Below are positions 1-64,000 of a stretch of DNA of 64,000 nt, one piece after another. Numbering within the stretch: the first letter of the stretch is position 1; the number at the start of each line of letters is the position of its first letter. Where the stretch lies: assembly GCA_029263215.1 (NCBI GenBank), contig JAJCXY010000056.1, forward strand, positions 1-64,000. Direction: 5' to 3'. The translations under genes and the position numbers were made by a program. Source of the stretch: Acidimicrobiales bacterium. Lineage in GTDB: Bacteria; Actinomycetota; Acidimicrobiia; Acidimicrobiales; Aldehydirespiratoraceae. The notes beneath the pieces were generated by a model. That model searched no databases, was not told where the DNA came from, and saw only the letters and a list, made by a program, of their open reading frames with translations.

Positions 1-1013
1 GCGGCCTGGGCGGTCTTCTGAGCCTGCTCGACCACATCGGGGTCGAGGCGCAACGTGCGTAGACCGATGGGCAAGGCGATCGGCTCGACCGGGGGCCGGA
101 TACGCAGCCGAGCGAGGCGATGGATCATGTCCGCCATCACGGCGCGGCCCTTGAGCTCCTCGGCCTCGGGCGAATCTTCCGAACGCACCCGCACGCGGGC
201 GCTGAGTAGCGATGTGATCGTGGCCTGGGTGACCGCGGTCTCGCCGAGGGAAGGCAACACGCTGGCCACGTATTGCAGGAAGACCCGGTTGGGGCCGATC
301 ACCAGGACGTGGCTTTGAGCCAATGCCTCGCGATGTTCGAACAGTAGGAAAGCGGCTCGGTGCAGGCCCACCGCGGTCTTGCCGGTGCCCGGACCACCCT
401 GCACCAGGAGGCATTCGGTGATTCCGGCTCGGATGATCTCGTCTTGTTCGGCCGCGATGGTGGCGACGATGTCGGCCATCTGGCCGCTACGACCGCGCTC
501 TATCTCCGCCAGCAGAGGATCGGGAATACCGGTGGCGCTCATGGACTCCGGATCGTCGAGCTTCTCGTCGAAAATGGCGACCAACTCGTCGCCCTCACAC
601 GAGAAACGTCGCCGGCGCAGCAACCCGAAGGGGTCGGCGGCGGTGGCTCGATAGAAGGGGATGGCCACCGGTGCTCGCCAGTCGACCACCACGGGGTCGC
701 CGCGCCCGTCCTCGATGTGTCGGCGGCCCACATACCACTGATCGCCGTCGGTGATCACAGGGTCCTCGTCGATGCGCCCGAAGCAGAGGGCGGCCCGGCC
801 GATGTCGACCGCCGAACGGCGATCGGCGAGATGGGCACGGACGATACGTGCCTCCACCGTGCCCTCATCGAGCACCTGGCGCTCACCGAACGCGAGCACC
901 TTCTCGGCCCGCTCGATCATGGAGTCGAGCGCAGACCGAGCGCGATGAAGGTACTCCTGCTCTGCCCTGTGGTCGCGATGGCGCAACTCGTCGCCCTGGT
1001 CGGTCCCCGTCAT
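1..1013 (-). CDS. HelD/UvrD-like superfamily 1 helicase (RNA polymerase recycling type), C-terminus cut by window edge
   Basis: Partial: 337 N-terminal residues are visible and no stop is reached. The N-terminal 45 residues are a charged helix as in HelD-type proteins. The block around residues 97-123 (GRRHIEDGRGDP, DWRAPVAIPFYRA) is the HelD signature ahead of the ATPase, and Walker A GGPGTGKT is at 206-213. Family members are ATP-driven motors that displace RNA polymerase from nucleic acid, or DNA helicases; the missing C-terminus is needed to decide. The ATG lies 8 bases after a TAGGTT box, so the mRNA may be leaderless. Divergent from the MBOAT gene. Confidence 0.85.
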   Translation of the reverse strand, partial: MTGTDQGDELRHRDHRAEQEYLHRARSALDSMIERAEKVLAFGERQVLDEGTVEARIVRAHLADRRSAVDIGRAALCFGRIDEDPVITDGDQWYVGRRHIEDGRGDPVVVDWRAPVAIPFYRATAADPFGLLRRRRFSCEGDELVAIFDEKLDDPESMSATGIPDPLLAEIERGRSGQMADIVATIAAEQDEIIRAGITECLLVQGGPGTGKTAVGLHRAAFLLFEHREALAQSHVLVIGPNRVFLQYVASVLPSLGETAVTQATITSLLSARVRVRSEDSPEAEELKGRAVMADMIHRLARLRIRPPVEPIALPIGLRTLRLDPDVVEQAQKTAQA

Positions 1014-1021
1014 CGCCTTGA

Positions 1022-1027
1022 AACCTA
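1022..1027 (-). promoter_or_regulatory. -10 box of leaderless promoter (helicase gene)
   Basis: TAGGTT on the minus strand, 8 bases before the ATG at 1013. It matches the TANNNT geometry repeated across the window. No clear -35. Confidence 0.35.
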
Positions 1028-1072
1028 GCGGTGAGCAGGCCGAGGGTCGCGGAGATCGCCGGCCGGCGGTTG

Positions 1073-1078
1073 TACAGT
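1073..1078 (+). promoter_or_regulatory. Candidate -10 box for the MBOAT operon
   Basis: TACAGT, with a Shine-Dalgarno GGAGG at 1094-1098 downstream, giving a short leader. It sits between two perfect palindromes, CGCCGGCCGGCG (1057-1068) and GTCGGCCGAC (1077-1086); GC-rich palindromes of this size can occur by chance. Confidence 0.3.
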
Positions 1079-1107
1079 CGGCCGACGGGTGTCGGAGGTT
1101 CCCAACG

Positions 1108-2631
1108 GTGCTGTTCCCCACGTTCACCTTCGCGGCCTTCTTCGCCGTCGTGCTCCCTGTGAGCTGGGTCATACGTGAGCGGGTCACGGCCTGGAAGCTG
1201 TTCATCCTCGCGGCGTCGTATGTGTTCTACGGCTACTGGGACTGGCGCTTCCTCGGCTTGCTGGTGGCCCTGACGCTCGGCAACGAGATCGGTGCCATAG
1301 CCATCCAACGTTCGACAGGTGCCACGATGCGCCGCTCCGTGGTCACCTTGTCGATCATGTTCGACCTCGGTGTGCTCGGCTTCTTCAAGTACTACGGGTT
1401 CTTCGTCGACAGTCTCGAGTCCAACCTCGGGCTCTCGGGTCCGGCCCTCGACATCGTCTTGCCGGTAGGGATCTCCTTCTTCACATTCCAGGCCATCAGC
1501 TACGTGATCGACGTGTATCGGCGCGACTGCACCCCTGCACCCCTGCTCGACTTCGCCGTCTACCTCTCCTTCTTCCCCCAGCTCGTGGCCGGACCCATCG
1601 TGAGGGCCACCGAGTTCCTGCCCGAACTCAGGTCTCGGCGTATCCCCGATCAGGTGGAGGCGGGACGGGCGGTGTTGTTGATCGGGCGGGGCCTGTTCAA
1701 GAAGGTGGTGATCGCCGATTTCTTGGGCCGTGCGGTGGTTGACGATGGTTTCGGCACGCCGGGGGAGTACGGGGCTCTCGACGTTCTCACCGCCGTCTAC
1801 GGCTACGCGATCCAGATCTACGCCGACTTCTCGGGCTACACCGACATGGCGATCGGCATAGCCCTGCTCCTCGGCTTCAGGTTTCCCCAGAACTTCGACC
1901 GCCCCTACGCGGCCGTCTCGGTGCAGGATTTCTGGCGCCGTTGGCACATGACCCTGTCACGTTGGCTGCGCGACTACCTCTATGTCCCCCTCGGCGGCAA
2001 TCGAAAGGGACGAGCCGTCACCTACAGGAACAACCTGATCACCATGGGCCTCGGCGGCTTGTGGCACGGTGCCGCGGGCACCTTCATCGTCTGGGGGCTC
2101 TATCAGGGCATCGGGATGGCAGCCGAACGTTTCATCTCAGACGTGAGGGGTGAGCCCGACGTTCCCTTCGAGGCGGCCGATGTGCGTATCCGTGAGCTGG
2201 CGCGCCTGCATTCGGGGGCTGAAGTCGATGCCTGGCGGGAGGATGCCACGTCGCCGGTGCCCTTCACGCCGCTGGAGGTCAGGCGCCTGTGGCTGGGCCG
2301 TCTCGTGACCTTCCACTTCGTCTGCGTCGGCTGGGTGGTGTTCTACGCGGGCACGGTGCCGGGTGGGTCGCTATCGAGCGCCTTCGACGTGTTCGGGGCC
2401 CTGTTCAGTGGCTGGATGGTCGGCCCCGAGCTCCTCAACCCCCTCGTGGCCGCGGTGATCGCCGGTTCCCTGGCGGTGCAGTACTTCCCACCACTCCTCA
2501 CCCGCCAGTGGTCGGCGATGTTTTCCACCGTCCATCCAACCGTGGTGGCCGTCGCTTTCGCCTTCTGGATCATGCTCGTGGTCGCCCTGGGGCCCGAAGG
2601 GGTCAGCGAATTCATCTACTTCCAATTCTGA
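1108..2631 (+). CDS. MBOAT family membrane-bound O-acyltransferase (AlgI-like)
   Basis: A multi-pass membrane protein of 507 residues. GTG is chosen as start because GGAGG lies 9 bases upstream and the frame further upstream is not protein-like. MBOAT hallmarks are present: FWRRWHMTLSRWLRDYLYVP followed by the catalytic-His segment GLWHGAAGTF. AlgI-like enzymes move acyl (usually acetyl) groups across the membrane for polysaccharide or cell-wall O-acetylation. The next gene, 2 bases downstream, is an SGNH-type partner, the usual pairing, so the two probably O-acylate an exported glycan. The substrate cannot be read from sequence. Confidence 0.9.
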   Translation: MLFPTFTFAAFFAVVLPVSWVIRERVTAWKLFILAASYVFYGYWDWRFLGLLVALTLGNEIGAIAIQRSTGATMRRSVVTLSIMFDLGVLGFFKYYGFFVDSLESNLGLSGPALDIVLPVGISFFTFQAISYVIDVYRRDCTPAPLLDFAVYLSFFPQLVAGPIVRATEFLPELRSRRIPDQVEAGRAVLLIGRGLFKKVVIADFLGRAVVDDGFGTPGEYGALDVLTAVYGYAIQIYADFSGYTDMAIGIALLLGFRFPQNFDRPYAAVSVQDFWRRWHMTLSRWLRDYLYVPLGGNRKGRAVTYRNNLITMGLGGLWHGAAGTFIVWGLYQGIGMAAERFISDVRGEPDVPFEAADVRIRELARLHSGAEVDAWREDATSPVPFTPLEVRRLWLGRLVTFHFVCVGWVVFYAGTVPGGSLSSAFDVFGALFSGWMVGPELLNPLVAAVIAGSLAVQYFPPLLTRQWSAMFSTVHPTVVAVAFAFWIMLVVALGPEGVSEFIYFQF

Positions 2632-2633
2632 TC

Positions 2634-3746
2634 ATGGAACGATCCGACCCCCTCGAACGAGCAACTCGCCCCCGGAAACGGGGCGAGACATGGACCGATG
2701 AGCAATTCGTCGCAGCCCGAGAAGCCGATCTGAGCGAGCGCACCGCCGCCATCCCCTCGGCGGTGATCGCGGCACTCTCGTGTCTCCTCCTGGCCGCCCT
2801 GCTCACGTCGGGGAAGATCGTCGAGATCGCCCAGCGGCAAGAGTTCGGCGAGGCTCGCGATCGCCAACTCGCGGTGGCGGAGGGACTCGATCGGGTGGCC
2901 AACCTCTTGTCGCTCAACCGCCCCTACGACACCATTCGCTCCATCCGAGGGGCGGGTGAGGATGTGGGGGAGCGAGTCGACACGATCGCAGAGGTCGCGT
3001 TATCCACGTCGACAACGGTGACCCCCACGACCTCCAGTGAGGCGCCGGGCGACAGCACTACCTCGACGACCACCCCCACCACCACCGTCGCGGTGCCGCT
3101 GAGGAGAGTGGACGCCGAGACCCCTTTGAAGGTGCTGGTGGCAGGCGACAGCCAGGCAGAATATCTGGGCCAGGCAGTCACCACCGAGCATCCGGGATGG
3201 GCGCTCGAAGTCGATATCGACGACCGCATCTCCACGAGCCTGGCCCGTCCCGACTATTTCAACTGGCCTGCGCACCTCGCGTCGGTGGCCGCCGATGACA
3301 CCCCTGAGGCAGTCGTGTTGTTCATCGGGGCCAACGACCACCAGGACATGGTCGACTCGGCGGGGGAGAGGCTGGTAGAGGGAACGCCTCAGTGGCAGGC
3401 CGAATGGACACATCGCCTCGAGCTGACCCTTGACTTGTTCGCGGGTGGGAACACCCGGATCTACTGGGTGACCCAGCCGCCGATGCGCGACGATGGTCTC
3501 GATGATGGGATAGAGCTCATCAATTCCTTGGCCGAACCGGTGGTGGCCACACGCGAATTCGTCACCGAGGTCGACATCTGGGAGCTGTTCGGCGGCACCA
3601 ACGGATATCAGGACCGCTTGACTCGTGATGGCGAGTCGATCGACGCGAGAGTCGACGACGGAGTGCATCTCACCAGGTCAGCGGCATCGTGGGTGGCCGA
3701 CCTCGTGTTCGCCGAGATGTCCGAGGAGTGGGATTTCGAACCCTGA
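2634..3746 (+). CDS. Membrane-anchored SGNH/GDSL-type hydrolase (DUF459-like), MBOAT partner
   Basis: 370 residues: a charged cytoplasmic N-terminus, one membrane segment (about 41-56, SAVIAALSCLLLAALL), a Thr/Ser-rich linker (about 125-155), then an SGNH domain. Visible blocks are VAGDSQAEYL (block I Ser), FIGANDHQ (block III Asn) and DGVHLT (Asp-x-x-His, block V). It starts 2 bases after the MBOAT stop. By family logic it is the extracytoplasmic domain that completes O-acyl transfer to a glycan; hydrolase rather than transferase activity is possible. Confidence 0.82.
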   Translation: MERSDPLERATRPRKRGETWTDEQFVAAREADLSERTAAIPSAVIAALSCLLLAALLTSGKIVEIAQRQEFGEARDRQLAVAEGLDRVANLLSLNRPYDTIRSIRGAGEDVGERVDTIAEVALSTSTTVTPTTSSEAPGDSTTSTTTPTTTVAVPLRRVDAETPLKVLVAGDSQAEYLGQAVTTEHPGWALEVDIDDRISTSLARPDYFNWPAHLASVAADDTPEAVVLFIGANDHQDMVDSAGERLVEGTPQWQAEWTHRLELTLDLFAGGNTRIYWVTQPPMRDDGLDDGIELINSLAEPVVATREFVTEVDIWELFGGTNGYQDRLTRDGESIDARVDDGVHLTRSAASWVADLVFAEMSEEWDFEP

Positions 3747-3758
3747 ACCCAGCCCTGA

Positions 3759-4313
3759 TCAGTTGTGCCAGGGCTCACGAGGGTAGTTGCGAAGGCGACC
3801 GAGGGCTCCCGGCTGGCGTCCGATCACCGTCCACCAGAGTTCGTCGGGCTCAGGGGTGTGGATGTCGGCTATCTCCGCGTCGACGACGAACCAGGCGTCG
3901 TCGACCAACTCGGCCTCCAGCTGGCCCGGCTCCCAACTCGCGTAGCCGGCGAACATCCGAACCTGCTCGATCCCGGGCACTTCCTGCGGGGGGACCTCGA
4001 GGTCGACGGTTCCGAGTCGACCCATCACCGGGTTCCAGTGGGGGCCGGCATCGTCGAGGTGCACGGTGGCGAGAGCGATCACCGATGAGGGCGAAACCGG
4101 ACCACCGACGAACACCACCGACGGCTCCGCAGCCGCATCGGACCAATCGTCGATCGTGCCCGACACGGGAAGCTCGCTGGGCCGGTTGAGCACAACTCCC
4201 AGAGCTCCCTCGTCGCCGTGCTCGAGCATGAAGATCACCGTGAGTTCGAAGTTGGGATCGTTGAGCGAGGGAGTGGCCAGCAGATGTCGGCCGCGGGTGA
4301 TCATGGACACCAT
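3759..4313 (-). CDS. YqgE/AlgH family protein (UPF0301)
   Basis: 184 residues, close to the family's usual 180-190. Family signatures are ATPSLNDPNFELTVIFMLEH near the N-terminus, GALGVVLNRP, FVGGPV and RMFAGYASWEPGQLE. The molecular function of AlgH proteins is not settled. ATG at 4313 or the one at 4304 could be the start; upstream residues have no family match. Convergent with the SGNH gene and divergent from thiD with about 25 bases between starts. Confidence 0.85.
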   Translation of the reverse strand: MVSMITRGRHLLATPSLNDPNFELTVIFMLEHGDEGALGVVLNRPSELPVSGTIDDWSDAAAEPSVVFVGGPVSPSSVIALATVHLDDAGPHWNPVMGRLGTVDLEVPPQEVPGIEQVRMFAGYASWEPGQLEAELVDDAWFVVDAEIADIHTPEPDELWWTVIGRQPGALGRLRNYPREPWHN

Positions 4314-4338
4314 CTTCGCGTGTGGCACGATCAAGGCC

Positions 4339-5142
4339 GTGTCTTCTACTCCACCACCAGTCGTAGCGGCCGTAGCGGCCCATGATCCCTTGGGCGGAGC
4401 GGGTCTGGCCGCCGACCTCACCACCTTCGCCTCACTCGGGGTACACGGGGTGGTGGCGGCTACTGCGCTCACGGCTCAGCATCTTGCCTCGGTCGACCGG
4501 GTGGATCCCACCCCTCCTTCTCTCGTGGCTGCCCAACTCGACGGAATTGTCGCGGCCTTCTCCGTCGCCGCGGCGAAGACGGGACTTCTCGGATCGGCCG
4601 CGATCGTGGAGATCGTGGTGGAGCGAATCGATGCGGGGACCCTGCCGGCGCCGGTGGTCGATCCCGTACTGGTGGACGGACGTGGTGTGCGCTTCGTGCC
4701 GGCCGAAGTGGAGTCGGCCTACCGGACCCAACTCATTCCTCGAGCGCGCATTCTCACTCCGAATGTGCACGAGGCATCCCTGCTGGTGGGGCGCCGCCTC
4801 GACTCGATCGATGACGTGGTGGCCGTGGCCGACGACCTGGCGGCACTCGGTGCCGACACCGTTGTGGTCACCGGCGGCAACTTCCTCGATGCGATAGCGG
4901 TGGACGTGGTGGTGGATGGTAGCGGTGCGGTGGAACTGCTCGAGGGTCCTCGATTCGAAAGTCGCCACGTGCGCGGTTCGGGGTGCACATTTGCTGCTGC
5001 GACCGCGGCGATGCTCGCCCACGGTGACGCGCCGATCGAAGCACTGCGCACGGCCAAACGGTTTGTCAGCGACCGCATTGCCGCCGGCTCGGCCTGGCAC
5101 CTGGGCGACGGTTTGGCCGGCCCGGTGGCTCACTGGTTCTGA
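4339..5142 (+). CDS. thiD: Hydroxymethylpyrimidine/phosphomethylpyrimidine kinase
   Basis: 267 residues of the ribokinase-like fold. It phosphorylates HMP and then HMP-P in thiamine biosynthesis. Motifs: AHDPLGGAGLAADL at the N-terminus (the family's GGAG-x-x-AD substrate loop), VVDPVLVD, LTPNVHEA, VVTGG and the C-terminal anion hole/catalytic GSGCTFAAA. GTG is chosen because upstream residues do not match the family. No other thiamine gene is adjacent. Confidence 0.88.
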   Translation: MSSTPPPVVAAVAAHDPLGGAGLAADLTTFASLGVHGVVAATALTAQHLASVDRVDPTPPSLVAAQLDGIVAAFSVAAAKTGLLGSAAIVEIVVERIDAGTLPAPVVDPVLVDGRGVRFVPAEVESAYRTQLIPRARILTPNVHEASLLVGRRLDSIDDVVAVADDLAALGADTVVVTGGNFLDAIAVDVVVDGSGAVELLEGPRFESRHVRGSGCTFAAATAAMLAHGDAPIEALRTAKRFVSDRIAAGSAWHLGDGLAGPVAHWF

Positions 5143-5145
5143 CGG

Positions 5146-5478
5146 TCAAGGCACCCCATCCCACTCTTCGCCGTAGTGAAATACGAGCTCCTCACCCTTC
5201 TCGATCGATCGCAGGGCGAACAAGGCGGGCCCGTCGAACTCGACATTGGGTGAGCTGCTGTGATTGAGCTTGGCCAGTACCCCGTCGCCGTCGACGCCGG
5301 TGAAGCTGCCGTCGTCGTCCTCGATCCACAGTACGTGGGTGCCGTCGACCGCCGTTGGGCGACCGGTGTAGTTGCCGATGAATGCGCCCCCGTCGATCCG
5401 AGTGCGTGCGAAGACCCCGACGCCGTGGATAGCCGATTCAGCCTGGGTCACCAATTCGTCGGCGCTCGGGTCACTCAT
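5146..5478 (-). CDS. Small SET domain protein
   Basis: 110 residues, essentially only a SET fold: AIHGVGVFARTRI (N-terminal SET), LNHSSSPNVEF (the NHS knot motif) and GEELVFHYGEEWD (C-terminal Tyr region). SET proteins methylate lysines using S-adenosylmethionine; the target here is unknown. The start overlaps the upstream DUF1330-like gene by 8 bases, so the two are co-transcribed. Post-SET cysteines are absent, as in other minimal bacterial SET proteins. Confidence 0.75.
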   Translation of the reverse strand: MSDPSADELVTQAESAIHGVGVFARTRIDGGAFIGNYTGRPTAVDGTHVLWIEDDDGSFTGVDGDGVLAKLNHSSSPNVEFDGPALFALRSIEKGEELVFHYGEEWDGVP

Positions 5479-5827
5479 CGTGGCGAAGCCTCACCACATC
5501 AGCAGCCGCGTCGTCGGGCGATGCCCGGCGCCGGCCATCGGTGATCAGGGAGCGGCTGATCGCTCGTGCCGCTAGTTCTTCGGCGGAGGGTTCCCCTCGG
5601 AGGGGATCGCGCAGGAATCCATCGACCGAAGCCGGATCGGGAAAGCTCATCACGATCACTGCGTCGGGCGCGCCGACCGAATCCTCGACAGGTTCCACCC
5701 GACGCTCGAAGCGGCCCCGATGGCGAGGCAGCAGGCCCCGCAGGTGGGCGATGTACTCCTCGAACGCTTCGGGCGCGCCAGCGCCCCACAGGCGAAACGT
5801 GAGCTCGATCCGGGCTTCATCGGACAC
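5471..5827 (-). CDS. DUF1330-like small protein (dimeric alpha-beta barrel type)
   Basis: 118 residues. The core IELTFRLWG...FEEYIAHLRGLLPRHRG and APDAVIVMSFPDPASVDGFL resembles the ferredoxin-like barrel of DUF1330 and related small monooxygenase-like proteins. No catalytic residue can be assigned. A TAGTGT box (5834-5839) lies 6 bases upstream of the start codon region, with further bases allowing a short leader. First gene of a pair with the SET protein. Confidence 0.5.
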   Translation of the reverse strand: MSDEARIELTFRLWGAGAPEAFEEYIAHLRGLLPRHRGRFERRVEPVEDSVGAPDAVIVMSFPDPASVDGFLRDPLRGEPSAEELAARAISRSLITDGRRRASPDDAAADVVRLRHDE

Positions 5828-5873
5828 CCGGCCACACTATTGCTTGTGTGGGGCCGGTTCGACCGCGCTCGGG

Positions 5874-6536
5874 TCAGGAGGCGATGGCGGCCACCAGGTG
5901 CACCCGATTGGTGAGGCCACCGTTCATGGCCATGTGGTAGCCCCGCGTATCGGTGAAATAGGCGGAACCATCGGCGGGAAGGTGGGTGACGTGGTGGTTG
6001 ACCACGAAGAGCGAGCCGGGATTGGAGATGATGGGCACGTGGATCCGAGGTTCGGGATCGCGGTGCCACGAGTTGCAGTTGTAGAGCCCCTTCCACATCA
6101 CCCTCATGCGGCCGATGGACACCCGCTTGGAGAGCTCTGAGTGGACATGGGCGAAATAGGTGTCGGCGAACGCCGGGATGAGCTCGCTGAAGGAAGCCTC
6201 GTCGACCACCTCCTCCATGGGCTCCTCGACATAGCGTTCGTCGGCGCGAATCCAGTAGAGCCCGGACAGTTCGTTGTCGTCGTTGCCGCTGGTGCCGGGG
6301 CGTCGGGTGAGTGGTATCACTCCGAAACCGGCATCGACGTCGCCCAGGAACTCATTGGCGACGAGAGCATCGTCGAGGGCGCGTCTCAGCTCCTTGATGT
6401 CGAACTGGAGACTCAGCCTCCGGATACCGGGTCCCTCCACGAACTCAGCGACCGAGTCGCTGACCATGTCGGTGGTCAGCCACTCGCTCAGGGCGTTCTG
6501 GTCGGCTTCCAGCATTGGATCGGCGGTGGGGGCCAT
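5874..6536 (-). CDS. Aspartyl/asparaginyl beta-hydroxylase-like 2-oxoglutarate oxygenase
   Basis: 220 residues. The C-terminal half carries a jelly-roll oxygenase set: H158-x-D160 (WHRDPEP), R164-I-H166 (RIHVPI), a second Fe-binding His at 201 (GYHMAMNGG) and R211/H213 (NRVHLV), the pattern of the Asp/Asn hydroxylase family, which uses Fe(II) and 2-oxoglutarate. The N-terminal half is not recognised. The start has GAGGTG upstream and a TACACT box at 6575-6580 (minus). Stand-alone gene; substrate unknown. Confidence 0.65.
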   Translation of the reverse strand: MAPTADPMLEADQNALSEWLTTDMVSDSVAEFVEGPGIRRLSLQFDIKELRRALDDALVANEFLGDVDAGFGVIPLTRRPGTSGNDDNELSGLYWIRADERYVEEPMEEVVDEASFSELIPAFADTYFAHVHSELSKRVSIGRMRVMWKGLYNCNSWHRDPEPRIHVPIISNPGSLFVVNHHVTHLPADGSAYFTDTRGYHMAMNGGLTNRVHLVAAIAS

Positions 6537-6574
6537 CGTTCACCTCGTTGCTGACTCGGGAGCGTCAGCGGCAA

Positions 6575-6580
6575 AGTGTA
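6575..6580 (-). promoter_or_regulatory. Candidate -10 box for the oxygenase-like gene
   Basis: TACACT on the minus strand about 38 bases before the ATG at 6536. A GAGGTG ribosome site lies in the implied leader. Confidence 0.3.
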
Positions 6581-6624
6581 GGCGCGGCTGACGGCGGGTG
6601 ACGGCAGCGGGCCGGCCGGATTCT

Positions 6625-7857
6625 CTAGCTTTCGACCCGCACCAGCAGGGCTTTCAGGTAGGAGCCGTGGGCGAACCCGATCGGGTGGTCGACTGGGTGC
6701 TCCCTGAACTCGAGTTCGGTGAGGTGTCGGCCCTGTTGTCTCGCGGTGTCGAGCACCGCGGAGTAGAAGGCGTCGGCACTCACCCGGCTCGAACACGAGC
6801 ACTGCAACAGGAGCCCGCGGGGAGCGGTGAGCCTGAGTCCGAGGTCGGTGAGGCGGCGGTAGGCCTTCAGGGCTCCGGTAACCGACGACTGGCGTTGGGC
6901 GAACGAAGGCGGGTCGATGATGACCATCCCGAACTGGCGTCCGGCATCGGCCAGTTCGGTCATCACCGCGAACGCGTCGCCAACCGCTGTGTGGTGCTCG
7001 GCGCGGGCAACGGGGGCGTTGGTGGCGGCGTTGAGGGCCATGTGTTGTTTCGACGCCGCGATCGCCTGAGGTGCCTGGTCGATGCTCAGCACCGAGCGGG
7101 CCCCGCCCGCAGCCGCGTGGACGCTGAATCCACCGGCGTAGCTGAACACATCGAGCACGTCTCGCCCCTTTGCGTGGTGGCGCACCAGGGCTCGATTCTC
7201 GCGTTGGTCGAGGAAGGCACCGGTCTTCTGGCCACTCGTCGGGTAGGCCGTGAACCGGAGCCCATTTTCGTGATAGGCGACCGGTTCGTCGGTGATCGTG
7301 CCGTGGATGCACTCGCCGTCGGCCAAGCCGTGGGTTTCGCCCGCCGCTACATTGCGCGCGAGGCGTAGCACCACTGCCTCGGGTTCGAGCATCTCCACCA
7401 TGATGGCCAAGATGGGTTCGAGATGGCAGAACCATGCGGGGCTGTAGAGCTTCATCACCAACACCGGTCCGTAGCGATCGATCACCAGCGAGGGAAGGCC
7501 GTCGTTTTCGCCGTGGACGAGTCGATATCCGGTGGTGTCGCCGGATTCGAGCAGGTCTCGACGGCGGCCGAGTGCGGCGGTGATCGAGCGCCGCCAGAAA
7601 TCGGTGTCGATGGGAGTGGGCTTACCGGTGTGGAGCACGCGCACCGAGATGGGGGAGTGGGGGTCCCAGAGACCGATCGCAGCGAACTTTCTATTGGGGT
7701 CGAACACCACCGCCAGGTCGCCGGGATCACCGGCGTGAGATCTCGACTCGATCGAGTCGGAGTAAATCCAGGGATGACCGCCCCTCACCTGGCGAAGAGC
7801 GTCGCGACTGACGCGCACAGCGACGCGGCGCTCGGCGGGATGGGGGAGTGGCCTCAT
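6625..7857 (-). CDS. RlmI-like class I rRNA (cytosine-C5) methyltransferase
   Basis: 410 residues. An N-terminal PUA-like region (about 8-85, VRGGHPWIYSDSI) is followed by a Rossmann methyltransferase: QKTGAFLDQRENR, DVLDVFSYAGGFSVHAA (motif I), IIDPPSFA (motif IV) and LLQCSCSSRVS with the catalytic-type Cys. E. coli RlmI makes m5C1962 in 23S rRNA; assignment to the same site here is inference. ATG overlaps the stop of the upstream dehydratase (ATGA), so they form one transcript. Confidence 0.85.
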   Translation of the reverse strand: MRPLPHPAERRVAVRVSRDALRQVRGGHPWIYSDSIESRSHAGDPGDLAVVFDPNRKFAAIGLWDPHSPISVRVLHTGKPTPIDTDFWRRSITAALGRRRDLLESGDTTGYRLVHGENDGLPSLVIDRYGPVLVMKLYSPAWFCHLEPILAIMVEMLEPEAVVLRLARNVAAGETHGLADGECIHGTITDEPVAYHENGLRFTAYPTSGQKTGAFLDQRENRALVRHHAKGRDVLDVFSYAGGFSVHAAAGGARSVLSIDQAPQAIAASKQHMALNAATNAPVARAEHHTAVGDAFAVMTELADAGRQFGMVIIDPPSFAQRQSSVTGALKAYRRLTDLGLRLTAPRGLLLQCSCSSRVSADAFYSAVLDTARQQGRHLTELEFREHPVDHPIGFAHGSYLKALLVRVES

Positions 7858-8810
7858 CGCGCCAGCCACACGAAATCGGTGTTTCCCCCGCTGACTATCA
7901 CCCCCACCTTTCGTGCGGCCACGGTGTCGCCCAGCTTTCGCAGGGCCGCGAGGGGGGTGGCGCCGGAGGGTTCGACCACCGTCTTCATGCGCTGGAGGTG
8001 GAAGATCGCAGCATCGATGATCTCGGGTTCGGACACGGTGACGATCTCGGTGCCGGCCGCAGTGAGAATCTCGAACGCTTTCTCGCCCAGCACCGCGAGG
8101 AGGCCGTCGGCGATCGAGTCGGGAGGCATCACCGGGGGTTGGTGGATCCCGGTCTGCAGGGAGCGGTAGGCATCGTCGACTCGTTGCGGTTCGGCGCCGA
8201 TTACCGTGGTGTGGGGTGCAAGCGCGGCAGAGGTCACGAGCGACCCGCTGATCAGACCCCCTCCTCCGACCGGGCACAGGAGAAAGTCCAGGTCAGGATG
8301 GTCGTGGAGCAGCTCCAGGGCGGCGGTGCCCTGGCCCGCGATGACGTCGGGGTCCTCGTAGGGGTGGATGAAGGTGGCGCCCGAAGCCTCGGCTCGGGAG
8401 TGGGTCGACTCGCTGAGAACCGCTCTGTCGACCAGGACGACCTCGGCCCCGTAGCCGCGCACCGCGTCGATCTTGATCGTCGGGGCACCGGCGGGCATGA
8501 ACACGGTGCACCCGATGTCGCGGATTCGGGCCGCGTAGGCGACAGCTGCCCCATGGTTGCCCGACGAATGGGCGATGACGCCGCGTGAGGCGGCTTCCTC
8601 GCTGAGCGAAAGCACGGCGTTGGTGGCACCCCTGGCCTTGAAAGCACCAACCTTCTGGAAGGACTCCAACTTGAACACCACGCTGGCATCGAGTTCGTGG
8701 TCGAGGGTGGCTGACGACATGATCGGAGTGCGATGGACGTAGGGGGCGATGCGCTCGGCTGCGGCCAGCACGGAATCGAAGGAGACATGCGGCAACGGGG
8801 ATCGGGCCAT
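7854..8810 (-). CDS. Threonine/serine dehydratase, PLP fold-type II
   Basis: 318 residues. The PLP lysine is in SFQKVGAFKARGATNAV, the phosphate loop is CPVGGGGLISG, and the substrate loop is SSGNHGAAVAYAA. The family deaminates threonine or serine to a 2-oxo acid, but also contains serine/threo-3-hydroxyaspartate racemases and dehydratases. There is no C-terminal ACT domain, so it is probably not the feedback-inhibited IlvA form. ATG at 8810 is preferred because TACACT lies exactly 6 bases upstream. Divergent from a paralogue. Confidence 0.85.
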   Translation of the reverse strand: MARSPLPHVSFDSVLAAAERIAPYVHRTPIMSSATLDHELDASVVFKLESFQKVGAFKARGATNAVLSLSEEAASRGVIAHSSGNHGAAVAYAARIRDIGCTVFMPAGAPTIKIDAVRGYGAEVVLVDRAVLSESTHSRAEASGATFIHPYEDPDVIAGQGTAALELLHDHPDLDFLLCPVGGGGLISGSLVTSAALAPHTTVIGAEPQRVDDAYRSLQTGIHQPPVMPPDSIADGLLAVLGEKAFEILTAAGTEIVTVSEPEIIDAAIFHLQRMKTVVEPSGATPLAALRKLGDTVAARKVGVIVSGGNTDFVWLAR

Positions 8811-8816
8811 CGGGAG

Positions 8817-8822
8817 AGTGTA
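8817..8822 (-). promoter_or_regulatory. -10 box of leaderless promoter (dehydratase)
   Basis: TACACT on the minus strand, 6 bases before the ATG at 8810, with no Shine-Dalgarno. Confidence 0.45.
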
Positions 8823-8956
8823 CGACGCCACCGCGGGGTGAGGCTGGGTATCGGTCGGTGATCTACTTTACATAACGATGATTTCCGGCGGTAATTCGGA
8901 TCGGTACGGAGAAGAGGGTGTGCACGAGCTCTGCGCCGATGCGATAGTTATTCCCC

Positions 8957-9892
8957 GTGGACCATGCCCCCGATGACACCGACGTCTCGTCTGCTGTGGA
9001 GCGTCTGGCCGGTCTCGTCCGCCGCACCCCGGTGGTCTTCCCCGGCCCCGGAGCCTTCGGAGTCGCCAAGGAGCTCGCACTCAAGCTCGAATGCCTCCAA
9101 CACGCCGGTTCGTTCAAGGTTCGGGGCAGCTTCAACACCGCCCTGGCAGCGGAGTTGCCCGACTCGGGCCTGATAGCGGCATCGGGAGGCAACCACGGCA
9201 TCGCCGTCGCCCACGTGGCCCGGTCGCTCGGAGTCGGTGCGGAGGTATTCGTGCCTGGCGTGTCGTCGGCGGTCAAGGTCGACCGCATCCGGGCCCTGGG
9301 CGCCACGGTCCACGTTGTGGGTGAACTCTACGACGATGCTCAGGCCGCTTGTGATGAAAGGGCTGCCGAGACCCATGCCCTCAATATCCACCCCTACGAC
9401 GCACCACTCACAGTGGCCGGACAGGCCACACTGGGTGTGGAACTGCTCCAGCAGGTCGATGTGCTCGACACTGTCGTGGTGGCTGTCGGCGGCGGCGGAC
9501 TGGCCGCGGGTCTTGCGGCCGCTCTCCCCTCCCACGTTCGCATGGTCTGTGTGGAGCCCGAGACGAGCCGCTGCCTGTCGGCGGCGATCGAGGCGGGGCA
9601 CCCCATACCGGTCGAGGTGGCCGGCGTGGCGGCCGACTCGTTGGGGGCCAAGACCATTGGAGCCGTGCCCTGGCAACTCCTCGCCGACCGGGCCGAATCG
9701 GTGGTGGTGAGCGACGAAGCAATCTCCGCCGCCCGTCGCCGGCTGTGGGACGACGCTCGCGTGGTGGCCGAACACGGTGGTGCCACCGCCCTCGCGGCGA
9801 TCACCAGTGGGATGGTCGAATTGGGGCCAGATGAGCGAACTGCGGTGGTTGTTTGCGGGTCGAACACCGACCCCCGAGATCTCGTCGATTGA
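8957..9892 (+). CDS. Threonine dehydratase-like PLP enzyme, paralogue of the divergent gene
   Basis: 311 residues with the same fold-type II motifs: LECLQHAGSFKVRGSFNTAL (PLP Lys), AASGGNHGIAVAHVA and VVAVGGGGLAAGLA. It is clearly diverged from its neighbour, for example SGGNHG for SSGNHG. GTG start, no Shine-Dalgarno; a GATAGT/TAGTTA element lies 6-8 bases upstream, so the message may be leaderless. Two dehydratases back to back suggest different substrates or a shared regulator in the 146-base gap. Confidence 0.8.
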   Translation: MDHAPDDTDVSSAVERLAGLVRRTPVVFPGPGAFGVAKELALKLECLQHAGSFKVRGSFNTALAAELPDSGLIAASGGNHGIAVAHVARSLGVGAEVFVPGVSSAVKVDRIRALGATVHVVGELYDDAQAACDERAAETHALNIHPYDAPLTVAGQATLGVELLQQVDVLDTVVVAVGGGGLAAGLAAALPSHVRMVCVEPETSRCLSAAIEAGHPIPVEVAGVAADSLGAKTIGAVPWQLLADRAESVVVSDEAISAARRRLWDDARVVAEHGGATALAAITSGMVELGPDERTAVVVCGSNTDPRDLVD

Positions 9893-9933
9893 CATCATCG
9901 GGCGCCGGAGTCGCCGCTCGGGACTTACGGCGA

Positions 9934-9939
9934 TACCGT
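9934..9939 (+). promoter_or_regulatory. -10 box of leaderless promoter (Arg/Gly-rich protein)
   Basis: TACCGT, 7 bases before the GTG at 9947. No ribosome binding site between. Confidence 0.4.
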
Positions 9940-9946
9940 TTCGGCC

Positions 9947-11482
9947 GTGGCACGACGGCTTGACATCGAACTCACCTCCTCTCGCGACGACGGGAGCTGG
10001 ACTTGGCGCGCAGCCGGAGCGAAGCAGCCCAAGGGTGCGCTCGACGGCACGCTGCTTCCTGCCGGCGTGTCGGTCGGCGACGTGTTGAAGGTTGAAGCCG
10101 ACGCCGACCTCGAGGGCCTCACCGTCACCACCGTGTTTGCGCCCAAGGGTCCGCGCAAGGAAGCTGAGCGCCTCGAACTGCTCGGCACCGGTCGCGATGA
10201 GCCCCTGGTCACCCAGGTGCTCGCCCCGAAGGGTCGAGGACGCGGTAGGGGCCGCGATGGCGATGACCGGGGCCGGAGTCGAGGTCGAGGCCGAGATGGT
10301 GATGATCGCGGTCGTGGACGCGGCCGGGGCCGAGACGGCGACGGGCCCCGAGACCAGCGGCCGAAGGGCAAGGGCGGCGGCGGCAGGGGTCCTGGCGACC
10401 GCGGCGGCCAGCGTCGTGAGCGGCCGAAACCGCCGGCGCGCCCCAAGGCTCCACGCCTGCGTCCGGCCCGCACCCATCGTCAGGCCGCGCTCAAGGCTCT
10501 GCCCCAGCTCCAACGGTCCTTGGCCGAAGAGGTTCTTCGTGGCGGAGTGCCCGGAGTACGCCAAGCGGTCGACCAGATGAACGAAAAGGCAGTTGCCGAG
10601 GGCATGCCGAAGATCAAGACCGAGCCTCTGGTGGCCCTGGCCGAACGACTCAACCCCCGCCTCAAGTCCGCCGAGTGGCGCGACCGGGCCGAGGCCGCTG
10701 TGGCCGGTCTCGGCGAAGTCGACCTCCGCGACATCCGAAGCGTGGTGGTGGCAGCCGACAATGCGGCGCGTGACGACGAGAGCCGCGCTCTGGCCGACCA
10801 GCTCAGGGAAGGGCTCGCCCATCGGGTGGAGTCCGAACACCGCAAATGGCTCGACGAACTTGCCGCCACTATCGCCGATGGTCGTACCGTGCGGGCTCTC
10901 CGCCTCAGCTCGCGCCCACCCAAGGCCGGCTCTCCCCTGCCGGTCGACATGGCCGAGAAGCTTGCCGCCGCGGCCGCCGAGAGTCTCACCGCCGAGGTCA
11001 CCTCCGACCGCTGGGCCACCGTCCTCGACGCAGTCGCCTTCTCCCCCGTCAGGTCTCAGGTCATCGCCCAGGGAATCCCCGAGAAGCCCACCGAAGATCT
11101 TCTCAAGAGCGTGAAGAAGTTGGCGTCTCGCACTCCAGACATTGCCAAGCTGTTCGGCGTCGAACCGCCGGCTCCCAAGAAGCGGGGCCGGGGCGGCCGG
11201 AAGGGTCGACCCACTCCCCCACCTCCTCCCCCACCGGTGATGGCAGAGCCCGCACCCGCGGCGCCTGAGCCCGCGCCCGCTGGCGCTCAGGTCGAGCCAG
11301 AGCCCCCAACCCAACCCGTCGCTCCGGCCGAGCTCGTCACCCCGGAACCCCTAGTCGCTCTGGAGCCCGCCCCTGAGCCTGCGGTCATCGAGGCCCCCGA
11401 ACCCGTGGAAGCCCTCGCACCCGCTCCTGCAGCTCCCGCTGAGGCCGAATCCGGCGAAACCACCGAGGATCCAGTGGCGTGA
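9947..11482 (+). CDS. Conserved hypothetical protein with Arg/Gly-rich linker, probably nucleic-acid binding
   Basis: 511 residues in four parts: a beta-rich N-terminus (1-92, with GVSVGDVLKVEADAD), a basic Arg/Gly stretch (95-170) holding three RGRGRDGDD-type repeats, a helical middle (175-410, for example VDLRDIRSVVVAADNAARDD), and a Pro/Ala/Glu tail (about 415-511). I recognise the architecture as one seen in Acidimicrobiia, without a known function. The RGG-like linker suggests RNA or DNA contact (inference). The last codons overlap the next gene (GTGA). Confidence 0.6.
   Translation: MARRLDIELTSSRDDGSWTWRAAGAKQPKGALDGTLLPAGVSVGDVLKVEADADLEGLTVTTVFAPKGPRKEAERLELLGTGRDEPLVTQVLAPKGRGRGRGRDGDDRGRSRGRGRDGDDRGRGRGRGRDGDGPRDQRPKGKGGGGRGPGDRGGQRRERPKPPARPKAPRLRPARTHRQAALKALPQLQRSLAEEVLRGGVPGVRQAVDQMNEKAVAEGMPKIKTEPLVALAERLNPRLKSAEWRDRAEAAVAGLGEVDLRDIRSVVVAADNAARDDESRALADQLREGLAHRVESEHRKWLDELAATIADGRTVRALRLSSRPPKAGSPLPVDMAEKLAAAAAESLTAEVTSDRWATVLDAVAFSPVRSQVIAQGIPEKPTEDLLKSVKKLASRTPDIAKLFGVEPPAPKKRGRGGRKGRPTPPPPPPPVMAEPAPAAPEPAPAGAQVEPEPPTQPVAPAELVTPEPLVALEPAPEPAVIEAPEPVEALAPAPAAPAEAESGETTEDPVA
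10235..10345 (+). repeat. Coding repeat: RGRGRDGDD units
   Basis: Three imperfect copies encoding R-G-R-G-R-D-G-D-D/G (residues 97-133 of the host protein). Arg/Gly/Asp low-complexity; the frame is maintained. Confidence 0.8.
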
Positions 11483-12240
11483 TCCAGTTCGAGGTCGATG
11501 GCCATATCGGAGTCATTCGCCTCGACCGCGTGGAAGCCCGCAACGCCATCAACGCCGAAATGTCGGCGGCAATCGAAGGCGCCATCGATCGCCTCGAAGA
11601 CGACGACGAACTCTGGGTGGGGATTCTCGGTCACAACGGGCCGGTGTTCTGCGCGGGGGCTGATCTGAAGGCGATCGCGGCAGGGCAGGCCGGCAAGCTG
11701 GGCACGGCGCGGGGAGGTCTGGGCGGTCTCGTACGACGCGAACGCACCAAACCCCTGATCGCGGCCATCGATGGTCATGCGGTGGCCGGTGGGCTCGAGC
11801 TCGCCCTGGCCTGCGACCTTCGGGTGGCGTCGAGCAGCGCCCAGCTCGGCATTCCCGAGGTGAAACGTTCCCTGGTGGCCTCCGCGGGCGGGCTGGTTCG
11901 CCTTCCGTATGTGCTTCCTCCGGCGGTGGCCATGGAGCTGGCTCTCACCGGCGACACGATCACGGCCGAACGCGCCCATCATTTCGGGATGATCAACAAG
12001 GTGTGCGAGCCGGGTGCGGTGATCGACGAGGCCAAGGCCTTGGCGGCCCGAGTAATCGCCAACGCTCCTCTCGCGGTTCGAGAGAGCCGCCGCTTGATAA
12101 TCGATGGCGCCCACCAGACCGATCTCGAGGGCATGGAGGCAGCAACCGAGGCCCAGGTCCGTCTGGCCGCTACCGAGGACCGCTCAGAAGGCCCTCGGGC
12201 ATTCATCGAGAAGCGCCGTCCTGTCTGGAAGGGTCGCTGA
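11479..12240 (+). CDS. Enoyl-CoA hydratase/isomerase (crotonase family)
   Basis: 253 residues. The oxyanion-hole segments are FCAGADLKAIAAG and AAIDGHAVAGGLELALACDLRVA. The Glu of GGLELAL matches one catalytic position; the second is less certain (IPEVKRSLVASAGG). Usual role is hydration of enoyl-CoA in fatty-acid or related acyl-CoA degradation, but the superfamily is broad. The GTG start overlaps the preceding stop by 4 bases, so it is translationally coupled to an unrelated-looking gene. Confidence 0.85.
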   Translation: MIQFEVDGHIGVIRLDRVEARNAINAEMSAAIEGAIDRLEDDDELWVGILGHNGPVFCAGADLKAIAAGQAGKLGTARGGLGGLVRRERTKPLIAAIDGHAVAGGLELALACDLRVASSSAQLGIPEVKRSLVASAGGLVRLPYVLPPAVAMELALTGDTITAERAHHFGMINKVCEPGAVIDEAKALAARVIANAPLAVRESRRLIIDGAHQTDLEGMEAATEAQVRLAATEDRSEGPRAFIEKRRPVWKGR

Positions 12241-12257
12241 GTCGACCGATCAGGGGC

Positions 12258-12665
12258 TCACCCCGTATGGGGAAGGACCCCGTGTTCGAAGAGGAACTCG
12301 GCCAGCCCTTCGACCAGCGCCAGCCCGGCAACATCACCGAGGGCCACCCATCGTGCGTCGGCGGCATCGCTACCGGCGATCGCAGTGGAGTCGCCGGTGA
12401 GTGACACCGCGAAGTCGAGGATCACGTAGTGGTGGGCATCGTCGATACGTTCGGCATGACCCACGAGGGCTCCACAAGTGGCTGTGAGCCCGGTTTCCTC
12501 GAGAAGCTCTCGCTCCACGGCGTCGCTCAGCCGCTCTCCGGGCTCGATCCGGCCCCCCGGAATCGACCAGCGCCCTGCCCCAGGGGCCCGGCCTCGCCTG
12601 ATGAGCAACAACTCGTCGGCTCGGCGCACGATCGCCCCTACGGCCACTTGAGGGCGAGGGGTCAT
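12258..12665 (-). CDS. Nudix hydrolase
   Basis: 135 residues. The Nudix box is complete: G-x5-E-x7-R-E-x-x-E-E-x-G, read as GGRIEPGERL then RELLEETGL. The family cleaves nucleoside diphosphates linked to another group; the short MutT-like length suggests nucleotide pool cleaning or NADH/ADP-sugar cleavage. ATG overlaps the upstream GNAT gene stop (ATGA). Last gene of a four-gene minus-strand run and convergent with the crotonase. Confidence 0.88.
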   Translation of the reverse strand: MTPRPQVAVGAIVRRADELLLIRRGRAPGAGRWSIPGGRIEPGERLSDAVERELLEETGLTATCGALVGHAERIDDAHHYVILDFAVSLTGDSTAIAGSDAADARWVALGDVAGLALVEGLAEFLFEHGVLPHTG

Positions 12666-13135
12666 TGATCTAGGCGGCGATGAACGGTGAGTGATCGCGC
12701 CACGAGCCCGAAAGTCTCGAAGAAGTTCTTGGTGGCCCGGTCGCCCGGCAGCGCCATCGAGTCGATGCCAACCGCGTCGAATCGGCGACACCACTCGATG
12801 GCCAGCTCCATCATCTCCTCGCCCACGCCCACCCCGCGTGCTCCCGGCAACACGAAGATGTCGGTGAGGCGTCCCAGGTGGTGGCCATCGTGGAGCAATA
12901 CCTGTTCGGCGGCGGCGTAGCCCACCACGGTGTGGTCGATCGTGCCAACGGCAAGGAGGCGATCGGGGTCGGCCAACTCTGCCTCGAAACCCCGCTCGAA
13001 GGGTGGTCTCCGGGCTCCGAGGCGTGACCAGATGTAGCCGCCTCTGGCTGGTGCCAGTTCGGTGATGGCCGCCTCGGCCAAGTCGACGAGGGTGGCGAGA
13101 TCGTCTGGTCCGGCCCGCGCCGCCCCGACCTCCAT
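12662..13135 (-). CDS. GNAT family N-acetyltransferase
   Basis: 157 residues. Acetyl-CoA pyrophosphate loop: FVLPGARGVGVGEEMM (the Q/R-x-x-G-x-G/A pattern). The C-terminal FFETFGL fits the family's final strand-helix region. Substrate unknown. It starts 2 bases after the upstream gene's stop and overlaps the Nudix start. Confidence 0.82.
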   Translation of the reverse strand: MEVGAARAGPDDLATLVDLAEAAITELAPARGGYIWSRLGARRPPFERGFEAELADPDRLLAVGTIDHTVVGYAAAEQVLLHDGHHLGRLTDIFVLPGARGVGVGEEMMELAIEWCRRFDAVGIDSMALPGDRATKNFFETFGLVARSLTVHRRLDQ

Positions 13136-13137
13136 GA

Positions 13138-13581
13138 TCAGGAGCGAAGCTGCCGGATCCGGTTTATCACCGTGGCGCGTGCCCGATGATCCTGCTCGAA
13201 AGCGAGCAGGTCGGAGAGGTCGTCGTCGGAGAGGGGCTCGAGGAGTTCGAGCAGTTCGGCCGCGGCGATCGACTGGTAACCCTCGATGGGTAGCTCGATC
13301 TCCGGGTCTTCGATGGCTTCGCCGGGCTGGTCAGCTCGCGGTGTTGGCTCACTCAGTCCGACCGCGGAGATCACCGCATCTCTGAGTTCGTCGAGCAGGC
13401 GGGTTATGCCGGCAGGCGACTGCTGGGACGCCACCTTGCCGGCCAAGCGGGCCAGGGCCACCTGCCCCCGGCCGCGATCGGCCAGCTTGGGGATGAGCTC
13501 CTTGGCCTCGAGGGCGAGACCCAGCGGAGCGTAGACCACCAGATCGAGCACCCGATCGCCGAGTCGCTCAGGTGTGCTCAT
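13138..13581 (-). CDS. Conserved hypothetical protein, amphipathic N-terminal helix
   Basis: 147 residues. The N-terminal region VLDLVVYAPLGLALEAKELI followed by ADRGRGQVALAR looks like the amphipathic segment of some actinobacterial lipid-droplet or envelope-associated proteins. A Pro/Glu-rich middle and a helical C-terminus (ELLELLEPLSDDDLSDLLAF) follow. No catalytic motif. ATG overlaps the DUF4193-like gene stop (ATGA), so it shares its transcript. Confidence 0.5.
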   Translation of the reverse strand: MSTPERLGDRVLDLVVYAPLGLALEAKELIPKLADRGRGQVALARLAGKVASQQSPAGITRLLDELRDAVISAVGLSEPTPRADQPGEAIEDPEIELPIEGYQSIAAAELLELLEPLSDDDLSDLLAFEQDHRARATVINRIRQLRS

Positions 13582-14018
13582 GGATTGGAGATCGGCCCAC
13601 CGCAGTGAGGACACTCACCATCACTCACCGCTGCACTGTTGACGAGCAGGAAGCAGTGCGGGCACGAGAATTCGTTGTCCTGACGAGCTTGGACAGCCTC
13701 GGCGTCGCCCGGTGCAACCGGAGGCTTCACCGGAGGGGCGTCCTCGTCGTCCTCGTCGTCATCGTCGCCGGCTGCGATCCGATCCTTCAGGATCGCGTCG
13801 AGATCGGCCTCGACCTCATCGTCGTCCTCGTCATCGTCGTCGTCGGCGCGAGCGGGAGTTGCGACATCGTCATCTTCTTCATCATCATCGTCGTCATCGT
13901 CTTCGTTCGAGTCCGAGAGATCGTCCTCGCCATCGTCGAGATCATCGTCGATGGCGTCGTCGGACATCTCTTCGAGACCTGCCGGTTCTTCTTCGGTTGT
14001 GTCGTCTGCGTCAGCCAT
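13578..14018 (-). CDS. Acidic protein with C-terminal zinc ribbon (DUF4193-like)
   Basis: 146 residues. Residues 1-93 are almost entirely Asp/Glu; the C-terminus has two Cys pairs, CPHC at 119-122 and 136-139, with EFSCPHCFLLVN matching the actinobacterial DUF4193 block (EFTC-x-x-C-FLV). The basic function is unknown. The acidic arm could mimic nucleic acid or bind a basic partner (inference). First gene of the four-gene run ending in the Nudix gene. Confidence 0.7.
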   Translation of the reverse strand: MADADDTTEEEPAGLEEMSDDAIDDDLDDGEDDLSDSNEDDDDDDDEEDDDVATPARADDDDDEDDDEVEADLDAILKDRIAAGDDDDEDDEDAPPVKPPVAPGDAEAVQARQDNEFSCPHCFLLVNSAAVSDGECPHCGGPISNP

Positions 14019-14060
14019 GAGCTACCTGGTTGCGGGGGGTGTGCGGCGGAGCATAGACAC

Positions 14061-15164
14061 TCAACGGCGAATTCGGCGGATTTCCAGTACCGAATCCGCG
14101 AATGCGGCCGCGCTTTCGCTCATGCCGTCCTCGAGGAACCCGTGGAGGCCCTGGTTCCATGCCGTCAGGGCCTCGCGGTCGCTGTGGGTGCGGTCGATCA
14201 GATAGCGAAGGTAGCGCGCAGCCAGCTGGACTCCATCGGAGAGGCTGAGAGGGTCGAGCTCGAGGCCGAGGAGTCGTTCCTCCACGAAATCGACTGTGTC
14301 GGGGCTCAGCTGCCCGATCCCCAGATGACCTCCGGGACCGGTCACCGAGGGTTGCCAGTTCGACTCCTTCCAGAGCAGGGCCTCCAGGAGATTCTGGGCC
14401 ACGCCATAACTCGAGGACCAGTGCCTGAAGGCATCCTTCAACGGAGTCGCACTCGTCGAGGGGCGTGTGGTGCTGGGCACCGTTGTGGTGGGTGCGGGGG
14501 TCGCTGGCACCGTGGTTGTGGGTGCTGGGGGCACCGAGGTGGGCGGCGCCGACGTCGCTGGGCCGGAGCCGCTGGGGATGGTCAGGCGTTGGCCGACTCG
14601 AATCAGGTTCGGGTCCGCCAACGCGTTGTCGGCGGTCAGCACATCGGGCGTCGCGCCGAAGCGAAGAGCAATGGCGAACAGGGTCTCTCCGGCCTGAACC
14701 GTGTGCACGCCTGCTGGGGAGGAGGAGTCGCTCGCCTCCGCCGATGGTGGCGCCGAAGATCCGCCGCCGAGCACCAGGGTCTGGCCCACATAGATCCGGT
14801 CGGGATCGGTGAGCTGGTTGGCCTCCACGATCGTCGCCACTGATGCGCCGTAACGGCGAGCGATCAGCCACAAGGTGTCGCCGGCGGTCACGGCATGCTC
14901 GACGGCACCACCGCGATCGGGCGAAAGGGTGGGCGTGGCGGTGGACGGTGCTGTGAGCACGAAGGTCGCTCCCGCCACGATGTGATCGGCATCCTCGATG
15001 CCATTCCATGCGACGAGCTCTTCCACTGTCACATCGTGGCGCTCGGCCAGCTCGGTGAGCGTGTCGCCAGGGCGAACCTCAACCGATGTGGTGGCAAGCA
15101 TCGTGGTTACCACCAGGGCAACGACCATGCTCAGCGGGCGGATCGGCAGAAAACGGGTAGACAC
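14061..15164 (-). CDS. Secreted LysM x3 plus SLT lytic transglycosylase-like protein
   Basis: 367 residues: signal/anchor (about 7-27), LysM repeats at about 29-70, 88-132 and 152-197, a Pro/Thr linker (200-240), and an SLT-type goose-lysozyme fold (245-360) with the catalytic Glu in WKESNW (267) and the supporting GIGQLS. LysM binds peptidoglycan; the SLT domain cleaves between MurNAc and GlcNAc. GTG start has GGAGG 9 bases upstream, partly inside a hairpin. Confidence 0.88.
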   Translation of the reverse strand: MSTRFLPIRPLSMVVALVVTTMLATTSVEVRPGDTLTELAERHDVTVEELVAWNGIEDADHIVAGATFVLTAPSTATPTLSPDRGGAVEHAVTAGDTLWLIARRYGASVATIVEANQLTDPDRIYVGQTLVLGGGSSAPPSAEASDSSSPAGVHTVQAGETLFAIALRFGATPDVLTADNALADPNLIRVGQRLTIPSGSGPATSAPPTSVPPAPTTTVPATPAPTTTVPSTTRPSTSATPLKDAFRHWSSSYGVAQNLLEALLWKESNWQPSVTGPGGHLGIGQLSPDTVDFVEERLLGLELDPLSLSDGVQLAARYLRYLIDRTHSDREALTAWNQGLHGFLEDGMSESAAAFADSVLEIRRIRR

Positions 15165-15167
15165 GAC

Positions 15168-15190
15168 GGCGAGCCTCCAACGGCTCCGCC
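15168..15190 (-). promoter_or_regulatory. Hairpin overlapping the Shine-Dalgarno of the LysM-SLT gene
   Basis: On the minus strand, GGCGGAGCC and GGCTCGCC pair with one bulged G around the GGAGG ribosome site. Folding would partly hide the site, so translation could be gated. GC-rich hairpins form easily, so this is weak. Confidence 0.3.
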
Positions 15191-15303
15191 CGTGGCTGGT
15201 GCAGACGGTAGCGCTGTGCGCGGCCGGAGGCCACCATCATTGCCAGGTACCACCAAGCGTGGGCGCAACGAACACTCTGAGCGCAGAAAGCTTCGAATTC
15301 GGG

Positions 15304-16920
15304 TCAACCGCCGGTGCGATCGGCCCTCTTCTGATCGGCCTTGCGTTCCGCATCGAGGCGCCCGAGCGCAGGTTCGGCCGAATGGTCGACGAAGCGCAGG
15401 GCCGCGGCCCCCGCATGGGGGCCGGCAACAACGGCGATCTCGGTGTGCATGCGTTGACACACCCGCCTGTAGGCCTCGTGGCCCTGGGGGCTAGTGCGCA
15501 GTTCCAGCATGTGCATTGCCTCGCGAGCGTTGAACTGCATGCTGTAGCGCACCCGATAAGCCAACGAAACCGCGTAGGCGGCTTGGTCCGGGAACTCTTC
15601 GAGCAGGGCATCGTGAAGTGATGCAGAGCGATCCATCACCGCGTCGAACTGTTCGGCCACGCCGGCAGCCTCCACTGCAGCGGGGCGCACGTAACCGTGG
15701 CGCGGCGACAGGGGTTGCCACTCTATGGTGAGCATCCGGTGACGCTGGAGATCGCGGAATGCTCCATAGTCGCTCACGACGTCGAAGCGGTAGCCGGTGC
15801 GCTCGAAGGCGCGGCCGGGGCGCTGGCGTCGGTGGGCGCGGTCGCCGGTGTAGGTCTTGATGATGCTGATTCGCTCCTCGATGCCCATGGCACGGACTCG
15901 GGCCTCGATGACCCGCTCCGGAAGCGATGCGTAGGGGTAGAGCATGGCGGTGACCATCTTCACCTCGCCCTCAGGATCGAAATCGACCAGCTCGACGAGG
16001 TCGTCTACCTCACCGCCGACCTCGTCGCCGAACACGGAGTCGGCCACAGCCTCCATCGATTCACGTACGTCGGCCATGTAGGCACTGGTGCGGACCCCTC
16101 GTTCGGGAAGATCCACCCGCTTCAAGAAGGAAGGCACGACCTTGCGTAGCTCGGCAAGCATCAGGTCGGCGTAGGTTCGGGCCTCGGGCAAGGGATGAGC
16201 TCTCATCCGAAGAAGGAGGGCTTCATAGGCCTGGCCGGTGCCGTAGATGCCAACGTTGGACAAGGCAGCCGACGGCAGCATTCCCCTGATGGCATCGAGA
16301 CCGCGGGCCTTTATCGCCATTCGGTAGGCGAAGTCGCTGTCGGCGGGATTCTTGGGCTCCACGGAGCGGAAGAACTCCTGCATCTGGGGAACGAGCCCTG
16401 AGTAGGCATCGAAGATACGGTCCATGTCGGCGACATAACGGGTGCCGAGCGAGGAGCTGAGAATGTCGGGATCGCGGTAGAAGCGGTAGCGCCCACCGAG
16501 GCGCTGGTCGTAGGCGATGTAGCGGGTGGACTGCTCGAGGTACGACATGAGGCGGCCCCACTCGAGCACCTTGGTGAGCACGTTGGATGCCTGTTCGCAA
16601 GCAAGATGCACCCCACCGAGCTGGGCGACGCTGTCGTCGCCGTACTCGAAGAAGACGACGTCGTAGAGCTCTTCGGCGCGCCGCAGGCCGATGGTGGCGT
16701 CGATCGACTGGTCGCCCTCGATGTCGAGCTCACCCACGAACTCCTTCAAGAAGAGCCGACGGAGGCTGAGCGCCGTGCGCGAGTAGCGAGCGAAGAGGGC
16801 GCCCTTCACCACCTCGGGCAGGTTGACGAGAGCGAAGACGGGCTGGTCGAGGTTCGTGAAGTAACGGCGAAGGACATCAGCTTCGGTGGCTGTGAACTCT
16901 TCGGCGATGTAGACCGTCAT
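15304..16920 (-). CDS. Tandem ThyX-like protein (flavin-dependent thymidylate synthase fold, two domains)
   Basis: 538 residues, about twice a normal ThyX. Domain 1 has WGRLMSYLEQSTRY (121-134) where ThyX has RHRxxSxxExSxRY: it keeps S-x-x-E-x-S-x-R-Y but loses the first R and H. Domain 2 has RHRMLTIEWQPLSPRHGY (393-410): RHR is intact but the S-x-x-E-x-S-x-R-Y part is changed. ThyX-style C-terminal helices occur in both halves (ARGLDAIRGMLPSAALSNVG; NAREAMHMLELRTSPQG). True ThyX makes dTMP from dUMP with methylene-THF, FAD and NADPH. Whether this protein is active is open. It starts 12 bases after the amidohydrolase stop. Confidence 0.75.
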   Translation of the reverse strand: MTVYIAEEFTATEADVLRRYFTNLDQPVFALVNLPEVVKGALFARYSRTALSLRRLFLKEFVGELDIEGDQSIDATIGLRRAEELYDVVFFEYGDDSVAQLGGVHLACEQASNVLTKVLEWGRLMSYLEQSTRYIAYDQRLGGRYRFYRDPDILSSSLGTRYVADMDRIFDAYSGLVPQMQEFFRSVEPKNPADSDFAYRMAIKARGLDAIRGMLPSAALSNVGIYGTGQAYEALLLRMRAHPLPEARTYADLMLAELRKVVPSFLKRVDLPERGVRTSAYMADVRESMEAVADSVFGDEVGGEVDDLVELVDFDPEGEVKMVTAMLYPYASLPERVIEARVRAMGIEERISIIKTYTGDRAHRRQRPGRAFERTGYRFDVVSDYGAFRDLQRHRMLTIEWQPLSPRHGYVRPAAVEAAGVAEQFDAVMDRSASLHDALLEEFPDQAAYAVSLAYRVRYSMQFNAREAMHMLELRTSPQGHEAYRRVCQRMHTEIAVVAGPHAGAAALRFVDHSAEPALGRLDAERKADQKRADRTGG

Positions 16921-16932
16921 CGGACGGTGAGC

Positions 16933-18108
16933 CTACGCCTTGGTGTCGAAGGCACCGCGGATCGCCGACATGGCATCGTGATCGGCCCAACAATCCACGA
17001 TGGTGAGTGCCATCGACAGAGCGCCGTCGATGATCGCTCGATCGCCGGACTCCGAGCGGGCATGGGCGGCGAACTCCGGAGTGTGTATGGCAGTGCCTTT
17101 CGGGGCGCATTTCACCATGGGATGGATTGAAGGCACGGTGTAGCTGACATTGCCCATGTCGGTGGAGCCCACCACCATCTTTCCCTCTTCCTCGGGCTCG
17201 GGGTGGCGTCCCACCGAGGTGGCGTTGTCGACATAGAGGTCGAGCAGGGGGTGGTTGTCGACCATGTCGTAGAACGGTGGATCGTTCCAAGTCTGGCTCA
17301 TCGTGCATCCCGCGGCGTGGGCGCCGGCCTCGAGACAGGCGAGCACGCGGTCCTTCAGGGGTTGGAGCGAGCCGATGGTGGCCGAACGCACGTACCACTC
17401 GGCTGCCGCGTGAGCGGGCACGATATTGGGTTTGACGCCACCGTCGGTGAACACCCCGTGGATGCGTTCATCGGGCCGGATGTGTTGGCGCAGGGCCGCC
17501 ACGTTGTTGTAGCCCAACACCGCAGCGTCGAGGGCATTGAGACCCTGCTCGGGGAATGCGGCAGCGTGGGCTGATCGTCCCTCGTACTCCACCTCCATCG
17601 ACTGGATCGCGATGGTGTGCATCGTGGTGAGATCGTGATCGGCGGGATGCACCATCAGCGCTGCATCCACGTCGGCGAAGGCGCCACGCCGGATCATGAA
17701 CTCCTTACCTCCGCCGCCCTCTTCGGCAGGGGTGCCTAGGATCGCCAACGATCCCCCCAGGCCCTCGGCGACAGTGGCTGCGGCGAGGCCCGCGCCCAGG
17801 CCTGCTGCAGCGATGATGTTGTGACCACAACCATGCCCGATCCCGGGTAGCGCGTCGTATTCACAACACACCGCGATGGTGGGTCCCGAGGAGCCGGCGC
17901 GGGCATCGAACGCGGTGGGCATGTTGTAGGCCCCCCGGTCGACGGACAGTCCGGCATCGCTGATCACACCGGTGAGGACCTCGTGCGCGTGATGCTCCTC
18001 GAAGTTGAGTTCGGGGCGTTCATGGATCGAGTGCGACACCTCGATGAGCGTCGGTGCGAGCCGCTCGATCTCGGCCCGGATCTGCTGCTTGGCTTCGGTG
18101 AGGTCCAT
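16933..18108 (-). CDS. M20 family metallo-amidohydrolase (AbgB/HipO-like)
   Basis: 391 residues. Metal ligands appear in GIGHGCGHNIIAAAGLGAG and TPAEEGGGGK; NVSYTVPSIHPMV near the C-terminus is the third metal/dimer region. The family hydrolyses N-acyl amino acids, dipeptides or p-aminobenzoyl-glutamate; exact substrate unknown. ATG at 18108 is chosen since TACGCT lies 6 bases upstream and earlier residues do not match. Confidence 0.85.
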   Translation of the reverse strand: MDLTEAKQQIRAEIERLAPTLIEVSHSIHERPELNFEEHHAHEVLTGVISDAGLSVDRGAYNMPTAFDARAGSSGPTIAVCCEYDALPGIGHGCGHNIIAAAGLGAGLAAATVAEGLGGSLAILGTPAEEGGGGKEFMIRRGAFADVDAALMVHPADHDLTTMHTIAIQSMEVEYEGRSAHAAAFPEQGLNALDAAVLGYNNVAALRQHIRPDERIHGVFTDGGVKPNIVPAHAAAEWYVRSATIGSLQPLKDRVLACLEAGAHAAGCTMSQTWNDPPFYDMVDNHPLLDLYVDNATSVGRHPEPEEEGKMVVGSTDMGNVSYTVPSIHPMVKCAPKGTAIHTPEFAAHARSESGDRAIIDGALSMALTIVDCWADHDAMSAIRGAFDTKA

Positions 18109-18114
18109 CCGGGG

Positions 18115-18120
18115 AGCGTA
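18115..18120 (-). promoter_or_regulatory. -10 box of leaderless promoter (M20 amidohydrolase)
   Basis: TACGCT on the minus strand, 6 bases before the ATG at 18108. Confidence 0.42.
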
Positions 18121-18145
18121 TAGCGGCGATGAAGGCCGAATCTGG

Positions 18146-18757
18146 TCAGATCCAGATGTCGAGGGCCTCCGGTTCGAGCCTGACGCTGAGTCTCGCCGCT
18201 CGAACCTGACGATGGCCATCGAGGTGTATCGGGATCGGCTGCGCGAATTCGAACTGGGCGGCGCTCGTGCGCCTGACCGTGATGTCGGGATGGGGGACGT
18301 GGGCACCGCTCTTGAGTCGAGACCGGGCCTTCAAACGGTCACCCACGGAAGGGTCGGCATCGAGAACATAGAGGCGGCCATCGCCGGGATGGGCTCGAGG
18401 AGCGATGTTCCAGGAGCCGATGAAGGCTGCGTTCGCGGCGACGAGGACTCGCCCCCGAAGCCACGCGTTTCGAGCCACGAGATGGGCAACGAACCAGTGG
18501 AGCTTGCCATCGAGGAGCGCCTCGCCGAGGTCGACGGTGACATGGGTGGCCTCAGCGGCGGCGTGAAGAACCGAGCGGGTGGATCCCCCGAGAGTGCGGT
18601 GCAGATCGCCACCGGTGAGACCGATCCGAGGTATCGCGGTATTCGATCGCCGAGCCGTGGCGATCACCTCGGCGGCGGCGCGATCTGAGTTTGCGTAGAC
18701 CAGGTCCGACGGCTTCTCGGCCCACTCCCCCCAATCGACTCCTCGCTCGATACTCAT
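18146..18757 (-). CDS. Shortened diacylglycerol kinase-like protein with altered GGDGT motif
   Basis: 203 residues; normal bacterial lipid kinases are about 290-310. The C-terminal half matches the accessory beta-sandwich (ANAAFIGSWNIAPRAHPGDG and HLDGHRQVRAARLSV). The first half has GLTGGDLHRTLGG at 46-58, where the kinase ATP loop should read GGDGT. The start overlaps the HelY stop (ATGA). It may be a lipid-binding remnant or an inactive paralogue. Confidence 0.5.
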   Translation of the reverse strand: MSIERGVDWGEWAEKPSDLVYANSDRAAAEVIATARRSNTAIPRIGLTGGDLHRTLGGSTRSVLHAAAEATHVTVDLGEALLDGKLHWFVAHLVARNAWLRGRVLVAANAAFIGSWNIAPRAHPGDGRLYVLDADPSVGDRLKARSRLKSGAHVPHPDITVRRTSAAQFEFAQPIPIHLDGHRQVRAARLSVRLEPEALDIWI

Positions 18758-21249
18758 CCGGATTCGACCGCCCCGGACAGGGCCACCACACCGCGGTGGA
18801 TGGCATCGGCGGCTTGGCGAGCGGTGGATCGCGTCGAGCCGAGGGGAGCCACCGAGGCGATCTGGCGGAGCAGGTCGATCAGTTGCTTCACGTTGCGCAC
18901 GAAGTCTCCGGCAGTCAGATCGGCCCCAGCATCGAGCAGCACTCCGAGTTCTTCACCGGCCGCCCAGGAGTGAGCGATCGCCGCGAATCCTGCGTCGGGC
19001 GACCGTGACTCGGGCACACCGTGATGACGTTCGACCCGTACGAGTGAGGCCGACAGGCGTTGGAGTCGACGAAAGCGCTCGACGGCGACACGGGAGGGGA
19101 ACCAGGGGTCGGGTGGGGGGCTCGCGCTGCGGTGCTCGTAGGTGAAACATGAGGCGATTGAGGCGAGCTGGGGAGCCGTGAGCTCGTCGAAGATACCCAC
19201 GCCACACGCGTCGGTGATCAGGAGGTCGATCTCGTGGTAGACGCGTCCGAGCATGCGGCCCGAGTCGGTGACGTGCCACTCATCGAGGTGGCCCCGGTCG
19301 CGCAACACAGCGCAGATCGCATCGAAGCGTCGCGCTATAGAGGCGCTGTCGCGCCGCGCCCGACGCTCCAGTGCCAGCACCTCCTTCTCGGCGCGGTCGA
19401 GGTCGGCTCGCGGGTCGTTTCTCGAACTGCGCCGCTTGCGGCGGGCGGAGGTCTTCACCCCAGACCGCTTCAGCCGCGAGGCCACATCGGCTCGATAATC
19501 AGCCCGCTCGGGGGCCATCGGGAACGGGAGTTCGATCTGGCCGACGGTGACCGGCGAGTGATCGAGGTCGGCGAGGGCCCAGCGTTGTTCCCTGCCCCCC
19601 TCCCCCACCACCCGGATCAGCGCCCGTCCCCCCTTTCGCCAGCTGACACCCAGCACCGCAAGGCGGTCGCCATCGTCGTCGATGATCACATCGCCGGGCC
19701 GGAGGCGGCTCACGGCATCGGAGATCGCAGCGTCGTCATCCGAGCTCGGAGATTCTGCTCGGGGTTCGGGCAGGGTGGCGACGTGGGCACGAAGGTCGTC
19801 GACGCGCTGTCGCTCGCGGGCCAGCCGGATTTCGAGACGAGAGACATTGGCGTCGGCCTGGTATTGGGCGAAGGATCGCGCCAGCAGAGCCCGGGCGGCT
19901 TCTGGCTCCTGGCGTTGCAACAGGTTGGCGGCCATGTTGTAGGTGGGGCGAAATGCCGAGCGGAGGCGAAAGGAGCTGCTGCCGGCGAGAGAGGCGACCT
20001 GATCAAACTGGGTGAATGGTGACCAGGGCACGAGGGCGTGACCCGTCTCGTCGATTCCCCGTCGCCCTGCCCTCCCGGTGAGTTGGGTGAATTGGGCGGG
20101 AGTGAGCACTTCGTGGGTTTCACCGGTGAACTTGGAGAGCTTGTCGATCACCACGCTCCGGGCCGGCAGGTTTACTCCCAGGGCAAGGGTCTCGGTGGCG
20201 AACACCACCCTCACCAGACCTTCCGCGAAACAGAGTTCGACCGCTTCCTTGAAGGCGGGAACGAGTCCGGCATGATGGCTGGCGATTCCCTTCTCGAGAC
20301 GTTTCATCCAGGCCATGGTGTCGAGCACGGCGAGGTCGGAGCTGGGTAGGCCGGCGATCCGGTCCTCGGCGATGCTCCTGATACGGGCTGCTTCTTCACG
20401 ATCGGTGAAGCGGGCGCCCGCCCGCTCCAGGGTGGTGGCGGCTTCGTCGCAGCCCTTGCGGCTGAATATGAACCAGATGACCGGGAGGAGGTCGCGGTCT
20501 TCGATGAGATCGAGCAGTTCGAGCCGGCTGGGGGCCTTCCACGGCGGTCGCTTCGCTCGTCGGTCGCCTCGTCCGCGGCGAAGTTCGGGGTCGAATCCCG
20601 CCCCTTCTGGATTGGGACGGCCGTCGATCAGGGTGGGGATGATCTGGGGTGCCTTGCCCCGGTGGTCGCCGATCACATAGTGATTGGTGAGTTCCACCGG
20701 TCGAGTGGTCTCCACGACCTCTCCGGTGTCGCCCCTGATCGACTCCAACCACCCGACCACTTCGACGGTGTTGGAGACTGTGGCCGACAAGCAAACGAGG
20801 GCCACGTGCTCCGGGAGGTGGAGGATGACCTCTTCCCATACGGGTCCCCGAAACGAGTCCTCGAGATAGTGAACCTCATCGAGCACGACCGAGTCGAGGT
20901 CGTCGAGAGGGCGTCCCTCATAGAGCATGTTGCGCAGGACCTCGGTGGTCATCACCACCACATCTGCATCACCGTTGATGGTGTTGTCGCCGGTGAGCAG
21001 GCCCACTCTCGAGCTCCCGATCCGCTCACACAGATCTCGATATTTCTGGTTCGAGAGGGCCTTGATCGGGGTGGTGTAGAAGGTACGACGCCCCGCCTCC
21101 AGCGCACGGTCGATCGAGTGCTCCGCCACTACCGTCTTGCCGCTTCCGGTTGGCGCCGCCACCAGCACCGACCGACCCTGGTCGAGGTGTTCGATGGCCT
21201 CGAGCTGGAACCGGTCGAGCGTGAATCCGCGGTCCGGTGTCGAGGTCAC
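18754..21249 (-). CDS. helY: Ski2-like DEAD/DEAH-box RNA helicase HelY
   Basis: 831 residues. Walker A AAPTGSGKT (31-39), DEVH box (124-127), SAT motif (CLSATVSNT) and motif VI QLTGRAGRRGIDETG. The C-terminal third is a Ski2/Mtr4-type helical domain. The order helY-tatC-tatA near pafCBA is that of Mycobacterium (Rv2092c-Rv2097c), known context that supports the name. GTG start overlaps the tatC stop (GTGA). Probably acts in RNA processing or turnover. Confidence 0.88.
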   Translation of the reverse strand: MTSTPDRGFTLDRFQLEAIEHLDQGRSVLVAAPTGSGKTVVAEHSIDRALEAGRRTFYTTPIKALSNQKYRDLCERIGSSRVGLLTGDNTINGDADVVVMTTEVLRNMLYEGRPLDDLDSVVLDEVHYLEDSFRGPVWEEVILHLPEHVALVCLSATVSNTVEVVGWLESIRGDTGEVVETTRPVELTNHYVIGDHRGKAPQIIPTLIDGRPNPEGAGFDPELRRGRGDRRAKRPPWKAPSRLELLDLIEDRDLLPVIWFIFSRKGCDEAATTLERAGARFTDREEAARIRSIAEDRIAGLPSSDLAVLDTMAWMKRLEKGIASHHAGLVPAFKEAVELCFAEGLVRVVFATETLALGVNLPARSVVIDKLSKFTGETHEVLTPAQFTQLTGRAGRRGIDETGHALVPWSPFTQFDQVASLAGSSSFRLRSAFRPTYNMAANLLQRQEPEAARALLARSFAQYQADANVSRLEIRLARERQRVDDLRAHVATLPEPRAESPSSDDDAAISDAVSRLRPGDVIIDDDGDRLAVLGVSWRKGGRALIRVVGEGGREQRWALADLDHSPVTVGQIELPFPMAPERADYRADVASRLKRSGVKTSARRKRRSSRNDPRADLDRAEKEVLALERRARRDSASIARRFDAICAVLRDRGHLDEWHVTDSGRMLGRVYHEIDLLITDACGVGIFDELTAPQLASIASCFTYEHRSASPPPDPWFPSRVAVERFRRLQRLSASLVRVERHHGVPESRSPDAGFAAIAHSWAAGEELGVLLDAGADLTAGDFVRNVKQLIDLLRQIASVAPLGSTRSTARQAADAIHRGVVALSGAVESG

Positions 21250-22004
21250 TCCGCTTCGGCCGCCTTGCGGGCCCGGCGGTTGCGGATTCGGCCGAAGAGG
21301 ATCGCTATCTCGTAGAAGAGGTACATCGGCACCGATAGCACCATGAGTGTGAATGGGTCTCCGCTGGGGGTGATGACCGCCACCATGACGACGATTCCGA
21401 CGACCGCGTACTGGCGGCCGGCCCGCAACGTCTTGTTGTCGAGAATGCCCAGAATCTGCAGGAAAATGAGCACGATCGGGAATTCGAACCCTATTCCGAA
21501 CGCCACCATCATCTTCACGACGAAACCGATGTACTCACTCGGAGCGAAGAGCTCCTCGAAGTTGTCGGCTCCGAGCCCGATCAGGAAGTCGAGTGCTCGC
21601 GGAATGCTCCAGTAAGCGAGCCCGGCGCCACTGAAGAAGAGCCCGACGCCCGACAGAATGAATGGAATCGCGTACTTCTTCTCATGGCTGTAGAGCGCGG
21701 GAGCGATGAAGCGCCACAGCTGCCAGAGGATGACCGGCATGGCGGCCGCGATTCCGCCGTAGCCGACCACGGTGAGCTTCACGCTGAACGGTTCGAGGGG
21801 GTTGCGAACGTAGAGCAGGCATTCGTCGTCGGGGCTGATGATCTTGCAGTAAGGCTCCATCAGGAAGTCGATGATCCAGCTGTAGAAAATCCAGCACACC
21901 ACTGCGCCGACCGCTATGGCCGCGAACGAGATGATCAGGCGACGGCGCAGCTCGGCCAGGTGCTCCATGAGCGGCATTCGTGTGTCGTCGGCAGTTTCGG
22001 CCAT
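21246..22004 (-). CDS. tatC: Twin-arginine translocase subunit TatC
   Basis: 252 residues, six membrane segments. The N-terminal MPLMEHLAELRRRLI carries the conserved Glu/Arg signal-peptide binding region. The periplasmic FSVKL and cytoplasmic EFPIVLIFLQILGIL segments are typical. TatC forms the receptor for folded precursors bearing an RR signal. It starts 2 bases after the tatA stop. Confidence 0.95.
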   Translation of the reverse strand: MAETADDTRMPLMEHLAELRRRLIISFAAIAVGAVVCWIFYSWIIDFLMEPYCKIISPDDECLLYVRNPLEPFSVKLTVVGYGGIAAAMPVILWQLWRFIAPALYSHEKKYAIPFILSGVGLFFSGAGLAYWSIPRALDFLIGLGADNFEELFAPSEYIGFVVKMMVAFGIGFEFPIVLIFLQILGILDNKTLRAGRQYAVVGIVVMVAVITPSGDPFTLMVLSVPMYLFYEIAILFGRIRNRRARKAAEAE

Positions 22005-22006
22005 GT

Positions 22007-22414
22007 TCAGGCGGACTCGTCGTTCGCGTCGGGTTCGTCAGCGCACGCCGCCGGCGTCTCGTCGGTCTCGGTCTCGGTCTCGGCCTCATCGGGTTTTGTC
22101 TCGTCGAGCTCTGTCTCGTCGGGTTTTGTCTCGTCGGGCTTTGTCTCGTCGGGGTCGGCGTAGGGGTTTTTCCCGGCGGCACGTGCCGCCCTCTGATCAG
22201 CGGTGAGATTGCGGCCGCGGTCGCGTGCCTTCTCCTCGGCGAAAGGCTCTTGGAGCGCCTCGCGCATCTCCCGCTGGAATCCTCCCGAGATTCGCCGCAC
22301 CTCGTTGACGGCCTTGCCAACCTGTCGGGCGGCTTCGGGCAGCTTCGTCGGCCCGAGCACGATCAGCGCGACGAGCAGGATCACTAGCACTTCCGCGCCA
22401 CCGAGGTTTCCCAT
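22007..22414 (-). CDS. tatA: Sec-independent translocase subunit TatA/TatB
   Basis: 135 residues: one membrane helix (8-20) with the hinge LGPTKLPEAARQVGK, an amphipathic helix, then an acidic tail with repeats of DETKP (about 89-110). Partner of TatC. The length lies between TatA and TatB; as only one copy is seen, it may serve both roles. Confidence 0.88.
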   Translation of the reverse strand: MGNLGGAEVLVILLVALIVLGPTKLPEAARQVGKAVNEVRRISGGFQREMREALQEPFAEEKARDRGRNLTADQRAARAAGKNPYADPDETKPDETKPDETELDETKPDEAETETETDETPAACADEPDANDESA

Positions 22415-22422
22415 GGTGAGTG

Positions 22423-22428
22423 ACTCTA
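22423..22428 (-). promoter_or_regulatory. -10 box of possible leaderless promoter (tatA)
   Basis: TAGAGT on the minus strand, 8 bases before the ATG at 22414. It overlaps the preceding stop codon and sits in a 5-bp inverted repeat (22423-22427 with 22435-22439). Confidence 0.32.
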
Positions 22429-22692
22429 CCGATCAGAGTGGTCGGACCGGAGCCGTCTGCGGGGGTGAGGACGGCGGAGGCGACGTCGGGCGTCGGCAGC
22501 CAGCTCGAGCGCGTCGATTCTCAACCGGGTGGAGGCGCGGTTGAGTTCGTCGGCGGCTACCGCGGTGGCTCCGGAACGCCTGAGCGAAAGCCTCAGGGCC
22601 ACCAGCTCGCGCTCGACGCTGCGCAGCCCGAGAGTGAGTGTGCCCAAGGCGATGATCATCGCTATGGCCGGGAGCAGGAGTGTCCACGTCAC
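22426..22692 (-). CDS. Small membrane protein, hypothetical
   Basis: 88 residues: one N-terminal membrane segment (LLLPAIAMIIALGTLTLGL), a helical region and a very basic C-terminus (ADARRRLRRPHPRRRLR). No family recognised. GTG start, 6 bases after a TAGGTT box. Confidence 0.5.
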   Translation of the reverse strand: MTWTLLLPAIAMIIALGTLTLGLRSVERELVALRLSLRRSGATAVAADELNRASTRLRIDALELAADARRRLRRPHPRRRLRSDHSDR

Positions 22693-22698
22693 GAGATG

Positions 22699-22704
22699 AA
22701 CCTA
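22699..22704 (-). promoter_or_regulatory. -10 box of leaderless promoter (small membrane protein)
   Basis: TAGGTT on the minus strand, 6 bases before GTG at 22692. Confidence 0.4.
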
Positions 22705-22737
22705 CCGGAGCCTTCCCGGTCGCCCGGTGATGGCGCC

Positions 22738-23070
22738 TCAGCCGTCGAGGAGATGAGACAGGGCCTCATTCCACGAGGTGGTGTCGTGGAGCTTGTCGTG
22801 AAACTCGAGCAGATCATCGTGGCTTATCGGTCGGCCGATCTTCGTTTCGTCGAGTTCGGCGGGAAGACTCCACGTGTCCATGGTCACGCCGGATGCCACC
22901 AGCAGGTCGATGGTTCTCGGCTCGGCCGCCTTCACCACGGTCATCTCACAGATCGGGCAACGGAAGGAGTACTCACCGCGATTGTCGTTGATGCAGACCC
23001 GCACCCGGACGTCGGCTGTGGTGAGTTCGACATCTCCGCAGGTTTCGCAGCTCGCACGGATGGTAGCCAT
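22738..23070 (-). CDS. Zinc-ribbon protein, hypothetical
   Basis: 110 residues. Two Cys pairs near the N-terminus (SCETCGDVEL and FRCPICEMTV) form a probable zinc ribbon. The rest is helical (DDLLEFHDKLHD). I recognise no family. The inner ATG is used because the ribbon begins immediately after it. Divergent from the glycerophosphodiesterase. Confidence 0.55.
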   Translation of the reverse strand: MATIRASCETCGDVELTTADVRVRVCINDNRGEYSFRCPICEMTVVKAAEPRTIDLLVASGVTMDTWSLPAELDETKIGRPISHDDLLEFHDKLHDTTSWNEALSHLLDG

Positions 23071-23235
23071 GGTTTGGAATCGACCTCGATCTTCTGTCCG
23101 CTTGCACCGTTCCATCGGCATGGCCAGGCGGGGATTTGAGGGTCCCGCGGCCCGGTTTCAATGGTCAATTAGGCCTATCGGGGAAGGAGTTGTGGCCTGG
23201 TGTGCCGAGCATCGGGAGAAGTGCCACGATGAAGG
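23071..23235 (+). other. Divergent intergenic region
   Basis: 165 bases between two divergent starts. It contains a GGGAGAAG ribosome site for the plus-strand gene. No confident promoter pair or operator seen; CAATGGTCAATT is a moderately AT-rich stretch. Confidence 0.4.
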
Positions 23236-23943
23236 ATGGCTACTCGTATCAAGGGGTTGTGGGCGCCGCCGGTGCTCTTTGCCCACAGGGGGGCGCGGGC
23301 TCATGCGAAGGAGAACACACTCGAGGCGTTCTCGTTGGCCCTGGAGCTGGGTGCCACCGGACTCGAGACCGACGCCTGGCGCACTCAGGATGGAGAAGTT
23401 GTGCTCGATCACGACGGCTGGGATCGGTGGTTTCCACGCCGGTGGATCTCAGCGGTCGACCGCCGGTCGCTCGGCGAGCACATCCCGACACTGAGCGAGT
23501 TGTATGCGGTGGTCGGTACCGAGCATCCCCTGAGTGTGGATGTAAAGGATCCCGATGTGTTCGAACCCCTCGTGGAGGCGGCGCGCGCCCACGACGCAGC
23601 GGAGCAACTCTGGGTGTGTCATCCCGATCTCGAACTCCTGTCGACCTGGCGCGTCCAGGCACCAGACGTGCATCTCGTCAACTCCACGGCGCTCGAGGAT
23701 CTGCCCGTTGGCCCTGAGCGCCGGGCCGCGGAGCTGGCCGCATCGCGTATCGATGCGGTGAACCTACGTCAGGGCGAGTGGACTGGAGGGCTCACCACCC
23801 TTTTCCACCGCTTCGATTTGCTGTGCTTCGGTTGGGATGCCCAACATGAGCGTCAACTGGCAAGCCTGATCGACATGGGGATCGACGCCGTCTACAGCGA
23901 CTACAGCGACCGGATGGCGGCTGTAGCCCGGCTCTACGAGTAG
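23236..23943 (+). CDS. Glycerophosphodiester phosphodiesterase
   Basis: 235 residues, GDPD TIM barrel. Catalytic His17-Arg18 (FAHRGA), metal ligands E44/D46 (LETDAW) and the second His59 (LDHDGW) are present. It hydrolyses glycerophosphodiesters to glycerol-3-phosphate and an alcohol. No signal peptide, so cytoplasmic. Ends 1 base before the signal peptidase stop (convergent). Confidence 0.88.
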
Positions 23944-23944
23944 C

Positions 23945-24670
23945 TCAGAGGAATCCGAGATCGCCGAGGGGCCAGACTTTCAGGAAGGCACGCCCGACCA
24001 CCGTTTCCTCTCGAATCGGGCCGAAGGCACGACTGTCGGTGCTGTTGCCGCGATTGTCGCCCATCACGAAGTACCAGCCGTCGGCCAGGGTGCAACGATC
24101 CTCGGCCGCATCGTTGGTACAACCCTCGCTGATGATCGCCGCGGCGCGGGGACTCGACGGCTGGCCTTCGGTGTACGGCTCATCGAGCAGGACTCCGTCG
24201 ATGTATACATCGCCGCTCACGAAGGTGATGGTCTCGCCGGGTAATGCGATGACCCGCTTGATGAAGTCCTCGATCTCGCCTCCGGCCCCCGGCGGCTTCT
24301 CGAACACAACCACATCGCCCCGATTGATGTCGCCGAGGCGGTAGCTGAGCTTGTTGACGAGGACTCGATCGTCCTCATGGAGAGTGTTCACCATCGACGC
24401 CGATGGGATGTAGAACGCCTGGAGGAGGAAGGCCTTGATGAGAAGGGCCACGGCCAAGGCGCCAACGGCCACCGCCACCCACTCGATCAGGGTTTTGATC
24501 GACGATTCGATTCCCCGCTTCGGGCGGGGCTGGGGTGCTTGCTCGGCCACGTCGTCGATCCAGAACTCCGGATCGGCAACTGGGGGTTGGGCCGGCAGTC
24601 CTTCGCCGATCCCGCCCACTCCGGCACGAGGCGGAGGGCCCGAGAGCGGGCTTGGGCCGGAGTCAGTCAC
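23945..24670 (-). CDS. lepB: Signal peptidase I
   Basis: 241 residues: a 55-residue Pro-rich cytoplasmic N-terminus, one membrane helix (about 62-80), then the S26 domain. Catalytic Ser92 (IPSASM), general base Lys138 (IKRVIALPGE), and the GDNRGNSTDSR box. Removes signal peptides from Sec and Tat substrates, fitting the nearby tatAC. GTG start, 6 bases after TAGGGT. Confidence 0.95.
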   Translation of the reverse strand: MTDSGPSPLSGPPPRAGVGGIGEGLPAQPPVADPEFWIDDVAEQAPQPRPKRGIESSIKTLIEWVAVAVGALAVALLIKAFLLQAFYIPSASMVNTLHEDDRVLVNKLSYRLGDINRGDVVVFEKPPGAGGEIEDFIKRVIALPGETITFVSGDVYIDGVLLDEPYTEGQPSSPRAAAIISEGCTNDAAEDRCTLADGWYFVMGDNRGNSTDSRAFGPIREETVVGRAFLKVWPLGDLGFL

Positions 24671-24676
24671 GAGGGG

Positions 24677-24682
24677 ACCCTA
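24677..24682 (-). promoter_or_regulatory. -10 box of leaderless promoter (lepB)
   Basis: TAGGGT on the minus strand, 6 bases before GTG at 24670. Confidence 0.42.
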
Positions 24683-24718
24683 GCGGCGCGGGATCGACAA
24701 CTGGTGTCAGAGCCACGC

Positions 24719-25684
24719 TCACTGTCGGTAGCGCGCCAGTACTCGCTGGGCGGCTGAGGAGCGAAGATCAGCGGCCAGCGGCTCGTCGGCGGCGAGGATC
24801 TCTGCGTCGGGTCCGAGCCCCAGGAGAAGCCGCTCAAACCAGGGCACCGTGCTCACCGCGATGCGGACATCTATGTGGTCGGGTGAGGTGACGACGTCGT
24901 CGACGGGATATTGCTCCACGACCCAGCGTGCGCTGGGATCCAACCTGAGAAGCACCCGAGGGAGGTCGCCGGCCGGAGCGAAAGAGGTTTCCGCGGTGGT
25001 GGCCTCCACCGAGACCGGAGTGGTGGTGAGAGTTGCCTGGCGGATGCGATCGACGCGGAACACGCGTTCTCCTTCGGCACGATGGCACCATCCGCTGAGA
25101 TACCAGTTGCCCTTGTCGCTGAATATTCGCGCCGGGTCGACGCTGCGTTCGGTGAGTTCGTCGCGGCCATAGGTGTAGTACTCGAGGTCGAGCCGAAACC
25201 CTTCGGAAACGGCCTCTCTGAGCATGGCGAGGGTGTCGTCAGGGGCATTGCCGAGCCTCACATCGACCGCCTGTCGGGCTCCTTCCCCGAGGGCGGTGCC
25301 GAGCTTGGTGAGAGCTCTCAGCAGGGCGCTTGGTTCGTTGTCGGCGCCTTCGGTGGCGTCGGTGAGAGCGAGCACCGATTGGCCCGCCGTGAGCAGGCGC
25401 GCCCCCTCCTCCGCGCTGAGGCGGAGCGGACGAGAGAACCAGTCGGCGTAGCGGATCCTCACCCGCTGGTTGCTTATCTCGACCTCGATGAGCGAGTCGG
25501 GGGTGAACGGGTGGACCCCAACGTAGAAAACGACATCTTGGAGGTCGTTGAGTAGGAGCACGCGGGGATAATCGAAGCGGCTCGAGACCTCGTCGAGCAA
25601 GGCCCCATCGGGTTGCTCGGCCACCCACGGGATCACCGACAACAGGCGAGCGAGACGGTCGCGTGCAGTGAGCCGGGCGTTCAT
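24719..25684 (-). CDS. pafC: WYL-domain transcriptional regulator PafC
   Basis: 321 residues. N-terminal winged-helix-like region (LTARDRLARLLSVIPWV), WYL core with EYYTYGRDELTERSVDP and WYLSGWCHRAEGERVFRVDRI, then the WCX region. Mycobacterial PafB and PafC form a heterodimer that activates the LexA-independent DNA-damage response. ATG overlaps the pafB stop (ATGA). Confidence 0.88.
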   Translation of the reverse strand: MNARLTARDRLARLLSVIPWVAEQPDGALLDEVSSRFDYPRVLLLNDLQDVVFYVGVHPFTPDSLIEVEISNQRVRIRYADWFSRPLRLSAEEGARLLTAGQSVLALTDATEGADNEPSALLRALTKLGTALGEGARQAVDVRLGNAPDDTLAMLREAVSEGFRLDLEYYTYGRDELTERSVDPARIFSDKGNWYLSGWCHRAEGERVFRVDRIRQATLTTTPVSVEATTAETSFAPAGDLPRVLLRLDPSARWVVEQYPVDDVVTSPDHIDVRIAVSTVPWFERLLLGLGPDAEILAADEPLAADLRSSAAQRVLARYRQ

Positions 25685-26571
25685 GTGAGCGCCTCCAACC
25701 ACTCGATGATGTCGTGTCGGAGCGACTCGGGTTCGAGCACCTCGGCGTGATCGAGGAAGCTGAGGACAAACGAGCGGAAGGCCGCGGTGTTGCGTACCTC
25801 GAGGGTGGCGACGACCCCTCCCCCCGGCTCGTCTTCGACCTCACCAAGGATGTGGCGGGCCCACGCAGCCTGGTCGGCATCGAATCTGACCTTGGCGGAT
25901 ATCGGCGCAGCATCGCCCAGCTCCCACCCCCGCAGATCGAGAGGATCGGAAACAGAGCCGACGGGTTGCTCGGCCGGGCCTGCGAGTTGGACCGACCCTT
26001 GGAGTCGATCGACGCGGTAGAGCCGTTCGCTCGAACGCACCCGGTCGAAGCCGTCGAGGTACCAATGGCCCCGTGAGAACGACAGGCGCCAAGGCTCCAC
26101 CACCCGGTCGGTGTCGCCGTATCGGAAGCTCACGGCCCTGCGCTCGGCTGCTGCTCCGATGAGGGTGGCCAAGGTGTCGTCGAAAGGCACCTTCCCAACC
26201 TCGTCTACCGCAGCGGTGCCTGTTCTGCCGATCTTGCGCAGGGCGGTGTCGTCGCCGTCGAGGCGAATCAGGTTGGTGGCGAGGTGGAGGGCGGCCAGCT
26301 CGTCGGGTTCGAAGCGGAGTTCGGTGCCCGCATAGTCGGAGCGGCGGATGCGGTAGCCGTCGACGGGGGGATCGACCCCCGGCACACTTTCGACCCGTAG
26401 AGGTAGGCCCATGGCACGCAGATCGTCCTTGTCGCGCTCGAACGCACGGTGATAAGCGGATTTTGTCTCGGGATAGCCACCGATCCGCACCCTCAACTCC
26501 TCCGCGGTCAGGGGTCGATCAGCGGCAAGGAGGGCGGCGGTGAGGTTGAGCAGGCGCTCCAGCTTGTTCAT
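25681..26571 (-). CDS. pafB: WYL-domain transcriptional regulator PafB
   Basis: 296 residues. N-terminal HTH (RLLNLTAALLAADRPLTAEEL...YHRAFERDKDDLRAMG), WYL block AVSFRYGDTDRVVEPWRLSF and GHWYLDGFDRVRSSERLYRVDRL. Starts 6 bases after pafA. Partner of PafC in DNA-damage control, as known in mycobacteria. Confidence 0.9.
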   Translation of the reverse strand: MNKLERLLNLTAALLAADRPLTAEELRVRIGGYPETKSAYHRAFERDKDDLRAMGLPLRVESVPGVDPPVDGYRIRRSDYAGTELRFEPDELAALHLATNLIRLDGDDTALRKIGRTGTAAVDEVGKVPFDDTLATLIGAAAERRAVSFRYGDTDRVVEPWRLSFSRGHWYLDGFDRVRSSERLYRVDRLQGSVQLAGPAEQPVGSVSDPLDLRGWELGDAAPISAKVRFDADQAAWARHILGEVEDEPGGGVVATLEVRNTAAFRSFVLSFLDHAEVLEPESLRHDIIEWLEALT

Positions 26572-26577
26572 CGCGAC

Positions 26578-27936
26578 TCAGAGGGACGCGATCAGCTTCT
26601 CGACCCGCTCATCGTGGGCCTTGAAGGGATCCTTGCAGAGGACGGTGCGTTGGGCCTGGTCGTTGAGTTTCAGATGAACCCAGTCGACGGTGTAGTCGCG
26701 CTTGCGTTCCTTGGCGCGGCGGATGAACTCGCCTCGGAGGCGGGCTCGGGTGGTCTCGGGCGGGTTCTCCACGGCGTGAGAGATCTCTGTGTCGGTGACG
26801 ATGCGTTCGACCATGCCTCGCTGCTGCATCCGGTAGAAGAGGCCGCGGTTGCGGTTGACGTCGTGGTACTGAAGATCCAGCAGGGCGACCTTGGCGTCGG
26901 CCAGACTCAGCCCGTTGCGTTCTCGGTAACCCTCGATCAGCTTGTGCTTGATCACCCAGTCGATCTCGCGGTCGAGTTGGAGAGGATCGTCGGCGATCGC
27001 GGTGAGGCAGTGTTCCCACATGTCGAGCGCCTGCTGCTCCTCGGGACTGAGATCGTGGTGTTCGGCGAAGCGGAGCGCACGGTTGAGGTACTCACTCTGG
27101 ATGTCGAGAGCCGACACCTCACGGCCATTGGCGAGCCGGACCCTCCGCGTGCAGGTCTTGTCGTGGCTTATCTCCCGGATGGCGCGAATCGGATTCTCGA
27201 GGGTCATGTCGCGCAGCACGACCTGGGGCTCTTCGAGCATGCGCAGCATGAGCGCGCAGGCGCCGACCTTCAAAAAGTTGGTGTACTCACTCATGTTGGA
27301 GTCGCCCACGATCACATGAAGTCGGCGGTATCGCTCGGCATCGGCATGGGGTTCATCGCGGGTGTTGATGATGGGCCGACTGCGCGTAGTGGCCGATGAC
27401 ACGCCCTCCCAGATGTGTTCGGCCCGCTGGCTGACGCAGTACATTGCGCCGCGAGCGGTCTGGAGCACCTTCCCGGCACCGGCGTAGATCTGGCGGCTCA
27501 CCAGGAACGGGATGAGTACCTCTGCATATGAGCTGAAGTCGTCGCGTCGGGTGGTGCAGTAGTTTTCGTGGCACCCATAGCTGTTGCCGGCGGAGTCAGT
27601 GTTGTTCTTGAACAAGTAGATGTCGCCGTGGACGCCTTCGTCGCCGAGACGCTCCTCGGCGCTGGTGAGGAGCTGCTCGAGAATCCGTTCGCCCGCCTTG
27701 TCGTGGACCACGAGGTCGTGTACCGAATCGCACTCGGGTGTGGCGTACTCGGGATGACTGCCCACGTCGAGATAGAGGCGGGCTCCGTTTGCGAGGAACA
27801 CGTTGCTGCTTCGCCCCCAGGACACGACGCGCCTGAAGAGGTAGCGGGCGACCTCGTCGGGGCTCAGCCGACGTTGGCCGCGAAGGGTGCAGGTCACTCC
27901 GTACTCGTTCTCGATTCCGAAGATTCGACGTTGCAC
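26578..27936 (-). CDS. pafA: Pup--protein ligase PafA
   Basis: 452 residues, glutamine-synthetase-like carboxylate-amine ligase. Mg-binding Glu9 (FGIENEYG), catalytic-type Asp57 ([15 protein letters not shown]), and NSYGCHENY and [19 protein letters not shown] blocks. It joins deamidated Pup to substrate lysines. The absence of the longer N-terminal insertion seen in Dop tells the two apart. GTG start, 6 bases after TAGGTT, so it may have its own start besides read-through. Confidence 0.95.
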
Positions 27937-27942
27937 GTCGAC

Positions 27943-27948
27943 AACCTA
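27943..27948 (-). promoter_or_regulatory. -10 box of leaderless promoter (pafA)
   Basis: TAGGTT on the minus strand, 6 bases before GTG at 27936, in the 19-base gap after the XRE gene. Confidence 0.42.
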
Positions 27949-27955
27949 ACGGTCG

Positions 27956-28549
27956 TCACCCTCGAACGGGTTCAGCCCTCGGTCGGAGGTGGTCGAGCGC
28001 GGTGCCCCACGCCGCTCCGACCGTCACTGCTGCGAGTACCAGGCGGTGGCGAACGCCGGCCATGGATCCTGGGTGCTGGCCCGTCCACGAGGCGATGCGG
28101 TCCTCGAGAGCTTCATCTCGAAGGTCGAGCAAGGTGGCAAGGACGTCGATGTCGGTGGATCGGAGTTGGATTGGAGTGTCGGGTTGGATGCCGCGCAAGT
28201 CGCGGACCGTGGCCGTGTACCGGCCGAGAAAGTCGTCGTTGGGTGTGACTCCGGGAATGTAGGGGATGGTGTGGCCGCTCACGATCACTCCGCCGGCATC
28301 GGTGTCGAAGACGATCGGGGTTCGGGATGGCAGCTGAGCGTCGGCCTCCAGACCGTAGGCTTCAGCGATCCTCGTAGCCATGTGACGGGCCGGCCTCTCG
28401 CTCCCCTGCTCCCACCGGCGGAGGCGTCGGAGTGAGACCCCGATGGCGTCGGCGGCCTCCTGTTGGCACAGGCCGATCATCGTTCGCGCCGCCTCGAGTG
28501 CCTCGCCGAGTCGTCGGCGTGAGAGGGTTGTGTACTCGGGAGTGAACAT
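27956..28549 (-). CDS. XRE-family helix-turn-helix protein inside the proteasome locus
   Basis: 197 residues. HTH at about 17-55 (CQQEAADAIGVSLRRLRRWE). The middle region (HTIPYIPGVTPNDDFLGRY; LRSTDIDVLATLLDLRDEA) is unrecognised. Near the C-terminus RLVLAAVTVGAAWGTALDHL is hydrophobic enough to be a membrane-associated helix. AGGTGG lies 6 bases before the ATG at 28549, which sets the start. Placed between prcA and pafA, it is a candidate local regulator. Confidence 0.7.
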   Translation of the reverse strand: MFTPEYTTLSRRRLGEALEAARTMIGLCQQEAADAIGVSLRRLRRWEQGSERPARHMATRIAEAYGLEADAQLPSRTPIVFDTDAGGVIVSGHTIPYIPGVTPNDDFLGRYTATVRDLRGIQPDTPIQLRSTDIDVLATLLDLRDEALEDRIASWTGQHPGSMAGVRHRLVLAAVTVGAAWGTALDHLRPRAEPVRG

Positions 28550-28664
28550 GTCCGACCACCTGGTGCGGCTCACTACTAGCGTCGGATCGTCGGCGTTCTC
28601 GGCTGAGACTTGCTGGTCGTGGTAATCAGGGGGTCGTGACCATTGGCACGATCACCGTGGGTCG

Positions 28665-29348
28665 TCAGGCGGTGAGGACCTCGGTGGTTTCCTCATCGGA
28701 CAGGCGGCGGAAGGTTCGCCGGCTGGAGCCTCGCTCGAGTACTGCTACCTCGAGCGCGTCGGCGCCCAACTGGCGGTCGGGCCCGGCCAGCGCGCTCGCT
28801 GCCAGTCGTACTCCTTCGCCGAGTGAGGGTGGGACGTCGAGGTCTCCGAAGCGCTCGGAGATCGTGTCGGTTTCTCCCCCGAGAACAACCGACATGTCCT
28901 CGTCCATCACCGTGCCGTCGTAAAGGATGTGAAAGAGCTGGTCGGCGGATCCGTCCTCGACGTGGCCGATCTCGGCCACAAGAATCTCCACCTCCATGGG
29001 CTTCATCTCATGGGTGAAGATCTGGCCCAGGCTCTGGGCGTATTGGTTGGCCAGACTTCTCGCGTCGACGTCCTCGCGACTGAAGGAGTAACCCTTCATG
29101 TCGGCGTGGCGAACCCCTGCGATCCGGAGCTGGTCGAACTCGTTGTACTTGCCTACGCCCGCGAAGGCGATCCGGTCGTAGATCTCGCTGACCTTGCGCA
29201 GGGTGGATGAGGTGTTCTCCGCACAGATCGCGATGCCGGCGTCGTAGCGAAAAGCGATGAGGCTACGACCGCGGGCGATGCCTTTGCGGGCGTAATCGGC
29301 GCGGTCCTTCATCACCTGTTCGGGGGCGACATAGAAGGGCATGTTCAT
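28665..29348 (-). CDS. prcA: 20S proteasome alpha subunit
   Basis: 227 residues, N-terminal Ntn fold without catalytic Thr. MPFYVAPEQVMKDRADYARKGIARGRS is the alpha N-terminal gating region; IAGVRHADMKGYSFSREDVDA and LGQIFTHEMKPMEVEILVAE match bacterial PrcA. Forms the outer rings that dock ARC. GAGGGG precedes the ATG by 9 bases; a second ATG two codons on is possible. 13 bases after prcB. Confidence 0.95.
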   Translation of the reverse strand: MNMPFYVAPEQVMKDRADYARKGIARGRSLIAFRYDAGIAICAENTSSTLRKVSEIYDRIAFAGVGKYNEFDQLRIAGVRHADMKGYSFSREDVDARSLANQYAQSLGQIFTHEMKPMEVEILVAEIGHVEDGSADQLFHILYDGTVMDEDMSVVLGGETDTISERFGDLDVPPSLGEGVRLAASALAGPDRQLGADALEVAVLERGSSRRTFRRLSDEETTEVLTA

Positions 29349-29361
29349 GGTGCTGGTCCCC

Positions 29362-30153
29362 TCAGTTCGCCGACCGGCGGCGAGCGATCAGTGCTTCGGT
29401 TCGTCGAGCGAGGTCTTCGTCGTCGAGTCGGGTGTAGCCGTTCTCGGTAATGGTGGCCATGATGGGGTAGATACCCCTGACGGGGTCGGGTCCGCCGGTG
29501 GCGGAGTCTTCGTCGGCTGCTTCGAACATGGCCTCGATCGCTAGATCTGCCACGGTATCGGCGTCCATTCCCGGTCGGTAGCCGAGCTTTACCACCGTGC
29601 CGGCGTGCAGGCTTCCCGAGCCGGTGCTGGCGTGCTCGGTCTCCTCGTAGCGTCCGCCGGTGATGTCGAATTCGAAGAGTCGACCGTCGCCCCGGGCGAG
29701 GTCGAAGCCGGCGAAGATCGGTACTACCGCCATCCCCTGCATGGCTGCGGGGAGGTTGCTGCGGATCATCTGGCTGAGCTGGTTGGCCTTGCCTTCGAGG
29801 CTCAACGAGGTGCCTTCGACCTTTTCGTAGTGTTCGAGCTGGAGCTGGAACAGGCGCACCATCTCCACTGCCGGACCCGCGGCGCCCGCGATGGCCACGC
29901 CACTGTGACGATCCGCCGGGAACACCTTCTCGATGGCTCGATGGCTGATGAGGTGGCCCGAAGTGGCGCGGCGGTCGCCCGCGAGTAGCACTCCGTCGTT
30001 GTAACGGATGGCCACACAGGTGGTGCCGTGGCGGTAATCCTCCACGGGTACGGTGCCGTCGAATTCGACGGGCTCGGCGAACCCACTACGGCGTAGCAGT
30101 TCCGTGAAATTGGGGCCCGGATCGTCGTGGGGCCGAAACAGGGGCAGGTTCAC
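29362..30153 (-). CDS. prcB: 20S proteasome beta subunit (catalytic)
   Basis: 263 residues. Propeptide of 43 residues, cleaved before Thr44 (RHG-TTCVAIRY). Counting from Thr1, Asp17 (LAGDRRAT) and Lys33 (HRAIEKVF) complete the catalytic triad. Inner beta rings do the proteolysis. Starts 3 bases after pup. Confidence 0.96.
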   Translation of the reverse strand: MNLPLFRPHDDPGPNFTELLRRSGFAEPVEFDGTVPVEDYRHGTTCVAIRYNDGVLLAGDRRATSGHLISHRAIEKVFPADRHSGVAIAGAAGPAVEMVRLFQLQLEHYEKVEGTSLSLEGKANQLSQMIRSNLPAAMQGMAVVPIFAGFDLARGDGRLFEFDITGGRYEETEHASTGSGSLHAGTVVKLGYRPGMDADTVADLAIEAMFEAADEDSATGGPDPVRGIYPIMATITENGYTRLDDEDLARRTEALIARRRSAN

Positions 30154-30156
30154 GAC

Positions 30157-30351
30157 CTACTGCCCACCCTTCTGGATGTAGCTCTTCACGAAGTCCTCCG
30201 CGTTGGTTTCGAGAACCTCGTCGATCTCATCGAGAAGATCGTCGAGTTCGGCCTTTATCTCCTCGCCGCGTTCAGAACTTGCGGGCGCATCGGCCTGCTC
30301 CGTCTCACGCTCGGCGGGGGCCGGCTTCTGTACCTGCTCTCGTTCAGCCAT
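30157..30351 (-). CDS. pup: Prokaryotic ubiquitin-like protein Pup (Gln-ended)
   Basis: 64 residues, typical length. Disordered charged N-terminus, a helix around 30-58 ([22 protein letters not shown] binding), C-terminal QKGGQ. The terminal Gln must be deamidated by Dop before ligation by PafA. GGAGAG ribosome site upstream. 22 bases after dop, 3 before prcB. Confidence 0.97.
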
Positions 30352-30373
30352 GTCGCTCTCCGCTTCGGTAGTT

Positions 30374-31882
30374 TCAGGATCCGAGTCGACGAAGGAGCTC
30401 CAACGCCGTATCGCACTCGTCGAACAAGTTACCGACGTGAGCCTCGGTACCGCGCATCGGTTCCATCATCGGCACTCGCCGCAGTGCCTCGGCCCCCACA
30501 TCGAACACGATGGAATCCCAGTTTGCGGCCACCACCTGGTCGGGGAACTTGTCGATACTGCGCCCTCGGAAATAGGCCCGGGTGTCGACCGGGGGCATCG
30601 TGGTTGCCCGTTGAGCAGCATCGTCGTCGACGAGAGTCTCCAGACCCAGCCGCCACACCAGTCCCTTCTCTGGGCGCATGTCTGAGTACTGGATGTCCAT
30701 GGCTCGCAGCCTGGCATCGTCCCAGTCGAGGCCGTGACGCTCGCGGTATCCATCGATGAGGCGGTATTTCGCGACCCAGTCGAGCTGGTCGGCCAGCTGC
30801 ATCGGATCAGTCTCGAGAGCGCCCAGAACCTGCTCCCACCGCTCCAGCACGAGGTGGGCCACGTCTCCCCCCACCTTGTCGGTGCCGGTGGCCTCTACAT
30901 ACTTGCGGGCAAGATCGAAGAGCTCCCACTGCACCTCGAGGGCGGTGATGGTGGAACCATCGGCGAGAGGCAGAGCCTCCGCCAGGCTGAGATCGTGGGA
31001 GACGTGGCGCAGCGACGCCACCGGGGCGGCGAACTCGAACTCGGTACCGATGGCATCATCTTCCACCAGCGCCAGCAGAAGGGCGGTGGTGCCGACCTTG
31101 AGGAAGGTCGAGAGCTGTGCCGGGTTGGCGTCGCCGACGATGACGTGGAGCCGGCGGTACTTGCGGGCATCGGCGTGGGGTTCATCGCGGGTGTTGATTA
31201 TGGGGCGCTTGAGGGTGGTCTCGAGTCCTACTTCTTCCTCGAAGAAATCTGCTCGCTGGGTGAGCTGAAACGGCACCTCATCGGTGCGCTGGCCGGGCAA
31301 CTCGGCACCGACCTTGCCGGCCCCGGTGTAGATCTGGCGAGTGATGAAGTGAGCGGTGCAGTGCCGCACGATGCGACCGAAGGGCGTGGCCCGATCCACC
31401 AGGTAGTTCTCGTGGCACCCGTAGCTGTTGCCCTTGCCGTCGGAGTTGTTCTTGTAGAGAACGATCTCCTCGTGGGGCGGCAGTCTGGCGTTGACAGCCT
31501 CCATCGACTCCTGGGCGATGAGTTCGGCGGCTCGGTCGAACAGCACCACACTCAATGCATCGGCACACTCCGGGGTCGACAACTCGGGATGGGCATGATC
31601 GACGTAGTAGCGGGCGCCATTGGTGAGCACGGCGTTCACGAGATGAGTCTCGATGTCGGGAGCGAACGCGCCGACGGGTGCGAACCCGCGGGCATCCATG
31701 CCCGGCGATTCGTCGGTGAAGTCCCACGCGATCGTGTCGGACCGGGCGTCGGTGCGGTAACCCGCAGCTGCCAGATAGGCGTTGATCAGCACCGAAGAAG
31801 CGGTGATCGGGTTGGGTTCATCGGTGCCGCGATGAACTATCCCGTACTCGGTCTCGATCCCCAGGGTCTTCACGATTGCCAT
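30374..31882 (-). CDS. dop: Pup deamidase/depupylase Dop
   Basis: 502 residues. Glu10 (LGIETEYG), Asp95 ([14 protein letters not shown]), NSYGCHENY and [19 protein letters not shown]. The longer loop with [14 protein letters not shown] (48-61) is the Dop-specific insertion absent in PafA. Deamidates Pup-Gln to Pup-Glu and also removes Pup from proteins. ATG 7 bases after TAGGGT suggests that dop-pup-prcBA has its own promoter. Confidence 0.94.
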
Positions 31883-31889
31883 CGAGGTG

Positions 31890-31895
31890 ACCCTA
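31890..31895 (-). promoter_or_regulatory. -10 box of leaderless promoter (dop-pup-prcBA)
   Basis: TAGGGT on the minus strand, 7 bases before the ATG at 31882, within the 22-base gap after the transporter ATPase. Confidence 0.42.
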
Positions 31896-31904
31896 GTGGG
31901 CCTA

Positions 31905-32678
31905 CTACAGGATCTGGGAGAGGAAGAGCTTGGTTCGATCTTCGGTGGGGTTGGTGAAGAAATGCTCGGGCGTGCCGACCTCCACGATCATGCCGTCTTC
32001 CATGAAGATGATGCGATCGGCGACCTCTCGGGCGAACCCCATCTCATGAGTGACCACGATCATTGTCATGCCGGAGCGGGCCAGCCCCTTCATGACGTCG
32101 AGCACTTCCTTGATCATCTCGGGGTCGAGAGCCGAGGTGGGCTCGTCGAACAACATGACGCGTGGCTCCATGGCCAGTGCTCGCGCGATGGCCACCCGCT
32201 GCTGCTGACCACCCGACAGCTGGCCGGGGTACTTATCGGCCTGCTCGGGGATCCCGACTCGGTCGAGAAGGGCACGAGCGGCCGATTCGGCCTCGCCGCG
32301 GGGCTTCTTACGAACCCAGATCGGGGCCAGGGTGATGTTGTCGAGCACGGTGAGGTGGGGGAACAGGTTGAACTGCTGGAACACCATGCCCACTTCGGAG
32401 CGGATCTTCTCGATGTTGCGGAGATCGTTGGTGAGCTCCACCCCGTCGACGACGATCCGACCCTCCTGATGATGCTCGAGCTTGTTGATGCACCGGATCC
32501 AGGTGGACTTGCCCGACCCCGAGGGGCCGAGAACCACGACCACTTCCTGCTCTTTGATGGTCGCGCTGACCGAGTTGAGCGCTTGGAAGTCGCCGTACCA
32601 CTTACTGACCCCCTCGCACTCGATCATGTTAGTGGCGCCGCTCAGATCACGAACGGATGCACTGGCTGCATCGGACAT
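31905..32678 (-). CDS. Polar amino acid ABC transporter ATPase (AapP/GlnQ-like)
   Basis: 257 residues. Walker [11 protein letters not shown]-loop [11 protein letters not shown], signature [15 protein letters not shown], Walker [13 protein letters not shown], switch His VVTHEM. GAGAGG lies just upstream. Last gene of the transporter run, 4 bases after the second permease. Energises uptake of amino acids. Confidence 0.93.
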
Positions 32679-32682
32679 TGGC

Positions 32683-34488
32683 TTACCTCTCCCCTACCCC
32701 GAGCTTGCGCTCGAGATTCTGACTGGCACGAGACATTGCGTACGCACCCATCCAATAGATGACCGAGGCGAAGAGCAATTGCTCTCGCACACTGCCGATG
32801 AAACTTGTCTGATTCGGAATCAGCGACCTGGCCACGAACAGGAGGTCGAACAAGCCGATGATGGCGAGTAGCGAGGTCTCCTTGTAGGTACCGATGGTCT
32901 GGCCCACCAGGGGCGGGATCGACACCCGCAATGCCTGGGGCAGGATGATGAACACCGTCTTTTGGGCCGTAGTCATGCCGAGGGCCTCGGCCGCTTCGTA
33001 CTGGCCTCGCCTGATCGACTGGAGCCCGCCTCTCACGTTCTCGGCCATGTAGGCGGCTGAGAACAGGGTGAAACCGATCGTGACTGCGGCGATCTCGGTG
33101 ACCTCCATGTTCTCGGGCAAGAACAGGGGGAACAGCACCGAGAAGAAGATCAGGATCGTGATGAAGGGCACGCCTCGCACGAACTCGATATAGGTGGTGG
33201 ACATCACCCTGAACAGGGGCATGTTCGACGTGCGAGCAAGAGCGAGGATGACGCCCAACGGGAACGACAGGATCATCGTGAAAGAGGCCACGATAAGGGT
33301 AAGGGCCAGTCCTCCCGTGAAGAAGGAGCTATTCGACTCCACCGTGGCCGGCGAGTTGATCGCGGTGATGAGCCACAACAAGCCAAGCACGACGCCGGCC
33401 CACACCGTGACATAGCGGAGGCGAGCCGCCCGGTTGCCCGAGAAGGTGGGGGCTGCGAGGGCGAACACCGCCAGCATGAGAGCCAGGATGCGTATGACCT
33501 GCAGCATCGGGGTGAGGAAGGTTGCGGCTGCCGCTATGAGCGTGACCGCGGCGATGATCCTGCCCACCTCGCCTATGCGGGGGCTGGCGAGGGCAAACAG
33601 CAGCAGCCCGCCTCCGACGGCGTAGGCGAGAAAGATCGGGACCTCGGTGGTAGCGATGTGGCCGTAATCGAAGTCGGGGTCGCGCAGGACGAAGAAGACT
33701 ATGACCACCGGCGACGCGAGCCAGGACAGGCTGAGCACCTTTCGGGGCCAGCCTGCGTCGACTCGATCGGCGATTTCTCGGCCCAGGAAATAGGTTAGTA
33801 CCGCGAGGATCACCATTACCGTGAGTGGACCCTTGGTGGTGGCGGCAACGGTGCCATCGCTGACCACCTGGGCGCCATCGATGAATGCGTGGTGCCCGTA
33901 GGGGATCACCCAGAAGGAACCAACCGCGATGCTGACGCCAACGAGCCCCACGGCAAGTGTGCCGACCGTGGTGTCTTCGTCGGTTGCTGATTGCACCGCG
34001 AACGAGGCGGCGATCAGCAGGCCGCCGACCAGGAAGTAGCTCAACCGGGCCGATCCGGAGAACGGGGCGAGGATGCCGACGAGCACCACCGCGCCTCCGA
34101 CTCCGTAGCCCTTGAGGAGGAGACTGGTGAGGTACATGCGTCCACCGGCACGCCAGACCCCGGTGGAGAGACCGCCGAGAGCCACGACTATGCCGAGGCT
34201 CACCCACATCCTCACGAACTGGTTCTGGGGATATGCGCCCGCGAACAGCAGGCGCATATTGGTGGCGGTGGCATCCCAGCGCCGTTCGGGGCTGAAGGCG
34301 AAGCCGAGCAGCCCGCGTGTGATCGCCAGGATCACGAGTACAAAAACCACGGTGAGGATGCTGTTGCCCACACTGGAGAACAGGTTTTTCTTCATCCATT
34401 CGCCGGGCGGAAGCCTCGGCACCTTCGGCGGAAGATTGGATGTCTCTTCTTCCGGCTCGGCGACGTCTGTTGTCTGCTGGTCGGTCAT
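32683..34488 (-). CDS. Amino acid ABC transporter permease (AapM-like), N-terminally enlarged
   Basis: 601 residues; typical AapM-type permeases are about 380-400. Residues about 1-370 hold roughly ten hydrophobic segments not needed for the permease core. The core (about 380-590) has [20 protein letters not shown] and the EAA loop [23 protein letters not shown] at 34488 comes 1 base after the upstream stop. Forms a heterodimer with the preceding permease. Confidence 0.85.
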
Positions 34489-34489
34489 A

Positions 34490-36016
34490 TCAGCGCTCCA
34501 CCAGCTTGAGTCGGACATTGAAGAAATTGACCACGACAGAGATGGTCAGCGAGCAGGCAAGGTAGAAGAGCATCCAGATCGCCATCACCGGCAGGGTGCG
34601 CCCGGTCTGGTTGTAGATGGTCTGGCCCACCTGCACCACGTCGGCGTAGCCCACGGCGATGGCTAGCGAGGTGTTCTTGGTGAGGTTGAGATACTGGTTG
34701 CCGAGGGGCGGGAGAACGATGCGGAACGCCTGGGGCAAGATGATGTGCCTCAGGGCTTGACTGCGCTTGAGTCCGATGGCGCTTGCTGCTTCGGTTTGCC
34801 CCTTCGGCACTGCGAGAATTCCGCCTCGCACGATCTCGCCGATGAACGCCGCGGTGTAGAGCACAACACCGAAGAACACCGCCGCGAAGAACGGCGTGAG
34901 GGTGAGACCGGCCGGGCCGTAGTTGGCGAAATTGCCCGGCTTGACGATGTCTGGCCGCTTTCCGTCGAAGGGGCGACCGCCGTTGCCAGAACCGAAGCGG
35001 TCGTCGAGAAGCTGGAAGAAATCGCGCCCGCTGTTGAGTAGCCATGACGACAGGCCGGGCCAGACCACGAGGACGGCGAAGGCCACCAGCACCGATCCGG
35101 CGAAGGCGAAGATCATCCGGAACCAGTCGTCGTCGGTGAGCTTGGCCCGTCCGCCTCCGCTGCTCATCGACTTGAGGAAGCGCCGGATCCACAGGATCGC
35201 GACGACGATCGACAAGACAGCGAGGATCAGTTGAAGGGTCTCTTCGGGAAGTCCGTCGAGAGCATCGGCAATGAGGCCGAACACCGGGCCGAGGAACCCC
35301 ATCACCGGGTGGGCGAACCAGCCGACGATGCCGAACACAGAGAGTACGCCGCCGGCAGCGACGATGGGGTAGCCCAGTTGCCCGGTTTCTTCTTGTTTGC
35401 GGACCTGGTGATGGTGAGCCCATCGAGCAACTAAGGCCCCGATGGCCATGAAGGCCAGCCATTGGAACGAACCGTTGAGACCAAAGACCCGCGGGACCGA
35501 CAGGCCCTTGTTGGAGATGTGCAGCCAACCGTGGATGGGGCCCGAATCGAGGCTGACGTTTCCGAGGGTGGTGAAGACCGTGAAGATGAAAATGATCTGG
35601 ACCAGAAGGGGGATGTTACGGAGTGTCTCCACGAACACGCTGCTGACCTTCTGCACGATCCAGTTGTGCGAAAGGCGGGCCAAGCCGACTATCACGCCGA
35701 GAACGGTTGCCGCCACGATTCCCGCAGAGGCGATTCGCAAGGTGTTGACCATGCCGACCCACAGGGCGCGGCCGCCCGTCTCGAAGTCGCGGGTCTGGAT
35801 GCCCTCACCCACCTGGATGCCAGGTGGCTGCTCAATGAAATCGAAGCCGGTGGGTATCGACCGGGCTCGAAGGTTGTCCCCCGCTTGCGATACGAGGAAG
35901 CCCAACGCACCGAGAACCAAGATCAGGGCCCCGACCTGAGCCACCCACTTCAGAACCGTGGCGTCTCGCCACAGAGGCGGCCGGGCTGAAACTACTTCAT
36001 GTGTTGACGTTGTCAC
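34490..36016 (-). CDS. Amino acid ABC transporter permease (AapQ-like)
   Basis: 508 residues. First membrane span near 23-42; GMVNTLRIASAGIVAATVLG begins the permease core, split by an insertion of about 190 residues with extra membrane spans, and the EAA loop TEAASAIGLKRSQALRHIIL is near the C-terminus. GTG at 36016 has GGAAG close upstream; the farther GTG at 36064 falls inside a hairpin and lacks a ribosome site. Confidence 0.87.
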   Translation of the reverse strand: MTTSTHEVVSARPPLWRDATVLKWVAQVGALILVLGALGFLVSQAGDNLRARSIPTGFDFIEQPPGIQVGEGIQTRDFETGGRALWVGMVNTLRIASAGIVAATVLGVIVGLARLSHNWIVQKVSSVFVETLRNIPLLVQIIFIFTVFTTLGNVSLDSGPIHGWLHISNKGLSVPRVFGLNGSFQWLAFMAIGALVARWAHHHQVRKQEETGQLGYPIVAAGGVLSVFGIVGWFAHPVMGFLGPVFGLIADALDGLPEETLQLILAVLSIVVAILWIRRFLKSMSSGGGRAKLTDDDWFRMIFAFAGSVLVAFAVLVVWPGLSSWLLNSGRDFFQLLDDRFGSGNGGRPFDGKRPDIVKPGNFANYGPAGLTLTPFFAAVFFGVVLYTAAFIGEIVRGGILAVPKGQTEAASAIGLKRSQALRHIILPQAFRIVLPPLGNQYLNLTKNTSLAIAVGYADVVQVGQTIYNQTGRTLPVMAIWMLFYLACSLTISVVVNFFNVRLKLVER

Positions 36017-36050
36017 GTCGACTTCCACTCCCCCCGAGAAGTATCGACCG

Positions 36051-36083
36051 GGTTCCCGGGCCACGGAGTGTGGCCCGGGAACC
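36051..36083 (-). promoter_or_regulatory. Strong hairpin between binding protein and permease genes
   Basis: Perfect 14-bp stem (36051-36064 with 36070-36083) and a 5-base loop, in the transporter operon. No U-run follows, so it is not a simple terminator. Such hairpins protect the upstream binding-protein mRNA from 3' decay in other ABC operons (known for malE-malF). A second weaker hairpin lies at 36108-36123. Confidence 0.6.
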
Positions 36084-36128
36084 TCAGTCGGTCAAATGCT
36101 GACGATCAGATCCGTGTGGATCTAGTGA

Positions 36129-37334
<1,206 letters not shown>

Positions 37335-37373
37335 AAATTGTTTCCTCCAGTTGACCCGTTTGGGTGCGACGAC

Positions 37374-37402
37374 ATTACACATGATTTGCGCGCTTGTGGA
37401 AA
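37374..37402 (-). promoter_or_regulatory. Promoter of the amino-acid transporter operon
   Basis: TTTCCA (-35, 37397-37402) and TGTAAT (-10, 37374-37379) on the minus strand with a 17-base spacer, in a locally AT-rich gap. Implied leader of about 30 bases ends at the GGAGG site. Confidence 0.45.
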
Positions 37403-37469
37403 GTCGAAGGGCAACCGTTACATCATTATTAGCTTTCGACAAATCGGAGGCGCGACCCCGATCGTGTCG

Positions 37470-38732
37470 TCAGGGGAAGATTCCGCGCAACGAGTAGACC
37501 GTCTGGAGTAGTTCGGCTGCCTCGATGTAGGCGGCCTGGCGGCGGCTACACGCCCGCGAGACGCGCTGGGCCGCGACGCGGTCGCAGGCATCCCAAACCG
37601 TGTCGCGCAGACGCCTGTCGACATCGACGGCCGACCACTGGTCGCTGGTCTTGTTCTGCACCCACTCGTAGTACGAGACGATCACGCCTCCCGAGTTGGC
37701 GAGGATGTCGGGGATCACCTCGACTCCGCCGTGGTCGAGCACGGCGGCCGCCTCCGCGGTGATGGGGCCGTTGGCGGCCTCCACGATCCAACGGGCGCGG
37801 ATGGAGTCGACGTTGTGCGCGGTGATCTGAGCCTCGAGCGCGGCGGGCACGAGCACATCGACATCGAGGGCGAAGAACTCCTCGGTGCTGATCGGCTCTG
37901 CATTGGGGTAGCCCGCGACGCCCCCGTTCTCCTGGCTGAAGCGCACGAGCTTCTCGATGTCGAGCCCCGTCTCATGATGGATGGCACCACCGACGTCGGC
38001 CACCGCGACCACATCCATTCCCAGCTCGCTGAGCGTTAGAGCGGCATGGGAGCCGACGTTGCCGAATCCCTGGATTGCCACCGTGTCGCCGTCGAGGCTG
38101 CGGTCGAACTCTCCGTAGAGGTGACGAAGGGCATAGGCCGCTCCCCTGCCGGTAGCGGCGGCGCGCCCCAGACTGCCGCCTAATTCAACCGGCTTTCCGG
38201 TGACGACCCGCCGGGCATTCTGACGCTCCCCCGGCCCGCGACTGTTGAGATAGGTGTCCATCATCCAGCCCATCATCCGGGCATCGGTGCCCATGTCGGG
38301 CGCGGGGATGTCGAATTCGGGTCCGATGTTTTCTCCGAGGCTGTGGGTGAATCGACGCACGACCCGCTCGAGTTCGGTGTCGCTGAAGTTGTGGGGATCG
38401 ATGGCCACTCCCCCCTTCGCTCCGCCGAAGGGGAGGCGCACCAGCGCACACTTGAAGGTCATCCAGGTGGCGAGGGCCCTGACCTCATCGAGGTCGACCG
38501 AAGCATGGAATCGCATCCCGCCCTTGTAAGGCCCGAGGATGTTGTTGTGCTGGATCCGGTAGCCCTGCAACATCTCGTAGTCGCCGGAGTCGCGCTGCAC
38601 CGGAAAGTTGACGATCAACTCGTTCATCGGCCCTGACAGGATTGCTCTCACCTTCGGGTCCATGGCGATCGAGTGAGCCGCGGCCTCGACATTGGCCGTG
38701 GCCTCACGAAAGAGCTTGGCACTGCTGGTCAT
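37470..38732 (-). CDS. Glu/Leu/Phe/Val dehydrogenase (glutamate dehydrogenase)
   Basis: 420 residues. Substrate and catalytic region GPYKGGMRFHASVDL, FKCALVRLPFGGAKGGV and PAPDMGTDARMMGWMMD; coenzyme site VAIQGFGNVGSHAA; FEI-type NSGGVIVSYYEWVQN. Oxidative deamination of glutamate to 2-oxoglutarate or the reverse. Starts 6 bases after arc, so it is probably co-transcribed with it. Confidence 0.93.
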   Translation of the reverse strand: MTSSAKLFREATANVEAAAHSIAMDPKVRAILSGPMNELIVNFPVQRDSGDYEMLQGYRIQHNNILGPYKGGMRFHASVDLDEVRALATWMTFKCALVRLPFGGAKGGVAIDPHNFSDTELERVVRRFTHSLGENIGPEFDIPAPDMGTDARMMGWMMDTYLNSRGPGERQNARRVVTGKPVELGGSLGRAAATGRGAAYALRHLYGEFDRSLDGDTVAIQGFGNVGSHAALTLSELGMDVVAVADVGGAIHHETGLDIEKLVRFSQENGGVAGYPNAEPISTEEFFALDVDVLVPAALEAQITAHNVDSIRARWIVEAANGPITAEAAAVLDHGGVEVIPDILANSGGVIVSYYEWVQNKTSDQWSAVDVDRRLRDTVWDACDRVAAQRVSRACSRRQAAYIEAAELLQTVYSLRGIFP

Positions 38733-38738
38733 GGCTGA

Positions 38739-40478
38739 CTACAGGTACTGGCCGGTGGCCACCGAGTCGATCGACTTGCCTCCTTCGGCCTCGGGCTCAC
38801 TGCTGATGAGGGTGCGCACGTAGACGATCCGCTCGCCCTTCTTGCCCGAGATCTTGGCCCAGTCGTCGGGATTGGTGGTGTTGGGGAGGTCTTCGTGCTC
38901 CTTGAACTCCTGGCGGATCGAGGCCAGTAGATCCTCTGTTCGTATCCCTCGCGTGCCTGATTCGATCTCTCTCTTGATGGCGAGCTTCTTTGCCCGCCGC
39001 ACCACGTTTTCGATCATGGCTCCCGAGGAGAAATCCTTGAAGTACATGATTTCCTTGTCGCCATTTTGGTAGGTGACCTCAAGGAAACGGTTGGAGTCGT
39101 CCTCTCGGTACATCTCCCTCACGGTGTCCTCGATCATCGACTGCACGGTCTTGTAGGGATCGCCCCCACCCTCCGATTCCACCGACTCCGGATCGAGGGG
39201 AACGTCCGGATTGAGATAGCGGCCGAAAATCGCGGTGGCCGCCTCGGCGTCGGGGCGTTCGATTTTGATCTTCACGTCGAGCCTGCCCGGCCTCAGGATG
39301 GCGGGGTCGATGAGGTCCTCTCGGTTGGAGGCGCCGATCACGATGACGTTGCGCAGGGTCTCGACGCCGTCGATCTCGGCGAGGAGCTGGGGAACTATAG
39401 TGCTCTCGATATCGGAGCTGATGCCGCTGCCCCTGGTGCGGAAAAGCGACTCCATCTCATCGAAGAAGACGATGACCGGCCATCCCTCGTCGCTCTTTTC
39501 GCGTGCCCTCTGGAAGACGAGCCGGATCTGGCGTTCGGTCTCGCCCACATACTTGTTGAGGAGTTCCGGTCCCTTGATGTTGAGGAAGAAGCTGCGAGCC
39601 TCACCGTCGCCCGACACCTCGGCCACCTTCTTCGCCAGGCTGTTGGCGACCGCCTTGGCGATGAGGGTCTTGCCACAGCCGGGAGGGCCGTAGAGCAGGA
39701 TTCCCTTGGGTGCAGGCAGGTCGTATTCGGCGAAGAGAGCCTGATGAACGAACGGCAGCTCCACCGCGTCGGTGATCTGTTCGATCTGGCTGTCGAGGCC
39801 GCCCACATCGGAGTAGGAAACGTCGGGGACCTCTTCGAGCACCAGGTCTTCGACCTCGGGACGAGGAAGACGCTCCAGCACCATGTTGGCCCGAGGGTCG
39901 ACCAGCACCGTGTCGCCGCTGCGTAGGGGTTGGCTGCGTACCGACTCTCCGAGTTCGACGACCCTCTCCTCATCGGCTCGCCCGACGATCATCGCTCGAT
40001 CTCCACCGGCGAGAACCTCGCGCAGGGTGGCGACTTCGCCGGTGCGATCCGGGTGCCTGGCCAACACGACGTTGAAAGACTCGTTGAGCACCACTTCCTG
40101 TCCGGGCTCGAGGTTGCCGGAAAGGTCGGGTTGGACCGCCACCCTCATCTTGCGGCCCCCTGCATGCACGTCGACAGTGCCGTCTTCGTTGGCCCCGAGC
40201 ACGGTGCCGTAACCCGACGGCGGTTTGGTGAGCTTGTCGACTTCATCGCGCAAGGTTGCGATGTGTTCGCGAGCCTCGCGGAGGGTGTAGGTGAGCTTCT
40301 CGTTCTGGGACACGGCCTGGGCGAGTTGGCCCTTGGTCTCGAGCAGGCGTTCCTCCAGACTTCGGACCCTCTTGGGTGCATCCTGTACTCGGCGCCGTAG
40401 AGCCGACACCTCATCCTCGAGTTCTGCCGCGACCATCCGGAGGCGATTGATCTCCTCGAGCGCACTCTGGTCGTCCAC
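38739..40478 (-). CDS. arc: Proteasome-associated AAA ATPase ARC/Mpa
   Basis: 579 residues. Coiled coil (1-82), tandem OB domains (about 85-210), AAA module with Walker A GPPGCGKT (264-271), Walker [10 protein letters not shown] (335-343), and second-region [18 protein letters not shown]. The C-terminus GQYL is the proteasome-docking tail. It binds Pup through the coiled coil, unfolds the substrate and feeds it to PrcAB. GTG start with GGAGG. Confidence 0.96.
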
Positions 40479-40507
40479 GGAAAACCTCCGTCGTCGGCTG
40501 CCGCGTC

Positions 40508-40513
40508 ACCATA
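40508..40513 (-). promoter_or_regulatory. Candidate -10 box for arc
   Basis: TATGGT on the minus strand, about 30 bases before the GTG at 40478; a short leader with GGAGG follows. No good -35. Confidence 0.35.
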
Positions 40514-40619
40514 GACCCGGTACTGATCCTCTGGTCGGACACAGGAGCCGAAAGAGAAGGGATCGCGCGCCCGGTGAGGGGATCAGGCTCCCATGTCCGT
40601 AGACCCTCAATTCCCCCGA

Positions 40620-40625
40620 TACACT
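40620..40625 (+). promoter_or_regulatory. Candidate -10 box for the ferredoxin gene
   Basis: TACACT about 85 bases before the ATG. The leader contains a direct repeat ATCGACAA (40674-40694 region) and GAGG before the start. Confidence 0.3.
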
Positions 40626-40709
40626 GCCGATCGAACTGGCGAGCCCCAGAGTCGGGTTCGCCCCAAACGACTCATCGACAAATCATCGACAACGAGGTCT
40701 AAGCGACAC

Positions 40710-40943
40710 ATGAAGGTTTGGATCGACCAGGATCTGTGCACCGGCGACGGTCTTTGCGAAGAGATCGCTCCGGATGTTTTCGCTCTTCTCGACGACGGCT
40801 TGGCCTACGTCAAAGAAGGCGACAAGATTTTCTCCGACCCCGGTGGCCCTGAAGGCCTCGCGGTGATTCCGGCCGGCCAGGAAGAGGCCACCATCGAGTC
40901 CGCCGAGGAGTGCCCCGGCGAGTGCATCTTCATAGAAGTCTGA
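40710..40943 (+). CDS. Small single-cluster ferredoxin
   Basis: 77 residues. Cys motif CTGDGLC near the N-terminus and ECPGECIF near the C-terminus: three or four Cys for a 3Fe-4S or 4Fe-4S cluster. Electron carrier, often for cytochrome P450 or other oxidoreductases. The in-frame ATG at 40593 would add an uncharacteristic basic stretch. Divergent from arc; a ferredoxin next to arc and trmI is also known to me from Streptomyces. Confidence 0.85.
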   Translation: MKVWIDQDLCTGDGLCEEIAPDVFALLDDGLAYVKEGDKIFSDPGGPEGLAVIPAGQEEATIESAEECPGECIFIEV

Positions 40944-40961
40944 GTCGATTCCCGCCCGCCA

Positions 40962-41702
40962 TCAGGTCGGGCACCCGGGGATGACCGGATTGTCGTCGAG
41001 TCCGTTGGCCATCAGGTCTTCGAGTTCGCTCGCCCGAATCGCATAACCCACACCCGCGCCGCGGATCGTCGTGGCGTAGGCGATTCCCACCACCACACCA
41101 TCGTGGTCGACGAGCGCCGCGCCTGAGTCACCAGATTCGATAAAGGCTGCGACGAGCCACGACCGGCGCTCTATGCGCTCATCGCTGGCCACTGCCTCGA
41201 TCCGAACCGTGACGGGGCGGTCGATACGAAACGGAGTGGGCTCGGGCTCGGGCCCGCGCTCCCAGCCGAAGAGGGCTCCGACGGTGTTGTCGGTTGCAGT
41301 GCCGAGAGGGAGAGGTACGAACGATGCCCCTTCCACGCGCAGGACTGCGAGGTCGACGATCGGGTCGAAGGCCACTGGCACCGCCGCCAATCGAGACCCG
41401 TCGAGCAGCTCGACGAAGGGTTCATCGAGGCCGACGATGACGTGGGCGTTGGTGACCACGAGGGTGTCGGCCACCGCGAAGCCGCTCCCCTCGGTGGAGC
41501 GACCGCATGCGATGCCCGAAATCCTCACCGTGGAGGCCAGAACCCGATCCCGCAGATCGTCGGTGAGTCCGTCGGTGTCGGGGACCTCGCCGGGATCGGG
41601 GGGCGAACCGAGCGGTGGACGATCGGGTTCGACCGTTTCGTCGCCTCCACACGCGGCGAGGGCGACACTGACCGCGAGCACGAACGCGCCCAGGCGACTC
41701 AT
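40962..41702 (-). CDS. Secreted trypsin-like serine protease (lipoprotein)
   Basis: 246 residues. Lipobox VALAAC (Cys18). Catalytic triad visible: His in VTNAHVIVG, Asp in DPIVDLAVL, Ser in ESGDSGAAL. Chymotrypsin-like, DegP/MarP type without an obvious PDZ. ATG overlaps the trmI stop (ATGA). Confidence 0.85.
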   Translation of the reverse strand: MSRLGAFVLAVSVALAACGGDETVEPDRPPLGSPPDPGEVPDTDGLTDDLRDRVLASTVRISGIACGRSTEGSGFAVADTLVVTNAHVIVGLDEPFVELLDGSRLAAVPVAFDPIVDLAVLRVEGASFVPLPLGTATDNTVGALFGWERGPEPEPTPFRIDRPVTVRIEAVASDERIERRSWLVAAFIESGDSGAALVDHDGVVVGIAYATTIRGAGVGYAIRASELEDLMANGLDDNPVIPGCPT

Positions 41703-42478
41703 TCGGCCAGAAGTCGGGCATGGGTGAGAAAGCCCGTGTGGGCCACCATGCGATGGTCGGGGCGCACCGCCAACCCCTGTACATGCCAACCTCGTTGGAG
41801 CACTTCAACTGTCTCCGCCATGCCGAAGCGGGACTCCTCGAAGGCATCGTGCAGTTGGGAGACCTGGATGATGCTCGGCGTGTAGGCGAGGAAGATTCCT
41901 CCGCGGTGAAGGGCCCGTTCGGCGTGGGGCACGACCTGCCAGGGTTCGGGTAGGTCGAGAACGACACGATCGAGTTCGGTGGCGTCGATTCCCTCGTATA
42001 CATCGCGTACTTCGGTGCGGTATCGGCCCATCACATCGGGGCCGAGGAAGCGGCCGACGTTTTCTCGAGCGGTCTGCTCGAAATCGTCGCGAATCTCATA
42101 GCCGGTGATGTCGGCACCAGCCCGCAGCATGCCGGTGGAGAGAGCGCCGCTGCCGAGGCCTGACTCCAGCACTCGGGCCCCCGGGAAGATGTCGGCAAGG
42201 ATCAGGATCGGGCCTATGTCTTTGGGGTAGACCACCTGGGCCCCCCTCGGCATCTTCAGCAGGAAGTCGGTGATGGTGGGTCTGACAGCGATGAACACCA
42301 TCCCGCGCGTCGACCGGAAGGTCTCACCCTCGGCCCTACCGATCAGGTCGTCGTGGGCGAGCACGCCGGAGTGGGAGTGGAACTCTCCGCCTTCCTTCAA
42401 ATCGATGAGATAGCGCCGCCGTTTGCGGTCGATCAGCAGCACCGGTTCGTCGGCCTGTAGGACTCCGGTTTGCCTCAT
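41699..42478 (-). CDS. trmI: tRNA (adenine-N1)-methyltransferase TrmI
   Basis: 259 residues. N-terminal small beta domain, then SAM motif I ARVLESGLGSGALS and PEPWQVVPHAERAL. Makes m1A58 in the T-loop. Both ends overlap neighbours (ATGA), placing it in one transcript with the TtuA-like thiolase. Confidence 0.9.
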   Translation of the reverse strand: MRQTGVLQADEPVLLIDRKRRRYLIDLKEGGEFHSHSGVLAHDDLIGRAEGETFRSTRGMVFIAVRPTITDFLLKMPRGAQVVYPKDIGPILILADIFPGARVLESGLGSGALSTGMLRAGADITGYEIRDDFEQTARENVGRFLGPDVMGRYRTEVRDVYEGIDATELDRVVLDLPEPWQVVPHAERALHRGGIFLAYTPSIIQVSQLHDAFEESRFGMAETVEVLQRGWHVQGLAVRPDHRMVAHTGFLTHARLLAE

Positions 42479-43431
42479 CGGTTGACCCGCTTGCGTCGAG
42501 ACCTGGTGGCACCCATGTGGATGGGCACCGCAGCGGTAGCTCGTTCGGCCAGCGCACAGAAGGCGCAGATCTCGTTGGAGCTGGGCGCTCCGCAGCGCTC
42601 GCACGGGGAGATCTCCACCGTCTCACCGGTGGCATCGGGTCGAAACCGCTCGGCCGCCTGGGCCAGAAACTTGAAGTAGAACGCGTGCTTGGCCCCGGGC
42701 GAATCGTTCTCGATGTCGTTGAGGGCCGCCTTGTAGCTGAGGTGCTTGTTGCCCACTGCCATTGGGCACTCATCGACCAGGTAGTCGATACCGCGGATGA
42801 GGCAGTAGGCAGCGGTGTCGCGTTCGGAGAGCCTGACGAGGGGCTTGATCTTCTTGGGGAAACCGTTGCGGGCCTCCAGCACGGGGAGTTGGCGGCCGAG
42901 ATACTCCGTCTGCCAATGGAGCACGTTTCCCATGAGCACAGCTGCCTCGTCGTCGAGGTTGTGGCCGGTGGCAACGGCGTCGTAGCCCCCTCTCCGGGCG
43001 GCCTCATCGAAGAGGTGGCGTTTCGAGAGGCCGCAGGCCGAACAGGGCACCCGGTTGGCGGCCCGACTTCCGTGGGTTACGTCGAAGCCGTATTCACGTA
43101 GGAGGTCCTCGGTGTGGAGGGTGAGGCCGCGTTCCTCGGCGAAGCGTCGGGCGTGATCAGAAGAGGTGTCGCTGTAGTCGCCGATGCCCAGTCCGAGATA
43201 GAACCCTTCGGCTTCGTAACCCAAGGCCAGAAGAATGTCCCACACCGCGAGTGAGTCCTTGCCTCCGGACACCGCGACCAGAACTCGGTCGCCGGGCTCG
43301 AGCATCTCGAACTGCTTGATCGACTTGGCGGTCTGGTCGCGGCACAGGCGCAGGAAGTGATCAGAACAGAAGTTGGCGTTGTGACGGCGCACATCGATGA
43401 TCGCGGGTCCCCGGCAGACCTGACACTTCAC
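42475..43431 (-). CDS. TtuA/Ncs6-like tRNA 2-thiolation enzyme
   Basis: 318 residues. N-terminal zinc set (C3, C6, C22, H25), PP-loop SGGKDS (55-60), Fe-S/catalytic Cys130 and Cys133 (PCSACG) and Cys222 (DECPMA), C-terminal zinc CERCGAPSSNEICAFC. In Thermus TtuA makes s2T54 with sulfur from TtuB. The neighbours (sulfur carrier and TrmI) support a T-loop role; other targets such as U34 thiolation remain possible. GTG start. Confidence 0.82.
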   Translation of the reverse strand: MKCQVCRGPAIIDVRRHNANFCSDHFLRLCRDQTAKSIKQFEMLEPGDRVLVAVSGGKDSLAVWDILLALGYEAEGFYLGLGIGDYSDTSSDHARRFAEERGLTLHTEDLLREYGFDVTHGSRAANRVPCSACGLSKRHLFDEAARRGGYDAVATGHNLDDEAAVLMGNVLHWQTEYLGRQLPVLEARNGFPKKIKPLVRLSERDTAAYCLIRGIDYLVDECPMAVGNKHLSYKAALNDIENDSPGAKHAFYFKFLAQAAERFRPDATGETVEISPCERCGAPSSNEICAFCALAERATAAVPIHMGATRSRRKRVNR

Positions 43432-43643
43432 GAGCTGACCTCACGGTGAGAGCCGCCCGAGATGACCGACCGCACTTCAACGATGGCTGACTTGCCGAGC
43501 ATCTTGTCGCCCGGCACGAGTTGGCCGTCCTCGACCACCAGGTGCGACTCTCGATTCAGGCCGAGGCGCCGGAGCAGGACGCTCACTTCCACCGGCCCGT
43601 CGACATCGATCTCGCGGGCGGGGTTGCGCAGCAGGACCTTCAC
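43428..43643 (-). CDS. ThiS/MoaD/TtuB-like sulfur carrier with residues after Gly-Gly
   Basis: 71 residues, beta-grasp: VLLRRLGLNRESHLVVEDGQ, then VEVRSVISGG. The usual carrier ends at Gly-Gly for thiocarboxylation; here seven residues (SHREVSS) follow. Those codons contain the GAGG ribosome site for ttuA and overlap its GTG (GTGA), so they may be kept for that reason. The tail would have to be removed, or the carrier works differently. No thiG/moaE nearby. Confidence 0.72.
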   Translation of the reverse strand: MKVLLRNPAREIDVDGPVEVSVLLRRLGLNRESHLVVEDGQLVPGDKMLGKSAIVEVRSVISGGSHREVSS

Positions 43644-43870
43644 TCGGCGGGGTCGATGTGGCGGATGACGAGGGACTCCCCCGGCTTCAAGGCTTCGGAG
43701 AACCTGATCGGCTTCTCGCCCCGCTTGGTGACCTTGCCGGACCAGAGCGCGAGTCGTAGCACCACGAACACGCCCAGCCAGAACCGCGAACCGCCGAGCA
43801 AACCCCTGCGCACGCTGTTGTGGCGAATCGTACGCTTGACATAGCTCGGTCCGAGCGGGAAAGAGGCCAT
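43640..43870 (-). CDS. Small hypothetical membrane-associated protein
   Basis: 76 residues: basic N-terminus (YVKRTIRHNSVRRGLLG), hydrophobic stretch FWLGVFVVLRLALW, then KVTKRGEKPIRFSEALKPGES. Resembles a short DUF-type protein with LKPGESLVI; no function known. Overlaps both neighbours by 1-4 bases. Confidence 0.55.
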   Translation of the reverse strand: MASFPLGPSYVKRTIRHNSVRRGLLGGSRFWLGVFVVLRLALWSGKVTKRGEKPIRFSEALKPGESLVIRHIDPAE

Positions 43871-44082
43871 CAGATTCGCCGAATCTCCACCACCGTGGAC
43901 TTGGTGGTGCCGACGCGCCGCCCGATCAGGTAGGCGACGATGAGCAGAAGGACGCCTCCGCCGATGGCCAGGGGCACGAGCTTCGCTGTGGTGGCACCGA
44001 CCTGAGCATCGACCTCACCGCGAGCACTTCGGATCGACTGGGCGAGATCGTCGCGGGTTATGGGATCTTCCTCGTCGGCCAT
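43870..44082 (-). CDS. Small single-span membrane protein
   Basis: 70 residues: charged N-terminus and one span LVPLAIGGGVLLLIVAYLIGRR. Typical of small actinobacterial envelope proteins with N-terminal EED-rich heads. Overlaps both neighbours by one base (TGATG). Confidence 0.55.
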   Translation of the reverse strand: MADEEDPITRDDLAQSIRSARGEVDAQVGATTAKLVPLAIGGGVLLLIVAYLIGRRVGTTKSTVVEIRRI

Positions 44083-44378
44083 CAGAGGCTCCCCTTGGTG
44101 ATGCGGCTCACGAGCACACCCATGACCGCCGCAAGTGCGACGAAGGTGATCAGGTAGGGCGCCCACGACCAGTTGTCGGTGAGGCGCGTGCCGGTCTCCT
44201 CTTGAAGCACGCGCAGGAGCGCGAGGGTGAGTGAGATCCCGCCGATCGTGATCAAGACGCTCCCGAGAAGTCCGAAGCCGAGCCAGCGCGCACTGCCCTT
44301 GAGGGGATCGAGCGTCTCCTGTTTGGCGTAGGCCTTGACCAGGTCGATGACATCACCGATGCCCTGCTTGTCAGCCAT
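44082..44378 (-). CDS. Holin-like two-span membrane protein
   Basis: 98 residues: spans at about 33-56 and 73-90. Resembles the actinobacterial 'phage holin family' (DUF1469-like) proteins that sit with small partners; not evidence for a prophage. ATG 44378 is preceded by a 13-base duplication. Confidence 0.6.
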   Translation of the reverse strand: MADKQGIGDVIDLVKAYAKQETLDPLKGSARWLGFGLLGSVLITIGGISLTLALLRVLQEETGTRLTDNWSWAPYLITFVALAAVMGVLVSRITKGSL

Positions 44379-44391
44379 GCTTGTCAGCCAT
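44366..44391 (-). repeat. 13-bp tandem duplication spanning a start codon
   Basis: Two perfect copies of a 13-base unit, each holding ATG-GCT-GAC-AAG on the minus strand. The outer ATG (44391) is out of frame and ends after six codons. GGAGG is 4 bases before the outer ATG and 17 before the inner one. Confidence 0.8.
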
Positions 44392-44416
44392 TCGTCCTCC
44401 GGTGTCCGCCATCACC

Positions 44417-45055
44417 CTATCGGTCGCGTTCTTCGAGAGCGTCGAGCAGACCGCGTCGCTCTTCGATCAGTTCGGTGGCTCGCACGGCCCGTTGGCGGGC
44501 GCCTGAGCAGCCCAGCAGGGCGAGTTCATCGAGTGTCGCGAGGCCGGCGCTGCCGATCAGCTGCCAGATCGTCCTCGAGGGATCGTCGTCGTCGAGCCTA
44601 GGGGTCGGGAGGGGGTGGCGGGGGTCGATTCGATGGACGGTGTCAGCCAGTCGCCCGAAGGCGGCCACCAGCCCGGTGAGCGCCTCGCTCGGATCGCCGT
44701 CGGGCTGGTCGGGACGATCGAGCACCGACGCCAGCGGGTAAGGATCCTCGGTCAGCCACTCAACGACGGTGACCCGTCTCGTGGCGACGGCGGCCAGTGC
44801 CCACCGCCCGTCGGGCAACTCCTCGGCCTGCAGCACACGCGCCACTACCGCAATGTCAGACCTCTGGTCGCCGCCTCCGACTTCGCGCCCCCTGGTGATC
44901 GGTACCATGGCGAACTCGGTGATGGCGGAGCTGTCGAGATCACGAGCCAGGCGCCGGTAGCGGGGCTCGAATATGTGGAGCGGCACGACTGCACCGGGTA
45001 GCACCACGCTCTCGAGCGGGAACATCGCCAACTCGTAGGGTCGGGGTGGCGTCAC
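44417..45055 (-). CDS. Lon N-terminal (substrate-binding) domain protein
   Basis: 212 residues. ELAMFPLESVVLPGAVVPLHIFEPRYRRL is the LON-domain start; no ATPase or protease follows. Such stand-alone proteins are common in Actinobacteria and of uncertain role. GTG overlaps the PBP4-like gene's stop (GTGA). Confidence 0.82.
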   Translation of the reverse strand: MTPPRPYELAMFPLESVVLPGAVVPLHIFEPRYRRLARDLDSSAITEFAMVPITRGREVGGGDQRSDIAVVARVLQAEELPDGRWALAAVATRRVTVVEWLTEDPYPLASVLDRPDQPDGDPSEALTGLVAAFGRLADTVHRIDPRHPLPTPRLDDDDPSRTIWQLIGSAGLATLDELALLGCSGARQRAVRATELIEERRGLLDALEERDR

Positions 45056-46641
45056 CCGGCGGTGGGGTCGAGCGGCGACAGGCTGACGAGCTCGGGCCCG
45101 TAGGGGTGGCCGGCGATGGCATCGAGCATCGCGGCCTGGATCGGATTGCAGAAGTCGAGCGGTTGTGGTGGCACGGGCTCTTCGCCTTCGGCCGCTTCCC
45201 CGGTGTCGACCAGCATCCGGTCGGGTTCGTCGACCATGAGCGCGAATGTGAGTCGGTCGCCATTCGCGGCCACCAGATCTCCAATGAGACCCGTGGTGGT
45301 GTCGGTGACGGTGGCGATCACCGAGAGTTGGCCATCGGTGGCGGGAGCACACCGGCTCACCTCGCTCTCACCCACAGGCTTGGCGATGAGTTCGCCGGCT
45401 CCATCTGCATCGGTGATCGTGGCATGGATCATGTCGCAGGTGGTGCGGCTGTGATCGGAGCGACCCGAGCCATCGTGGTAGTGGGTGCTACCGAGTTCGA
45501 ACGGCAGACCGGCCTGGTCGAAGCCGCCCAACACCACCAGACCGAAGACAGCGAGCCCTCGCTCGGAGTCGAGCCCACTACGTACGCCGATCTCCTTGAG
45601 CAACATCTCGGCGGTGGTGGCATCGATGAAGGCGCGTTCGAGGATGTCGGCCAGCGGCGGGGAGTCGATCTCGGCCAGGCTCTCGCGTTCGTTGAGAGGA
45701 GGCGCCTCGCCATCGGTGGCACTTCGACTGACAGTGAAACCGGCCTCCTCGAGGGCATCGTCGAGGGCGGCTGCCGCTGAGATCGCTGGATTACTCGACC
45801 GCTTGTTGAGGCTGGCATCGAGGCCCTGGTCGTCGGCCCCCTCGACCTCCTCGTCATCGCCCTCCGCCCCTTCGGCGGCGGGCTCGGGCCAGCTGTCGAA
45901 CCCATCGTTGAGCAGGAGTGCGGAAAGGGGTCCGACGCTGTTGTCGGCCGCGTCCTCGCGTGTCCAAACCACGGCGGGCTCTCCGGCGGGGTCGGATGTC
46001 TCGTCGCCGACATAGTCTCGTTCGGCGGCGGAATACTTGGTTTCGTCGCCGATGACCCTGCCTGCGATCGTGGTGACGCCGAGGTCTTGGAGAGCGGCAA
46101 CGGTGTCGGCCGCGAGCACCGCGAAATCGGTATAGGCGCGGTCGTCGCCGAAGCGGGAGATGTAGTCGGTGGTGGACAGCACCGGATCAGCACCTCCGAT
46201 CAACCAGAGGTCGCTGTCGAGAACTCCCTCCTCGCTGATCTCGGCGTCGGCTGACATGGCCACCTCGGTGCGGAACCCCACGTCGCGGCCTATTGCATCG
46301 AGGGCGGTGATGGTGAGTAGGCGTTGGAGGGCTCCGGGCCGGATCGCGGCTGCGGTGTTGTTGGCGGCTATCGGCTCACCGTCTCGTTCGACCAGCACAC
46401 AGGTGGCGTTGGGCGCACCCCGCAGCACCGCTCCTATCGCGTCGCTGAGCATGCTGTCGGACTTGGGGGAGCGAAGCCAGGTCGGTGCGCGCCGCGCGCT
46501 GAGGATCGGCGAATCGAGCGAGGGTTCTGATGACGTGGCTGTGGCCCGGCCGGGGTCGGCGTCGCTGTTGCTGCGATCGGTGAGTACCACCGCGGTGGTG
46601 GCTATCGCGAGTACGAGCACGGGGAGGATGAGCCGTCGCAT
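45052..46641 (-). CDS. PBP4-like (peptidase S13) protein lacking catalytic motifs
   Basis: 529 residues: signal/anchor (3-20), S13 fold. Where active enzymes have P-A-S-x-x-K, this has RPGALQR (101-107): Ser becomes Ala104 and Lys becomes Arg107. The S-x-N motif reads IDATTAEMLLKE and the K-T-G strand reads SVIATVTDTTTG. The scaffold marker YHDGSGRSDHSR stays. Probably a non-enzymatic peptidoglycan-binding or regulatory protein. ATG 8 bases after TAGCCT. Confidence 0.78.
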   Translation of the reverse strand: MRRLILPVLVLAIATTAVVLTDRSNSDADPGRATATSSEPSLDSPILSARRAPTWLRSPKSDSMLSDAIGAVLRGAPNATCVLVERDGEPIAANNTAAAIRPGALQRLLTITALDAIGRDVGFRTEVAMSADAEISEEGVLDSDLWLIGGADPVLSTTDYISRFGDDRAYTDFAVLAADTVAALQDLGVTTIAGRVIGDETKYSAAERDYVGDETSDPAGEPAVVWTREDAADNSVGPLSALLLNDGFDSWPEPAAEGAEGDDEEVEGADDQGLDASLNKRSSNPAISAAAALDDALEEAGFTVSRSATDGEAPPLNERESLAEIDSPPLADILERAFIDATTAEMLLKEIGVRSGLDSERGLAVFGLVVLGGFDQAGLPFELGSTHYHDGSGRSDHSRTTCDMIHATITDADGAGELIAKPVGESEVSRCAPATDGQLSVIATVTDTTTGLIGDLVAANGDRLTFALMVDEPDRMLVDTGEAAEGEEPVPPQPLDFCNPIQAAMLDAIAGHPYGPELVSLSPLDPTAG

Positions 46642-46649
46642 TGGTCCGC

Positions 46650-46655
46650 AGGCTA
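46650..46655 (-). promoter_or_regulatory. -10 box of possible leaderless promoter (PBP4-like)
   Basis: TAGCCT on the minus strand, 8 bases before the ATG at 46641. Confidence 0.35.
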
Positions 46656-46688
46656 GGCGCGGAAGCAGTGAGGATCGTGCCGCGCTGG

Positions 46689-47306
46689 TCAGGTGGCGTC
46701 GGAGCCGGGCTGTAGAGCCGCTTCGAACAGGCCTCGAACATGGGCCAGGCGTGCGGCCATCGCCTCTTCACCGAGCGGGTCGCGATCGAGCAGACCCTCG
46801 ATGAAAGGCAGATCACTGAAGTACGAGAGGAGGGCCCCATAGCCGGTGAGGAGGAGCTGCTCGGCATCGTGGCGCCGGAACTCTCCGGCGTCCATTTCTC
46901 GTTCGAAGTACTCGACCGCTCGAGCGAAGAGTGGTTGAAGCGCCACGCCCAACTCGATGTGGCCGGTGCCTTCCTCGGCTAGCGCCTCGCGGCGCACGAT
47001 GCGAACGAAATCGGGATTGGCCTGAAAGAACTCGAATCCGGCGGTGAGCACGTGGTCGACCTTCGCCCAACTTCCGGCCATGGGCTCACTGATCGCGGTC
47101 TCGACTCGCTCGTACCATTCGGCCAGCGCCCGCTCGAACACCTCGCGGTACATCGTCTCCTTGGTGGGAAAGTGGTGCAGCAAGCTCTGGCGCCTGATCC
47201 CCACTTCGGCCGCGATCATGTTGAGGGACGTGCCCTCGAAGCCGCGCTCGGCGAAGAGATGTCTCGCGGCGACGATTATCGCTTCCCTTGTTGGAGCCCC
47301 AGCCAC
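46689..47306 (-). CDS. TetR family regulator
   Basis: 205 residues. [23 protein letters not shown] and [20 protein letters not shown]; helical ligand domain follows. GTG start 7 bases after TACGCT. Divergent from the hypothetical gene at 47358, which may be its target. Confidence 0.88.
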
Positions 47307-47313
47307 GTCGAGC

Positions 47314-47319
47314 AGCGTA
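47314..47319 (-). promoter_or_regulatory. -10 box of leaderless promoter (tetR)
   Basis: TACGCT on the minus strand, 7 bases before GTG at 47306. Confidence 0.42.
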
Positions 47320-47345
47320 GTGGGGCGCGATGCATGCTCCCGCTA
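47318..47345 (+). promoter_or_regulatory. Imperfect inverted repeat between divergent starts, candidate TetR operator
   Basis: TAGTGGGGC (47318-47326) and CTCCCGCTA (47337-47345) are reverse complements at 7 of 9 positions with a 10-base centre. They touch the -10 boxes of both genes. Confidence 0.35.
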
Positions 47346-47349
47346 ACGT
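47344..47349 (+). promoter_or_regulatory. -10 box of leaderless promoter (hypothetical gene)
   Basis: TAACGT, 8 bases before the ATG at 47358. Confidence 0.38.
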
Positions 47350-47357
47350 GCGTCAGG

Positions 47358-47747
47358 ATGGAGATCACCGCAGCCCTTTTCATCGACGAGATCGACCTTA
47401 GGCAAGTGCCCGGGCCGGCCACGCGAATCGACCTGAAAGGCGTTCAGTTCAGCGCGGCCGCCCCCACTCCCCTGCCCTTCACCTGGGCACCGCATCTGGT
47501 TGTGATCATTCGTTGCCCGCCCGACGGCACGGGGCGAGGCGTACTCGAGGTCACCTACCACCGCGGCGACGATCAGATTGCCCGCAGCGTGCAACCCTTC
47601 GACGTGGAGCCCGGCAAGTTCACCTACCGACTCGTGCGCGCTGAGATCGATTTCGAGGAGTACGGCACCGTCGAAGCTCGCTGCCGCATCGATCAGAACC
47701 CCCACGTCACCGTCCCCTACACGATCCTTCCTCCTCCCGAAGACTGA
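47358..47747 (+). CDS. Conserved hypothetical beta-rich protein
   Basis: 129 residues, mostly beta strands (MEITAALFIDEIDLR; PHLVVIIRCPPD; YRLVRAEIDFEEYG). Resembles a DUF6941-like family from memory, with low certainty. No membrane or signal segment. 1 base before the FIST gene. Confidence 0.5.
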   Translation: MEITAALFIDEIDLRQVPGPATRIDLKGVQFSAAAPTPLPFTWAPHLVVIIRCPPDGTGRGVLEVTYHRGDDQIARSVQPFDVEPGKFTYRLVRAEIDFEEYGTVEARCRIDQNPHVTVPYTILPPPED

Positions 47748-47748
47748 C

Positions 47749-48885
47749 GTGGCCACCTATGGCGCCGCCATGTCTGAGCATCCGGATCCTGCCCAGGCCA
47801 TCGGCGAGGTCTTGGGCGTGGTGCTCGAGGCTGTCGGAGCCGCTCCCGATGTGGCCATGGTCTTCGTGGGTGGCGCCCACGTAGGGGCCATCGACGACAT
47901 AAGTGACGCCGTTCATCGCCTTCTCGAGCCTGGTGTTCTCATCGGGTCCACCACGGGCTCGGTGATTGGTGGAGGCGAGGAAGTCGAGGACGGGCCTGCC
48001 ATCTCGTTGTGGGCCGGAGATTTGGGCCCGGCCGCGCCAGTGAGGTTGGAAGCGATCCGTTCTGGCGACGGCGTCGAGGTCGTGGGCATGCCAGAGGCCG
48101 CGGCTGTCGGCAAGCGCACCCTCGTGTTGCTCGCGGCGCCAGTCGACTTCCCCGTCCAGGCGTTCACCGCCGCGTCCAATACCCGATACCCGCATCTCAC
48201 GGTGGTGGGAGGCGCCGCGTCGGCAGGCGCACCCGGGTTTGATCGTCTCCTTCTCGACGGTTCGGTCCACTCCGGTGGGGCGGTGGGAGTTCTTCTTCCC
48301 GAGGGGCTCGGTGAGGTGGCGCTGGTCTCCCAGGGTTGTCGCCCTGTCGGTGATCCCTACATAGTCACCGGAGCCGACGGAAACACCATCAGTGGGCTCG
48401 CGTCGCGTCCGGCTATGCAACGCTTGAAGGAGACCGTCGACAATGCATCCACCGACGATCGCTCCCTTCTCAATCGAGGCCTTCACATCGGCATCGTCGT
48501 GAACGAAGCAGCCGACCACTACGCCAGGGGCGACTTTCTCATTCGAGGTGTTCTCGGCGCCGACCACAAGACCGGAGTGCTGCGCGTGGGAGCGCGTACC
48601 AAGGTGGGGACCACAGTCCAGTTTCACGTGCGCGACGCCGCGACGGCGAGCGACGATCTCCACGAGTTGCTCGGCTCGGTCGATGCCGATGCCGCCCTGG
48701 TATTCAGTTGTAACGGGCGCGGTACCCAACTGTTCGACACCGCCCATCACGATGCGGCAGCAGTATCTGAAGCGGTCTTTCGAGGACCGGTTGCAGGCAT
48801 GTCGTGTGCCGGCGAAATCGGTCCTGTGGGTGGGGAGAATCACGTACACGGATTCAGTGCGTCGATGCTCTTTCTCTACGGCTGA
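47749..48885 (+). CDS. FIST N/C domain sensor protein
   Basis: 378 residues. FIST_N (AMVFVGGAHVGAIDDISDAV; GSTTGSVIGGGEEVEDGP) and FIST_C (ALVFSCNGRGTQLFDT; GMSCAGEIGPVGGENHVHGF). Small-ligand sensing domain, often linked to signalling. GTG at 47749 keeps the conserved ATYGAAMSEHPD; ATG 47770 is the alternative. Confidence 0.88.
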   Translation: MATYGAAMSEHPDPAQAIGEVLGVVLEAVGAAPDVAMVFVGGAHVGAIDDISDAVHRLLEPGVLIGSTTGSVIGGGEEVEDGPAISLWAGDLGPAAPVRLEAIRSGDGVEVVGMPEAAAVGKRTLVLLAAPVDFPVQAFTAASNTRYPHLTVVGGAASAGAPGFDRLLLDGSVHSGGAVGVLLPEGLGEVALVSQGCRPVGDPYIVTGADGNTISGLASRPAMQRLKETVDNASTDDRSLLNRGLHIGIVVNEAADHYARGDFLIRGVLGADHKTGVLRVGARTKVGTTVQFHVRDAATASDDLHELLGSVDADAALVFSCNGRGTQLFDTAHHDAAAVSEAVFRGPVAGMSCAGEIGPVGGENHVHGFSASMLFLYG

Positions 48886-48905
48886 CTCTCGGCACTCGGA
48901 TCGAT

Positions 48906-48932
48906 GATCGCTCGGCTAGGGTCCGAGCGATC
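48906..48932 (+). promoter_or_regulatory. 10-bp perfect dyad enclosing the -10 box of transketolase
   Basis: GATCGCTCGG (48906-48915) and CCGAGCGATC (48923-48932) are exact reverse complements around CTAGGGT; TAGGGT (48917-48922) is the TANNNT -10. GGAGG follows at 48940-48944. Either an operator or a 5' hairpin. Confidence 0.55.
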
Positions 48933-48948
48933 CTGACCCGGAGGACAC

Positions 48949-50901
48949 ATGACGGATTTCGACGCGCAAGCGATCAGCGTGATTCGCGGCTTGGCGATGG
49001 ATGGGCCCAATGAGGCGAGATCGGGCCATCAAGGCACCGCGATGGCGCTGGCCCCACTCGCTCACGTGCTTTTCACCCGCATCATGCACTACGACGCGGA
49101 ACGCAGCGATTGGCCCGACCGAGACCGCTTTGTTCTGTCCGGCGGTCACGCATCGATGTTGCAGTACTCCCTGCTTCATCTCGCCGGATTCGGACTCACT
49201 CTCGACGACCTGAAGGATTTCAGGCAGTGGGGCTCGGCCACGCCCGGACACCCCGAGGTCGGCCATACCAGCGGTGTCGAGGTCACCACCGGTCCCCTCG
49301 GCCAGGGCATGGCCAACATGGTGGGGATGGCGATCGCGGAGGCCCAGCTCCGGAGCCGCTACGGCGCTGACCTGTTCGACCATCACGTCTTCGGGGTTGC
49401 CGGCGATGGCGATCTGTCCGAGGGATTGAGCCACGAGGCCGCCTCGCTGGCCGGCCATCTCGGCCTCGGCAAGATCGTGCTCTGCTACGACGACAATCAC
49501 ATCACCATCGATGGTGAAACCGAGCTCGCGCTCACCGACGATGCCGCGGCGAGGTTCCGCGCCTACGGCTGGCACGTGGAGCAACTGGGAGAAGTGGGCG
49601 AGGATCTCGACGCACTCGAAGCCGGGATTCGTCGGGCCGTGGAGGTCACCGACAAACCCTCCCTCGTGATCATCCGCACCGTGATCGGCACGCCTGCGAG
49701 CGAGTCGGCCGACACCCCAGCAGCCCACGGCTATGCCATCTTCGACGACGAGATCGCGGCCACCAAAGCCGCCATGGGCACCCCGCCCGACAAGACGTTC
49801 TACGTGCCCGACGCGGTTCTCCACGAGTATCGGCGTGCCGGTGTACGGGGTCGGGTGAAGCGCGACGCCTGGGAGACGCGGGTGGCTGCTTTCGACGGCG
49901 ACCGTGGTGAGCTCGAAGCCCAGCTGGCCGGCATCGGACTGCCGGGGTGGGATGAAGATCTTCCCCGCTTCGATCCCGGCGAGTCGGTGGCCACCCGGAA
50001 GGCATCCAACACAATGCTCCAGGCCCTGGCGCCGGTCGTGCCCGCTCTCACCGGAGGTGGGGCCGATCTCACCGGCAACACCGGCACGGTGATCAAGGAT
50101 CACGGCGTGTTCTCTGCGGCCGACCCCGGTGGTCGCCAGATCTATTTCGGAGTTCGGGAGCATGCGATGGGGGCTGTCGCCAACGGCATGGCCCTTCACG
50201 GTGGAGCGATCCCGGTGGTCGGCACCTTCCTCGTGTTCGCCGACTACATGCGCGGCGCGGTGCGCCTTGCCGCCCTGTCACAGGCCCACACGATCTTTGT
50301 GTGGAGTCACGACTCGGTCGGTGTCGGTGAGGATGGCCCGACCCATCAGCCGGTCGAGCAGATCGCTTCGTTGCGGGCCATTCCCGGGCTCAGGGTCATT
50401 CGTCCTGCCGATGCCAACGAGACGGTCGCGGCGTGGCGTTTGGCGGTCGGCGCCGGCGGGCCCACTGCCCTGATCCTCTCTCGCCAGAACCTCCCAGTTC
50501 TCGACGGCACCGCCGACGCCGACATCGCCGACGGCGCCTATGCCCTGAGCGAGCCCGACGATGCCGTGATCACCCTTGTCGGTACCGGCAGCGAGGTTTC
50601 GGTCTGTGTCGAGGCCGCGGCCCACCTGGCGGCCGAGGGCATCATGGCCAGGGTTGTGTCGTTCCCCTGCTGGGAACTTTTCGCCGAACGCAGCGCCGCC
50701 CATCGAGCCGCGGTCCTGCGTCGCGACATCCCATCGCTCGCGGTCGAGGCCGGTGTCTCCCAGGGGTGGCACCAATGGGTCGACGATGTCGTGTCGATCG
50801 ACCGATTCGGGGCATCCGCGCCTGGCGACACTGTCATGCGCGAGCTTGGAATCAGCTCCGACAACGTCGCCGCTCGAGCGCGTGCTCTAATCGGCGCCTG
50901 A
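48949..50901 (+). CDS. tkt: Transketolase
   Basis: 650 residues. Thiamine diphosphate site GDGDLSEGLSHEAASL ending in CYDDN; TTGPLGQGMANMVGMA; pyrimidine domain with YFGVREHAMGAVANG and SHDSVGVGEDGPTHQP. Exchanges two-carbon units in the pentose phosphate pathway. GGAGG 4 bases before ATG. Operon with transaldolase, 21 bases downstream. Confidence 0.96.
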   Translation: MTDFDAQAISVIRGLAMDGPNEARSGHQGTAMALAPLAHVLFTRIMHYDAERSDWPDRDRFVLSGGHASMLQYSLLHLAGFGLTLDDLKDFRQWGSATPGHPEVGHTSGVEVTTGPLGQGMANMVGMAIAEAQLRSRYGADLFDHHVFGVAGDGDLSEGLSHEAASLAGHLGLGKIVLCYDDNHITIDGETELALTDDAAARFRAYGWHVEQLGEVGEDLDALEAGIRRAVEVTDKPSLVIIRTVIGTPASESADTPAAHGYAIFDDEIAATKAAMGTPPDKTFYVPDAVLHEYRRAGVRGRVKRDAWETRVAAFDGDRGELEAQLAGIGLPGWDEDLPRFDPGESVATRKASNTMLQALAPVVPALTGGGADLTGNTGTVIKDHGVFSAADPGGRQIYFGVREHAMGAVANGMALHGGAIPVVGTFLVFADYMRGAVRLAALSQAHTIFVWSHDSVGVGEDGPTHQPVEQIASLRAIPGLRVIRPADANETVAAWRLAVGAGGPTALILSRQNLPVLDGTADADIADGAYALSEPDDAVITLVGTGSEVSVCVEAAAHLAAEGIMARVVSFPCWELFAERSAAHRAAVLRRDIPSLAVEAGVSQGWHQWVDDVVSIDRFGASAPGDTVMRELGISSDNVAARARALIGA

Positions 50902-50922
50902 CCCCGTCCCCCCGGAGGACCC

Positions 50923-52014
50923 ATGACCCGCCTGCATGATCTCTTCACCGAGCAGAACCAGAGCCCATGGCTCGACAACATTCGCAGGGGATGGATAACC
51001 AGCGGCGAACTGAACACATGGGTCGAGACGGGGGTTCGCGGCCTTACGTCGAATCCGTCGATCTTCCAGAAGGCGATCCAGGATTCTGCCGACTACGACG
51101 CCGAGTTCTCTGCGTCCATCGGTGAGGGACTCGACGTGGAGGCCTCTTACTGGCGCCTCGTCACCTCCGACATCCGATCGGCGCTCGCGATCCTGCGCCC
51201 CGTCTACGACTCTTCAAATGGTCTCGATGGCTTCGTGTCGGTGGAGGTCGACCCCGGTCTGGCACGCGACGCGGCGGGTACCGAGTCGTCGGCGCGTCAT
51301 CTCGACGAACTGCTCGATGAGCCCAACCTCTACGTGAAGATTCCCGCCACCGCCGAAGGCCTCGCTCCCATCAGCCAGATGATCGCGGAGAAACGCTCCA
51401 TCAATGTCACCCTCATTTTCTCCCTCGAGCGCTACGCGGAGGTGATGGAGTCCTACATCACCGGGCTCGAACACGCTGAAGGCGACCTGTCACGTATCAG
51501 CAGCGTGGCTTCCTTCTTCATCAGCCGGATCGATGTCGAGGTCGATCGTCGCCTCGACGCGATCGGTACACCGGAGGCGCTGGCGCTGAGGGGCAAGGCT
51601 GCGGTGGCCAACGGCCAGCTCGCCTACAGGCTGTTCACCGCCACCTTCGTGGGGCCGCGCTGGGATGCTCTCGTCCAACGAGGTGCGCGCGTGCAGCGAC
51701 CCTTGTGGGCGTCCACGTCCACCAAGAATCCCGACTACCCCGACACCCTCTACGTAGACGAGTTGATCGGCCCCGACACGGTCAACACCCTCCCCGACAA
51801 CACCCTCGCGGCGTTTGATCACCACGGTACGGTCGCCCGCACGATCGATACCGACATCGATGCTGCCTCCAAGGTGATGTCGGACCTCGCCGCGTTGGGC
51901 ATCGACATGGACGATGTCACCCAACAACTCGAGGCTGAAGGTGTGGCCGCATTCGAAAAGAGCTTCGATGAGCTGCTCGGCGTTCTCGGACAGAAGGCCG
52001 CAACCCTGCGCTGA
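50923..52014 (+). CDS. tal: Transaldolase
   Basis: 363 residues, the longer actinobacterial TalB-type. Schiff-base Lys139 (NLYVKIPATAEG), TSNPSIFQKAI near the start and STSTKNPDYPDTLYV. Moves a three-carbon unit in the pentose phosphate pathway. GGAGG before ATG. Confidence 0.95.
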   Translation: MTRLHDLFTEQNQSPWLDNIRRGWITSGELNTWVETGVRGLTSNPSIFQKAIQDSADYDAEFSASIGEGLDVEASYWRLVTSDIRSALAILRPVYDSSNGLDGFVSVEVDPGLARDAAGTESSARHLDELLDEPNLYVKIPATAEGLAPISQMIAEKRSINVTLIFSLERYAEVMESYITGLEHAEGDLSRISSVASFFISRIDVEVDRRLDAIGTPEALALRGKAAVANGQLAYRLFTATFVGPRWDALVQRGARVQRPLWASTSTKNPDYPDTLYVDELIGPDTVNTLPDNTLAAFDHHGTVARTIDTDIDAASKVMSDLAALGIDMDDVTQQLEAEGVAAFEKSFDELLGVLGQKAATLR

Positions 52015-52295
52015 CGTTCTCGAGCTCCCTCAGCCGACGGTCCGCGCGATCGCCGGTATGTCCCCCTACACTTATTTTCACGCCGCTCGTGTCGATGGGG
52101 CTTACGAGTGTGCTGGTCACCACTTCATGTGGTCGACCACACGTATCAGGCGTCATCGCCCGCCGATGACGAAGGTGCGTTCTCTGCATTCAGCTGAGTG
52201 CAAACCCGCAACACACCAGGTGTTGCAGGACGAAGGAGTACACCGTTACCACTGTTGCCGACAGGGCAAAGCTCACGCCATCACAGATCGATGTC
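52015..52295 (+). other. Intergenic region with three inverted repeats
   Basis: A 281-base stretch before the SNF2 frame. It holds a perfect 14-bp palindrome TGTGGTCGACCACA (52128-52141), an 8-bp stem with 5-base loop (52151-52171) and ACACCAGGTGT (52213-52223). AAGGAG sits at 52233-52238. No U-run for a terminator. Confidence 0.6.
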
Positions 52296-55200
52296 GTGGT
52301 CCAGGCCCATCTGGACGACCGAGCCACGGCCGACCAGATCCAATTTCTCGAATCCGACACCGACGCCTGGGCGGCCAGCCTGTGGCGTCTGCTCGATGCC
52401 GCCGAATCGAATCTGGCCACAGCCCGACGCGATGTGAGCGGCGGCGCTCGGGCCGCGGTGCTCAACGACCTCGACGAGGAATGTTTCCGCATCGACGCGG
52501 CCCTCACCGCGATAGTCGGCGAACCGGCAGAAGACGAACTCGTTCCTATCCATGAGCCTCAGGCGCCCAAGGTGGAGGAGTTCACCGGCACGGTTCAGCT
52601 CCAGTTGTCGCGAAGCGACGGCCGCATCGTTGCGTGGGCGGCAGGGCACAACCAGCGCGGTGAAGCCCACGAGATGGTGCTCCAGCGGGTGAAGGCCCAC
52701 GGGGGCGGTGCGATCGAGTGGGATCAGCAGGCCACCTTGAAGGTGCCCGGAGCGGGTCGTGTATCAACCATCTCTGCTCCCCTCGCTTCCGCTCTCGGCT
52801 GGCTCGTGGCCCTCGGCGACACTGCGGCCGACGACACCCTCGGAACCAGCGTCGCCTGGATGGGACAGGCCGCGGCCACCGCGGTGGAGCTCGTCGCCCA
52901 GGGCCGAGTGGTTCCCCAACTCGTGCAGTCGAAGCGTCGTCGCAAGGACCCCAGTGATCCCGACCACGCGTCGTTCCGCCTCCGCTGGACCCCCGCCCTG
53001 ATCGACCCTGTCGGGTTGGAAGCGCTCGTGGCCGCGGTGCCGGGAGCGGCCATGACCGGCAGCCGCGAGCAGGACAAGACGAAGTTCGCCCTCGCGGCCA
53101 TCACCGACCTCACCGATGCGATCGTAGGGGTGGCGGCCGGACAACTGGAAATGCCCGCTCCTCCGCCGGAGGTCAACACCAAGGCCGACGTCGGTGAAGC
53201 CACGCTCTGTCACCTCGACGGCTCGACCTTTCGTGCCCCCACCAAGTTCGGGGGCGAGATGGTGCGCCGACTGGCCCAGTGGGCCCAATCGGTCGTGGGC
53301 GCCGTCGACCGCCGTCTGGTGGTGCAACTCGATCCCCCCGACGAGGCCGGTGCTTGGCACGTGGCGGTCCTCGCCCCGGGCGAGGAGAGCGGTCTCGAAC
53401 CCGTAGAGGTTGCGATGACCACGGGGTCGAAGTCTCGAGCCAAGAACACCGGAGCCCAACTCGCTCGCCTGGAGCGACTCTTCCCCGAACTGCTGAGACT
53501 CGGCGGGCGGCGCCGGGGTGAGGTGATCCTCTCCCAGGACGAAGCCTGGAATCTCATGACCGAGGCCGGCGACACGCTCAACGCGTGCGGCTTCGACGTA
53601 AGGGTTCCGGCCCTGAAGAGGCGCAAAGCGATCGCGAGTCTCCGTCTCACGTCGGAATCCGATGAGACGGTGGTCGGCGCCCAACAGCTCGCCGACGTGA
53701 GATGGAGCGCCGTCTTCGACGATGTCGAACTCACCGCCACCGAAATCGCCCAGCTCGCGGCCGAGGCCCGCCCCCTCGTGAAGTCGAGGGGGCAGTGGGT
53801 GGAGCTCGACAAGGCCGATCTCGCAGAAGCCGCCGCGGCTTTGGCCGAGAGGGCCGACCAAACCCGCCTCACTGGCGCCGATATGCTTCGCCATGCGCTC
53901 GGGCTGGAGGGCTCGCCACTTGCTGGTGGAGTCAACATCGTGGGCGAGGGTTGGGCGGCCGAGCTCCTCCGCAGCGTCGAGTCGCTTCCTGAGCAACCCA
54001 CTACGACCCCCGAGGGCTTCTCGGGTGAGTTGCGCACCTATCAGGCCGATGCGCTCGCCTGGCTCCATTTCCTCGACGATGCCGGCCTCGGTGGCTGCCT
54101 CGCTCTCGACATGGGACTCGGCAAGACGCCCACCGCGCTCGCGAGCGTGGCTCTCTCCACCGATCAGGGCACAGCCCTGGTGGTTGCCCCGCCGGCTGTG
54201 GTCGGCAATTGGGCTTCGGAAGCGAGAAAGTTCGTTCCGGGCGTGAAGGTCCTCGTACACCATGGAGCCTCCCGGGCTCGCGGCCCGGCGCTGGGAACGG
54301 CAATTCGAGCGGCCGACGTCGTGATCACCACCTACGGCACCGCCGTTCGCGATATGGACGAACTCTCCGAGTACCAATGGAGCAAGGTCATCATCGATGA
54401 GGCCCAGGCGATCAAGAACCCCGCCGCCGAGACATCCCAGCAGTTGCGTCGGCTAGAGGCCCGCACCCGTCTGGCTCTCACCGGTACCCCGATCGAGAAC
54501 GGCCTGGGCGACCTCTGGGCGATCATGGACTGGGCCAACCCGGGACTTCTCGGGCCCCGTGCCCCCTTCATCTCCCAACTCACTCCAGACGCGAAGGGCA
54601 AGGGCAGCACCGACGGCGAAGCTGCCTTGAGGGCCCTCAACGGAATCCTGGTCTACCGCCGCACCAAGTCTGAGCCTTCGATCGCCGCGGAGCTCCCCGA
54701 TCGCATCGACGAGCTCGATCACTGTGTCATGACCCCCGAGCAGATCGGGCTCTATCAGGCTGTCATCGACAATCTGGTGCTCACCACATCTGAGCGCGAA
54801 CCGGGCACACCGGAGCGCAAGGGTGCAGTGCTGGCGGCCATCACGGCCCTCAAGCAGATCTGCAACCATCCGGTCAACTACCAGGTCGACGAAGAAGGCC
54901 TCGACGACAGATCGGGGAAACTCTCGAGACTCAACGAGATCATCGAGACCGTTTTCGCGGCCGACGAGAAGGTGCTGGTATTCACCCACTTCGCGAGCTG
55001 GGGTGAGCGGATGGCTGATTACCTCTCCGAGCGCACCGGGAAGCCCATCAAGTGCTACCACGGAGGCCTTGGCCGCGGCGCTCGAGATCGTCTGGTCGAG
55101 TCGTTCCAGAGCTCTGAGGGTGCGGGCGCGATGGTGCTGTCACTCAAGGCCGGGGGAACCGGCCTCAACCTCACGGCCGCCAATCACGTGGTGCTCTACG

Positions 55201-55478
55201 ACCGCTGGTGGAACCCCGCGGTGGAGGATCAGGCCCGAGATCGTGTTTGGCGCATCGGCCAGAAGAACACGGTGATATGCCACCGTCTCGTGTGCCCCGG
55301 AACCATCGATGAGAGGGTCGAGGAGGTTGTCGCCGGCAAGCGCCAGATCGCCGACCTCACGCTCCCGAAGTCGAGTTCGATCGGTGATCTCGACGCCGCC
55401 CAACTCCAGCAGGCCCTGGGTATCGATGCCTCGGCACTGCTGGACACCTCCACCGAACTCGAGGAGGCGACATCATGA
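52296..55478 (+). CDS. SNF2-family DEAD/DEAH helicase
   Basis: 1060 residues. N-terminal 560 residues are a bacterial SNF2 leader. Motor: LDMGLGKT (about 602-609), DEAQ (about 700), ALTGTPIENGLGDLW, and the second lobe KVLVFTHFASWGERMADYL with DRWWNPAVEDQARDRVWRIGQ. dsDNA translocase of uncertain role, often repair or transcription. GTG 52296 lacks a ribosome site; protein-like codons reach to 52245, just after AAGGAG, but that codon is GTT. Confidence 0.88.
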   Translation: MVQAHLDDRATADQIQFLESDTDAWAASLWRLLDAAESNLATARRDVSGGARAAVLNDLDEECFRIDAALTAIVGEPAEDELVPIHEPQAPKVEEFTGTVQLQLSRSDGRIVAWAAGHNQRGEAHEMVLQRVKAHGGGAIEWDQQATLKVPGAGRVSTISAPLASALGWLVALGDTAADDTLGTSVAWMGQAAATAVELVAQGRVVPQLVQSKRRRKDPSDPDHASFRLRWTPALIDPVGLEALVAAVPGAAMTGSREQDKTKFALAAITDLTDAIVGVAAGQLEMPAPPPEVNTKADVGEATLCHLDGSTFRAPTKFGGEMVRRLAQWAQSVVGAVDRRLVVQLDPPDEAGAWHVAVLAPGEESGLEPVEVAMTTGSKSRAKNTGAQLARLERLFPELLRLGGRRRGEVILSQDEAWNLMTEAGDTLNACGFDVRVPALKRRKAIASLRLTSESDETVVGAQQLADVRWSAVFDDVELTATEIAQLAAEARPLVKSRGQWVELDKADLAEAAAALAERADQTRLTGADMLRHALGLEGSPLAGGVNIVGEGWAAELLRSVESLPEQPTTTPEGFSGELRTYQADALAWLHFLDDAGLGGCLALDMGLGKTPTALASVALSTDQGTALVVAPPAVVGNWASEARKFVPGVKVLVHHGASRARGPALGTAIRAADVVITTYGTAVRDMDELSEYQWSKVIIDEAQAIKNPAAETSQQLRRLEARTRLALTGTPIENGLGDLWAIMDWANPGLLGPRAPFISQLTPDAKGKGSTDGEAALRALNGILVYRRTKSEPSIAAELPDRIDELDHCVMTPEQIGLYQAVIDNLVLTTSEREPGTPERKGAVLAAITALKQICNHPVNYQVDEEGLDDRSGKLSRLNEIIETVFAADEKVLVFTHFASWGERMADYLSERTGKPIKCYHGGLGRGARDRLVESFQSSEGAGAMVLSLKAGGTGLNLTAANHVVLYDRWWNPAVEDQARDRVWRIGQKNTVICHRLVCPGTIDERVEEVVAGKRQIADLTLPKSSSIGDLDAAQLQQALGIDASALLDTSTELEEATS

Positions 55479-55831
55479 ACGAACGTGCTCCGGCCAAGAA
55501 GCGCCGTAAACGCAGTCGGGGAAACCGCAATAGCGGTCGCGACACCGCGCCCAAGAAGGGCCAGAAGTCGAGGCGCAAGGAGCCCAAGGTCGATCCCGTC
55601 GAGTTCTGGGGCGACTCCGAATCTCTCCCCGAGCCCCATACCCATGTAGCAACGGCTCCCGACGTCGGTGCCCTGGTCTCATCGCTCGGTCGTCCCCCCA
55701 TAACCGGGCAGGAAACCGCAGCCGAACACTGGTTCTCCCTGGTGTATGAACGCGCCGCGGTGCTCGCTGGTGCGTTGGCCGCGGCCGGAGGCCTCGATCA
55801 ACCTGCGGCCACAGAGAACGACATCGACTGA
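55475..55831 (+). CDS. Small basic protein coupled to SNF2 helicase
   Basis: 118 residues. Residues 1-40 are Lys/Arg-rich (KKRRKRSRGNR; KKGQKSRRKEPK); the rest holds a helix (EHWFSLVYERAAVLAGALAAAGG). ATG overlaps the helicase stop (ATGA). Probably nucleic-acid binding partner; no known family. Confidence 0.55.
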   Translation: MNERAPAKKRRKRSRGNRNSGRDTAPKKGQKSRRKEPKVDPVEFWGDSESLPEPHTHVATAPDVGALVSSLGRPPITGQETAAEHWFSLVYERAAVLAGALAAAGGLDQPAATENDID

Positions 55832-56023
55832 CCGTCTGTCCACCCAGGGTGATAAATCCGACCCTGTTTTCGGCGGTTTGATGACGATCATTGCGATTGG
55901 GTTTCCTTTATTTAGGTAGCATTAACCCATCTTGCGCCGAACTCCACTAAAACAGGTGACCACGGTCAAGGCGCGCCGGTTTCGTTCCGAAGCCATACGC
56001 GGAGTCCTGCCCCGGAGATGAGA
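55832..56023 (+). promoter_or_regulatory. AT-rich leader of SLH-CAP gene
   Basis: 192 bases. TGGGTT (55898-55903) and AACCCA (55924-55929) form arms around an AT-rich stretch with TAGCAT (55917-55922), a TANNNT candidate -10; TGACCACGGTCA (55957-55968) is a second small dyad. No clear -35, no known riboswitch recognised. Confidence 0.35.
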
Positions 56024-57031
56024 ATGCGTCGACGTATCGGTCACATACCCGAGATTCTGGCTAGTGCCGTTCTCGTCGTGTCGCTGTTTTCGGCCACGCC
56101 TGCCGGAGCGGTAGGCGGGTTCGGCGATGTCGGCCCCTCGGAGTTCTACAGCGAAGCCGTGCAGTGGATGGCCGACGAGGGCCTCACTCAGGGAACATCG
56201 CCAGGGTGCTTCTCCCCTGCCGCCACCACCACCCGCGGCGAGGTGGCGGTGTTCCTGCACCGGTATGCCGGCACTCCGTCCGGAGCGACGGCGAACTTCG
56301 TCGACGTCGATTCCTCCGACTTCTTCGCCGCTGCAGTCGGGTGGATGGCCTCCACCGGCATAACCACGGGCGCCACGCAACACACCTTCGAGCCGCACCG
56401 CTCTGTCACCCGTGGCGAGATAGCGGTGTTTCTCCATCGCTTCTTCGACACGCCCGACGGCGGCGGCGAGCCCTTCTCCGATGTCGGCCCTACCGACTTC
56501 TTCGCCGATGCCGCGGCATGGATGGTCTCCAGCGGCATCACCACCGGCACCTCCAGCACCACCTTCCACCCCGCTCGCCCGGTCACCAGGGGCGAGCTGG
56601 CAACCTTCATGTACCGCGTGAGCGACTCGCCTCCGGTGACTCTGTCGGTCGACGGCGTTTGTGGCGCGGCGGTCGACCCCGTGCTCTCCGAAGCAGAGGC
56701 CAGGTCCTGGGCCCTGCTCAGCGACCTCCGGGCCCATGTCGGTCTTCCCGCCCTGCCGCGTGATGCTTCGATGGATGCCTTCGCCCGGGATTGGTCGGCC
56801 ACCATGGCAAGCAGCGGCAGTTTCGCCCACAGTGGAGGCCCGTTCGGCGAAAACATCGCCTGGTGGAGCAAGGCGAGCGCAACTCCGGCTGATGCGGCTG
56901 ATCGGCTGCACGATCTCTGGGTCAACAGCCCTGGCCACTACGCCAACATGACCAATGGCCGCTACACCGAGGTGGGTGTCGGTTTCTGGCAGAGCACCGA
57001 CGGCTGGCACGCGACCCACGTCTTCCGCTGA
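56024..57031 (+). CDS. Exported protein with three SLH domains and a CAP (SCP/PR-1) domain
   Basis: 335 residues. Signal peptide (about 1-29, ending PAGA). SLH repeats about 32-85, 90-145 and 150-205 (FGDVGPSEFYSEAVQWMADEG and its like, each closing with TRGE-A-FLHR). CAP domain 220-335 (RDWSATMASSGSFAHSGG; NSPGHYANMTNGRYTEVGVGF). SLH binds secondary wall polymers. GGAG 6 bases before the ATG at 56024 favours it over 56018. Confidence 0.88.
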   Translation: MRRRIGHIPEILASAVLVVSLFSATPAGAVGGFGDVGPSEFYSEAVQWMADEGLTQGTSPGCFSPAATTTRGEVAVFLHRYAGTPSGATANFVDVDSSDFFAAAVGWMASTGITTGATQHTFEPHRSVTRGEIAVFLHRFFDTPDGGGEPFSDVGPTDFFADAAAWMVSSGITTGTSSTTFHPARPVTRGELATFMYRVSDSPPVTLSVDGVCGAAVDPVLSEAEARSWALLSDLRAHVGLPALPRDASMDAFARDWSATMASSGSFAHSGGPFGENIAWWSKASATPADAADRLHDLWVNSPGHYANMTNGRYTEVGVGFWQSTDGWHATHVFR

Positions 57032-57044
57032 GCATCAGGGTCAG

Positions 57045-57072
57045 TTGCAATTCGAAACTCACTTGCTAAGGT
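57045..57072 (+). promoter_or_regulatory. Leaderless promoter of hxlR-fbiC with possible operator
   Basis: TTGCAA (-35, 57045-57050), 16-base spacer, TAAGGT (-10, 57067-57072), then GTG 6 bases on. AGTTGCAATTCGAAACT (57043-57059) is an imperfect palindrome in the -35 region, a candidate HxlR site. Confidence 0.45.
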
Positions 57073-57078
57073 GCCGCG

Positions 57079-57567
57079 GTGGTGCCAGCCCAAGCCCCTG
57101 ATCATCGTCTCGAGGCATGCTCGATCCAGCGCACCCTGGATGTGATAGGCGATCGTTGGATCCTGCTGATCCTGCGCGACATCTTCCGGGGGGTGCGCCG
57201 CTTCTCCCTGATCCAATCTGATCTCGGGATCGCCAGGAATCTACTCAGCGATCGACTGAACGGACTCGTTGATGCCGGGATCGTCGACAAGGTCGCGTAT
57301 CAGGACCGCCCGGTGCGATACGAGTACTGCCTCACCTCCAAGGGGCGCGACCTCTCCCCCTCTCTGGTGGCCCTCATGCGTTGGGGCGACGACTGGTACA
57401 GCGAGTCCGGCGCGCCCACCGAGTTGATCCACGACGATTGTGGTACCCGCCTGGAACTTCAGGCCTGGTGCACCACCTGCAACACCCCGGTTGCTCCTAC
57501 TCACATCCGTTCTCGCCCCGGTCCGGGGCACCTAACCCACTCGGAGTCTCTCGATGCCCCGGCCTGA
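57079..57567 (+). CDS. HxlR-type winged-helix regulator
   Basis: 162 residues. HxlR core: CSIQRTLDVIGDRWILLILRD, RRFSLIQSDLGIARNLLSDRL, YEYCLTSKGRDLSPSLVALM. The C-terminus has DDCGTRL and AWCTTCN, a possible metal site. Overlaps fbiC by 14 bases, so it is coupled to F420 synthesis. Confidence 0.85.
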   Translation: MVPAQAPDHRLEACSIQRTLDVIGDRWILLILRDIFRGVRRFSLIQSDLGIARNLLSDRLNGLVDAGIVDKVAYQDRPVRYEYCLTSKGRDLSPSLVALMRWGDDWYSESGAPTELIHDDCGTRLELQAWCTTCNTPVAPTHIRSRPGPGHLTHSESLDAPA

Positions 57568-59953
57568 CTTACTGGCTCTCCCCCTGCCCGAGCTCATGGA
57601 GCGAGCCCGCTCGGTGCGTGATCAAGCCCACGGCACCGTTGTCACGTTTTCACCCAAGGTATTCATTCCCCTCACCATGTTGTGCCGCGACAAGTGCGGC
57701 TACTGCACCTTTGCCCAGCCACCGGCCCGACTCGATGCTCCCTACCTACTCCCCGACCAAGTTCTCGCCATAGCCCGACAGGGGGCCACCGCCGGATGCC
57801 ATGAAGCCCTTTTCACCCTCGGCGAACGACCCGAACTGCGCTACCCGGTGGCTCGCGACTGGCTCCAACGCAACGGATTCGACTCGACGGTGCACTATGT
57901 GGCCGAAATGGCACGCCTGGTGCTCGACGAAACAGGACTGCTTCCCCACGCCAACGCCGGAGCCATGCAAGCCGACGAGCTTGCCCTGCTCCGGACGGTC
58001 TCACCCAGCCAGGGCATGATGATCGAGTCGCTCCGCGCCGACTTGCGTTGCCACGACGGATCGCCCGACAAGGAGCCCCAGAGGCGCCTCGACACCCTCG
58101 AGTGGGCAGGCGCTCAGCAGATCCCGTTCACCACCGGAATCCTCGTGGGGATCGGCGAAGAGAGCGCCGATGTGGTCGCCGCCCTCGAAGCCATAGTCGC
58201 TTCTCACCAACGCCACGGCCACGTGCAGGAGGTGATCGTGCAGAACTTCCTGCCCAAGCCGGGCACCGCGATGCACTCCGCCCGGCCCTGCCCACCCGAT
58301 GCCCATCTAGGGGCCATCGCCCTGGCCCGCCTGATTCTCCAGCCTGAGATTCACATCCAGGCGCCGCCGAACCTGTCCGACGAGTTCGGACACCTGCTCG
58401 ACGCGGGCGTGAGCGACTGGGGCGGCGTTTCCCCGGTCACGGCCGATCATGTCAACCCCGAAAGGCCATGGCCCGGACTCAGCCGCCTCCGAGAGGTCAC
58501 CGAAGAGGCAGGGATGACACTCGCTCCCCGTCTCACCGTGCACGCCTCCTACGCCCGCGCCCCGCATCGATGGATCGACCCCTCTCTCCACTTCGCGGTG
58601 GCCGACAGATCCGATTCCGATGGCTTTGCCCGCGACGATCCCGGGTCGGTTTGGCCCGAGCGCACCATGGAACGCAGCAAGGTCGGCGATGGTGCAGAGT
58701 TCGAGTTGACGGGCACGATCTCCTCACAGTGGTACGTGGGAGCCGATGGCGATCCACTCGCCCTCGTCCCCGGTCGCGCCAGTGCAGGTGGCCCGGTGGG
58801 AGAGGTTCTCCAAGGCGTCCGCTCGGGCGACGACGTCGGGTCCGACGAACTGCTCACCCTGTTTCGGGCCCGTGGTCCGGAGGTCGCTGCGATCGCCGAG
58901 GTTGCCGACGAGGTCCGCGCCGAGATCGTCGGCGACGACGTCACATGGGTTGCGAATAGAAACATCAACTACACCAATGTCTGTACATTCAAGTGCCGCT
59001 TCTGCGGCTTCTCCAAAGGCCCCCTGTCGCTCAACCTCAGGGGCACGCCCTACCTGCTCACCCTCGACGACATAGCGGACCGGGTGGTTGAGGCGGCCGA
59101 AGGCGGGGCTACCGAGGTCTGCCTTCAAGGTGGCATCCATCCCGATTTCGACGGCGATTACTACATCGATGTCGCCCGGGCCGTCCACCAGGCCGTACCC
59201 GGAATGCACATCCACGGGTTCACCGCACTCGAGGTCAGCGAGGGCGCTCGCCGCAACGAGGAACCCCTCGCCGATTACCTCACGCGGCTTCGGGAGGCGG
59301 GCCAGCAGTCCCTACCCGGCACCGCGGCCGAGATTCTCCACGACGACGTCCGCGCCACACTCTGTCCCGACAAGATCAACACCGAGGAATGGCTCGAAGT
59401 CCACCGTGTGGCCCATTCGGTTGGGCTCCGATCAAACGTCACCATGATGTTCGGCTCGATCGAGAGGCCCGAACATTGGGCCCAGCACATCCTTCTCACC
59501 CGGGCCCTCCAGGAGGAGACCGGAGGTTTCACCGAATTCGTAGGTCTGCCCTTCGTGCACATGGCGTCACCGATCTACCTCCAGAGCAAGGCTCGGCGGG
59601 GGCCCACCTTCCGAGAGGTGCTCTTGATGCACGCCGTGGCTCGGATCGCCTACCGGGGACGAATCGACAACATCCAAGGGTCATGGGTGAAGCTCGGCTT
59701 CAACTCGATCACCCAGCTCCTCCAAGCAGGCGCCAACGACCTCGGAGGCACGCTCATGGATGAGAACATTTCCAGAGCAGCCGGAGCCGACCATGGCACC
59801 GAAGTGAGCGCCGACGACTTCCGTCGAGTGGTCGAACCCCTCGGCCGGCGCCTGGTGCAGCGCACAACCCTCTACGGCCGACCCGATCTCGACCGGCTGC
59901 CGTTGGCAACCAGGCGAGACGCCAGGGTGGCCATCGCGGTGACTCAGGCCTAG
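57554..59953 (+). CDS. fbiC: 7,8-didemethyl-8-hydroxy-5-deazariboflavin (F0) synthase, CofG-CofH fusion
   Basis: 799 residues, two radical SAM domains. CofG-like half: C44-x3-C48-x2-C51 (CRDKCGYC). CofH-like half: C477-x3-C481-x2-C484 (CTFKCRFC). Joins tyrosine with a diaminouracil to make F0 for coenzyme F420. Actinobacterial fusion form. Other F420 genes are not in this window. Confidence 0.95.
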   Translation: MPRPDLLALPLPELMERARSVRDQAHGTVVTFSPKVFIPLTMLCRDKCGYCTFAQPPARLDAPYLLPDQVLAIARQGATAGCHEALFTLGERPELRYPVARDWLQRNGFDSTVHYVAEMARLVLDETGLLPHANAGAMQADELALLRTVSPSQGMMIESLRADLRCHDGSPDKEPQRRLDTLEWAGAQQIPFTTGILVGIGEESADVVAALEAIVASHQRHGHVQEVIVQNFLPKPGTAMHSARPCPPDAHLGAIALARLILQPEIHIQAPPNLSDEFGHLLDAGVSDWGGVSPVTADHVNPERPWPGLSRLREVTEEAGMTLAPRLTVHASYARAPHRWIDPSLHFAVADRSDSDGFARDDPGSVWPERTMERSKVGDGAEFELTGTISSQWYVGADGDPLALVPGRASAGGPVGEVLQGVRSGDDVGSDELLTLFRARGPEVAAIAEVADEVRAEIVGDDVTWVANRNINYTNVCTFKCRFCGFSKGPLSLNLRGTPYLLTLDDIADRVVEAAEGGATEVCLQGGIHPDFDGDYYIDVARAVHQAVPGMHIHGFTALEVSEGARRNEEPLADYLTRLREAGQQSLPGTAAEILHDDVRATLCPDKINTEEWLEVHRVAHSVGLRSNVTMMFGSIERPEHWAQHILLTRALQEETGGFTEFVGLPFVHMASPIYLQSKARRGPTFREVLLMHAVARIAYRGRIDNIQGSWVKLGFNSITQLLQAGANDLGGTLMDENISRAAGADHGTEVSADDFRRVVEPLGRRLVQRTTLYGRPDLDRLPLATRRDARVAIAVTQA

Positions 59954-59967
59954 CCGCCTCAGGCCGC

Positions 59968-59973
59968 TATCGT
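59968..59973 (+). promoter_or_regulatory. -10 box of leaderless promoter (LOG protein)
   Basis: TATCGT, 6 bases before GTG at 59980. Confidence 0.42.
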
Positions 59974-59979
59974 CTGTCC

Positions 59980-61029
59980 GTGACCGACATCTCATCGCGC
60001 TACCGCACCGGCGACGAAGAACTCGATGCTCGAATAGTGGATCTGATGTCGTTCGTCGATCCTGAAGACCGCGAGATGGTGTTCGAGATGGTGGTGAGCG
60101 CGCTACGCCTCTCGCTCGAGGAGGCCGACCGGGGCGATCTCAAGCTCGTTACCGCCGCGGTGAAAGAACTCCGCTACTCCTTCGAGGTGTTCGCGCCATA
60201 CAGCGACGTTCTGAAATGCACGATCTTCGGGAGCGCTCGCATCAAGGATGGCGATCCGGCCTACAGCGTCGCCCGTGAATTCGCGTCTCGGATTGCCGAG
60301 CGCGACTGGATGGTTATTACCGGGGCCGGCCCCGGAATCATGGAAGCCGGCCACGAGGGGGCCGGTGCTGATCGAAGCTTCGGCGTCAACATCATGTTGC
60401 CCTTCGAATCCGACGCCAACCCGGTAATCGCGGGCGACCCGAAGCTCATCAACTTCCGCTACTTCTTCACCCGCAAGGTGATGTTCATGAAGGAGTCGCA
60501 CGCTTTTGTACTCCTTCCCGGCGGCTTCGGCACGATGGACGAATCGTTTGAACTGCTCACCCTCATCCAGACCGGGAAGTCTGATCCTGCTCCTGTCGTG
60601 CTGCTCGATCCGCCCGGAAGTACCTACTGGGAACACTGGTACCGATTCGTTCAGACCGAACTCCAAGGGCAGGGCCTGATCTCGCCCGACGACCTGTGCC
60701 TGGTGAAGGTCGTCAACACCGTTGATGCCGCGGTCGCCGAGGTGTGTCGGTTCTACCGCACCTATCACTCCCTGCGTTTCGTCGGCTCGCGCCTCATTCT
60801 CCGGCTCCAGCGCGAGGTGGGAGATGAGGAGCTCGCCGACCTCAACGTCGAATTCGGCGACATTCTCGAAAAGGGCCAGATCGAACGCACCGAAGCCTCA
60901 GAGGCCGAGATCCGCGACAACGACCATGTCGGCCTCCCCCGCATCACCATGCGTTTCGACCGTCACAAGTGGGCTCGGATGCGGCGCCTGATCGATGCCC
61001 TCAACGACCACGACGACAGCCCCTCCTGA
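59980..61029 (+). CDS. LOG family (TIGR00730) Rossmann protein, long form
   Basis: 349 residues, versus about 190 for short LOGs. GAGPGIMEAGHEGA and PGGFGTMDE (PGGxGTxxE) are intact. Known LOGs cleave nucleoside 5'-monophosphates to base and ribose-5-P, including cytokinin forms. Extra N-terminal 70 and C-terminal 90 residues are helical. GTG start. Confidence 0.85.
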   Translation: MTDISSRYRTGDEELDARIVDLMSFVDPEDREMVFEMVVSALRLSLEEADRGDLKLVTAAVKELRYSFEVFAPYSDVLKCTIFGSARIKDGDPAYSVAREFASRIAERDWMVITGAGPGIMEAGHEGAGADRSFGVNIMLPFESDANPVIAGDPKLINFRYFFTRKVMFMKESHAFVLLPGGFGTMDESFELLTLIQTGKSDPAPVVLLDPPGSTYWEHWYRFVQTELQGQGLISPDDLCLVKVVNTVDAAVAEVCRFYRTYHSLRFVGSRLILRLQREVGDEELADLNVEFGDILEKGQIERTEASEAEIRDNDHVGLPRITMRFDRHKWARMRRLIDALNDHDDSPS

Positions 61030-61046
61030 TCCGCGGCACTGAGGCT

Positions 61047-61247
61047 TCAATACCTGTCGTCGGGCTCTTCGAGCAGGTGGCTCGCCTTCTCGACCGCTCG
61101 CCTCGCCCTGGTTATCCGCTTTTCGTCGATCGGTAGCTCTGTACCACCGGCATCGATCGAATCTCGGAGTCGGGCTATTGCCAGATCGGCCAACTCCTCA
61201 CCGATCGCTTCGAGTCGGCCTCTGATCTCGTCGAATTCCCCTGCCAT
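61047..61247 (-). CDS. Small helical protein, hypothetical
   Basis: 66 residues, nearly all helix (FDEIRGRLEAIGEELADLAI; ITRARRAVEKASHLLEE). No family recognised. ATG 7 bases after TACGGT. Its start is divergent from the cysteine-rich gene and only 38 bases away. Confidence 0.55.
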   Translation of the reverse strand: MAGEFDEIRGRLEAIGEELADLAIARLRDSIDAGGTELPIDEKRITRARRAVEKASHLLEEPDDRY

Positions 61248-61254
61248 ACGGGGC

Positions 61255-61278
61255 ACCGTATCGGTCGCCGGGTACGGT
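61255..61278 (+). promoter_or_regulatory. Pair of divergent leaderless -10 boxes
   Basis: TACGGT on each strand (61255-61260 minus, 61273-61278 plus), each 7 bases from its own ATG. ACCGTA...TACGGT also forms an inverted repeat of 6 bp arms. Each -35 would lie inside the other's transcript. Confidence 0.45.
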
Positions 61279-61285
61279 CCCGGCC

Positions 61286-62038
61286 ATGAGCGATGTACCA
61301 CCCGATCTGCATGAGTGGGTCACCTTCGCCGACGAGGACGGCGACACCTGGCAGTTCGACGTCACCTTCCTCACCAGCAACTACGGCTGTATTTACGGGC
61401 GCGGGTGTCCGGGGGTGTTCACGGAGCTCGCCGCGGAGTACGAGCACGGTTGCTGCACCTACGGCGCCCACTTCATCGACAAGAACGACCGCCAGTCGAT
61501 TCGACGCAAGATCGAACAACTCGAACCCCATGAGTGGGAGTTCTCGGATCGAGCCGAGGAGATGGGCGGCGCGATCTACAAGAACGATGATGGCGATTGG
61601 GTCACCCAGTCGGTCGAAGACGCCTGCATCTTGCTCAACCGCCCTGGGTTCGAACACGGCGCCGGGTGCGCTCTTCACCAGGCGGCCCAACGTCGGGGCG
61701 AGCGCCCGATCGACTGGAAACCCGATGTCTGCTGGCAGGTTCCACTCCGCTTCGACGACTCCACCGACGACAACGGGCACACCACGTTCATCCTGCGCGA
61801 GTGGAAACGCCGCGACTGGGGCGAGGGCGGAGTCGAGTTCGCCTGGTGGTGCACCGACGATCCTCTGGCCTTCGGCGAAGACCGTCCGGTGTGGAAGAGC
61901 CTGCGCGAGGAGATCGTCGAGTTGGTCGGCGAGCATCCCTACCGTCGCCTCGTCGACTACCTGATCGCCAGAGCCGACGACGCGGTCCCTCCGGTGTTTC
62001 TCCCCCACCCTCAGGTGCGCCGCCACGGGTCCGAGTAG
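61286..62038 (+). CDS. Cysteine-rich conserved hypothetical protein (DUF3109-like)
   Basis: 250 residues. Conserved Cys cluster YGCIYGRGCPG and YEHGCCTYGAHF, then GFEHGAGCALHQAA, KPDVCWQVPLR and AWWCTDDP. About eight Cys suggest an iron-sulfur or zinc site, as in the DUF3109/YkgJ group. I recognise the pattern from other Actinobacteria. Function unknown. Confidence 0.65.
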   Translation: MSDVPPDLHEWVTFADEDGDTWQFDVTFLTSNYGCIYGRGCPGVFTELAAEYEHGCCTYGAHFIDKNDRQSIRRKIEQLEPHEWEFSDRAEEMGGAIYKNDDGDWVTQSVEDACILLNRPGFEHGAGCALHQAAQRRGERPIDWKPDVCWQVPLRFDDSTDDNGHTTFILREWKRRDWGEGGVEFAWWCTDDPLAFGEDRPVWKSLREEIVELVGEHPYRRLVDYLIARADDAVPPVFLPHPQVRRHGSE

Positions 62039-62126
62039 GCGCTCGGGAGCGTCGTCGCTCCGACCGTCGAACGACCACTTTGCGCCAGTTACTCAGGTCC
62101 CGGCCCTAACCGCCGAAAGGACGAAT

Positions 62127-63062
62127 GTGACCGGCTTTACCTCAGAGGACATCAACGCGGCTGCCGAGAAGGCAGGAATGATCTTCCCCGCCTACGTCAT
62201 CGACCAGCTCGTAGCAGCCATCGACGCGGGCAAGCACGTGATTCTCACCGGCCCTCCTGGCACCGGGAAGACCACCCTCGCCTACCTCGCCTCGGAGGTC
62301 GCCCGACATGCCATGTTCTGCACGGGCTTCCTCCCGACGACGGCCACCACCGAGTGGACCACGTTCGAGACGATCGGCGGCCTCCAGCCCACCGCAGACG
62401 GCCTGATATTTCGCCCCGGACTCTTCGTCGAGGCAATCGAGAGCGGCCGTTGGCTCGTCATCGACGAGCTCAACAGATCCAACTTCGATCGGGCATTCGG
62501 CCAGTTGTTCACCGTGCTCTCGGGTTCAGCGGTGGTACTCCCGTTCAAGCGCAAGGGCCAAACATTCCCTCTCGCCCTGGTTCCGAGCGGAGTTGAGGCC
62601 CCCGACGAGACCGACGTGATCCGGGTGCCGGCCAACTGGCGCATCATCGCCACCATGAACGTCTTCGACAAGAACCTCCTCTTCGAGATGTCCTATGCCC
62701 TCATGCGACGGTTCGCTTTCATCGAAGTCGGGTCGCCGTCAGAGGAGGCCTACCGCCAACTCCTCGATGGAAAGGGCGAAGTCGTGCAACGCCTCCTGCC
62801 CTTGCGCGAGTTCACCGATCTGGGCCCGGCGGTCTACCTCGACGCGGCCAAGTACGCGGCGCGCCGGGCACGAGACGGGATCACCGAGTCCCGCCTCCTC
62901 TACGAGGTCTTCTACGCCTACTTTCTGCCCCAGTTCGAGGGCATGGAGGAGAGGCGGGCCATGACCCTCTACCGCACGGTCGCCGCCCATCTCGACGCGC
63001 CCGAGCAACTCGAGGCGCAGCGCACGATCTCAGATGTGCTCGGTGTCGAACTGGTCGTATGA
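62127..63062 (+). CDS. McrB-like AAA+ ATPase
   Basis: 311 residues. Walker A GPPGTGKTT, Walker B LVIDELNRSNFDRAFGQ, sensor region IIATMNVFDKNLLFEMS in the place of the McrB MNxxDR motif, Arg finger ALMRRFAF. No N-terminal DNA-recognition domain. McrB-type GTPase/ATPase rings load a McrC nuclease. AAAGGA ribosome site before GTG; overlaps the next gene by 4 bases. Confidence 0.8.
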   Translation: MTGFTSEDINAAAEKAGMIFPAYVIDQLVAAIDAGKHVILTGPPGTGKTTLAYLASEVARHAMFCTGFLPTTATTEWTTFETIGGLQPTADGLIFRPGLFVEAIESGRWLVIDELNRSNFDRAFGQLFTVLSGSAVVLPFKRKGQTFPLALVPSGVEAPDETDVIRVPANWRIIATMNVFDKNLLFEMSYALMRRFAFIEVGSPSEEAYRQLLDGKGEVVQRLLPLREFTDLGPAVYLDAAKYAARRARDGITESRLLYEVFYAYFLPQFEGMEERRAMTLYRTVAAHLDAPEQLEAQRTISDVLGVELVV

Positions 63063-64000
63063 GCGTCGAAGGCACCGACCTGTTCGCCTCGTCGCTCGAA
63101 TCGACGGCCGAACTCTGGCGAAGGCTTTCGCGACCCTTCGACATGGGGCCGACGGTCGACGCTCTCCTCGGGCTCTCCCCCGATGTGGTCGAGCAGTTGG
63201 CCGGTGTATTGGTCGCCACCTGTGACGAGGCGGAAGCGCTCATCAGTGGCATGCCGCGCACCCTGCGGAATCTGAGGACCGCCATCGGCTCAAACCACGA
63301 ACGGTGTTACGGAGAGCTCAGGGGACCGGTTCAGTGGTCCGCCACTTTCGCCGCCCAGGGCTCGAGCATGGGCAACAAGGACGTGTATGTGTGTGCCTCT
63401 CCGAGGCGGGCCTACGACATCGAAGAGAACCGGGTGCTCGTGGGAGCCCTCAGAGCGGTGGTCGAGGCCGGATCACACGTCGAGAAGGTCGACGAGGACA
63501 GCTACGAAGACGAAGGCCTACGGCGCGCCCGCGACAACGCTCGCCTTGCTCGGCGCTATCTCGATCATCGGTCACTCGAGGGCATCCAGCTCGACGGAGC
63601 TCCCTCCCCTCGTGCGATCAAGCGAACGCGAGGCGGCAAGCACGCCGGTTCGTATCGGGCTGCTCTGGCGATGCTCGAAAGGGTGAGTGAACCCCTGTCG
63701 CTTTCGGAGGTGGCTCCTTTCTGCGACCGCAGGACCCGCGTCCAACACGGTCTCCTCGTGGCCCTCATCGATGAACTCGAGTCGCGAGGTCTGCGGGTTC
63801 CTGCACTGAGAGCGGAGTCCGGTTCACTCTTCGCGGGACCGGTGGAGTACATCCATCCACGACGACGAGGCGAACGAACGAAGGTGCACGGCGTACTGAT
63901 CGGCAATGTTCTCGTGGACATACCGGATCGGCTGAAAGTCAGAGACCGCACCCATGCCACCGCCGAACTCGCGGCTCGTGCCCAGGGCCGGAAGGTGGTG
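63059..64000 (+). CDS. DUF2357-like McrC-type partner, truncated by window end
   Basis: Partial: 314 residues, no stop before the edge. LRGPVQWSATFAAQGSSMGN and ASPRRAYDIEENRVLVGALR match the beta-rich DUF2357 region that precedes a PD-(D/E)xK nuclease in McrC-like partners. KRTRGGKHAGSYRAALAML follows. The nuclease would lie outside the window. ATG overlaps the ATPase stop (ATGA). Confidence 0.62.
   Translation, partial: MSVEGTDLFASSLESTAELWRRLSRPFDMGPTVDALLGLSPDVVEQLAGVLVATCDEAEALISGMPRTLRNLRTAIGSNHERCYGELRGPVQWSATFAAQGSSMGNKDVYVCASPRRAYDIEENRVLVGALRAVVEAGSHVEKVDEDSYEDEGLRRARDNARLARRYLDHRSLEGIQLDGAPSPRAIKRTRGGKHAGSYRAALAMLERVSEPLSLSEVAPFCDRRTRVQHGLLVALIDELESRGLRVPALRAESGSLFAGPVEYIHPRRRGERTKVHGVLIGNVLVDIPDRLKVRDRTHATAELAARAQGRKVV

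Follow-up and report, generated by a model that had tools for sequence, protein, structure and literature searches.

A nuclease-less McrBC-like gene pair at a fixed chromosomal site in Acidimicrobiales, possibly a domesticated motor

At the right end of the stretch of Acidimicrobiales DNA analysed here (the window, bases 1-64000 of a 137,799-base contig), a gene for a McrB-like AAA+ NTPase of 311 aa (62127-63062, + strand, GTG start) overlaps by 4 bp (ATGA) a gene for a McrC-like, DUF2357-type partner (63059-64000 and on to contig position 64066, + strand, ATG start). The question is whether this pair is a restriction system or has come to do something else. A sequence-only reading had taken it for a truncated type IV restriction module. 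Both open reading frames, the overlap and the 314 partner residues inside the window were exactly as that reading described them; the truncation, however, was an effect of the window edge, since the 3' end of the partner is readable on the contig, where 21 further residues and the stop (64066) complete a protein of 335 aa. The sequence past the edge had been singled out as the place where a PD-(D/E)xK domain or extra genes might be found. These 21 residues are followed, about 65 bases downstream of the stop, by a gene for a ClC-type channel and by no nuclease, which rules out a missing nuclease beyond the window. The partner is no chance reading frame either, because it has orthologues of 268-350 aa, found at 32 GTDB loci and also in 19 of the 61 relatives.

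The assignment of the ATPase to the McrB type was borne out. Pfam returned AAA_5 (2.3e-17), the top NCBIfam match was McrB PRK11331 (3e-11, although far under the cut-off of that model), and McrB chains gave the sole clear match among solved structures (6hz4, 2.5e-12). In the alignment the McrB-type AAA+ motifs are all present. These are a Walker A motif GPPGTGKT (residues 42-49, 62250-62273), almost all positions of which are invariant across 21 orthologues, a Walker B motif with its N-R extension, WLVIDELNR (residues 109-117, 62451-62477), the McrB signature loop MNxxD, here MNVFD (residues 177-181, 62655-62669), and an arginine pair, R194-R195 (62706-62711). N116 and R117 are the counterparts of N282 and R283 in E. 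coli McrB, and R194-R195 are equivalent to its sensor-2/arginine-finger residues R348-R349 (roles described in PMC6624300), whereas E298 of the E. coli protein is replaced by Ser at the aligned position. The loop is of the NxxD form as opposed to the NxD form of CoCoNuTs (PMC7680126, PMC11090510). Identity to the orthologues ranges from 68 to 92%. The protein consists of the AAA core alone and starts about 40 residues ahead of Walker A; it therefore has no N-terminal reader domain, in agreement with the sequence-only reading. A Foldseek search with the predicted fold placed the MoxR-type proteins NorQ and CbbQ alongside McrB, and since the model fits these as well as McrB, a protein substrate is possible.

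The partner was harder to place by library searches. On its own it matched no family in Pfam, NCBIfam, PADLOC or PHROG, and none of 30 orthologues reached the Pfam cut-off for DUF2357 (PF09823) or McrBC (PF10117). PF10117 was touched by one of the 30 (E 0.39) and DUF2357 by none, so that the DUF2357 profile check proposed beforehand came out negative. A PF09823 search across the class was empty but carries no weight, its control being empty too, while an intermediate sequence (P0004) matched both PF10117 and DUF2357 weakly (0.0023 and 0.0081). Structure and profile evidence nevertheless upheld the DUF2357/McrC-like assignment. An AlphaFold2 model of an orthologue 80% identical to the partner (L048; pLDDT 91.5, 30 orthologues as input) matched the PDB with probability 1.00 for McrC chains only, these being the four best matches (6ut6_G 1.6e-4, 6hz4_M 1.9e-4, 6ut7_G 7.5e-4 and 6ut5_G 1.3e-3). 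All four are McrBC entries and fit the McrC subunit, with 6ut5_G named McrC. The TM-scores were low (about 0.3), and the likeness is therefore one of local-fold homology rather than global superposition. In a profile-profile comparison with 22 McrC proteins the partner scored 56.1 (P 1.4e-6), compared with a maximum of 21.3 in 40 column shuffles.

The best-conserved region of the partner is a stalk and tip (residues 75-118) carrying the finger-tip motif RGPVQWSAT (residues 88-96, 63320-63346; RGPxxWSET in orthologues), which was located by both alignment and model. This finger, two strands with a loop-helix-loop between them, is the counterpart of the tip with which McrC plugs the pore of McrB (PMC7680126), and continued entry into the ATPase ring would lead one to expect such conservation. 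It is followed by a DxxENRVL motif (residues 120-127, 63416-63439) aligned to D..NRiL of McrC. A finger-bearing McrC-like partner is, in other words, encoded in the operon of the ATPase. The C-terminal region, delimited by the model and the profile alignment (residue 215 to the end, 63701-64000 within the window), has the order helix, strands, helix, strand, with LFAGPVEYIHP at 63827-63859. It is compatible with a PD-(D/E)xK core lacking catalytic residues, an uncertain fold assignment given that different alignments place the nuclease strands differently within the last 100 or so residues. The C-terminal end is also the least-conserved part of the partner, the N-terminal tail excepted.

With regard to the nuclease site itself, neither D nor K was found in the D-x-K columns of the McrC alignment in any of the 30 orthologues, and in 19 of them proline occupies the aspartate column. 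The placement of the catalytic columns is uncertain (GPVEY against DVKYK, or VLVDVP against VLDAKY); with the latter alternative one Asp is retained, and Lys is still missing. The conclusion that the site was lost does not depend on the placement, because 28 of the 30 lack any [D/E]xK throughout the C-terminal third, and the DRK and DHK of the other two lie away from the aligned site. From these alignments, the catalytic D/D/K of McrC is evidently lost from the partner, which would leave it without an active PD-(D/E)xK nuclease.

A search of plasmids with the partner matched proteins of haloarchaea and Priestia. The partner profile matched that of 11 plasmid McrC-like partners (E 1.3e-18), more strongly than it matched McrC. 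Those whose surroundings were read are encoded directly behind an AAA ATPase gene, and these pairs resemble the window pair in having both subunits in the same gene order. The plasmid proteins are longer (ATPases of 391-1285 aa, partners of 421-465 aa), an EVE reader domain is present in two of the three ATPases scanned and an RPD...ExK motif in 10 of the 11 partners, and several neighbourhoods hold restriction, PglZ or methyltransferase genes. The window pair, by contrast, lies on the chromosome in a syntenic position and lacks both reader and nuclease. Plasmid ATPase domains scored 154-222 bits with the ATPase profile of the window family, compared with only 27-48 bits between this family and classical McrB, and in a quick ATPase-domain tree with long branches the window family and the plasmid ATPases stood apart from classical McrB (SH-aLRT 98). 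A genome of the window's own family that lacks the pair (G001, contig 39) holds a separate McrB-like ATPase of 558 aa overlapping a partner of 416 aa (L142:4001-6888). The latter has a similar tip motif, GGIRWSET, and a nuclease-like ECK motif (LLECKWS), the two genes adjoin a convergent N6/N4 DNA methylase gene, and this is a restriction-type cousin of the window pair. Since the relatives keep a cutting motif, the ancestor was probably a cutting form whose site the window form later lost, the direction of this change being our inference.

The surroundings of the pair are those of an ordinary chromosome. In the window's family and several others it is flanked by a DUF3109-like gene (61286-62038, + strand) and a ClC (or BipA) gene, and the neighbours at the locus comprise fbiC, LOG-family, DUF3109-like, ClC, RNase D-like, rhodanese, MobA-like, DUF3151 and pyruvate kinase genes. 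Such neighbours, fbiC and pyruvate kinase among them, rule out a defence island at this locus. The DUF3109-like gene is found in 50 of 61 relatives, with and without the pair, which dismisses it as a third component, and genomes without the pair likewise have the RNase D-like gene, which lies at a distance of 2 kb. Among these housekeeping neighbours we found no companion nuclease tied to the pair, and no VWA gene among those annotated. Nearly all members of the order encode the cysteine-rich DUF3109-like protein, many of them twice, the second copy lying elsewhere and being about 43% identical. Between the LOG-family and DUF3109-like genes, a protein of about 66 aa without a Pfam match (61047-61301, - strand) is conserved in position across the order. 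Further upstream, a gene unrelated to the pair (56018-57031) encodes three S-layer homology domains and a CAP domain.

The pair has been retained in 19 of the 61 relatives. In the genomes without it, two of which share a genus with two carriers, the flanking genes are joined and the empty site is clean. The idea that the pair might be conserved housekeeping in all relatives holds for the site and fails for the genes, which are absent from about two thirds of the relatives sampled. One decayed copy was found (L040:9153-10688, genome G027), in which the ATPase has frame breaks and a stop and the partner a frame break and a missing middle, while the flanks are intact. In another genome (G047) the ATPase is present yet frame-broken, probably through an assembly error. 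On the RNase D tree the pair was gained or lost at least six times on supported branches. ATPase distances correlate with those of the neighbours (LOG 0.84, RNase D 0.80, ClC 0.87), values that none of 300 permutations reached. The median identity of the ATPase (73%) is on a par with that of pyruvate kinase and fbiC at the locus, that of the partner being 38%, and dN/dS was about 0.02-0.06 for the ATPase and about 0.06-0.2 for the partner. Across Acidimicrobiales, the pair thus occupies one syntenic site, is vertically inherited under purifying selection and has been cleanly lost several times. It was not found beyond the order in 396 genomes of the phylum (five candidates scored per genome). 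The 32 GTDB loci are all from MAGs, nearly all titled Acidimicrobiia or actinobacteria. One MAG titled Acidobacteria (L052) is probably mislabelled, since both its gene content and the RNase D tree place it among the Acidimicrobiales loci. A phage or viral origin was ruled out, as no relatives of the partner were found in phages and none of the ATPase in viral contigs.

A complete partner, the loss of both site and reader and a fixed locus together mean that the pair is not a truncated restriction module, and the type IV restriction role attributed to it does not agree with a complete partner without a nuclease active site at one vertically inherited site among housekeeping genes. A complete partner without a nuclease was also the outcome that the sequence-only reading had itself set as refuting it. 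Compared with classical McrBC (E. coli, Thermococcus gammatolerans), the ATPase shares the AAA+ NxxD loop and the paired arginines, and the partner shares the finger tip, the D..NR motif and a McrC-like fold; unlike classical McrBC, the pair lacks a reader domain and the catalytic D/D/K of McrC. In some CoCoNuTs, McrC has a likewise inactivated PD-(D/E)xK fold, always with a HEPN domain or other nuclease alongside (Bell et al. 2024, PMC11090510). CoCoNuTs, however, have an NxD loop and coiled coils, whereas in the window pair the loop is NxxD, a coiled-coil extension is absent and the housekeeping neighbours include no companion nuclease, and we rejected CoCoNuT membership on these grounds. 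We found no description of the window pair's family in the open-access literature.

What, then, might the pair do? Restriction of modified DNA is beyond it, since both the reader domain and the cutting site are missing. Reader and nuclease are gone, motor and activator are under selection at a fixed site, and loss is repeated; the best reading of this combination is a domesticated, non-cutting McrBC motor with an optional host role, for which we see roughly an even chance. The AAA+ subunit would form an NTP-hydrolysing hexameric ring, and the finger of the McrC-descended, nuclease-dead partner would insert into this ring and stimulate hydrolysis. The assembly would most likely act as a non-cutting, NTP-driven translocase or remodeller for the host, its probable substrate being DNA or nucleoprotein, engaged through the C-terminal fold that survives in the partner. 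Somewhat more tentatively, an ancestral Acidimicrobiales lineage may have acquired a McrBC of the plasmid type, lost its reader and nuclease and retained the whole motor, ring and McrC activator together, for chromosomal housekeeping; we found no description of such a cut-free McrBC translocase. Counting against a host role, the pair is dispensable, as judged by its limited retention, its repeated gain or loss and the decayed copy, and patchy retention is also typical of defence genes.

This patchiness is one reason to consider defence without cutting, in which ring and finger would load on foreign DNA, with the inactive domain as a DNA grip, and either obstruct it or bring in a nuclease from another locus. 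Several of the closest plasmid relatives stand among restriction genes, methyltransferases and PglZ included, which points the same way, and so do the CoCoNuTs with an inactive McrC nuclease, although these bring nucleases of their own (PMC11090510). We nevertheless regard this explanation as unlikely: the pair has no reader domain and no adjacent nuclease gene tied to it, it sits at a single fixed locus of vertical descent rather than in islands, and its ATPase equals pyruvate kinase and fbiC of the locus in conservation. Active type IV restriction through a non-canonical nuclease site seems very improbable. The C-terminal secondary structure would fit a PD-(D/E)xK core, and weak viral matches were to VRR-NUC and other nucleases, but none of the 30 orthologues has the catalytic lysine at the aligned position, proline fills the D-x-K aspartate column in most of them, and PADLOC has no match for the partner.

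MoxR partners typically have VWA domains, whereas the partner here is McrC-like and has no annotated VWA neighbour, and the pair was rejected as a MoxR ATPase with a VWA partner. The motor might still act on protein in the manner of NorQ, CbbQ or PcdA, with the McrC-like subunit as an adaptor. The Foldseek result and the poor conservation of the partner's C-terminal end would suit this, as would PcdA of Staphylococcus aureus, a McrB-family ATPase moved away from restriction and co-opted to cell division (PMC10602043). However, two McrB features, the MNxxD loop and the DExNR extension of Walker B, are retained in the ATPase. PcdA carries EVE domains, its Walker motifs are degraded and it has no McrC, unlike the window ATPase with its intact motifs, its lack of EVE and its conserved McrC partner (PMC10602043). 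A protein-directed motor is, in our judgement, distinctly unlikely.

McrB is an unusual AAA+ GTPase whose role has so far been interpreted almost only through DNA cutting. If the domesticated, non-cutting motor is the right reading, a ring and activator still under strong selection after the loss of the nuclease would separate the motor from cutting, and non-restriction action of McrBC motors would become directly testable. The pair would then be a case that retains both subunits, beside PcdA, the only co-option that we found described. It would also serve as a warning that McrBC-like matches need not be defence genes.
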